Assembly (NCBI GenBank): GCA_018399535.1
Contig: JAGYOR010000009.1
Span: 1 to 32,960, forward strand
Reading direction: 5' to 3'
Length of the DNA: 32,960 nucleotides
Source of the DNA: Deltaproteobacteria bacterium
GTDB lineage: Bacteria; Desulfobacterota; Syntrophia; Syntrophales; UBA2210
The position numbers and the translations under genes are program-made. This document shows positions 1 through 32,960 of this stretch, piece by piece (within the stretch, counting starts at the first letter, position 1; each line of letters starts with the position of its first letter). Below the pieces are notes generated by a model. The model saw only the letters and a program-made list of their open reading frames with translations. It did not search any database and had not been told where the DNA came from.

Positions 1-533
1 GAACGAACCAGATTCAGTCCCTTGACCTGGTGGGCAGGAAACTGGGACAGAACAAGGGAGCCAACTTCATGAATCTTATGGCGGATATTGCCGGGACCAT
101 GGATGAAGCCGACGGAATAGAGGAGCTGAAAGAATCGGTAAGTAAACTGCGGGAAGCCCACGAAGCGATAGGGGAGATCCCCGGGGTATTCGTCGAATTT
201 GCCAGTGCCGGCAACCCGGTTGTCATGCTTCAGAACGCGGAGCCGTTTCTGGCTCTCATGGGCGATCTTATGAGCGGCTGGTTGCTCATTCAGGGAGCTG
301 CCATCGCCTTGAAGAAACTCGATGCACTGTATTCCGAAGCAGGAGCTGACACGGAAGAAAAGCAGAAAAAACTCGCCGAAGAAAACGCGGACGTGGCTTT
401 CTACCGTGGAAAAGTCGCATCGGCCAGGTTTTTTGCCACGGAAATTCTTTCCACGGTCAAGGCGCGTTGCGCCGTGATCAAGAAGGGAGAAACAACTGCT
501 TTTGACGTAAATGATGAATCTTTTGCATGCTAG
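1..533 (+). CDS. Acyl-CoA dehydrogenase, C-terminal part (5' truncated by window edge)
   Basis: The frame is open from base 3 to the TAG at 531-533 and has no start inside the window, so this is the 3' end of a gene. Its first residues, TNQIQSLDLVGRKL, line up with TNTIQALDLVFRKL, which directly follows the catalytic YEG motif in the dehydrogenase at 1969-3825. The similarity continues to the end (EAGADTEEKQ, DVAFYRGKVASA, DESFAC). The visible part is therefore the C-terminal helical domain typical of the roughly 600-residue acyl-CoA dehydrogenases, which oxidise acyl-CoA to enoyl-CoA with FAD. A GTG at 30 gives an ORF call but is internal to the domain and should not be taken as the start. 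A thiolase follows after 170 bases, suggesting one beta-oxidation operon. Chain-length specificity cannot be read from this piece. Confidence 0.9.
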   Translation, partial: TNQIQSLDLVGRKLGQNKGANFMNLMADIAGTMDEADGIEELKESVSKLREAHEAIGEIPGVFVEFASAGNPVVMLQNAEPFLALMGDLMSGWLLIQGAAIALKKLDALYSEAGADTEEKQKKLAEENADVAFYRGKVASARFFATEILSTVKARCAVIKKGETTAFDVNDESFAC

Positions 534-703
534 GAGCAGGCAATCTCGGTGGAAGGAGAGATTCGAAACAGGAAGCGTGACCGCTCCGGAGCGGGGAACA
601 GGGCAGGATGTTGAATAGATGGTGTCCGCCGGCGCGGTTCATGGTTGATTTCCTTGGCCGACAGAAAAAAGTGCTCAAAAAATAAAAAAACGGAGGTAGG
701 GTT

Positions 704-1882
704 ATGAAGGAATGCGTTGTTGTTGACGGTATCAGAACCGCTAATGTACGTGCGCACAAGGAGAAGGGCTGGTTCAGGAATTTGCGGCCCGATGAATACC
801 TGATCAAGATCTATGAAGAACTCTTCAAGCGGAATTCCAAGATAGACCCCGAACAGGTGGATGCCGTCTTCTGCGGTACGGCGAACCAGTCAGGCATGCA
901 GAATGACATAGCCAGACTCGCCTGGCTTGCCGGCGGTTTTCCGGAATCCGTACCGACGAACGGTATCGGCCAGCAGTGTCCCTCGGGAATGTCGGCCACG
1001 GAGCACGCGGCCAGGGCCATCATGTGCGGCGAAGGCGACATCTTCATCGCTTCCGGCGCGGAAGACATGCAGAAGGTCCCCATGTCCTTCGCGATTGATT
1101 TTCCTCCCCGGTTGATGGAACGGTACAAATTCGAGGATATTCCCATGGGTGCGACCGCCGAAAAGGTGGCCGAGCTTTACAATGTAAAACGGGAAGACAT
1201 GGAACTCATGGCCTACTGGAGCCACAAGAAGGCAGCGGCCGCGCGTGATGCCGGTAAATTCGCAAACGAAATTATTCCTGTCGAAGGCCACAAGGAAGAC
1301 GGGACGCCGTTCATGGTCGACCGTGACCAGTGGATCAGGGAAGAAATTTCGCTCGAGCAGATGGCTGCCATGAAATCGCCTTTCAAGGAAAACGGCGTGG
1401 TGTCGGCGGCCGTTTCCTCGCCACTGACGGCAGGGGCATGCGCGTTGCTGCTCATGAGCCGCGAAAAGGCCGATGAACTCGGATACGACTACCACATCAA
1501 GTACGCGGGCGGCGCCATGGCCGGTTGCGATCCCACGGTCATGGGCATCGGTCCTCTGTATGCCGCCCAAAAGCTTCTGAAACTGACCGGAAAAACCGTC
1601 AAAGACATCGACGTATGGGAACTCAACGAGGCCTTCGGCAGCCAGTCGCTGGCAGTTCTTCGTGAACTGGGTATCGCCGAAAACGCGCCCTTTGACAACG
1701 TCAATGTATGGGGCGGCGCGCTGGCGCTGGGTCATCCTCTGGGAGAGTCGGGCGCCCGTATTATCGTGACGTTGAACAACATCATGAAAACGGATTACAA
1801 GGACGCCAAGTACGGCGTTGCCATGCTGTGCGGCGGTTTCGGAAACGCCAATGCCTCGCTGTGGGAGAAAGTTGAAAAGTAG
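704..1882 (+). CDS. Thiolase / acetyl-CoA acyltransferase
   Basis: This 392-residue protein has the usual length of a thiolase. The enzyme performs the last step of beta-oxidation (3-ketoacyl-CoA + CoA to acyl-CoA + acetyl-CoA) or the reverse condensation. The nucleophilic cysteine is C92 in GQQCPSGMSA. The second-half signature NEAF lies at 308-311, the catalytic histidine at H344 (GHPLGESGARI), and the general acid/base cysteine at C376 in LCGGFGNA, where many thiolases read CGGGG. A strong Shine-Dalgarno sequence (GGAGGT) precedes the ATG by a few bases. It lies between two paralogous acyl-CoA dehydrogenases on the same strand, which favours a degradative role. No hydratase or 3-hydroxyacyl-CoA dehydrogenase is visible here. 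fadA and atoB types cannot be separated by eye, so no symbol is given. Confidence 0.93.
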   Translation: MKECVVVDGIRTANVRAHKEKGWFRNLRPDEYLIKIYEELFKRNSKIDPEQVDAVFCGTANQSGMQNDIARLAWLAGGFPESVPTNGIGQQCPSGMSATEHAARAIMCGEGDIFIASGAEDMQKVPMSFAIDFPPRLMERYKFEDIPMGATAEKVAELYNVKREDMELMAYWSHKKAAAARDAGKFANEIIPVEGHKEDGTPFMVDRDQWIREEISLEQMAAMKSPFKENGVVSAAVSSPLTAGACALLLMSREKADELGYDYHIKYAGGAMAGCDPTVMGIGPLYAAQKLLKLTGKTVKDIDVWELNEAFGSQSLAVLRELGIAENAPFDNVNVWGGALALGHPLGESGARIIVTLNNIMKTDYKDAKYGVAMLCGGFGNANASLWEKVEK

Positions 1883-1899
1883 CGGAGGGAAAAGGGCGA

Positions 1900-1923
1900 C
1901 AGGGAGGAAGTAATTCCTCCCTG
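1900..1923 (+). other. Perfect 10-bp stem-loop between thiolase and dehydrogenase genes
   Basis: Bases 1900-1909 and 1914-1923 are exact reverse complements around a GTAA tetraloop. The sequence after the stem is only mildly T-rich (gcgcctctttc), so it is not a textbook terminator. It sits 17 bases after the thiolase stop and 45 before the next ATG. It may be a partial terminator or a processing/stability hairpin that sets the ratio of the two mRNAs. Confidence 0.55.
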
Positions 1924-1968
1924 CGCCTCTTTCAGTTTACAATACAGGCAGGAAAGGCAGGGATAGTT

Positions 1969-3825
1969 ATGAGTAATTTGCTTGTCAATACTCGAGATCA
2001 ACGCTTTGTGCTCTACGAGCAGATCGGCGTCGAGAAATTGTTCGCGTATCCGAAATACGCCGATTTTTCCATAGACATGGTCGACATGGTGCTCAACGAG
2101 GCGGAAAAGTTCGCCGTCGAAGAGATCATGCCGACTTACGAAACGGCCGACAAGGAAGACCCGGCCGTTTTCAAGGACGGCGACGGTCACGCGCCGAAAT
2201 GTTTCCACGAGCCATTCAAAAAGATTCGTGAAGCAGGATGGTTCGCTCCCACTTTCCCCGTCGAGTATGGCGGACAGGGAATGCCCAGGACGCTTCACTC
2301 GAGCATCAGCGAGATGTTCGGAGCGGCCAACTACGCATTCATGATGTACGTGGGTCTCACGGTGGGTGCAGCCGGCCTTATCCTTGAATACGGGACGGAA
2401 GAACAGATCAATAAGTACGTATACAAGATGTGCGAAGGCATCTGGGCGGGTACCATGTGTCTCACCGAGCCGGGCGCCGGAAGTGATGTCGGTGCATCGC
2501 GGGCTTCCGCAAAAAGACTGCCGGACGGCACTTACAGCATCACGGGAACGAAGTGCTTCATTTCTTCGGGGGATCATGATTTGACGGAAAACATCGTTCA
2601 TCCCGTCCTGGCCCGGATCGAGGGTGATCCTCCCGGAACCAAAGGCATATCCATTTTTATTGTTCCCAAGTACCGGGTCAATGACGACGGCAGCCTGGGC
2701 GAGTTCAACGACGTGGTCACGGGCAACCTCGAACACAAGATGGGTATCAAGGGTTCCGCCACGGCGACGCTCAACTTCGGTGAGAACGGCAATTGTATAG
2801 GCGAACTGCTCGGCGAAGAACGCCAGGGCATGAAAATTATGTTCAAGATGATGAACGAGGCACGTCTCGGTACGGGCATGCAGGGCCTCGATCACGGTTC
2901 CGCCGCGCTCGAACACTCCATTCAGTACAGCAAGGAACGTATTCAAAGCAGGAACATGCTGTCCGGTTCACCCGAGGGTGTTCCCATCATCAACCATCCT
3001 GATATCCGCCGTTCGCTGATGTGGATGAAATCCCACGTGGAAGGCATGCGTTCCATGAACTACTGGACGGGCTATTGCATCGACATGTCGGAGATCGCGG
3101 AAACGGAAGAGGAACGGGAACGGTGGAAGGGATTTGTCGATATCACCACTCCCGTTATCAAGGCGTATTGTTCCGACAAGGGCGTGGAGATCTGTGGTCT
3201 TGCCATGGATGTTTACGGCGGATACGGTTACTGCCAGGAATATCCTGTGGAGCAGTACATGCGCGACGCGAAGATCGCTACTATTTACGAAGGCACAAAC
3301 ACCATTCAGGCGCTCGACCTTGTTTTCCGAAAACTGGCACAACGCAAGGGCCAGGACGCCATGAACCTCTTCAGCGAGATGAACGCGACGGTCGAGCAGT
3401 GCAAGGCAATCGACGCCCTCAAGGGATCGGCCGAGTTTTACGCGCAGTCAGTCAACGCCCTGGGCGATATGTTCATGCAGATCGGCACCTGGCTGAAGGA
3501 CGGTGAATTTGTTCTTCCTCTGACAAACGTCAGGGTTTTCCTCATGATCATGGGCGACGTTGTTACCGGCTGGAGACTGATGGACGCCGCGGTGATCGCG
3601 TCAAGGAAACTGGACGAGCTCTTTAAGGAAGCCGGTGCTGATACGCCGGAAAAACAGATTGAGCTTGGGAAAAACGACACCGATGTCGCATTTTACATGG
3701 GCAAGGTGGCGTCGGCGAAATACTTCGCCGCCAATATCCTGACGACGGTTGAAGCGCGTTGCAAGGCCCTCAAGGTGGGCGACAAAACACCCACGGAGAT
3801 TATAGATGAATCCTTTACCATATGA
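1969..3825 (+). CDS. Acyl-CoA dehydrogenase, long form with C-terminal extension
   Basis: This 618-residue flavoprotein is of the long acyl-CoA dehydrogenase type (about 600 rather than about 380 residues) and introduces the alpha-beta double bond in beta-oxidation. Visible signatures are the FAD/substrate segment MCLTEPGAGSDVG at about 163-175, the GTKCFISSG strand at 193-201, HKMGIKGSATA at 256-266, and the catalytic base E441 in IYEGTNTIQ. Residues from about 470 to 618 form the extra helical domain shared with the partial gene at 1-533. Electrons would pass to ETF, which is not encoded here. The ATG at 1969 follows ggcagggatagtt, a moderate ribosome site. A rho-independent terminator begins 33 bases after the stop, so this gene probably ends the operon. 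Confidence 0.94.
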   Translation: MSNLLVNTRDQRFVLYEQIGVEKLFAYPKYADFSIDMVDMVLNEAEKFAVEEIMPTYETADKEDPAVFKDGDGHAPKCFHEPFKKIREAGWFAPTFPVEYGGQGMPRTLHSSISEMFGAANYAFMMYVGLTVGAAGLILEYGTEEQINKYVYKMCEGIWAGTMCLTEPGAGSDVGASRASAKRLPDGTYSITGTKCFISSGDHDLTENIVHPVLARIEGDPPGTKGISIFIVPKYRVNDDGSLGEFNDVVTGNLEHKMGIKGSATATLNFGENGNCIGELLGEERQGMKIMFKMMNEARLGTGMQGLDHGSAALEHSIQYSKERIQSRNMLSGSPEGVPIINHPDIRRSLMWMKSHVEGMRSMNYWTGYCIDMSEIAETEEERERWKGFVDITTPVIKAYCSDKGVEICGLAMDVYGGYGYCQEYPVEQYMRDAKIATIYEGTNTIQALDLVFRKLAQRKGQDAMNLFSEMNATVEQCKAIDALKGSAEFYAQSVNALGDMFMQIGTWLKDGEFVLPLTNVRVFLMIMGDVVTGWRLMDAAVIASRKLDELFKEAGADTPEKQIELGKNDTDVAFYMGKVASAKYFAANILTTVEARCKALKVGDKTPTEIIDESFTI

Positions 3826-3857
3826 TGAGGGATCTCAATTGAAGCCTTAAGTGTGAG

Positions 3858-3894
3858 GGAGCGGGGGATTCGCCGGAATGCCCCGCTCCTTTTT
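3858..3894 (+). terminator. Rho-independent terminator of the beta-oxidation cluster
   Basis: A 9-bp perfect stem (3858-3866 with 3881-3889) continues, after one G/G mismatch, as ATTC/GAAT (3868-3871 with 3876-3879) closing a GCCG loop. Five T residues follow (3890-3894). It lies just after the dehydrogenase stop at 3825. It also covers a GTG at 3853 that could be mistaken for the start of the next gene. Confidence 0.88.
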
Positions 3895-3924
3895 GCATGG
3901 CGTCACGGCCGGAGGATGAAATTC

Positions 3925-4743
3925 GTGAGAATAGGCTTCGTGCAATATAATCCCCGTTTCGGGGAAGTGGATCACAACATCGAGACAGTTCTCGATCTGA
4001 TCGGGTCGGTCAGGGCTGATCTTCTGGTGCTGCCGGAACTGTGCATGACCGGGTATCTTATAACCTCCCGCGATGAAATTGCCGATCTCGCCGAAGAGAT
4101 ACCCGGAGGGAAAACCACGGAGGTCCTGTGCAGAACGGCGCGTGAACGATCATGCCACATCGTGGCCGGCCTTGCCGAGCGATCGGGCGACAATCTGTAC
4201 AACTCCGCCGTTCTGGTCGGTCCCGGCGGCTACATAGGGCATTACCGCAAGCTGCATCTCTTCTTCGAAGAGAAGTTGTGGTTCACCCCCGGCGACGGCG
4301 ACCTGCCTGTTTTTGACCTGGGCACGGCCCGAGTGGGGATCATGATCTGCTTCGACTGGATTTTTCCGGAGGTCATGCGGTCGCTCGCCCTGAAGGGCGC
4401 CCGGGTGGTATGCCATCCGGCCAACCTGGTGTTGCCTTTCTGCCAGGACGCCATGAAGACCCGGTGTCTCGAAAACCGCGTGTTCGCTGTTACGGCAAAT
4501 CGTACCGGCGTCGAAAAGCGAGACGGCAAGGTCTTGTCCTACACCGGCATGAGCCAGATTACGGGACCGGGAGGAGAAATCATTCATCGCTGCGGCGGCG
4601 AAGACGAGAGGGCCCTCGTCGTGGAGATCGATCCTGCTCGGGCCGATAACAAGGCCATTAACGAGTACAACGATCTTTTCCGCGACCGGCGGCCGGAATA
4701 TTACGCGATGCTCTCAAAAAAGAGATTAAATGAGAATGCTTGA
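3925..4743 (+). CDS. Carbon-nitrogen hydrolase (nitrilase superfamily)
   Basis: The protein has 272 residues from the chosen GTG. It carries the Glu-Lys-Cys triad of the nitrilase/amidase superfamily: E38 in VLPELCMTGY, K109 in YRKLHLF and C142 in GIMICFDWIFPE. The family cleaves C-N bonds of amides, carbamoyl groups or nitriles; the substrate here is unknown, and omega-amidase or N-carbamoyl-amine hydrolase types are plausible. Start choice: an upstream in-frame GTG at 3853 lies next to the terminator stem, and the ATG at 3916 abuts GGAGG with no spacing. The GTG at 3925 has that GGAGG (3911-3915) nine bases upstream and begins the usual first strand, VRIGFVQYNPRFG. The stop is two bases from the decayed TOBE fragment on the other strand. 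Confidence 0.88.
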   Translation: MRIGFVQYNPRFGEVDHNIETVLDLIGSVRADLLVLPELCMTGYLITSRDEIADLAEEIPGGKTTEVLCRTARERSCHIVAGLAERSGDNLYNSAVLVGPGGYIGHYRKLHLFFEEKLWFTPGDGDLPVFDLGTARVGIMICFDWIFPEVMRSLALKGARVVCHPANLVLPFCQDAMKTRCLENRVFAVTANRTGVEKRDGKVLSYTGMSQITGPGGEIIHRCGGEDERALVVEIDPARADNKAINEYNDLFRDRRPEYYAMLSKKRLNENA

Positions 4744-4744
4744 A

Positions 4745-4990
4745 CCAGCCCAACCCGATGGATGATGCCCTGAATATGAGCCATACATCTTTTCCCGGAA
4801 GCAGGCCGAGTTGCCGCGCGTCCTGGCGGGGAATGCGGCGGGAAGGGGGAATGTTTCCCGCGATGACCTCCACTGTAATAACGTCGTGGGGAGCGTGACT
4901 GAGTAAATCGATCAGCCGCCGAATATCTTTTGACCCTGTCCGTTGTGACGGCCAGGCGGAGAGTGTTGTGTGTTGTGGCCTGCCATGCAT
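4745..4990 (-). pseudogene. Remnant of a molybdate/tungstate-type ABC ATPase C-terminal (TOBE) domain
   Basis: Read on the minus strand, this stretch gives a peptide resembling the regulatory C-terminus of ModC/WtpC-type importer ATPases. It has an RPQHTTLSAWPSQ segment (compare RPEDI.LS), then VITVEVIAGNIPPSRRIPR, LGLLPGKDVWLIFRASSI and little else. The order and spacing match a TOBE domain: a strand, then an LGL.PG turn, then the V.L.FRASS strand. There is no ATPase core upstream and no ribosome site before the ATG at 4990. The frame runs past the expected end into the nitrilase gene without stopping. These points suggest a degraded fragment rather than a working gene. The family reading is from pattern memory and is only moderately secure. 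Confidence 0.45.
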
Positions 4991-5026
4991 GAGCTGATTA
5001 TTTTCTGTCAAGAGCGCTGGTGAAAG

Positions 5027-5067
5027 AAAAAAGAGCGACAGGTTTTGGAAATTACACCCTGTCGCTC
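5027..5067 (-). terminator. Rho-independent terminator of the SDR gene
   Basis: On the minus strand, a perfect 10-bp stem (5058-5067 with 5033-5042) is followed directly by six T residues (plus-strand A at 5027-5032) and further T-rich sequence. It begins 37 bases after the SDR stop. Confidence 0.9.
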
Positions 5068-5103
5068 GAAGGATGCCGGACGTGATGGAAAGCCTTTTGA
5101 CTG

Positions 5104-5892
5104 TCAACGCTTCTCCAGGTAGGACGGTTCTCCGTGAACTCTGCCGCCATCGACGACGATGGTGGCGCCCGTGGTGTAACTGCCCGCGTCGGAGGCGAGA
5201 AAAAGAACGGCTCCCGTGATTTCCTCCGGTTCGCCCAGGCGCATGAGCGGAATCTGGGAAATCGCCGCTTCGCCCACTTCCGGATTTTTCCAGAGGGCTT
5301 CGCTGAGACGTGTCTTGATGATGCCCGGGGCGACGGCGTTGACCCGGATATTGAACTGTCCCCATTCCTTTGCCATGACCTCGGTGAGCATGATTACTCC
5401 CGCCTTGGTGACGCAGTAGGATCCAAGCTCTCCTGCGCGAAGCCCTCCGATTGAAGAAGTGTTAATAATACTGCCGCCGCCCTGTTTCTTCATCACCTTC
5501 GCCACGAACTGGCTGAGAAAGAAAAGGCCTTTCAGGTTCACGTTGAATGTGATGTCCCAGGTCTTCTCATCCTGCTCCATAAGGGGTCCATAATAGGGGT
5601 TGGTGCCGGCGTTGTTCATCAGAATGTCGATACGGCCGAACCTTTCCACAACCTGGTCGACAAGAGCCTTTGAATCTTCGATCTTTGCCATGTGTGAGGC
5701 TATTGCCGCTCCCCTGACGCCCCTGGCTTTGATTTCCTCGGCCACCGGTTCCAGGTCGGCGATTTTCCTGCTGCTTACGATCACCTCGGCGCCCGCATCG
5801 GCCATAGCCAGGGCGCAGGCCCTCCCGATTCCTCGGCTTCCGCCGGTAACGAGGGCGACTTTGCCTTCCAGGGAAAATTGTGATGTGTTCAT
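5104..5892 (-). CDS. SDR-family oxidoreductase (FabG-like)
   Basis: This is a 262-residue classical short-chain dehydrogenase/reductase. The NAD(P)-binding motif TGGSRGIG lies at 16-23, NNAG at 93-96, the catalytic serine in NTSSIGG (146/147), and Y159 and K163 in the YCVTK motif. The C-terminus, TGATIVVDGG, is typical of the 3-oxoacyl-reductase-like branch. The substrate is undetermined; the nearby acyl-CoA genes make a 3-hydroxyacyl substrate possible, but they are on the other strand. An open frame extends upstream to 6024. The ATG at 5892 is chosen because AAAGGA precedes it at a good distance and the Rossmann fold starts about 10 residues later. A strong terminator follows. Confidence 0.92.
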   Translation of the reverse strand: MNTSQFSLEGKVALVTGGSRGIGRACALAMADAGAEVIVSSRKIADLEPVAEEIKARGVRGAAIASHMAKIEDSKALVDQVVERFGRIDILMNNAGTNPYYGPLMEQDEKTWDITFNVNLKGLFFLSQFVAKVMKKQGGGSIINTSSIGGLRAGELGSYCVTKAGVIMLTEVMAKEWGQFNIRVNAVAPGIIKTRLSEALWKNPEVGEAAISQIPLMRLGEPEEITGAVLFLASDAGSYTTGATIVVDGGRVHGEPSYLEKR

Positions 5893-6024
5893 GAGAATTC
5901 CGTCCTTTCTCGTATAATTATCTGCGTTTCCCGGCGGTAACCATACTCGTGGAGTTGCCCCGGCCGCAATGATTTTTGCTGTCGGCTGCTCCGGCGGGTA
6001 TTCTGAATAGTGTTCACGAGACAA

Positions 6025-7542
6025 TCAATGCATGGGAATGATTTCGTAATTATCCTGGTAAAAGCTGTTATCCGTTTGAACAATAATTTTTTTTCCGTAT
6101 TTCTGTTCCAGCTTGTCCAGGAGTTTCTGCTGGTCCTCCTGGAGCAGTTTCGCCACGTCGGGATGAAGCAGTACGCAGATGGAGTGGGCCATGTTTCGAA
6201 TCAGGTGCCGTTCGAGCTCCCGCAAAATCTCATAATATACCGTCGCTTTCGACTTGACGATGCCTCGTCCGCCGCAATAAGGGCATGATTCGCACATGAT
6301 TTTCGACAGGCTTCGCCGACGGCGCTGGCGGGTCATTTCGATGAGGCCCAGTTCCGAAATCTTGTGGATGCTCGTTTTGCTGCGATCCTTCTGCAGCTCC
6401 GCCGCAAGGGCGTTATAAACGAGTTCCCGGTTCCCCTCGATTTCCATGTCGATAAAATCGATAATAATAATGCCGCCGATATTCCTGACCCGGAGCTGGT
6501 GAGCGATCTCCTTGACCGCTTCAAGGTTCGTCTTCAATATCGTGTCCTCAAGGTTCCGTTTTCCAACGTATTTTCCCGTATTCACGTCGATAGAGCAGAG
6601 GGCTTCTGTTTCTTCGATGACGATGAAACCGCCGGATTTGAGCCATACTTTTTTGTTAAAGAGTTTTTCAACATCAACCTCGATACCGAAATGGTCGAAT
6701 ATCGGTTCCCGCTCCTCGTAGAGTTCCAGGTTATAGGACACGTTCGGCATGAGGTACTGCATGAATTCGTTCGCTTTTTCAAATTCGACGCTCGAATCAA
6801 CAACGATGCGGTCCATGTCCTCCGTGTACAGGTCGCGTATGGCCCGAAGCGTTATGCTCAGTTCCTTGTGCACCAGGCCCGGCACGCCGACCCCGGACTG
6901 CTTGTCCTTGATGGTTCCCCAGAGCCTCATCAGGTAATCCACGTCTTTTTCGATTTCATCCCGGCACCGGCCCTCGCTGACGGTCCGGGCGATGAAACCA
7001 AAATCGGGTGGACATATCTCTTCGATTATGGTGCGAAGACGCTCCCGTTCTGTCTCATCGGTAATCTTTCGTGATATGCCGATATGGTGGGCGGACGGCA
7101 TGGCGACCAGGTTCCTGCCGGGGAGTGACACGTGTGTGGTAACGCGCGCGCCCTTGGAACCGAGCGGTTCTTTCGATGCCTGGACGAGCAGTTCCTGGCC
7201 TTCCTGCAGGATGTCTTCGATTGAATGATTCATGGTTTGCCCGTCCGTACCGTTAATGCCCGGGTCATCGCCGTTGTCGATGTTGATTCCCGATGTAAAG
7301 TCGATGCCGCGCCCGTCATAGAAGGCATCGGCTACGTACAGAAAGGCGGTTCTGTCAAGACCCACGTCCACGAAAGCTGCCTGCATCCCGGGGAGAACGC
7401 GGACAACCTTGCCCATATAGATGTTTCCGGCAATCGAACGTTCATCCCATCGCTCCACGTAAAGATTCGTCAGCGTCCCGTTGTCGACGATGGCGATCCT
7501 CGTTTCATACTCGTTGCAGTTGAAGATCATTTCTTTCGCCAT
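6025..7542 (-). CDS. rng: Ribonuclease G (RNase E/G family)
   Basis: This 505-residue endoribonuclease takes part in rRNA maturation and mRNA decay in the cytoplasm. An S1-like RNA-binding region lies at about 38-125 (GNIYMGKVVRVLPGMQAAFVDVG), with a low-complexity Gly/Asp insertion at about 78-105. The catalytic magnesium ligands are D319 (CSIDVNTG) and D362 (IIIDFIDME), 43 residues apart as in E. coli RNase E (D303/D346). The zinc-link cysteines C420 and C423 in CPYCGGRG are also at the expected distance. It lacks the long C-terminal scaffold of RNase E, hence the RNase G call. It starts 7 bases after the stop of the radical SAM gene, so the two are probably co-transcribed. Its ribosome site (GGGTGA) is weak, in keeping with coupling. 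Confidence 0.95.
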   Translation of the reverse strand: MAKEMIFNCNEYETRIAIVDNGTLTNLYVERWDERSIAGNIYMGKVVRVLPGMQAAFVDVGLDRTAFLYVADAFYDGRGIDFTSGINIDNGDDPGINGTDGQTMNHSIEDILQEGQELLVQASKEPLGSKGARVTTHVSLPGRNLVAMPSAHHIGISRKITDETERERLRTIIEEICPPDFGFIARTVSEGRCRDEIEKDVDYLMRLWGTIKDKQSGVGVPGLVHKELSITLRAIRDLYTEDMDRIVVDSSVEFEKANEFMQYLMPNVSYNLELYEEREPIFDHFGIEVDVEKLFNKKVWLKSGGFIVIEETEALCSIDVNTGKYVGKRNLEDTILKTNLEAVKEIAHQLRVRNIGGIIIIDFIDMEIEGNRELVYNALAAELQKDRSKTSIHKISELGLIEMTRQRRRRSLSKIMCESCPYCGGRGIVKSKATVYYEILRELERHLIRNMAHSICVLLHPDVAKLLQEDQQKLLDKLEQKYGKKIIVQTDNSFYQDNYEIIPMH

Positions 7543-7549
7543 ACTGCGT

Positions 7550-10045
7550 TCACCCGCCTGTCATGAGCGTTTGTTTTTTTACAACGCGAACGGTCCGTGC
7601 CTCTTCGTCTTGCATTCCCATCACTTCCGTGAGGATTTCCTGGGGTTTTACTCCCCCCTGCGCGGTAAAGAGAAAAACGCCCCGCAGGATGCAACGTTCA
7701 TCGTCATAGACCAGCGATTCCACCAGGGGGCGGAGATCTCTCGTTTGAGTCGTTCCCCTTCTGGCCCGTTCGATAATGAAGGATTCGGCATTCAGGAATG
7801 ATTTAACGCGCCGCTCATAGCCGGCTTTTCTCTCATTACTGTCGCGTCTGTCAAGCTGCATTTCATAGACGAATCCGATGATCTGTTTCGACAGTGCACG
7901 GTACTCCGCTTGAGTGTCGTTCATGGAAATAATTTCCAGGCCCGCCGGAAGATGACGATTAACAACGTCGACCAGGCGCCGGACACATTCTTTGCCGGGC
8001 GGCCTGATCCAGATGTCGGCAAATTCCGATTCGCTTTCAATTCCCAGGGGGGTGGCGCACGGGAAAGATATTTTCGGGTTCGGGTGAAACCCCCGTGAAT
8101 AGTCGAATCGCAGGCCGCTTCTTGCGATCGCTCGAATAAGCGCCGATGCCGTGTCCAGATGAGAGAGGAAACGGGCCTTTCCCGCCTTCCGGTAGTGGAG
8201 ACGCAGTCGAAGAGGCGTCCACGGTTCTTTGCGGGGAGGTTTTTCGGCCTCGGCGACGCTGTTTCCCGCGATGGTGGCTGTCTGCGCGGAGCGCAGCTCG
8301 AGCCCGTCCCGGCAGGCGCCGCAGCCGTAGCAGCCGGCGGTCCGGCAGTCTTCCGTAGTCATTGACGTTGCGGCCTTATCCCGTTCCCGCAGGAGAAAAT
8401 TTTTGTCGACTCCGGCGTCAACGTATGACCAGGGCAGATCGGCTTCCACCGCGCGGTTCTCCAGGTACGGGTACGGATTGAATCCGGTTTCCCTGAAAGC
8501 CTGTTCCCAGAGCTCGAAATGAAACAGGTCGCTCCAGCCGTCAAATCGTGCGCCGAGCCGGTAAACCCGTTCTATGACATCGGCCACGCGCCGGTCGCCC
8601 CGCGCGATGACTCCTTCGAGAAAACTCATGTGCCGGTCATGCCACTTCACCTTCAGGTTCCGGTGGCGGAGAGTGTCCTTGAAGTAGCGCTGTCGTTCTT
8701 CCGTTTCATCGGGACTGATCTGACGCTCCCACTGGAAAGGCGTATGAGGTTTGGGAATGAAGGTGGAAAGACTCGCCGTTACCTGGTGCCGGTTGCCCCC
8801 CGTCCGCAGTACCTTGTACACGAGATCCGTGATGCCTTCCAGGTCTTCCCTGCGCTCCCCCGGGAGGCCGATCATGAAATATAATTTTATTGATTTCCAT
8901 CCGGCTTCGAAAACGATCCTGGCTGTGTCCAGAAGGTCTTCCTCCCGGTTGCCCTTGTTGATTGCGTCGCGCAGCCGTTGTGTTCCGGCTTCCGGCGCCA
9001 GGGTGAAGCTTGTTTTCCGCACACGCTTTATCTGTTCTATGATCGGCGACGTCAGGGTTTCCGTTCGAAGTGAAGGAAGGGCGAGCGCCACGTGATGCTC
9101 GGCGTTCCGGTTCATGAGTTCCGTCATAAGCGGTCCGATGCAGGAGTAGTCGCCCGCGCTGAGCGCCAGGAGCGATATCTCGTCATACCCGGTTGCCTCA
9201 AGAATCCGGTCCGCTTTTTCCACGATTTGTCCTGGATCCCTTTCACGGTAGGGACGCCACACCATGCCGGCCTGGCAAAAGCGGCACCCGCGGGTGCAGC
9301 CCCGGGCGATTTCCAGAATGATCCTGTCGTGAATGGTCCTTATCAGGGGAACGACGGGGGTTTCAGGGAAAAAGGCGTTGTCGATATCGGCGACAGTCCG
9401 CTTCTTCACGGGATGATTCATTCCGTGAACAGACGGTACATACAGTCCATCCAGTTCGGCGAGCCTTTCAAGAATCGCCGACCGTGTTTTCCCGGATCGC
9501 TTTGCCTCCGCGACAGCGACGGCGATTTCGACGATTACCTCCTCGCCTTCGCCGATAACGAACGCGTCAAAAAAAGGAACCGTCGGTTCCGGATTAAAGG
9601 TACAGGGACCGCCGACAATCACGACAGGATGTTCCTGCCTGCGATCGCTTCCACGAAGCGGTATTCGTCCCAGCTCGAGCATGCACAGGACGTTGGTGGT
9701 GGAAAGTTCATACTGCAGTGAAAATCCCACTACATCGAAGCGGTTCAGAGGGATGCCCGATTCAAGTGACGAGAGAGGAATATTTCTTTCGCGAAGAAGG
9801 CCTTCCATGTCGGGCCAGGGAGCGTAAACCCGCTCGGCCCGCCAATTAGGCAGGCGGTTCAGAATCCCATAGAGAATCTGGAGGCCTGTGTGCGACATGC
9901 CCACTTCATACACGTCGGGAAAGGCAAGGGCGAAAGAAAAAGCGGCGTCGCCGCTTTCCTTGTAAACGACGTTGGTCTCTCCGCCGGTATAGCGGGCCGG
10001 TTTTTGAACCAGGGGAAGGACCGCTTCGAGATCGCTGTTACGCAT
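7550..10045 (-). CDS. Radical SAM protein fused to a DUF2344 (radical SAM-linked) domain
   Basis: The protein has 831 residues from the ATG at 10045. The N-terminal region (about 1-240) resembles a B12-binding-like module (FPDVYEVGMSHTGLQIL, VIVGGPCTFNPEP). It is followed by the radical SAM core with CTRGCRFCQAG (C250, C254, C257), which binds a 4Fe-4S cluster and S-adenosylmethionine. After a cysteine-rich linker (CRTAGCYGCGACRDG), the last 220 or so residues read as DUF2344 (LRLHYRKAGKARFLSHLDTASAL). This fusion is known beside RNase E/G genes in many anaerobes; its reaction is unknown, and an RNA or ribosome target is only a guess from that linkage. An in-frame TTG at 10060 is an alternative start. 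The ATG overlaps the mdh stop by eight bases, suggesting translational coupling. Confidence 0.9.
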   Translation of the reverse strand: MRNSDLEAVLPLVQKPARYTGGETNVVYKESGDAAFSFALAFPDVYEVGMSHTGLQILYGILNRLPNWRAERVYAPWPDMEGLLRERNIPLSSLESGIPLNRFDVVGFSLQYELSTTNVLCMLELGRIPLRGSDRRQEHPVVIVGGPCTFNPEPTVPFFDAFVIGEGEEVIVEIAVAVAEAKRSGKTRSAILERLAELDGLYVPSVHGMNHPVKKRTVADIDNAFFPETPVVPLIRTIHDRIILEIARGCTRGCRFCQAGMVWRPYRERDPGQIVEKADRILEATGYDEISLLALSAGDYSCIGPLMTELMNRNAEHHVALALPSLRTETLTSPIIEQIKRVRKTSFTLAPEAGTQRLRDAINKGNREEDLLDTARIVFEAGWKSIKLYFMIGLPGERREDLEGITDLVYKVLRTGGNRHQVTASLSTFIPKPHTPFQWERQISPDETEERQRYFKDTLRHRNLKVKWHDRHMSFLEGVIARGDRRVADVIERVYRLGARFDGWSDLFHFELWEQAFRETGFNPYPYLENRAVEADLPWSYVDAGVDKNFLLRERDKAATSMTTEDCRTAGCYGCGACRDGLELRSAQTATIAGNSVAEAEKPPRKEPWTPLRLRLHYRKAGKARFLSHLDTASALIRAIARSGLRFDYSRGFHPNPKISFPCATPLGIESESEFADIWIRPPGKECVRRLVDVVNRHLPAGLEIISMNDTQAEYRALSKQIIGFVYEMQLDRRDSNERKAGYERRVKSFLNAESFIIERARRGTTQTRDLRPLVESLVYDDERCILRGVFLFTAQGGVKPQEILTEVMGMQDEEARTVRVVKKQTLMTGG

Positions 10046-10976
10046 TGGAGGCCGTTTCAAGTTGTTTCACCATTTCGCGTGCGGCATCCGCCGCCTCTCG
10101 AAGCTCCGCCGCTTCGTCGTCGTCCAGCGACAGCTCGCAGACCTCTTCGATTCCGCCGGCTCCCACGATCACCGGTACGCCGATATGAATATTACGAATA
10201 CCGTATTGGCCGTCGAGGTAAGCCGCAGCCGACATCATGCGCCGTGTGTCGCCCAGGACCGCTTCCACCATGGCTGTAACCGCCGCAGAGGGGGCGTGCC
10301 AGGCACTGCCCGATTTGAGCAGGTTGACGATTTCAGCCCCTCCCTGCCTGGTCTTCTCAACGATGAGCCGGAAGTCTTCTTGCGAAAGAATGGTGCTGAC
10401 GGGCGTGCCTTTGACCGTCGTACGGCTTGCCAGGGGAACCATGGTTTCCCCGTGACTTCCTAATACCAGTGTTTCAATATCCCGCGGGGAAACGTTCAGG
10501 GCGCGGGACAGAAAATATTTGAACCGTGCCTCGTCGAGCACGCCGCCCATGCCGAATACGCGTTCCGGCGGAAACCCCGATTGTTTCCAGGCGACATGAG
10601 TCATCACGTCCAGGGGGTTCGTGACGACGATCATGACCGCGTCCGGCGCGAAACGGGCGATGTTTCGAGTAACCGACGTGATAACGTCGGCGTTTTTTCG
10701 TGCCAGGTCCTCCCGGGTCATGCCGGGCGACCTCGGGAACCCCGCGGTAACGACGACAATGGAGGAATCTTTTATTTCGCTGAAATCATTGGTTCCTTCG
10801 ATGCGCGCGTCGAAGCCTTCAACCGCGGCGGACTGGGCTATGTCCAGTGCCTTGCCCTGTGGGATGCCTTCCGCCACATCGACCAGGACGACATCGGCCA
10901 TGTTTTTTTCAACGATTCTCTGGCCCACCATTGCTCCCACAAAACCGGCGCCTATAACGGCGACCTTGCTTTTCAT
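10038..10976 (-). CDS. mdh: Malate dehydrogenase (LDH-like type)
   Basis: This 312-residue NAD-dependent enzyme interconverts malate and oxaloacetate. It shows the Rossmann motif GAGFVG at 9-14 and an acidic residue, D33 (LVDVAEG), that selects NAD. The malate-specific arginines are R82 and R88 in FPRSPGMTRED, with N120 (VTNPLDVM), D148/R151 and the catalytic H175 in GSHGETMVP. The open frame extends to 11054, but the ATG at 10976 has AGAGGT at a good distance and starts directly with the first beta strand. Its 3' end overlaps the radical SAM gene start, placing mdh as the first gene of an mdh / radical SAM / rng run. The unknown gene at 11080-11466 lies 103 bases upstream on the same strand. 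Confidence 0.95.
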   Translation of the reverse strand: MKSKVAVIGAGFVGAMVGQRIVEKNMADVVLVDVAEGIPQGKALDIAQSAAVEGFDARIEGTNDFSEIKDSSIVVVTAGFPRSPGMTREDLARKNADVITSVTRNIARFAPDAVMIVVTNPLDVMTHVAWKQSGFPPERVFGMGGVLDEARFKYFLSRALNVSPRDIETLVLGSHGETMVPLASRTTVKGTPVSTILSQEDFRLIVEKTRQGGAEIVNLLKSGSAWHAPSAAVTAMVEAVLGDTRRMMSAAAYLDGQYGIRNIHIGVPVIVGAGGIEEVCELSLDDDEAAELREAADAAREMVKQLETASNA

Positions 10977-11079
10977 GATTGCAACCTCTTTCTTTTTATA
11001 ATTTTTCCACCGCCTGAAAAACAGCGATTGTCCTTGAGACGGCCGGTTTATCACCGCCCTGTTTATCCGGTTTCGGCGG

Positions 11080-11466
11080 TTATTTTACTCTTCTCAGCCG
11101 GTACCGGTGGGGGCGTTTCTTTACATCATCGAGTTTTGAACGAACGAAGCGTGACGGAAATCCCGGTTTTCCAAGATAGGGAATCGAATCGCTCTTGAAA
11201 TTATTAAGCAGTTCAGCGAAAACAGAATCCCGTTCATCATTTCGCACGAATGTACGCTCGTTAACGGCGGTGAAATTCACGGGGTCGCCGAATACCGTTT
11301 TGACAAGGTCGAAGTCTTCACTCGAGTCGAAATACTCGATTCTGAGCGGTACGGGAACGACAATTTCCACCGCTACCCTGGTCGTATCCGCTGCGACGGG
11401 ATGAGACCGGTCCCTTACCTGGACAAGCAGATCGTTGGCAAGCCTGATTTCTTCGATTACTTTCAT
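11080..11466 (-). CDS. Hypothetical protein, 128 residues
   Basis: I do not recognise this protein. It is hydrophilic and lacks a signal peptide or membrane segment. Its N-terminal half is rich in beta-type stretches (RVAVEIVVPVPLRIEYFD) and its C-terminus is strongly basic (VKKRPHRYRLRRVK). No metal or nucleotide motif is visible. Support for it being real: the frame fills the space between two gene groups, a candidate promoter lies 57-85 bases upstream of the start, and overlapping frames on the other strand look like shadows. No clear Shine-Dalgarno sequence precedes the ATG at 11466. It may be transcribed with mdh. Confidence 0.6.
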   Translation of the reverse strand: MKVIEEIRLANDLLVQVRDRSHPVAADTTRVAVEIVVPVPLRIEYFDSSEDFDLVKTVFGDPVNFTAVNERTFVRNDERDSVFAELLNNFKSDSIPYLGKPGFPSRFVRSKLDDVKKRPHRYRLRRVK

Positions 11467-11522
11467 AACAACTGTACGACGCCTTTCATGAAAACCACAC
11501 TTTTTGCCGGGACAGACCGTGG

Positions 11523-11551
11523 TGTATATACCGAGAAGGCTTCCGGGGCAA
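11523..11551 (-). promoter_or_regulatory. Candidate sigma-70 promoter for the 128-residue gene
   Basis: On the minus strand, TTGCCC (11546-11551) and TATACA (11523-11528) are separated by 17 bases. The start codon is at 11466. The -35 match is moderate (4 of 6). Confidence 0.4.
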
Positions 11552-11600
11552 GTCCATTGTTTTTTGATTGTTCCCGGAACAGCGGTCCCGCCTTTTCCCC

Positions 11601-11629
11601 TTGACCGTCGTTGATCGTCCCGGTATATA
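11601..11629 (+). promoter_or_regulatory. Candidate sigma-70 promoter for the metallo-hydrolase
   Basis: TTGACC (11601-11606) and TATATA (11624-11629) are separated by exactly 17 bases, giving a predicted transcript start near 11636, about 50 bases before the ATG at 11688. Confidence 0.55.
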
Positions 11630-11687
11630 GGCGATCCCTGCCGCGGGCAGAGTCGGAACTGATGAAAGGAGACGTTCCTGTTCGGTC

Positions 11688-12605
11688 ATGGCGCGTGAAA
11701 TTTATGACGATATTTTTTTGATAGACCTCGATCAGCCGCGCCGGGGGTTCAAAAAGTTCATAAGCAGCTGGCTGGTGCGTCGTGAAGGGACAACGATGCT
11801 CATCGACCCCGGCCCCTCGTCGACCATTCAGCACCTGGAAGAGGAACTGGACGCCCTTGCCGTCAAGAAAATCGATTTTGTCCTCATCACCCATATTCAC
11901 ATAGATCACGTTGGGGGGCTGGGCCACCTGCTGGAGAGACATCCGGAAACCCGGGTGGTTTGCAAACCTTCCAGCGTCAGGCACCTGACCGATCCATCGA
12001 AACTTGCAGCCGCTTCGCGGGAAGCTCTGGGGGATGTGGCCGACCTGTACGGAAATATCAAGCCCAGTCCCGGGACGGCGTTTCTTGACAAGCACGAGGC
12101 GGAACGGGTCGGAATATTCGAGACAGTTGAAACGCCGGGGCATGCTTCACATCACCGGTGTTACCGGGTGGAGGACATTCTGTTTGTCGGAGAGGCGGCG
12201 GGAGTCCTGTATCCTCACGAAACCGGTCCGTATCTGCGTCTCGCGTCGCCGGCCCCCTTTTTCTACGACGTGTACCGATCGTCGCTCCTGAAAGCGGCGG
12301 CGATTGATGTTTCTCATCTCTGCTTCGCGCATTACGGGTTCTGCGACAGCCCGGCCCGTCTCTTTGACGCCGCCCTGAACCAGCTCGATCTCTGGGTTTC
12401 ACTGGTGGAAAAACGGATGAACACCGGTGGAAGTGATGAGCTGTTCGAAGACATTGTTTTCGAGGATGTGCTAAGGCAGGATCCGGCCATGACGCTTTAT
12501 CGAAAATTGCCCGGCGATGTGCAGGAGCGGGAACGGTTTTTTGCCGTCAAGAGCATTCGCGGTATTCGCGGATGGATCATGAAAAACGGCACGGTCAGGC
12601 GATGA
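11688..12605 (+). CDS. Metallo-beta-lactamase-fold hydrolase
   Basis: The protein has 305 residues. It carries the metal-binding signature THIHIDHVGG (H69, H71, D73, H74), a further histidine H152 in ETPGHASHH and a late histidine H215 in CFAHYGFCD. These are the expected ligands of a two-metal hydrolase of the glyoxalase II / lactonase type; the substrate is unknown. The usual bridging aspartate (LF.GD) is replaced by E169 in LFVGEAAG, which is worth noting because that residue contacts both metals. The C-terminal 80 residues form a helical region. The ribosome site (AAAGGAG near 11665-11671) is rather far, about 16 bases, from the ATG, but no better start is in frame. The last 11 bases overlap the tail of the convergent rod-like gene. 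Confidence 0.87.
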   Translation: MAREIYDDIFLIDLDQPRRGFKKFISSWLVRREGTTMLIDPGPSSTIQHLEEELDALAVKKIDFVLITHIHIDHVGGLGHLLERHPETRVVCKPSSVRHLTDPSKLAAASREALGDVADLYGNIKPSPGTAFLDKHEAERVGIFETVETPGHASHHRCYRVEDILFVGEAAGVLYPHETGPYLRLASPAPFFYDVYRSSLLKAAAIDVSHLCFAHYGFCDSPARLFDAALNQLDLWVSLVEKRMNTGGSDELFEDIVFEDVLRQDPAMTLYRKLPGDVQERERFFAVKSIRGIRGWIMKNGTVRR

Positions 12606-12936
12606 CGTCCATGAGCGCGTGTTTCGTTTCGTCTTCCGCGCGCACCGTCGCGATCACGGCTTCATACGCGTGGAGCGTTGTGATAAGCCGGGCGCATTCT
12701 TCGTGAAGATTCACGTTTGAAGATCCGGTCTCCGTCTCGACCGTCCGGTCGGGATATGCGCGGGCCCTTTCCCCGCTGTTTCCTTCTATGGACACTGTCA
12801 CGCCGCCGGCACGGGCCTCGTGAAAAAGAACGCGGTTTTTCTCAAAACCGTCGGTACAGGCGTTGGCGGTGTTGTGGGCGATTACATTCATTGCGACGCC
12901 GAGGGCACTGAGTGCGGTCGCAGGTACCGAAGACAT
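12595..12936 (-). CDS. Orphan flagellar basal-body rod-like protein (FlgB/FlgC type)
   Basis: The protein has 113 residues. The N-terminus, SALGVAMNVIAHNTANACTD, is the flagellar rod/hook helix (normally LNVIANNIANANT). The C-terminus (SNVNLHEECARLITTLHAYEAVI) resembles the SNVDL.EEM..LI...RAYEAN end of FlgC, FlgE and FlgG. It is shorter than FlgC (about 140 residues) because the middle is reduced to one short beta-rich part. A good AAGGAGA ribosome site precedes the ATG. No other flagellar gene is nearby, so it is an orphan. It may be an export-dependent rod homologue with another role, or part of a flagellum encoded elsewhere. A cysteine replaces one helix residue (NACTD), as is sometimes seen in such stand-alone versions. 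Confidence 0.8.
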   Translation of the reverse strand: MSSVPATALSALGVAMNVIAHNTANACTDGFEKNRVLFHEARAGGVTVSIEGNSGERARAYPDRTVETETGSSNVNLHEECARLITTLHAYEAVIATVRAEDETKHALMDVIA

Positions 12937-12965
12937 AGAACCGCGTCTCCTTCCACGCTTATTCT

Positions 12966-12977
12966 GATACTAGTATC
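12966..12977. promoter_or_regulatory. Perfect 12-bp palindrome upstream of the rod-like gene
   Basis: GATACTAGTATC reads the same on both strands and lies 30 bases upstream of the ATG at 12936. It could be an operator half-pair or part of the promoter. No copy is evident elsewhere in the window by eye. Confidence 0.35.
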
Positions 12978-12988
12978 GACCGATGGAT

Positions 12989-13015
12989 AAAAAAACTTGA
13001 CAGGCATCGTCCGTC
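12989..13015 (-). terminator. Weak candidate terminator after sufB
   Basis: On the minus strand, a short stem (13011-13015 with CCTGTC at 12999-13004, including a G-T pair) is followed by three bases and then seven T residues (plus A 12989-12995). It lies 25 bases after the sufB stop. The stem is only about 5 bp. Confidence 0.4.
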
Positions 13016-13039
13016 GGTTTGTTGATCCCGGCGGCGATT

Positions 13040-14257
13040 TTACAGCAGGTCTTCTCTGCTCATATCGACGGCGCGGTCGATTTCTTTCTGCAGAGGAGCG
13101 GGAAGGCCGGGAATATCAACACTGAGGAATCCCCTGACAATTGTGGCTGTCGCTTCGTCCTCCGTCAGGCCGCGCGACATGAGATAAAAAATTTCTTCCT
13201 GTGCGATTTTTCCCACCGCGGCTTCATGAGACATTTCGACGCCGTCGACCTTTCCCACGAGTTCCGGAATGGCGTGGATCATGCCCTGGTTGAGAATCAA
13301 ACCGCGGCATTCGAGATGACCCCGCGCGCCCGGTACTTCTCCCACGAGATCGCCACGGGCCAAAATGTTTCCCCCGTTGGAAATAGCCCTGGAAATGATT
13401 TCGGCGCGTGTATCCTCCGCCTTCAGGTCTATGCCGCCTCCCGCGTCCAGCTCCCCGCCGGGGCTTCCCACGAGAAGGCTGTAGAAACGTGCCACGGCGC
13501 CCTTGCCGACCAGCGAGGTTCGGGGATACGTCTGCAGCGATTTGACCGGCTTCATGCAGATATAGTTGTTGAGAAACAGGCCGCCTTCTTCAACGATGCC
13601 CGCTGAACGGGGCCGGACGGCGACGTCCTCCGCCCAGTGATGAATCATGGTGAAACTCAGTTTGGCGTTTTTCTTGACGTAAAATTCTGAGATGCCCACG
13701 TGGATGCCGCTGGACACGTGCGCGGCGGTCGCGCATCCCGTAATGACGTGGAGTTCCGATCCTTCTTCGGCGATAATGATGTTGTGTACGTTCTGGCTGA
13801 ACCCGTCCTTTTCGAGATACATGCAGGCCTGGGCCGGGAAGGTGATCCTGGCGCCTGGAAGGGCCCTGATAAGGTACCCGTTGTGAAGATCCAGGCGGGC
13901 CCTGGCGGTATACTTATCGGTGTCAACGTCTATCAGCTTCCAGTAATAATCGGCGAGCCAGTCAAATTTTTCCAGAGCTTCCCGAATGGGAACAATCTCG
14001 AGTCCTTCTTGCAGAGACGCAGTGAAGACCGGAACACCGTCCTTCTGAATATAAGAACCAGAACGTTCTCCGGTGTCGCTTTCTATGCCGGCGAGGAGCA
14101 TGCGCTCCTTGTCCCCGTCAGACAGGCGTGCGAGATCGCTGATCGCTTCATGAGGGGGGGACTCAATAGTGTATGAGTCCAGGTCTATATCGGGCCCGAG
14201 GTCGGCCGCTTTTTGCCGCGCCGAGCGGGCCTTGTCGTCTAGGTCTCGGATCCGCAT
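13040..14257 (-). CDS. sufB: SufB/SufD-family Fe-S assembly scaffold (SmsB-like)
   Basis: The protein has 405 residues from the ATG at 14257 and is shorter than E. coli SufB. It keeps the two residues that matter on the SufB scaffold: a cysteine in LECRGLIL (C317, matching SufB C405) and the histidine-glutamate in MSHEAAVGKI (H344/E345, matching H433/E434). It lies directly downstream of, and overlaps by 19 bases, the SufC gene, with no sufD, sufS, sufE or sufU beside it. This two-gene set matches the minimal SMS (SmsC-SmsB) systems described in anaerobes and archaea. An in-frame GTG at 14266 is an alternative start, but GAGGAG lies eight bases before the ATG. It probably assembles 4Fe-4S clusters with SufC in the cytoplasm. 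Confidence 0.9.
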   Translation of the reverse strand: MRIRDLDDKARSARQKAADLGPDIDLDSYTIESPPHEAISDLARLSDGDKERMLLAGIESDTGERSGSYIQKDGVPVFTASLQEGLEIVPIREALEKFDWLADYYWKLIDVDTDKYTARARLDLHNGYLIRALPGARITFPAQACMYLEKDGFSQNVHNIIIAEEGSELHVITGCATAAHVSSGIHVGISEFYVKKNAKLSFTMIHHWAEDVAVRPRSAGIVEEGGLFLNNYICMKPVKSLQTYPRTSLVGKGAVARFYSLLVGSPGGELDAGGGIDLKAEDTRAEIISRAISNGGNILARGDLVGEVPGARGHLECRGLILNQGMIHAIPELVGKVDGVEMSHEAAVGKIAQEEIFYLMSRGLTEDEATATIVRGFLSVDIPGLPAPLQKEIDRAVDMSREDLL

Positions 14258-15000
14258 CGCACACACTCCTCGTAGCCCACGGATTTTATCTGCTTGAATA
14301 TTTCGACTGGATTGCTTTTGCAGGCCAGTACGCCGTCATAGAGAACTTGTCCCTGGTCGGCCGTCACGTAGTCCAGTATAAACCCCGTGTGGGTAATAAC
14401 CAGTCCCATGCGTGATCTGGCTTTTTTAATCTCTTTGACTGATTTGTCTTTTGTCGGTGTGTTATCCCGTTCAAGCAGTTCGTTAATCATATTACCGATC
14501 AGGACGATATTTTCGAGGTCGACGCCCGATTCGGGTTCGTCGAAGAGCAACAGGTCCGGTTTTTGTGCCATGAGCTGCAGCAGCTCCGACCGTTTGATTT
14601 CGCCCCCGGAAAATCCCACGTTAATATCCCGGTCAAGAAAACTGTTCATGTTGATTCTTCCGGCCAGGGAGTCGACATCGGCGCCGTCGCCGGCGCATAT
14701 TTCAACCATGTGCCTGGTTTTCAGACCCTTGATGCTGGGCGGTCTCTGGTAGGACATGCCGATACCCAGGCGGGCGCGTTCATCAATCGGCATGTTGGTG
14801 ATATCTTCGCCCTTGAAGTATATTTTCCCGTACGTAACCCGGTACTGGGGATACCCCATAATGGTCATGATCAGCGAGGTTTTCCCGGAACCATTGGGTC
14901 CGAAGAGAATATGAGTTTCTCCCGGCCGGATTTCCAGGTCGATGTGCTTCAACAACTCCTTGTCGCCCATCATGACTTGAAGGTCTTCTATGACAAGCAT
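14239..15000 (-). CDS. sufC: SufC-type Fe-S assembly ATPase (SmsC-like)
   Basis: This 253-residue soluble ABC ATPase has Walker A GPNGSGKT at 34-41, a Q-loop in SYQRPPSIKG, the signature FSGGEIKRSELLQL and Walker B LLLFDEPESGVDLEN. The signature and the E-S-G-V-D-L pattern are those of SufC, not of transport ATPases. It energises cluster assembly on the SufB scaffold encoded by the overlapping downstream gene. An insertion with Lys/Asp residues (NTPTKDKSVKEIKKARSRM) after Walker B is longer than in E. coli SufC and resembles the archaeal/anaerobe versions. It is the first gene of the operon and has a good sigma-70-like promoter upstream at 15090-15117. Confidence 0.94.
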   Translation of the reverse strand: MLVIEDLQVMMGDKELLKHIDLEIRPGETHILFGPNGSGKTSLIMTIMGYPQYRVTYGKIYFKGEDITNMPIDERARLGIGMSYQRPPSIKGLKTRHMVEICAGDGADVDSLAGRINMNSFLDRDINVGFSGGEIKRSELLQLMAQKPDLLLFDEPESGVDLENIVLIGNMINELLERDNTPTKDKSVKEIKKARSRMGLVITHTGFILDYVTADQGQVLYDGVLACKSNPVEIFKQIKSVGYEECVRCGSET

Positions 15001-15064
15001 GAACCAGTTCCTTGAAAGGCGGCCACACTGTCACCGCCGGTTTTTTCATTCATATTGTTGTCTT

Positions 15065-15089
15065 GCGCCCCGCCGTTTCGACGGGGCGC
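15065..15089 (-). promoter_or_regulatory. Inverted repeat at the suf transcription start (candidate operator)
   Basis: GCGCCCCG and CGGGGCGC form perfect 8-bp arms around a short centre, immediately downstream of the -10 box of the suf promoter. The transcript would start inside the repeat. It could be a repressor site, for example for an Rrf2/IscR-type regulator, or a 5' mRNA hairpin. No T run follows on the minus strand, so it is not a terminator. Confidence 0.45.
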
Positions 15090-15117
15090 ATCATACGTTG
15101 CCATCCGGTAAAGTCAA
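15090..15117 (-). promoter_or_regulatory. Sigma-70-like promoter of sufC-sufB
   Basis: On the minus strand, TTGACT (15112-15117) and TATGAT (15090-15095) are separated by 16 bases, each matching the consensus at 5 of 6 positions. The sufC ATG is at 15000, leaving a leader of roughly 80 bases. Confidence 0.7.
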
Positions 15118-15140
15118 GTATTTTTCGTCTTCATGCCGGA

Positions 15141-15166
15141 TCGGTGGACCGTATCGGGTCCACCGA
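15141..15166. terminator. Strong stem-loop after the lipoprotein gene
   Basis: A perfect 10-bp stem (15141-15150 with 15157-15166) with a 6-base loop lies 34 bases past the lipoprotein stop. The T tract (15174-15181) is on the plus-strand side, so as an intrinsic terminator it points to plus-strand transcripts; for the minus-strand lipoprotein it is preceded by an A tract. It probably separates the lipoprotein gene from the suf promoter. Confidence 0.5.
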
Positions 15167-15199
15167 CCATAATATTTTTTTGCACACCGACAATGCGGT

Positions 15200-15778
15200 T
15201 TAGCGGGGCCGCTTGTCGACGATTTTCCCCAGTTTTATGCCGAGCCAGTCTTTCAGTTGCTGGGCGCCCGCGGATTCTTTGATGATGAAGTCTGTTTCAG
15301 CCGACTGGCCGGAAAGCATCGCCGTGGCGCGGGCGGTATAAACACCGGGCGGTACCGGAGGTTTTGTGAGGACCACAAATTGGTTGTAACTGCCGTCCTC
15401 GTCATAACTGCCGCTTATATTGGCACGAAGAATTCCCGTTACTTTGGCCAGCGGACTGGCGACTGTCCGGAATGTTCCATCGGCTTCAACGGTGTCGTTC
15501 GCAAGGGCCGCGTCCGTGTCCCCGGGTCCGATAAGAGATATGAACACCGAGTCTTCCGGTTTAAATCCCGATCCTTCAAAAACGATGTCCGTTCCCGCAA
15601 CATTGGCTACGCCGAGGCGTATGGAAGCAGGGTTGACAATAAGCTGGGGATCGGTAATGTCGGGATTGAGCTGCATGGGCGTCGTTGAACAACCGGAGAG
15701 AAACAAACTTCCCGCGAGAGCGACAATACCCGTTGCGACCAGTACCTTCGAGAAAGATTTCATACGCCTGCCAGACAT
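15200..15778 (-). CDS. Putative lipoprotein
   Basis: The protein has 192 residues. A basic N-terminus (SGRRMKSFSK) is followed by a hydrophobic stretch and the lipobox LSGC with C30 as the lipidated residue, so it should be exported and anchored to a membrane. The mature part is mostly beta-type (LGVANVAGTDIVFEGSGFKPEDSVFISL, then PGVYTARATAMLSGQSAETDFII) and looks like one or two Ig/IPT-like sandwich domains. It ends in a short charged helix (QQLKDWLGIKLGKIVDKRPR). The family is not recognised. The start at 15778 has an excellent AAGGAGG ribosome site six bases away; the M at residue 6 is less likely. Confidence 0.82.
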   Translation of the reverse strand: MSGRRMKSFSKVLVATGIVALAGSLFLSGCSTTPMQLNPDITDPQLIVNPASIRLGVANVAGTDIVFEGSGFKPEDSVFISLIGPGDTDAALANDTVEADGTFRTVASPLAKVTGILRANISGSYDEDGSYNQFVVLTKPPVPPGVYTARATAMLSGQSAETDFIIKESAGAQQLKDWLGIKLGKIVDKRPR

Positions 15779-15794
15779 GGTGCCCCTCCTTTTT

Positions 15795-16016
15795 TTAAAA
15801 GTTTATGCTGCCTTCAGAGTATGATGAACCTGCCATGAAATAGAAAATCAGCGGATCCGGCAGGGCATCCCTGTTCACGAAGGACCATTTCAGGCCGGTG
15901 GTGATCATTTTTTTCAGTCCCGGCAGAAACAGGTCCTCCCGCCAGCAGTGCCGGCGGGAAACTTGTTGCGTAAGCGTAACGACACGCCCCCGCCCCATGT
16001 GCCATTCAGCAACCAT
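15795..16016 (-). CDS. Doubtful small ORF upstream of the lipoprotein gene
   Basis: An ATG at 16016 opens a 73-codon frame ending 16 bases before the lipoprotein start. The peptide looks protein-like (VVTLTQQVSRRHCWREDL, then DALPDPLIFYFMAGSSYSEG) but I do not recognise it. GGAGG lies about 15 bases before the ATG, which is far. The frame also continues upstream to 16106 without a better start. It may be a small gene in the lipoprotein transcript or the tail of a decayed larger gene. The rest of the 15779-16143 gap shows nothing further. Confidence 0.3.
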   Translation of the reverse strand: MVAEWHMGRGRVVTLTQQVSRRHCWREDLFLPGLKKMITTGLKWSFVNRDALPDPLIFYFMAGSSYSEGSINF

Positions 16017-16143
16017 TATGCCACGTTGCTGCCTCCGAAAAATAATTAAAGACGTGAATACAGCGTAAATATTTAAATCACGCCCGGTTTCGTTTGTCAA
16101 TGTCATTTCAGTATGTTGCCGACGCCGTGCCCGTTTCCCCGCG

Positions 16144-16932
16144 TTACCGCTGCTTCAGCGGAGACCCTTCGAGGAAGCGGGACTGCAGGCGTTGCATTCC
16201 CCGTATCCACCGGTCATAATCGGCCGCCTTGCGTTGCATGTAGGTTTTCACCTCGGGATGAGGAAGAATGAGGAACGTTTCTTCCCGGAGTCCCTGTATT
16301 ACCACGTCAGCAAGTTCCTCCGGTTCCATGAGGCCGTCAACGGCTGCCACGCCGCCCCCTTCATGTTGCTGCGTCATGTTCGAACGCACTGCCTGGGGAC
16401 AAAGGGCGAACGTTTGAATGCCCTGGCCGCCGTACGTGATGGCTATGTTTTCCGCAAGGCCGACCGCCGCGTGTTTCGTCACCGAATAGGGAGCCGATCC
16501 GATCTGACTGAGCAACCCGGCGGCTGATGCGGTTATCATCAGCGCTCCGCCGCCCCGTTCGATCATGCGTGGAACCAGCGCACGTCCCACGTATACGTGT
16601 GCCATGACATTGATTTCCCAGATTTTCTGCCATTCGTCATTGGGAACCTCCACGCCGCCGATGGCAATGATGCCGGCATTGGAGCAGAAGAGATCTATCG
16701 GTCCTATTTCACTTTCAGTCCGCTCGATCAGGTCGATGACGTCCTGTTCGTTGCGTACATCGCAACGCGCGGCAACGCCCCTGATTTCACTGGCGACGGC
16801 GCGTGCTCCCTCTTCATCGACATCGGCGGCAATAACGGATTTCGCCCCTTCCGCCGCGAACCTTCTGCAAAGGGCCTGCCCTATGCCGCTTGCGCCGCCC
16901 GTAACGACGACGATTTTTCCCGTAATGTCCAT
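16144..16932 (-). CDS. SDR-family oxidoreductase
   Basis: This 262-residue classical short-chain dehydrogenase is distinct from the one at 5104-5892. It has the cofactor motif TGGASGIG at 11-18, an acidic residue after strand 2 (AADVDEEGA) favouring NAD, SNAG at 84-87 in place of NNAG, and the catalytic S136, Y149 and K153 (SAPYSVTKHAA). The tail (FLILPHPEVKTYMQRKAADYDRWIRGMQRLQ) is longer than in FabG and resembles SDRs linked to fatty- or aromatic-acid metabolism; the substrate is unknown. AGGAGGT lies eight bases before the ATG. It is separated from the lipoprotein gene by 365 bases, so it is probably its own unit. Confidence 0.9.
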   Translation of the reverse strand: MDITGKIVVVTGGASGIGQALCRRFAAEGAKSVIAADVDEEGARAVASEIRGVAARCDVRNEQDVIDLIERTESEIGPIDLFCSNAGIIAIGGVEVPNDEWQKIWEINVMAHVYVGRALVPRMIERGGGALMITASAAGLLSQIGSAPYSVTKHAAVGLAENIAITYGGQGIQTFALCPQAVRSNMTQQHEGGGVAAVDGLMEPEELADVVIQGLREETFLILPHPEVKTYMQRKAADYDRWIRGMQRLQSRFLEGSPLKQR

Positions 16933-17145
16933 AGTGAAACCTCCTGAACTCTGAATGGGCGGTTTTTCTGAATATGAGTCACCGCGCGGTTTTTACGAAA
17001 AAGGTTATTTCATTAAAAGTGGTAAAATGCAACCGTTTGAACTCCCCGACCGGATTATGATGTGCCTTTTTTTACAGTATGCCGGTCGTCAAAATCGGCG
17101 GCGACCGCGGCGAATGGCGGAAAAACATTGCAATAGGAGCTCATG

Positions 17146-17265
17146 ATGTTTAAGATTTTTTCCTTGAATACACCGGCCGTGACTGCCGGGACAGGCGTTT
17201 CCCCGATGCCGGTTCAACGGCGTGCGGCAAAAAACCGTCCGATGAGGGAGATATCGAATCGATGA
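17146..17265 (+). CDS. Small leader ORF coupled to larC
   Basis: This is a 39-codon frame starting at the second of two tandem ATGs (17143 and 17146). AGGAG lies six bases before the second one. Its TGA (17263-17265) overlaps the larC ATG (17262-17264) as ATGA, the classic arrangement for translational coupling. The peptide (MFKIFSLNTPAVTAG..., ending MREISNR) has no signal sequence or metal motif and is not recognised. It may act as a leader whose translation controls larC rather than as a functional protein. The remaining upstream gap (16933-17145) shows no supported gene; it contains a CGACCGG/CCGGTCG pair around a T-rich loop near 17050-17090. Confidence 0.45.
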   Translation: MFKIFSLNTPAVTAGTGVSPMPVQRRAAKNRPMREISNR

Positions 17266-18482
17266 AAATTCTGTATTACGATTGCTTCGCCGGCATAAGC
17301 GGAGACATGAATCTGGGCGCCATGATTGACCTGGGCGTCGACCCGGCCTTTCTTGTCGAGTCGCTGCGCGCCCTCGATATTTCCGGATACGAACTGGCGA
17401 TATCTCGACAGTCGCGCCGGGGAATCACGGGAACGAAGGTCGATGTCGTTCTTTCGGAGCATGACGGTGCGGGACACGGCCATCACGAACGGAAACTCGA
17501 CGATATCAGAAAAATCCTGACAGCCGCCGCCCTGTCGGACGGAGTCCGCCAACGAAGCCTCCGCATGTTCGAGACCATCGCCCGGGCGGAGTCGAAGGTA
17601 CACGGCATCGATATCAACGCCGTTCATTTTCACGAGGTCGGCGCCGTCGACGCGATCGTCGATATCGTGGGCGCAGCGCTCTGTTTTGAATATCTCGGGG
17701 TTGACCGAGTGGTTGCGTCATCCGTGGAACTGGGCGGCGGATTCGTCAATTGCGCTCATGGAACGTTGCCGGTACCGGCTCCCGCCACCGTCGAGATACT
17801 GAAGGGCGTTCCGGTCAGGACGGGAGGGGCGCCTCATGAAATGACAACGCCTACCGGTGCGGCCGTTCTGGTTTCACTGGCCGATACGTTCAGCGACAGC
17901 ATGTCCTTTCGCCTTCTGGACGTTGGGTACGGTATCGGGACACGCGACACGGAAATTCCCAATGTGCTGAGAGTGATGCTGGGCGAAGACAGTGAGGATC
18001 GTTCCGCCGCCGGTCGCGAGTCGGGAGAGGTGTGGCTGGTGGAATGCAACATCGATGACATGAACCCCGAGTTGTACGAACACGTTCTCGACAGGCTTTT
18101 TGAAGAAGGGGCGCGCGATGCCTTTATGACGCCGATTGTCATGAAAAAATCACGACCCGCGGTCGTACTTTCCGTGTTGTGCGACACAGATCAGCTGGCC
18201 GGCGTCGAGGAAATCGTGCTCACGGAAACGACGACCCTCGGTCTCAGGAAACAGCGTTTGTCCCGGACGACGCTTCGTCGGGACGCCGACTCTGTCATGA
18301 CGGATTACGGAGAGGTCAGGATCAAAAGGACGTTCCGTGGGAACGAGCTTGTCACGTGGAAGCCCGAATACGAAGATTGCCGGAACATCGCCCGCGAAAA
18401 AGGAGTGAGCATTCAGGACGTGTACGGCGCTGTCGAACGAGCGTTTGCGCAGCGGGACGACGGGACGGAGCAATCGAAATAG
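17262..18482 (+). CDS. larC: Nickel-insertion protein LarC (nickel-pincer cofactor synthesis)
   Basis: This 406-residue protein has the LarC N-terminal signature YYDCFAGISGDMNLGAMIDLG and a His-rich stretch soon after (HDGAGHGHHE). The middle segment HFHEVGAVDAIVDIVGAA and the C-terminal part VECNIDDMNPELYEHV are also typical. LarC inserts nickel into the sulfur-modified nicotinate-derived nucleotide in the last step of nickel-pincer cofactor synthesis, consuming CTP. Unlike the Lactobacillus plantarum gene, which is split into larC1/larC2 by a frameshift, this copy is one uninterrupted frame. AGGGAG about ten bases upstream serves the ATG, and the small ORF at 17146 is coupled to it. larE follows after 12 bases. 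Confidence 0.95.
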   Translation: MKILYYDCFAGISGDMNLGAMIDLGVDPAFLVESLRALDISGYELAISRQSRRGITGTKVDVVLSEHDGAGHGHHERKLDDIRKILTAAALSDGVRQRSLRMFETIARAESKVHGIDINAVHFHEVGAVDAIVDIVGAALCFEYLGVDRVVASSVELGGGFVNCAHGTLPVPAPATVEILKGVPVRTGGAPHEMTTPTGAAVLVSLADTFSDSMSFRLLDVGYGIGTRDTEIPNVLRVMLGEDSEDRSAAGRESGEVWLVECNIDDMNPELYEHVLDRLFEEGARDAFMTPIVMKKSRPAVVLSVLCDTDQLAGVEEIVLTETTTLGLRKQRLSRTTLRRDADSVMTDYGEVRIKRTFRGNELVTWKPEYEDCRNIAREKGVSIQDVYGAVERAFAQRDDGTEQSK

Positions 18483-18494
18483 AAGGGAGCCTTC

Positions 18495-19280
18495 ATGCCA
18501 GGTGATCTTGCGGCACTCAAGCGGCGGTTGAAAGAACTCGGATCATGCGTGGTCGCCTTTTCCGGAGGGACGGACAGCGCCTTCCTGCTCGACTGCGCCA
18601 GGGAGGTGCTGGGGGACAGGGTATCCGCAGTAACCGTTTTCGCGCCTTACACGTTGAAGCGCGATATCAGGCGGGCCGGCAGTATCGCCGAGGCGTTGCG
18701 GGTGCCGCACCTGAATGTTGATATCCCCCTTCCGGATGCTCTCCGGTATAATCCCCGAAATCGATGCTATATCTGCAAGAACGAGATGTTTACCCTGGTC
18801 AGGAAGGAAGCGTCCAGGGTGGGTGCCGGGCATGTGCTGGACGGGACCGTTGCCGACGACGATGAAGCGCTGCGTCCCGGCATGAAAGCACTCAAAGAAC
18901 AGGAAATCCTGAGTCCGCTTTACGAATGCGGTTTTTCGAAGGCGGATGTCATTGATCAGTTGAATGAACGGGGCAGGGAAGCCTGGATACATTCCCCCGA
19001 TTCATGTCTCCTGACGCGTCTGCCGTTCGGCAGGGAAGTAATCGCGGAGGAACTTGCCCGGATCGAGATGGCGGAAGAATATCTCCTGTCCGGTGGCGTC
19101 GACCCGGTGAGAGTCAGAAGCGACGGGACAACGGCCCGCATCGAGGCGGGGCGGGACTGCAGGCGATTGTTCTTTTCGGAGGAACGGATGAATGAAATAG
19201 CGGCGCAGCTGAAAAAATTCGGATTCCGGCACGTGTCCCTCGATCTCGAGGGCTACCGGTCCGGCGGCGTGGACGACTGA
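18495..19280 (+). CDS. larE: ATP-dependent sulfur transferase LarE
   Basis: The protein has 261 residues. The PP-loop FSGGTDSAFLLD at 23-34 binds ATP to adenylate the cofactor precursor. C171 in SPDSCLLTRLPFG aligns with the sacrificial C176 of L. plantarum LarE, which donates its own sulfur to the nucleotide. C91 and C94 (NRCYICKNEMF) are a conserved pair in the family. Only one cysteine lies in the active-site loop, consistent with the sacrificial rather than the Fe-S-recycling type, though I cannot exclude other cysteines (C145, C222) taking part. AAGGGAG lies six bases before the ATG. It sits between larC and larB on the same strand. Confidence 0.94.
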   Translation: MPGDLAALKRRLKELGSCVVAFSGGTDSAFLLDCAREVLGDRVSAVTVFAPYTLKRDIRRAGSIAEALRVPHLNVDIPLPDALRYNPRNRCYICKNEMFTLVRKEASRVGAGHVLDGTVADDDEALRPGMKALKEQEILSPLYECGFSKADVIDQLNERGREAWIHSPDSCLLTRLPFGREVIAEELARIEMAEEYLLSGGVDPVRVRSDGTTARIEAGRDCRRLFFSEERMNEIAAQLKKFGFRHVSLDLEGYRSGGVDD

Positions 19281-19291
19281 AGGGGGCGCCG

Positions 19292-20038
19292 GTGAAAGAC
19301 GACCTGGAAGAGATTCTTCGCGACGTACGGAACGGAATACTTGATGTCGACGACGCCGTCGCACGCATTCGCGAACGTGATTATAAAGATCTGGGTTTCG
19401 CGAAAATCGACAATCAGCGCCCGGCCCGGCAGGGTCGACCGGAAGTGGTATTCTGCGAGGGGAAAACCGTCGTCCAGGTCCGGGAGATCGTGCGGCACAT
19501 GCTGACGCGCGATACGAATATAATGGCCACGCGCGCCACGGCCGAAATGTATGAAGCGGTGGCCGCCCTGTGCGGCGATGCGCGGTTCAACGAAACCGCC
19601 CGGATCATAACGATACGGCGCGGCCGGCAGGACACAGTTAATACGCGTATCGCCGTGGTTACCGCCGGAACGTCCGATCTTCCCGTCGCCGAGGAAGCGG
19701 CGGTGATAGCCGAAATGCTGGGAAACCCGGTCGACCGGGTGGTGGACGTGGGCGTCGCCGGCATACACCGGCTCTTCGGCGCCCTTGGCATCATCCGTCG
19801 CGCCAGGGTCGTCATCGTCGTGGCCGGAATGGAGGGAGCGTTGCCGAGCGTCGTGGGAGGACTCGTTGACAAGCCGGTCATCGCCGTTCCCACCAGTGTC
19901 GGTTACGGCGCAAGCTTCGGCGGGCTGGCGGCGCTCCTGGGTATGCTCAACAGCTGCGCCGGCGGCGTGGCCGTCGTTAATATCGACAACGGTTACGGCG
20001 CAGCCTGCGTGGCAAGCGCCATAAACCACCTTGCCTAG
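19292..20038 (+). CDS. larB: Nickel-pincer cofactor synthase LarB
   Basis: This 248-residue protein begins at a GTG, with AGGGGG six bases upstream. LarB carboxylates and hydrolyses nicotinic acid adenine dinucleotide to start the pathway. The N-terminal part is helical; the C-terminal half is the PurE-like domain (VVTAGTSDLPVAEEAAV, AGMEGALPSVVGGLVDKPVIAVPTS, then GYGASFGGLAALLGMLNSCAGGVAVVNIDNG). C222 in NSCAGG matches the covalent-intermediate cysteine C221 of L. plantarum LarB. The gene is 11 bases after larE and is followed by a LUD-domain gene, completing the three synthesis genes of the cofactor. LarA, the apoenzyme, is not in the window. Confidence 0.95.
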   Translation: MKDDLEEILRDVRNGILDVDDAVARIRERDYKDLGFAKIDNQRPARQGRPEVVFCEGKTVVQVREIVRHMLTRDTNIMATRATAEMYEAVAALCGDARFNETARIITIRRGRQDTVNTRIAVVTAGTSDLPVAEEAAVIAEMLGNPVDRVVDVGVAGIHRLFGALGIIRRARVVIVVAGMEGALPSVVGGLVDKPVIAVPTSVGYGASFGGLAALLGMLNSCAGGVAVVNIDNGYGAACVASAINHLA

Positions 20039-20134
20039 ACGGATCGGGGCCGTCGTGTCGGTCCTACGGATGGTCAGCTTCCGTTCCGCGGCAGCCGAAA
20101 GACTGTTAAAATTATGTAGAGGGAGAGGAACACC

Positions 20135-20791
20135 ATGCAGGATTATCGTTCGACGTTCTGGGGTCTTAAACTGGAAACGGTCAAAAAGGAACTGGAGACC
20201 AACAGATTCGAGGCTTTTGTAGCGGAAACAGAGGAAGACGCCCGATCACTGGTGCTGGAGAGCATCATTCCCGCGTTGAACGCCGGAAGTGTCGCCTGGG
20301 GCGGTTCGACGACCGTCCGGGAAGTCGGACTTTACGAACCGTTGAAAGAAGAGCGCTTCGGTCTTCAGGTCAACGATACCTATGATCGAAGTATCCCCCG
20401 GGAAGAACTGGCCGAACGCCGCCGCCGGGCGCTTCTCGCCGACCTTTTCATCACCGGAACGAATGCTGTCACGGAAACAGGCGTACTCGTCAACCTCGAC
20501 ATGATCGGCAACCGCGTGGCGGCAATCACCTTCGGTCCCCGGTGGGTGATCATACTGGTCGGCCGAAACAAAATCGTTCCCGACGTCGACGAGGCCATGG
20601 AACGAGTCAGGAATTACGCGGCCCCGGCGAACGCGATGAAGCTCGGAATGGACACTCCCTGCGTGAAAACGGCCGTATGCAGCGATTGCGACAGCCCGGC
20701 CAGGATCTGCAACAGTTGGACCATTACGGAAAAATCCTTTCCCGCCGGGCGGATCAAGGTCGTTCTTATAAACCGGGATCTCGGCTTATAG
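20135..20791 (+). CDS. LUD-domain (LutC/YkgG, DUF162) protein
   Basis: This 218-residue protein is of the LUD family, whose members include the lactate-utilisation proteins LutB and LutC. Typical pieces are AWGGSTTVREVGLYEPL at 54-70, LFITGTNAVTETGVLVNLD at 104-122 and FGPRWVIILVGRNKIVPDVDEAM at 133-155. Four cysteines near the end (C176, C182, C185, C192 in the TPCVKTAVCSDCDSPARICN stretch) look like a metal or Fe-S site. A strong GGGAGAGG ribosome site precedes the ATG. It lies 96 bases after larB on the same strand, so it is probably in the lar transcript. A lactate-related role for the cassette is an inference from this pairing. Confidence 0.87.
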   Translation: MQDYRSTFWGLKLETVKKELETNRFEAFVAETEEDARSLVLESIIPALNAGSVAWGGSTTVREVGLYEPLKEERFGLQVNDTYDRSIPREELAERRRRALLADLFITGTNAVTETGVLVNLDMIGNRVAAITFGPRWVIILVGRNKIVPDVDEAMERVRNYAAPANAMKLGMDTPCVKTAVCSDCDSPARICNSWTITEKSFPAGRIKVVLINRDLGL

Positions 20792-20793
20792 CG

Positions 20794-20815
20794 GCGTCAC
20801 GCGGCGACGCTTTTT
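20794..20815 (+). terminator. Weak candidate terminator after the lar/LUD genes
   Basis: A GCGTC/GACGC stem (20794-20798 with 20806-20810) with a 7-base loop is followed by five T residues, three bases after the LUD stop. The stem is short. Confidence 0.4.
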
Positions 20816-20870
20816 ACAAAGCCGGAGCGGCCGACAAGACCGTGCCGATTAGTGATGTTTCCGTCGGCCG

Positions 20871-21320
20871 TCATTCGGCGTCCGGAGTAAGTCCCGTGGC
20901 GACGATTTCTATGTCGAACACCAGAGTGTGACCCGACAGGGGATGATTGGCATCCATGGTGACCGAATCATCGGTGACTTTTTCCACGACGGCGGGAAGT
21001 TGATTGCCCGACTGGTCTGTCAATGTGAGTTGTAGTCCCTGTTCCAGCTCGATGTGGTCCGGTACGCGGTCCCGGGGGATACTGAAAACGAGTTCGTCAC
21101 TGTGCTCTCCGTAACCCTCGTCAGGAGGAACGGTTACCTGCTTTTTCCCCCCTTCGGTCATTCCGATGACGGCTTCGTCAAACCCGCGAATAAGTTGACC
21201 CTGCCCCACTGTAAATGTAAGCGGAGCCCTTCCTTCCGAAGTGTCGAAGACGGTTCCGTCCTCGTATTTGCCGGTGTAGTTGACGCTGATCGTGTCTCCT
21301 GTTTTAATCGGTTCGGACAT
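20871..21320 (-). CDS. FKBP-type peptidyl-prolyl isomerase (SlyD-like)
   Basis: The protein has 149 residues from the ATG at 21320. The FKBP fold is recognisable from ISVNYTGKYEDGTVFDTSEG near the N-terminus, FTVGQGQLIRGFDEAVIGM and the last strand LVFDIEIV. Between them is the insert-in-flap segment (GYGEHSDELVFSIPRDRVPD through DSVTMDANHPLSGHTL) that marks the SlyD-like folding helpers. It catalyses proline isomerisation and assists folding in the cytoplasm. It lacks the His/Cys-rich nickel-binding tail of E. coli SlyD, so a direct metallochaperone role is not supported despite the neighbouring nickel genes. AAAGGAG lies nine bases before the ATG; the frame upstream of it is a shadow. Confidence 0.93.
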   Translation of the reverse strand: MSEPIKTGDTISVNYTGKYEDGTVFDTSEGRAPLTFTVGQGQLIRGFDEAVIGMTEGGKKQVTVPPDEGYGEHSDELVFSIPRDRVPDHIELEQGLQLTLTDQSGNQLPAVVEKVTDDSVTMDANHPLSGHTLVFDIEIVATGLTPDAE

Positions 21321-21380
21321 AGTGTTGTACTCCTTTCGTTGTTTCGCTGCTCCGGAACTTCGAGGAAGCACGAAGCGAAT

Positions 21381-21417
21381 AAAAAAAGACCATCGAACTT
21401 TGCAGAGCACGATGGCC
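21381..21417 (-). terminator. Intrinsic terminator in the HU-FKBP gap
   Basis: On the minus strand, an 8-bp stem (21410-21417 with 21388-21395, one G-T pair) is followed by seven T residues (plus A 21381-21387). It could end HU transcripts. Because a candidate promoter for the FKBP gene lies upstream of it, it could also act as an attenuator in the FKBP leader. Confidence 0.75.
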
Positions 21418-21482
21418 TTTGTTGCACTACAAAATTGAAAATCAGCCGAATTCCCGGTTACGGGAACGCCCGGTTTTCTTTC

Positions 21483-21531
21483 TTTCTAGAACAGGTACTT
21501 TTTGAATGTCAAGGGGTATCGAACCCCTTGA
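21483..21531 (-). promoter_or_regulatory. Candidate FKBP promoter with an overlapping inverted repeat
   Basis: On the minus strand, a perfect TTGACA (21507-21512) is followed after 18 bases by TAGAAA (21483-21488). A perfect 9-bp inverted repeat (21509-21517 with 21523-21531, 5-base loop) overlaps the -35 box. A second small hairpin (21451-21456 with 21461-21466) lies near the expected transcript start. Nothing else is seen in the 21321-21635 gap. Confidence 0.4.
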
Positions 21532-21635
21532 TACGCCTTCGATATCAACCCGGGAAGGGGGCGTACGATCCGGTGAACATTCCCTCTTCGGAATCGTTCC
21601 CGGACGTCCCGTATTCTTCCGCCGGGGGACCGGTT

Positions 21636-21905
21636 TTACTTGACAGCTTCTTTCAGTGTTTTGCCCGGAACGAACCGGGGAACCCGGGACGCTGGTATGT
21701 TGATGGACGCGCCCGTCTGGGGATTCCGGCCGGTACGCGCTGACCGTTCGGCTACTTTAAACGTGCCGAACCCGACGAGGGACACGGAATCACCTTTTTC
21801 CAGGGCTGCCGTGACGGTTGACAATACACAGTCGACGACTTCCTGTGCTTTTGCCTTCGTTCCTGTAATTTCAGCTACTTCGTTGATGAGATCCGCCTTG
21901 TTCAT
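21636..21905 (-). CDS. hup: HU-family DNA-binding protein
   Basis: This 89-residue histone-like protein opens with MNKADLINEVAEITGTKAKA. It carries the dimer core (VSLVGFGTFKVAERSARTGRNPQTG) and the DNA-binding arm motif INIPASRVPRFVPGKTLKEAV. It binds and bends DNA as a dimer in the nucleoid. The match runs the full length of HU (about 90 residues). AAGGA precedes the ATG by about 11 bases, and a good promoter lies about 135 bases upstream, giving a long leader. No second subunit gene is nearby, so it may act as a homodimer. Confidence 0.96.
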   Translation of the reverse strand: MNKADLINEVAEITGTKAKAQEVVDCVLSTVTAALEKGDSVSLVGFGTFKVAERSARTGRNPQTGASINIPASRVPRFVPGKTLKEAVK

Positions 21906-22039
21906 AATAATGTTTTCCTTTCCGCCGAGCCTTCCATAGAGAAGCGCCGGTACGTGTGTATTTCCGCGGGGGAGCCGCAGCTTTACCGCGAAGAATCCAT
22001 GTTTGTGTCGTGCCTCCCGGGCTGAAACACGAGTGGGGG

Positions 22040-22068
22040 AGTATAGGGGCGGAAAAGCCCAAAGTCAA
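22040..22068 (-). promoter_or_regulatory. Sigma-70-like promoter of the HU gene
   Basis: On the minus strand, TTGACT (22063-22068) and TATACT (22040-22045) are separated by exactly 17 bases, each 5 of 6 to consensus. The spacer contains a small GGGC/GCCC hairpin. The -35 box starts only 5 bases past the stop codon of the chemoreceptor gene, so HU has its own promoter. Confidence 0.68.
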
Positions 22069-22072
22069 AACT

Positions 22073-23395
22073 TTATTTGAGCATCGCGGGTTCATCGATT
22101 TCAGGACCGGAAAAAGCAGGCGGCGCGGAGGAAGCAGAACTGTCTTTTACCAGCGCGTTTATTTGGTCCGCTATATCATTGATATCCTCGATGCCCTTGC
22201 TTTGCGTCGACGAGGAACGGGCGATTTCATCGATTAGCTCGATAGCACGGCTGACGTTATCGAATACCCTGGCAAATGAGTCGTCGGTGCGCAATGCGAG
22301 GTCCGATCCCTGGCTGATCCTGCTTATCATGTCTTCTATGCGTTCCGACGTTATTTTCGCTGCTTCGGCAGAACGAGCGGCCAGGTTTCTCACCTCTTCC
22401 GCCACCACGGCGAATCCCGTTCCCGCGTCGCCGGCCCGCGCGGCCTCGACCGCCGCGTTCAGAGCGAGCAGGTTGGTCTGAAAGGCGATTTCATCGATGG
22501 TTTTAATTATATTCGACGTTTCTTCACCGGTACGGGAAATGTCGGTCATGCGTGAAACAAGCTCCTTCATCGATTTGTTCGTTTCCTCCACTACCTTTCC
22601 CGTTTCACCTATCAGGATGTTGGCGTTTGTTGCGCTTTCCGCCGACTTGCCGGTTAATTCGGCCATTCCTTTTACTACTTTTCCGACAAGATGTTCCGTG
22701 TTTTCACTGACCCGCGCGAAGATCGACTCGAGTTTTTCAGCCAGGGAGTCGGATTTTCTTCGCAATGCTTCCTGCTCACCTTGCGCCCTTATGTGTGCTT
22801 CAGCGGCGGCCTTGTGGGCCGTGAGCGCCTTTTTCAGTCCACGGTCGCCGAAACTCAGGGCGATAACCATGGTCAGGAAAGGGCCGATGATATTGGCGAG
22901 CTGGTTGCCGGCAACCTGGGATTCGGTCAGTTCGACCAGGGGAAGCGAGTACCCGGTGTAATGAATGAGCGTGAACAACAGTATCTCCAGCAACATGAAA
23001 ACCGACCAGAAGATAAAACTGCGAAACCCGATAAACGTCACGGCAAAAACCGGGATCACCATGTTCCAGGTGAGAGACGATGAATGAATGCCGCCGGTTA
23101 TGGCCGGCAGAATGGAAAAATGCCACGCCAGGGCGGCGATGACAAAATTACCCATAATTTTTAATGATCTCGATGCTTTTAAAATAAAAGGCCCGATACA
23201 GGCAACCACGATCATTACAGTGAAAATACTCACCGCGAGAGACGTTTGCCCGGCATGGTACCACTTGATGACGTTGGGAATAAAAAAGAGGGGGGATAAT
23301 TGCGTGAAGCAGGTCAACTGGAACGTGCGACGGTACTCATCTTCATCATCACGGATTTCCGCGGGAATGAAGAAATCAATATATGCTTTTACCAT
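22073..23395 (-). CDS. Methyl-accepting chemotaxis protein with a multi-pass membrane sensor
   Basis: The protein has 440 residues. The N-terminal part holds about six hydrophobic segments (roughly 30-45, 53-72, 80-99, 107-123, 125-147, 166-183) with only short loops, so there is no sizeable periplasmic ligand domain. From about 190 it is a coiled coil, with the invariant receptor hairpin tip at about 300-346 ([20 protein letters not shown], then [15 protein letters not shown]) that contacts CheA and CheW. No HAMP domain is evident. A membrane-state, redox or hydrophobic signal is possible but not shown. AGGGAGGGG lies upstream of the ATG. No che genes are in the window; the rod-like gene at 12595 is the only other motility-type sequence. 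Confidence 0.93.
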
Positions 23396-23528
23396 AAACG
23401 GCCCCCTCCCTTTACGAGTTGTTCCTGTTATTTGGCCGCCCGGGATGAAATAGGCCCAGTGTTTTTCTCTCTATATCGGCATATTTCTCAGAATATTTAG
23501 GGGCAAAACGCAACGGTGGAAAGGTTTT

Positions 23529-23558
23529 TTGTGATTTCGGAAGAATTCTTGCCATAAT
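23529..23558 (+). promoter_or_regulatory. Candidate promoter for the DUF1847 gene
   Basis: TTGTGA (23529-23534) and CATAAT (23553-23558) are separated by 18 bases, with a TGC just before the -10 box that resembles an extended -10. The predicted transcript would begin just upstream of the two-tier stem-loop. Confidence 0.4.
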
Positions 23559-23593
23559 GGACTCGACGTTTTATAGGACACGGCGGGAACGCC

Positions 23594-23636
23594 TCCCGAA
23601 GAGCCCGACACGGGAAACGTGTCGTTTGCTTCGGGA
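23594..23636 (+). ncRNA. Two-tier stem-loop in the DUF1847 leader (candidate cis-regulatory RNA)
   Basis: An outer 8-bp perfect stem (23594-23601 with 23629-23636) encloses a 4-by-4 internal loop, then an inner 7-bp perfect stem (23606-23612 with 23618-23624) closed by GGAAA. It ends 42 bases before the ATG at 23679 and has no T tract, so it is not a terminator. It does not match a riboswitch class I know. A role as a leader control element for the downstream metal-binding protein is inference. Confidence 0.45.
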
Positions 23637-23678
23637 CAGGACAGGATGTTCAGCATGCATTGGAAAGGAGCGGATTCA

Positions 23679-24368
23679 ATGCCCAAAAAAGTATTGGCGA
23701 GATGCAGCCGCTGCACCGTGCCGGAAGAGGAGCGAAGTTGCGTCAATTCAAAAGGCAGGGGAGCGCCCGGCTGCCCGACGCTGATGCGAAAGAATGTCAC
23801 CAGGGAGGCGAACAGGGAATACGCGATTGGCGACATCAGGGAATTTGCGAGGCAGGCATCGATACAGGAATCGTCATGTTATGCGGGAAGGGAACAAAAA
23901 CCGTACGTACTCCATCCTACGAAAACCCGCATTCAGGAAATCTGCGAGTTCGCACAGCGCATGGGTTACAACCGACTCGGACTGGCGTACTGTGTCGGCC
24001 TCGCGCTGGAAGCCCTGCTCGTTGACCGAGTCCTGAGCGCCCAGGGATTCGAAGTCGTATCAGTATGTTGCAAGGTCGGATCGGTGCCGAAAGAAACCAT
24101 CGGTATTGCCGATGACGAGAAAATAAGCATAGGTGATTACGAATCCATGTGCAATCCCATCGGGCAGGCGAAAATCCTGAACGACGCCGGGACCCACTTC
24201 AATATCGCCCTGGGTTTGTGCGTGGGTCACGATTCGCTCTTTTTCAAGTACGCGGACGCCCCGACCACGGTTCTCGCAGCGAAAGACCGCGTCCTGGGGC
24301 ATAATCCCCTCGGAGCGCTGTACACGTCACGGAGTTATTACGAGCGGTTGCTCAGGAAAGGATTCTGA
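23679..24368 (+). CDS. DUF1847 metal-binding protein
   Basis: The protein has 229 residues from the ATG at 23679, which has AAAGGAG eight bases upstream; the longer frame from 23619 runs through leader sequence. Near the N-terminus four cysteines (C9, C12, C21, C32) form a probable metal or Fe-S site, followed by helices. The conserved part includes TRIQEICEFAQRMGYNRLGLAYCVGLALEA, the cysteine pair in VSVCCKVG, then CNPIGQAKILN and LGLCVGHDSLF. This matches DUF1847, found mainly in anaerobes, whose function is unknown. A redox or metal-storage role is only suggested by the cysteines. It is a single-gene unit with a structured leader. Confidence 0.86.
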   Translation: MPKKVLARCSRCTVPEEERSCVNSKGRGAPGCPTLMRKNVTREANREYAIGDIREFARQASIQESSCYAGREQKPYVLHPTKTRIQEICEFAQRMGYNRLGLAYCVGLALEALLVDRVLSAQGFEVVSVCCKVGSVPKETIGIADDEKISIGDYESMCNPIGQAKILNDAGTHFNIALGLCVGHDSLFFKYADAPTTVLAAKDRVLGHNPLGALYTSRSYYERLLRKGF

Positions 24369-24463
24369 CACGGGAATCGCCCTGTTGAACGCTCGGCGGT
24401 AATCGACAACGGTGGCGGCGTACACTATTTTCACCGGGTTCCGGGATACGGGAAACAGGTTGC

Positions 24464-25396
24464 TCAGGTCATGTTCAATAATTCGCGTATTTCCTGCTCC
24501 ATGCTCCGGGTCCGCTTTTCCCCTTCTTCGATGGTTTCGGCGGCACGGTGGAATTCGAGCAGTCCCAGGTAATCGAGGCGGGGTGTTATGGTGAGATCGG
24601 GCGGTTCCCCCACCATGCGGCTTCTCGTGACCCGGTCCTGCATGATATCCAGGGAACGGGCCAGGACGTCGAAGATGCCGGGTTTATCGTCATCCTCGTC
24701 ATCGGTTTCTTCGCTCCTGACCTGTGAAAGGAGTGAGGTAAAGCCGCTTTTCAGCCGGCCGGTGAAGGCGGGCGGTTTCTCGGGATCACCGCTTTCGTCC
24801 GCCGCCCGTTTCCGTGCGCGTTGCGCCTGCCCGTATCTTCCCGAAAGCCCGGCGTTGAGATTGACGGCGATAACCACGTCGGCGCCCATGACGCGGCACA
24901 GCGATACAGGAACGGGATTGATCAGGCCGCCGTCGACGAGCCAGCGGTCGTTCAGCCTGACGGGCGTGAAGATGCCGGGCATGGAAATGGACGCCCGGAT
25001 ACCGTGAATAAGGGATCCCGAACGAAGCCATACTTCACGGCCTCGTTCCAGGTCTGTGGCGACGGCCGCGAAAGGAAGAGGAAGCGATTCTATGTCGGGA
25101 TTGCCCAGGTGCTTTTCGAAAAAGTCCATCAGGCGGTCGCCCGAGATGAGGCCGCCGCTCGCAAGCGTGACGTCAAAATAGCTTATGACGTCTATTTTTT
25201 TCAGCTTGAGGAGCCAGGATTCGAGCTCGTCCAGGCCGCCGGCGGCATAGACACCCCCCACCAGCGCCCCGATGGAACAGCCGCAAACAATGTCGGGTTT
25301 GATCCCCCATTCACTGAGCACGCGGATCACCCCGATGTGAGACCATCCGCGGGCCGAACCGCTTCCAAGCGCCAGGCCGATTTTGGGCGTTGTCAT
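24464..25396 (-). CDS. Patatin-like phospholipase (RssA family)
   Basis: The protein has 310 residues from the ATG at 25396. It has the oxyanion-hole glycine motif LALGSGSARGWSHIG, the nucleophile S41 in GCSIGALVGG, and the dyad aspartate D155 in LVDGGLINPVPVS, which define a Ser-Asp patatin-fold hydrolase acting on lipid acyl esters. The bacterial RssA/YlbK branch fits its length. After the catalytic domain a charged, variable tail (about 190-310) follows. The frame stays open upstream through the tRNA-Arg gene to 25630, but that part is a chance reading of the tRNA. A GTG at 25411 is another possible start; GGGGAG lies upstream of both. Confidence 0.88.
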   Translation of the reverse strand: MTTPKIGLALGSGSARGWSHIGVIRVLSEWGIKPDIVCGCSIGALVGGVYAAGGLDELESWLLKLKKIDVISYFDVTLASGGLISGDRLMDFFEKHLGNPDIESLPLPFAAVATDLERGREVWLRSGSLIHGIRASISMPGIFTPVRLNDRWLVDGGLINPVPVSLCRVMGADVVIAVNLNAGLSGRYGQAQRARKRAADESGDPEKPPAFTGRLKSGFTSLLSQVRSEETDDEDDDKPGIFDVLARSLDIMQDRVTRSRMVGEPPDLTITPRLDYLGLLEFHRAAETIEEGEKRTRSMEQEIRELLNMT

Positions 25397-25493
25397 GTGT
25401 TGGTGTTTCACTCCCCGACCCTCACGGTTTACCTGCCGCGACGTGCGGTTCCGCGGCCGTTGCGAAAGTTCCGCGCGTACGACAGAAACAGAA

Positions 25494-25570
<77 letters not shown>

Positions 25571-25652
25571 TGGGGAAATGGTTGCGACATTCCGGTCGTC
25601 CCGATCGGCGAGCCGGATTCGGACCACCAATTACTACGGCTTTCGATTATAT

Positions 25653-26549
25653 TCAACCGTTTTGTTGCCGCGCCGGGCGCCGCCGGGGCAACTCCAGCTC
25701 GGACAGAATCTTGAGAACGTGGCTGCTCCGGTTCATACTGCAGAAATGAAGGCCCACGGCGTCGTTTCTGACGAGGTCGGCCCCCTGCCTGACGGCGAAT
25801 TCCACACCATACTTTTCCGCTTCTTCAGGCCGGTCCGACGCCTTTTCCAGTTTGTCGAGAAGGGACGAGGGGATCTTCGAGTTGCTCAACTCCGTAATTT
25901 TTGGAATTTGCTTCGTATTGAAAATGGGGAATATTCCCGGAATGACGGGTACATTTATGCCGGCTTTCAACGCGCGGTCGCGGAACCGGTAGAACGCGTC
26001 GTTCTCAAAGAAAACCTGCGTGATGATAAATTCACCGCCGGCATCGACTTTTCTTTTCAGGTTTTCCATGTCTGCTTCAGCCGACGGGGCTTCTATATGG
26101 ACCTCGGGATACCCGGCCACGCCGATGCAGAAATCGCCCTGTGACCTGATGAAGTTTACAAGTTCATTCGCGAAGCCGAAACCGCCTGACGTTTTGATGA
26201 AAGTTCCCGTATTTGCCGGCGGGTCGCCCCTGAGCGCAAGAATGTTTTCCAGATTGTTGCGCTTGAATTCTTCAAGAATATCAGCGATATCAGCCGACGT
26301 TGCCTGAACGCAGGTGAGATGCGCCAGTGTTTCAACGCCCAGGGCGTTTTTTATTTTCGAGGCGATCTCCACGGTGGTGTCCCTGGTACCGCCCCCGGCG
26401 CCGTAGGTTACGGAAATGAAATCGGGATGCACGGTCTCCAGTTCTTCGATTGTTTTATAAAGATTGTCTATATTTCCGTCCCTTTTTGGAGGAAATACTT
26501 CGAAAGAAAGGCTGAAACGGTCCGACGCGAGTATGTCACTGATTTTCAT
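25653..26549 (-). CDS. metF: Methylenetetrahydrofolate reductase
   Basis: This 298-residue FAD-dependent reductase converts methylene-tetrahydrofolate to methyl-tetrahydrofolate for methionine synthesis or the Wood-Ljungdahl branch. Typical pieces are FSFEVFPPK near the start (E17 is the conserved acid), FISVTYGAGGGTRD, LAHLTCVQ, the flavin-contact ALRGDPP, the substrate part FIITQVFFENDAFYRF and VIPGIFPI. Length equals the bacterial MetF. The ATG at 26549 has AAGGAG seven bases upstream, whereas the longer frame from 26585 has no support. No metV, which pairs with MetF in acetogens, is beside it, so methionine synthesis is the simpler role. The upstream neighbour is divergent. Confidence 0.95.
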   Translation of the reverse strand: MKISDILASDRFSLSFEVFPPKRDGNIDNLYKTIEELETVHPDFISVTYGAGGGTRDTTVEIASKIKNALGVETLAHLTCVQATSADIADILEEFKRNNLENILALRGDPPANTGTFIKTSGGFGFANELVNFIRSQGDFCIGVAGYPEVHIEAPSAEADMENLKRKVDAGGEFIITQVFFENDAFYRFRDRALKAGINVPVIPGIFPIFNTKQIPKITELSNSKIPSSLLDKLEKASDRPEEAEKYGVEFAVRQGADLVRNDAVGLHFCSMNRSSHVLKILSELELPRRRPARQQNG

Positions 26550-26678
26550 ATTTCTGCTCCTTGCACCGGCACCAGTACATGGCACCTGAGCGTAATATTG
26601 TCAAACCATTTTTCGAAAAGCATTGTAATATCGGAGTAAAGCTGTTACACTCGCTCCTCAAAAACAGGTAGACAGCGC

Positions 26679-29066
26679 ATGAAAAGAATTACCCGTCTCC
26701 TGCTCACCGTTCTGCCATTCTGTTTTCTCGTTCACGCGGCGAATGCCTCCGCGCTTACCGGTATTCTTAATATCCGTTACTGGACGGCCCCCGATAATAC
26801 GAGAATCGTTGTGGATACCGACACCGAGGCGCGTTACTCCATTCAGGAAGAGGAGGGGAAGTACGTAATAGAAATCCCCGACTCGCGGCCGTCGTCGGGG
26901 TTGCAGATGGAATACCAGCTTGATGCCCCCGCGGTGAGCCGGGTGCTGGTTGTTCCTCTTCCGGGAGACACGACCCGCGTTGAAGTGATGCTCTCGACGA
27001 AGGTATCGCCCACCGTTTTCAAGCTCGGAAAAATTCTCGATAAACCGCACCGGATCGTGATTGACGTAACTCAGCCAGAAGTGGAACAACGTGAAACGGA
27101 CGAGCGGATACGGATCGGCAGGGAGGAAGAGAAAAAAATTATTGTCCTCGATCCGGGTCACGGCGGTGAAGATCCGGGAGCCGTCGGTCGTCTCGGAACA
27201 AAGGAGAAGGATATTGTTCTGAAAATCGCCCGGGAAACGCGCGATCTGCTCGTCGATCGGGGGTACCAGGTGTTTCTTACCCGGGACGGCGATTATTACG
27301 TTAACCTCATGCGGAGGGGGGAAATCGCCCGCCAGTATAACGCAGATCTCTTCATAAGCATTCATGCCGACGCGGCGCCGGTGCGGTCTGCGCGGGGGTC
27401 CTCCGTTTATTGCCTTTCGACAATCGGAGCCAGCAACGAGGCGGCGCGGCTGCTGGCGGCGAGCCAGAATCTTTCCGACATACTGGGCGGTGATCCCGGC
27501 AACGGTAACAATGGTGAAACCGATCCCGTCATACTTAATATGCTGCAGACGGAATCCCTCAACCAGTCCCGATCATTCGGCGCCGTGTCGCTGGACATGC
27601 TCGGGCGTGTCAATGACCTGAAATTCACCAAGATCCAGGGGGCGCCATTCAGGGTATTGAAGCTTCCCGATATAACTTCCATCCTGATCGAAACGGCCTA
27701 TTTGTCGAATCCCCGGGAAGAGCTGCTGCTCAGGAGCAGCTCCTTTCAAAGAGATGTCTCCTGGGCCATTGCCGCGGCTGTTACGGAATACCTGCCGACC
27801 CGCAAGGCCATTGCTTTCCGGGAGAAGGACGATTGTTACAAACCGGGGGCGAGGTCGCTGGTAACGACCGGGAAGGAAACAGTCTACACGGTCAGGCGGG
27901 GAGACTGCCTGGAGCGGATTGCCGCGAATCACGGCATTACCGTGCGCGCGCTGATGGAAACAAACAATTTTCGTTCAAAAAACCGGATCTACGCCGGGCA
28001 GAAAATTCGCATTCCCGGGTTCTCGTCACCGGCCGACAAACATTCGCCGGCTCCCGCTGTCTATACTGTCGAAGCGGGTGACACTCTTGAACAGGTTGCA
28101 CGCCGCTACGGTGTTTCCATGGCGGATCTGGCACGGGTTAACAGCATTCAGTCCCGTGACCGGATTTACGTGGGCCAGAAGCTGCATCTCAAGGAGCCGC
28201 CCGCCCCGGATGCCGTAAAGGAACCTGCCGTGCACGTAGTTTCACGGGGCGACACGCTCGAAGGCATATCCCACCGTTACGGCGTTTCCGTGAACGAGCT
28301 GATAGGGCTCAACAACATCCGTTCCCGCGACAGGATCTATGTCGGACAGCGTCTGGTCCTTGCCGAAGCGCCGCCGGCCGAGCCGCAGGCGTCAGAATCG
28401 CCGGCGTCCCAGGTGCACGTTGTCAATCGGGGCGATACCCTGGAACAGATCGCCCGGCGCTACGGTGTGCCGATGGAAGATCTGCTGCGTTTCAACGATA
28501 TACCTTCGCGCGACCGGATTTACGTGGGGCAGGAACTTGATCTTAAGGACACAGAAAGTGATTCTTCACGGGAACCGGCTGTGCACGTGGTCGCCCGCGG
28601 CGACACGCTGGAAGGTATATCACGGCGTTACGACGTTTCCATGAAGAAGCTGACCCGGCTCAACAATATTTCTTCGCGTAACATGATTTACGTCGGCCAG
28701 CGCCTGGTTCTCGCGGAGCAGCCGCCGGAGCCTTCGATGTCCCGGGTGCACGTTGTCTGCCGGGGCGACACGCTGGAGAAGATTGCCCGGTGCTACGGCA
28801 TTACCGTTGACGACATGCTTCACGCCAACGAATTGCAGTCCGCCCACCTGATCCGGGTGGGACAGAAGCTCCGTGTTCCGATCCGTGACGCGGACTCAGG
28901 GCCCGCTGCCGGACCGGTGAACGAAACATACATTGTAAGCCGGGGCGACACGCTGGAAGGAATCGCAAAACGGTTCGATACTTCGGTGGAGTCACTGATG
29001 ACGGCCAACGACCTCAATTCGCGTAATCGCATACTCGTGGGTCAGCGTCTTACCATCAACCGCTGA
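26679..29066 (+). CDS. N-acetylmuramoyl-L-alanine amidase with AMIN domain and seven LysM repeats
   Basis: This is a 795-residue exported cell-wall hydrolase. It has a signal peptide at about 1-24 (LLLTVLPFCFLVHAANASA), an AMIN targeting domain at about 28-132, and the Amidase_3 catalytic domain at about 152-372. Zinc ligands are H161 (DPGHGGEDPGA), E176 and H229 (ISIHADAA), with the catalytic E338 in LIETAYLSN. Seven LysM peptidoglycan-binding repeats follow from 402 to 794. It cuts the bond between MurNAc and the stem peptide, as in AmiA/B/C during cell separation. Seven LysM units is far more than the zero to one in E. coli AmiC-type enzymes. The ribosome site before the ATG is weak (aacaggtag). 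It is divergent from metF and followed by a long gene-free stretch. Confidence 0.94.
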   Translation: MKRITRLLLTVLPFCFLVHAANASALTGILNIRYWTAPDNTRIVVDTDTEARYSIQEEEGKYVIEIPDSRPSSGLQMEYQLDAPAVSRVLVVPLPGDTTRVEVMLSTKVSPTVFKLGKILDKPHRIVIDVTQPEVEQRETDERIRIGREEEKKIIVLDPGHGGEDPGAVGRLGTKEKDIVLKIARETRDLLVDRGYQVFLTRDGDYYVNLMRRGEIARQYNADLFISIHADAAPVRSARGSSVYCLSTIGASNEAARLLAASQNLSDILGGDPGNGNNGETDPVILNMLQTESLNQSRSFGAVSLDMLGRVNDLKFTKIQGAPFRVLKLPDITSILIETAYLSNPREELLLRSSSFQRDVSWAIAAAVTEYLPTRKAIAFREKDDCYKPGARSLVTTGKETVYTVRRGDCLERIAANHGITVRALMETNNFRSKNRIYAGQKIRIPGFSSPADKHSPAPAVYTVEAGDTLEQVARRYGVSMADLARVNSIQSRDRIYVGQKLHLKEPPAPDAVKEPAVHVVSRGDTLEGISHRYGVSVNELIGLNNIRSRDRIYVGQRLVLAEAPPAEPQASESPASQVHVVNRGDTLEQIARRYGVPMEDLLRFNDIPSRDRIYVGQELDLKDTESDSSREPAVHVVARGDTLEGISRRYDVSMKKLTRLNNISSRNMIYVGQRLVLAEQPPEPSMSRVHVVCRGDTLEKIARCYGITVDDMLHANELQSAHLIRVGQKLRVPIRDADSGPAAGPVNETYIVSRGDTLEGIAKRFDTSVESLMTANDLNSRNRILVGQRLTINR
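27882..29060 (+). repeat. Seven tandem LysM-encoding repeats
   Basis: The repeats are at residues 402-446, 461-505, 518-562, 579-623, 635-679, 690-734 and 750-794 of the amidase. Each opens with V.VV.RGDTLE.IA.RYG and ends with RIYVGQ.L. Units 2-5 are closest to each other; units 1, 6 and 7 are more diverged, and unit 1 has C in place of T in RGDCLE. Linkers are Pro/Ala/Glu-rich and of varying length. Confidence 0.92.
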
Positions 29067-29152
29067 CGAACGTGTCGCAACTCTTTTCCCGGGCGGTGAT
29101 CCCCCGATCGATGTTTTATCTTTTTCCCCAAAATCCGCGATTGATTTTCTGT

Positions 29153-29212
29153 ATCAGTATGCAACGTCACAGTATGAAACATCACAGTATACAACGTCAC
29201 AGTATGAAAAGT
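29153..29212. repeat. Four tandem 15-bp units
   Basis: Units begin at 29153, 29168, 29183 and 29198 and follow the pattern CACAGTATRMAAMRT with a few substitutions. One further unit stands alone at 29580-29594, where the second copy of the larger repeat block begins. Confidence 0.8.
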
Positions 29213-29468
29213 CGAAGGATATAAAAGAGATGGTGCAGACGCCCGGCCTTCGACAGGGCCTGTCCCGAGCCCTTGATTTAACCCGGTCATCCTGAGCTCC
29301 TGATGTACCCCGGTCATCCTGAGACCCTTATTTACCCCGGTCATCCTGAGCCCTGTCGAAGGATAGACCGGGCAAGAAGGAGCCAGACAATAAACGTTCC
29401 ACTTTTAAGATGGAACGGGTTATGGGTGATTCAGCTTGTTTTGTCATTACAGCACCCTTGATGGTTCG
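29198..29468. repeat. Dispersed repeat module, copy 1
   Basis: Two blocks here recur downstream: 29198-29299 matches 29580-29681 almost exactly (offset 382), and 29354-29468 matches 29772-29886 (offset 418). Between them are short units around GGTCATCCTGAG and GTCGAAGGATAGACCGGG. No start codon with a ribosome site or coding signature is convincing. The 29469-29579 spacer contains a separate inverted repeat, GGATACCGGC...GCCGGTATGAC, of a kind common between genes in many proteobacteria. The surrounding gap (29067-30010) has no supported gene. Confidence 0.85.
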
Positions 29469-29579
29469 GTCTTCATTATAGTACCCGTAAGGGTGTATCC
29501 GGAAATCTTTAAAAACACTGGATACCGGCCTACGCCGGTATGACGACATTACTGATTTCGTAAGATTCTTCAAAGGTCT

Positions 29580-29886
29580 CACAGTATGAAACGTCGAAGG
29601 ATATAAAAGAGATGGTGCAAACGCCCGGCCTTCGACAGGGCCTGTCCCGAGCCCTTGATTTAACCCGGTCATCCTGAGCTCGTCGAAGGATAGACCGGGC
29701 ATCCCGAGCCTCACGGTATAACCCCTACACCGGTCATCCTGAGCCCTTCGACGGAGCTCAGGAGAAACCCTTGTCGAAGGATAGACCGGGCAAGAAGGAG
29801 CCGGACAATAAACGTTCCAGTTTCGCGGCGGAACGGGTTATGGGTGATTCAGCTTGTTTTGTCATTACAGCACCCTTGATGGTTCG
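29580..29886. repeat. Dispersed repeat module, copy 2
   Basis: This is the second copy of the two blocks described for copy 1, with a different middle containing extra GGTCATCCTGAG and TTCGAC units. In the second block the flanking GTTCC and GGAAC arms (with their neighbours) are kept while the loop between them differs from copy 1, suggesting a folded element. Confidence 0.85.
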
Positions 29887-29992
29887 TCTGAATGTGCATC
29901 GGGCAGCAAGCCGTGCCGAATCAACGGGGTGTTGAACTGTCTGTACCATGAACAGGCTAAACCGATCGCGGGTTTTGGGTTTCCCATACCCA

Positions 29993-30019
29993 TTGACAGG
30001 GCGTAGAGGTTTTGATAGT
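29993..30019 (+). promoter_or_regulatory. Candidate promoter of the MarR gene
   Basis: A perfect TTGACA (29993-29998) is followed after 15 bases by GATAGT (30014-30019). A transcript from here would start near 30026, which makes the ATG at 30051 the usable start and excludes the TTG at 30012. Spacing is short, so confidence is limited. Confidence 0.4.
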
Positions 30020-30030
30020 TAGCGTACGAA
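30015..30030 (+). promoter_or_regulatory. Candidate MarR operator, site 1
   Basis: ATAGTTAGCGTACGAA overlaps the -10 box and expected start of the MarR gene. It shares 12 of 16 positions, including the first eight, with the site at 30481-30496. An autorepression role is inferred. Confidence 0.4.
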
Positions 30031-30050
30031 ATAAAAATGGATTAAAAATC

Positions 30051-30464
30051 ATGAACGAACTGGACGATTGCATTCTTTTTCTTCTGGCCAAGGCATATCA
30101 GCGGGTGTACGGAAATTTCAAAAAACGTCTTCAACCGTACGGACTGACGCCGGTGCAGCATCTCGTACTATTGTCCCTGTCTCTCGACGAAGGCATTTCC
30201 CCGGGGGAACTCGGTCGTCGGTTGATTCTCGACAACGCCACGTTGTCGGGCATTCTCGACCGGCTTGTGGATAGCGGATGGATCGTAAAACAATCGTCAA
30301 ACGAGGACAAACGGTCGCTGAAACTCTTTCTGACAGGAAAGGGGCGGGATGGAATCGAGGTGCTGCAACGGGAAAGTGACGACGCCAACAGCCGGGTGCT
30401 CGATATTTTCGGAATGGAAGAAAGAATTCTGCTTAAGCGGTTTTTAAAGGATTTGCAGCAATAA
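30051..30464 (+). CDS. MarR-family transcriptional regulator
   Basis: The protein has 137 residues from the ATG at 30051. It shows the MarR layout: N-terminal dimer helix (CILFLLAKAYQRVYGNFKKR), then GLTPVQHLVLLSL, the winged helix (ISPGELGRRLILDNATLSGILDRLVDSGWI) and the wing with the conserved D.R motif (SSNEDKRSLKLFLTGKGRD). Such dimers usually repress a neighbouring operon and release DNA on binding a phenolic or acyl-CoA-type ligand. The longer frame starts at a TTG (30012) inside the probable promoter, so the ATG is preferred, although its ribosome site is weak. The likely target is the reductase gene downstream, with which it shares a candidate operator. Confidence 0.87.
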   Translation: MNELDDCILFLLAKAYQRVYGNFKKRLQPYGLTPVQHLVLLSLSLDEGISPGELGRRLILDNATLSGILDRLVDSGWIVKQSSNEDKRSLKLFLTGKGRDGIEVLQRESDDANSRVLDIFGMEERILLKRFLKDLQQ

Positions 30465-30480
30465 CGGACAGGTTGATTGA

Positions 30481-30496
30481 ATAGTTAGTATGCAAA
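30481..30496 (+). promoter_or_regulatory. Candidate MarR operator, site 2
   Basis: ATAGTTAGTATGCAAA lies 16 bases after the MarR stop, in the 193-base gap before the flavo-FeS reductase gene. It matches site 1 in its first eight bases and 12 of 16 overall. No clear -35/-10 pair was found beside it. Confidence 0.4.
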
Positions 30497-30657
30497 ACAT
30501 GGAGGGAAACGGGCCGGCGGGTGACCCCGCGCTTTCCATGACTGGCGTTAATCGCCGCAGGTGGCGGGAAGGGCTGTTAACCCGAACGTAAGAAGCAGGA
30601 ATCGCGCCCGTTGTTCGAAGACACCAACGACGCAGAATCGCGTGAAAGGAGTAGATC

Positions 30658-32601
30658 ATGAGCCAATTGGAACATGTACTATCACCCCTCAAGGTAAAGT
30701 CCCTGACCCTTCAAAACAGGGTGGTCATGCCTCCCATGGGAACGAACCTGGGCAACAGTGACGGCACGGTCAGTGAGAACAATATCGCCTATATGAGGCG
30801 CCGCGCCGCGGGAGAACCGGGACTGATCATAACCGAAATAACGGCGATTCATGAAGGCGGGATAGTCGGTCCCAAGCAGATAGGCGCGTACGACGACCGG
30901 TTTATACCGGGACTTGCCCGGTTGGCGTCGACGGTTCACGAGAAGGGCGGCAAGATAGCCCTGCAACTTCATCATGCCGGACGGGAGAGCATGTATCTTC
31001 TGAGCCAGGGGAAGGCGGTCGGACCTTCCGCCGTGCCCAGTATTGTATTCCGGGGAACGCCGCGGGCGATGACCCTGGATGAGATAAAGGAAGTCATCGC
31101 CTCGTTCGGTTCGGCGGCCCGCCGCGCCCGGGAAGCCGGGTACGACGCCGTGGAAATACATTGTGCGCACGGCTACCTTTTAACACAGTTTCTCTCGGCG
31201 CTCGCGAACGAACGTACAGACGAATACGGCGGTACAACGCTGAAAGAGCGATCGCGGTTTGCGATGGAAGTGATCCAGGCGGCCCGGCGTGAAGTCGGTT
31301 CGGATTTTCCTGTGTCGGTGAGAATATCCGCGGAGGAATTCATCAAGGGCGGCTACAGTGCCGATGACATGCAGACGATTCTTCCGGACATGGTAAAAGC
31401 GGGCGCCGACATCATTCACGCTTCATTTGGAACACATGGCAGTCCGGCGGGCATTACTCAGGCGCCGGCGGAATACGAGCCGGGATTCAACGCCTGGCTG
31501 GCGAGAAAAGTGAAGGACGTGGTCGATGTTCCCGTTATCGCAGTGGGACGTTTCAACGACCCGGCGCAGGCGGACGAGGTGATCGGGCGGGGCGACGCGG
31601 ACCTGGTCGCATTCGGTCGCCAGTTCCTGGCGGATCCCGATTTTCTGATAAAGGCCCGGGAGGGTCGTTCGGAGGATATCTGCCGGTGTATAGCCTGTAA
31701 CCAGGGATGTATCGAGCGTGAAATTCTGGGCGAGGGTGATATTCGTTGCGCCATCAACCCTGAAACCGGCCAGGAAACCATCTACCCGACGCGGCCGGCG
31801 GAACATCCGAAAAACGTCTGGGTGGTGGGATCGGGCCCTGCTGGTCTTACGGCCGCTTCCGAAGCGCATCGTCTCGGTCACCGGGTCACGCTTTTTGAAC
31901 GGAATGCCGAGGCAGGCGGCCAGATACGCTACGCTTCCAGGCCGCCTCACAAGGAAATTTACGGCGAGTGGATTGATTGGCTCGCCGGGCAGGTGGAAAA
32001 GGCCGGTGTAGATTTCAAGAAACAGACGGAGGTTACCGGTGAGATGCTTCGAGAGGGGAAACCGGACTTCGTCGTTCTGGCGACGGGAGGAGAGCCGGTC
32101 ATGCCGACCATTCCCGGTATCGAGCGTCCCTGTGTCACCGACGCCTGGCATGTTCTGGACGGCAGGGTCAAGCCCGAGGGGCGGGTGCTCGTCATCGGCG
32201 GCGGATTGATAGGCATGGAGACAGCCGATTTCCTGAGTGAGCGCGGACTGGAAGTAACACTGGCGGAAATGCTGAAGCGTTCACCGGTCCTGAAGATCAC
32301 CTCCCACGGCTACATGCTGCACAAACGGCTTCGCGACAGGAACTGCCGGTTGCTCTTCAGCGCCGAGGTGGTGTCCATCGGCGACGGATCCGTCGAGATT
32401 GCGATGGCTGGAGAGAAATCCACGCTCTCGCCCATCGATCACGTGGTGATTGCCGTTGGATTGCGTCCCAGGAACGAACTGAAGAAAACACTCGATGATC
32501 TCGGCATTTCCTGCGCCCTGGTGGGAGATGCCCTGGATCCGAGAAGAATTATCGAGGCTGTCGAAGAAGGCGCCGGAGCGATCTGGGAAATCTCGCGGTA
32601 A
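30658..32601 (+). CDS. 2,4-dienoyl-CoA reductase-like flavo-iron-sulfur oxidoreductase (old yellow enzyme family)
   Basis: The protein has 647 residues. An FMN-binding TIM barrel at about 1-340 carries RVVMPPMGTN, LQLHHAGRE, EIHCAHGYLLTQFLS (Y173 corresponds to the active-site tyrosine of E. coli FadH) and the phosphate-binding AVGRF. Then a 4Fe-4S motif follows: C344, C347, C351 and C364 in CIACNQGC and IRCAINP. After about 385 comes an FAD/NAD(P) domain with VVGSGPAGLTAASEA and VIGGGLIGMETADFL. The layout equals FadH-type dienoyl-CoA reductases and related enoate reductases, which transfer electrons NAD(P)H to FAD to FeS to FMN to substrate. It probably belongs to the unsaturated acyl-CoA metabolism of this genome. 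AAAGGAG is seven bases before the ATG. Confidence 0.93.
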   Translation: MSQLEHVLSPLKVKSLTLQNRVVMPPMGTNLGNSDGTVSENNIAYMRRRAAGEPGLIITEITAIHEGGIVGPKQIGAYDDRFIPGLARLASTVHEKGGKIALQLHHAGRESMYLLSQGKAVGPSAVPSIVFRGTPRAMTLDEIKEVIASFGSAARRAREAGYDAVEIHCAHGYLLTQFLSALANERTDEYGGTTLKERSRFAMEVIQAARREVGSDFPVSVRISAEEFIKGGYSADDMQTILPDMVKAGADIIHASFGTHGSPAGITQAPAEYEPGFNAWLARKVKDVVDVPVIAVGRFNDPAQADEVIGRGDADLVAFGRQFLADPDFLIKAREGRSEDICRCIACNQGCIEREILGEGDIRCAINPETGQETIYPTRPAEHPKNVWVVGSGPAGLTAASEAHRLGHRVTLFERNAEAGGQIRYASRPPHKEIYGEWIDWLAGQVEKAGVDFKKQTEVTGEMLREGKPDFVVLATGGEPVMPTIPGIERPCVTDAWHVLDGRVKPEGRVLVIGGGLIGMETADFLSERGLEVTLAEMLKRSPVLKITSHGYMLHKRLRDRNCRLLFSAEVVSIGDGSVEIAMAGEKSTLSPIDHVVIAVGLRPRNELKKTLDDLGISCALVGDALDPRRIIEAVEEGAGAIWEISR

Positions 32602-32640
32602 GTTACAAGTTACGAAAACATACAGGTTGGAGGATAAATA

Positions 32641-32960
32641 ATGTTTAAGACGCGAATGACGGAACTGTTTGGAATCGAAAAACCCATCATGCTGGCGGGC
32701 ATGAACTGGATCACGGAACCGAAACTGGTATCGGCTGTATGTAACGCCGGGGGGCTCGGCGTTCTCGCCGTTGCGCGGTGCACGCCCCAGGAAACGAAAG
32801 ACTATATCAGACAGATCAAGGATATGACTGACAAGCCTTTCGGCATTAACCAGATTCTCGTGGGTCCCGGCGCGAAAGAAAATATCGAGGTGGCAATAGA
32901 GGAACAGGTTCCCATTGTCAATTATTCACTGGGGAAGCCCTGGTTTATCGACGACGTGCA
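32641..32960 (+). CDS. Nitronate monooxygenase-family protein (3' truncated by window edge)
   Basis: The ATG at 32641, with GGAGG seven bases upstream, opens a frame that runs to the window end (106 complete codons). The start MTELFGIEKPIMLAGMNWIT, followed by LVSAVCNAGGLGVLAVA and FGINQILVGPG, is the FMN-binding barrel of the nitronate monooxygenase / 2-nitropropane dioxygenase / FabK family. These oxidise alkyl nitronates or, in FabK, reduce enoyl-ACP; next to a dienoyl-CoA reductase an acyl-related role is possible. It lies 39 bases after that gene and is probably in the same transcript. The part that would separate the subfamilies is outside the window. Confidence 0.85.
   Translation, partial: MFKTRMTELFGIEKPIMLAGMNWITEPKLVSAVCNAGGLGVLAVARCTPQETKDYIRQIKDMTDKPFGINQILVGPGAKENIEVAIEEQVPIVNYSLGKPWFIDDV

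Follow-up and report, generated by a model that had tools for sequence, protein, structure and literature searches.

The inverted repeat at the presumed start point of the sufC-sufB operon in the window (the whole 32,960-nucleotide stretch of DNA analyzed here) is most likely an incidental or very young dyad that coincides with an ordinary promoter. We give somewhat better than an even chance to the fuller form of this reading, in which a sigma-70-type promoter has a GC-rich discriminator and the dyad is lineage-specific, probably incidental, and without a dedicated protein. This preference is based on a promoter that is kept in a congener (G001), a dyad that is limited to 2 of 49 sufC upstream regions, a palindrome that shows little excess in the window's genome (G000) and in a relative (G004), and a leader that folds no better than shuffled sequences (z = −0.15, from 15083).

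The features are listed in Table 1. On the minus strand, TATGAT is followed without a gap by GCGCCCCG TCGAAACGG CGGGGCGC (15089–15065), and the full dyad reads GCGCCCCGTCG-AAA-CGGCGGGGCGC (15064–15090). In the inverted-repeat listing, its arms (15064–15075 and 15079–15090) are 12 nt long, 92% complementary, and 3 nt apart. The promoter pair is located 90–117 bases 5′ of the sufC start codon. The sole mismatch of the dyad is a G·U in the sense RNA, which gives a 12-pair stem, whereas the opposite strand has an A/C mismatch. The RNA fold of the dyad has an energy of −24.9 kcal/mol (z = −5.98 against shuffles). The first-pass annotation had noted a −35/−10 pair followed by a GC-rich inverted repeat at this place, and its coordinates and description were correct. 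The pair that it called strong, TTGACT-16-TATGAT, has 10 of 12 matches and is the top of six promoter-like sites in 12000–18500, where shuffled sequences have 2.8 sites on average.

Table 1. Features around the sufC promoter region (positions in the window).
Feature	Position	Strand	Conservation or remark
−35 hexamer TTGACT	15112..15117	-	Aligned hexamer is TTGACT in G004 and GTGACT in G001
−10 hexamer TATGAT, 16-nt spacer	15090..15095	-	TATGAT in G004, TATAAT in G001, spacer equal
Left arm GCGCCCCG, which takes up the discriminator (from the −10 to the presumed start at ~15083)	15082..15089	-	GCACCCCT in G001
Right arm CGGGGCGC	15065..15072	-	G000 and G004 have it intact; G001 does not
Second hairpin, downstream of the lipoprotein-like gene and upstream of the sufC promoter	15141..15166	-	Structure conserved in three genomes
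Small lipoprotein-like gene upstream of sufC (name assigned by eye, from the signal sequence)	15200..15778	-	
sufC (smsC-like) ATPase, C227-X18-C246-X2-C249	14239..15000	-	
sufB (smsB-like); overlaps the sufC end when read from the listed GTG	13040..14266	-	Sole SufBD-core match in the genome

Perfect arms of at least 8 with a GC fraction of at least 0.8 and a loop of 3–12 occur once in the window and 1.1 times on average in shuffles, so that arm length and GC content by themselves do not exceed chance expectation. When the GC requirement is dropped, 11 such repeats are found in the window, against a shuffle mean of 4.9 and maximum of 8. Both strands of a 147,882-base sample of the genome (the window and 14 stretches, three of which were picked for other reasons) contain 159 strand-specific folding peaks at or below −20 kcal/mol, among which the dyad ranks 20th; hairpins as strong therefore occur about once per 14–15 kb of strand. 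The unusual feature of the dyad is its location directly after a −10, which was chosen post hoc. An intrinsic terminator was considered and rejected, because neither strand has a T-run after the repeat, which is also absent from the 14 terminator-like sites listed. Rfam gave no match near sufC up to E 1 and matched only a tRNA in the whole window.

Conservation was examined in 49 distinct sufC upstream regions, which include that of the window and were drawn from part of the relatives (loci of 30, 29, and 10 matches from three match sets). A GC-rich repeat of at least 8 pairs directly after a −10 was found in the regions of G000 and G004 only, and two further regions have a comparable repeat at another place. 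By SufC and lipoprotein identity, G004 is the closest relative among those compared. Conservation of the dyad upstream of sufCB had been set beforehand as a refutation test of the operator, and it does not reach beyond this one close relative. In G004, a loop change in the dyad leaves the stem intact. Between G000 and G004, none of the 22 inner stem positions is changed, whereas 16 of 146 positions in the nearby flanks differ, a count that leaves out the other hairpin (0 of 26 changed); the probability of no change in the stem is ~0.08. In the alignment, the congener G001 retains the promoter, as GTGACT-16-TATAAT, and, in the GCACCCC that follows, the greater part of the left arm. Its right arm is not intact, with gaps at 4 of the 12 positions, and the fold of the dyad region is no better than that of shuffles (z = +0.47, with 134 of 200 as good). 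A shorter outer pairing, CACCC/GGGTG (5 pairs), can be drawn there by eye, but it is not the predicted fold. In G003, TTGACT-16-TATTAT is located 195 bases 5′ of sufC and is followed by CTTTTTCC, with neither arm and no dyad; because this site is not alignable, it is only a possible homologue of the sufC promoter. The discriminator is GC-rich in G000, G004, and G001, whereas CTTTTTCC at the nonaligned site of G003 is not GC-rich, and the upstream region of G002 is not alignable. As judged from the alignable congeners, the candidate promoter is better preserved than the dyad.

The palindrome was also sought elsewhere, with the reversed pattern as the control. GCGCCCCG-N9-CGGGGCGC with at most two mismatches has seven matches in G000 (control, five), six in G004 (five), eight in G001 (four), and none in G003 (four). 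Over 20 genomes, the forward matches total 93 against 73 for the control (added by hand). Taken together, these counts thus indicate at most a slight excess. With up to three mismatches, the palindrome occurs at one other place in G000. A second exact GCGCCCCG-N9-CGGGGCGC in G000 (L083 1177–1201) is flanked by a 47-aa ORF and a gene that by eye looks flavoprotein-like; it is also present at the matching place in G001 and G004, and it has no Rfam match up to E 1. An operator common to the dyad and this second site was rejected, because no −10-like hexamer or promoter-like context is seen there by eye and the gene downstream is unrelated. TATNATGCGCCCC has one exact site, the sufC promoter, and six in all with one mismatch, against four for the control.

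Here, we propose how the element may work. Transcription of sufCB would start from an ordinary promoter of the sigma-70 type, with hexamers 16 nt apart and a GCGCCCC discriminator; use of this promoter is our inference. The left arm would be the discriminator itself: with a presumed start ~7 nt after the −10 (~15083), it is mostly untranscribed DNA. The right arm would belong to the earliest part of the transcript, and the dyad that it forms with the left arm is lineage-specific and probably incidental. Regulation through this element, if any, would most likely be growth-rate control of the ppGpp/DksA type via an unstable open complex. The left-arm discriminator is G or C at all 8 positions, the highest of the 17 promoter-like sites sampled, and the 6-nt stretch from the −10 to the presumed start, GCGCCC, is GC-rich. 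The genome has matches to the RelA/SpoT family (4.9e-45) and to the DksA/TraR zinc-finger family (2.1e-13), both of which are family matches only. Together, the GC-richest discriminator of the 17 and these two families would make growth-rate control the most economical regulatory reading. A 16S gene was sought in the assembly so that the genome's own rRNA promoters could serve as a yardstick, and no match was found.

Growth-rate control by ppGpp and DksA via an unstable open complex is known for promoters with GC-rich discriminators, and rrn P1 of Escherichia coli has a 16-nt spacer and a GCGC discriminator. The sufC promoter resembles these rrn P1-type promoters in the GC-rich stretch directly after the −10, the 16-nt spacer, and the RelA/SpoT and DksA families encoded in the genome. 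It differs from them in that the discriminator is one arm of a dyad, the site in G003 is not GC-rich, and the ppGpp response is putative. In the accessible text of PMC3293720, 6-nt GC-rich discriminators are tied to ppGpp repression and mark many ppGpp-repressed promoters of Salmonella, and a paper on a GCGC discriminator motif is cited. GC-rich discriminators of E. coli rRNA promoters appear in the accessible part of PMC4696680. By analogy, the sufC promoter is possibly ppGpp-responsive, with both the response and the start site predicted. Several sequence observations count against the preferred reading of an ordinary promoter with an incidental dyad, namely the unchanged inner stem between G000 and G004 (P ~0.08), the outer CACCC/GGGTG pairing of G001, the palindrome excess in G001 (8/4) and in the 20 genomes (93/73), and the G003 discriminator that is not GC-rich.

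The first-pass annotation saw in the repeat a candidate operator and suggested looking for an Rrf2-type regulator gene. We regard an operator of the Rrf2 family (IscR- or RisR-like) as extremely improbable. RisR, an Rrf2-family protein of Myxococcus xanthus, represses isc and suf via T(t/g)GAC-N7-GTCC(t/a), according to the accessible text of PMC9973013. The dyad resembles the RisR site at the isc promoter described there in that a palindrome covers the −10/start of a delta-proteobacterial Fe-S assembly operon, and Rrf2 proteins are widespread in the broader group (matches in 34 of 60 relatives, of which 27 exceed the cut-off). The RisR motif in that source is flanked by AT-rich DNA, in contrast to the GC-rich arms here, and no Rrf2 gene was found here. 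Rrf2 (PF02082) has no match in the window's genome, which is 96% complete, so that absence of the gene is likely but not proven; in the control, 13 of 14 genomes matched, 12 over the cut-off. None was found in G004 (80% complete) either. A profile made from the Rrf2 proteins of eight loci in relatives matched those proteins alone among the loci searched with it, and nothing in the sufCB loci among them. G001, which lacks an intact repeat, has one strong Rrf2 match and three weak ones. The RisR motif is absent from the dyad. In 15001–15200, GAC-N7-GTC does not occur with the spacer of 7; one copy with a spacer of 8 lies inside the upstream hairpin. This core is present in 2 of 52 upstream regions, with ~3 expected, and one of the two is in G001, where it overlaps the −35 of sufC. 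The Rrf2/IscR operator was thus discarded for the missing gene, the missing conservation, and the missing motif. The Rrf2 gene of G001 (L071 6727–7170) is next to cysC-, cysD-, and cysN-like genes (sulfate assimilation by eye), a CymR-like setting.

The dyad could instead act at the RNA level. It would then form a hairpin at the 5′ end of the sufCB leader, or within read-through transcripts of the upstream gene, and protect the mRNA or modulate its translation. The 12-pair stem, whose G·U can pair in the sense strand only, and the G004 loop change that keeps the stem are in line with this idea. Moreover, the upstream hairpin has no U-tract on the minus strand, so that read-through into sufCB is possible. 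However, a usual start would keep most of the left arm out of the transcript, a leader beginning at 15083 folds no better than shuffled sequences, the hairpin is not formed in G001, and no Rfam match appears up to E 1; we consider this function rather unlikely. An operator for a non-Rrf2 repressor, whose dimer would cover the start point and block open-complex formation, would fit the near-perfect dyad spanning the inferred start and the unchanged inner stem between G000 and G004. It is distinctly unlikely given that the dyad is present in only 2 of 49 upstream regions, the right arm of G001 is not intact, and the palindrome is barely in excess in the genome; in addition, no −10-like hexamer is seen by eye next to the copy at L083 1177–1201, which precedes an unrelated gene. 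A particular form of this idea seems to us very unlikely, namely that an anaerobe in which no Rrf2 gene was detected has recently evolved a lineage-specific operator, with a non-Rrf2 repressor bound to the GC-rich dyad that spans the start of its SMS-like operon. No description of a non-Rrf2 repressor on a GC-rich dyad of SMS-like operons was found in the accessible portions of the literature searched. With 2 of 49 regions, no Rrf2 match, and no RisR motif, the operator claim, above all in its Rrf2-type form, is not supported.

Upstream of the promoter, the second hairpin is better conserved than the dyad. It is unchanged in G004, and its counterpart in G001 has a paired change from T-A to C-G and, just outside, a change from G·U to G-C. 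In G002 and G046, the same lipoprotein-like gene is followed by different hairpins, and the strongest hairpin of G003 is 268 bases away. The 15141–15166 hairpin is probably the 3′ hairpin of the transcript of the lipoprotein-like gene. It contains TGGAC-N8-GTCCA, with a spacer one base longer than that of the RisR motif, which we treat as a coincidence because no Rrf2 gene was found. At E 0.001, the lipoprotein-like gene itself matched neither Pfam nor NCBIfam. It is present in 6 of the 60 genomes searched (its own included) and adjoins sufC in four of five genomes of the genus; in the fifth, it is on the same contig and strand, ~3.2 kb away. On the plus strand, three consecutive ORFs in 17262–20038 are by eye LarC-, LarE-, and LarB-like (nickel-pincer cofactor genes).

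The operon had been described as the minimal two-gene SMS type. Its gene content agrees with that: sufC and sufB are adjacent, sufD is absent, and the genome has one SufBD-core match. C227, C246, and C249 lie at the C-terminal end of SufC, and this C-X18-C-X2-C pattern is found in 40 of 46 distinct sequences, including that of the window; one of the other six is truncated, and five miss the first Cys yet retain C-X2-C. The type assignment is less firm. The NCBI SmsB model is the top match of SufB, but its 176 bits do not reach the curated cut-off of 650, which is a database threshold and not a biological feature; we therefore call the operon SMS-like rather than SMS. SufC scores 179 bits against TIGR01978, below the cut-off of 212.8. 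Among solved structures, SufB is closest to 4dn7 (E 2.9e-119), followed by MJ0034 (9h7y, 2.6e-23). The best match of SufC is a classical SufC (11mp, 3.7e-37), with MJ0035 third (3.6e-33), so that the structural match does not single out SMS. Taken as predicted from these features, sufC-sufB is a minimal two-gene SMS-like operon. SMS (SmsC2B2) of Methanocaldococcus jannaschii, as described in the accessible text of PMC12192291, is likewise encoded by a two-gene C-B operon without SufD, and its SmsC likewise has three C-terminal Cys residues ending in C-X2-C. The cluster ligands given there are C218, C239, and C242, a C-X20-C spacing compared with C-X18-C here. Unlike that system, the present operon has a bacterial host whose genome also contains a NifU/NifS-like pair, and its SufC is nearest to classical SufC. 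In the window's genome, a NifU-family match is followed by a NifS-like gene (named by eye) on contig C167 (L084 8366–10119), and a second Fe-S assembly system probably coexists with sufCB.

The value of these results is mostly corrective, in that a striking palindrome at a start point does not by itself make an operator. They also document a sufCB operon of SMS-like type whose genome yielded no Rrf2 regulator. Comparison with congeners is what tells the kept promoter from the unkept dyad.
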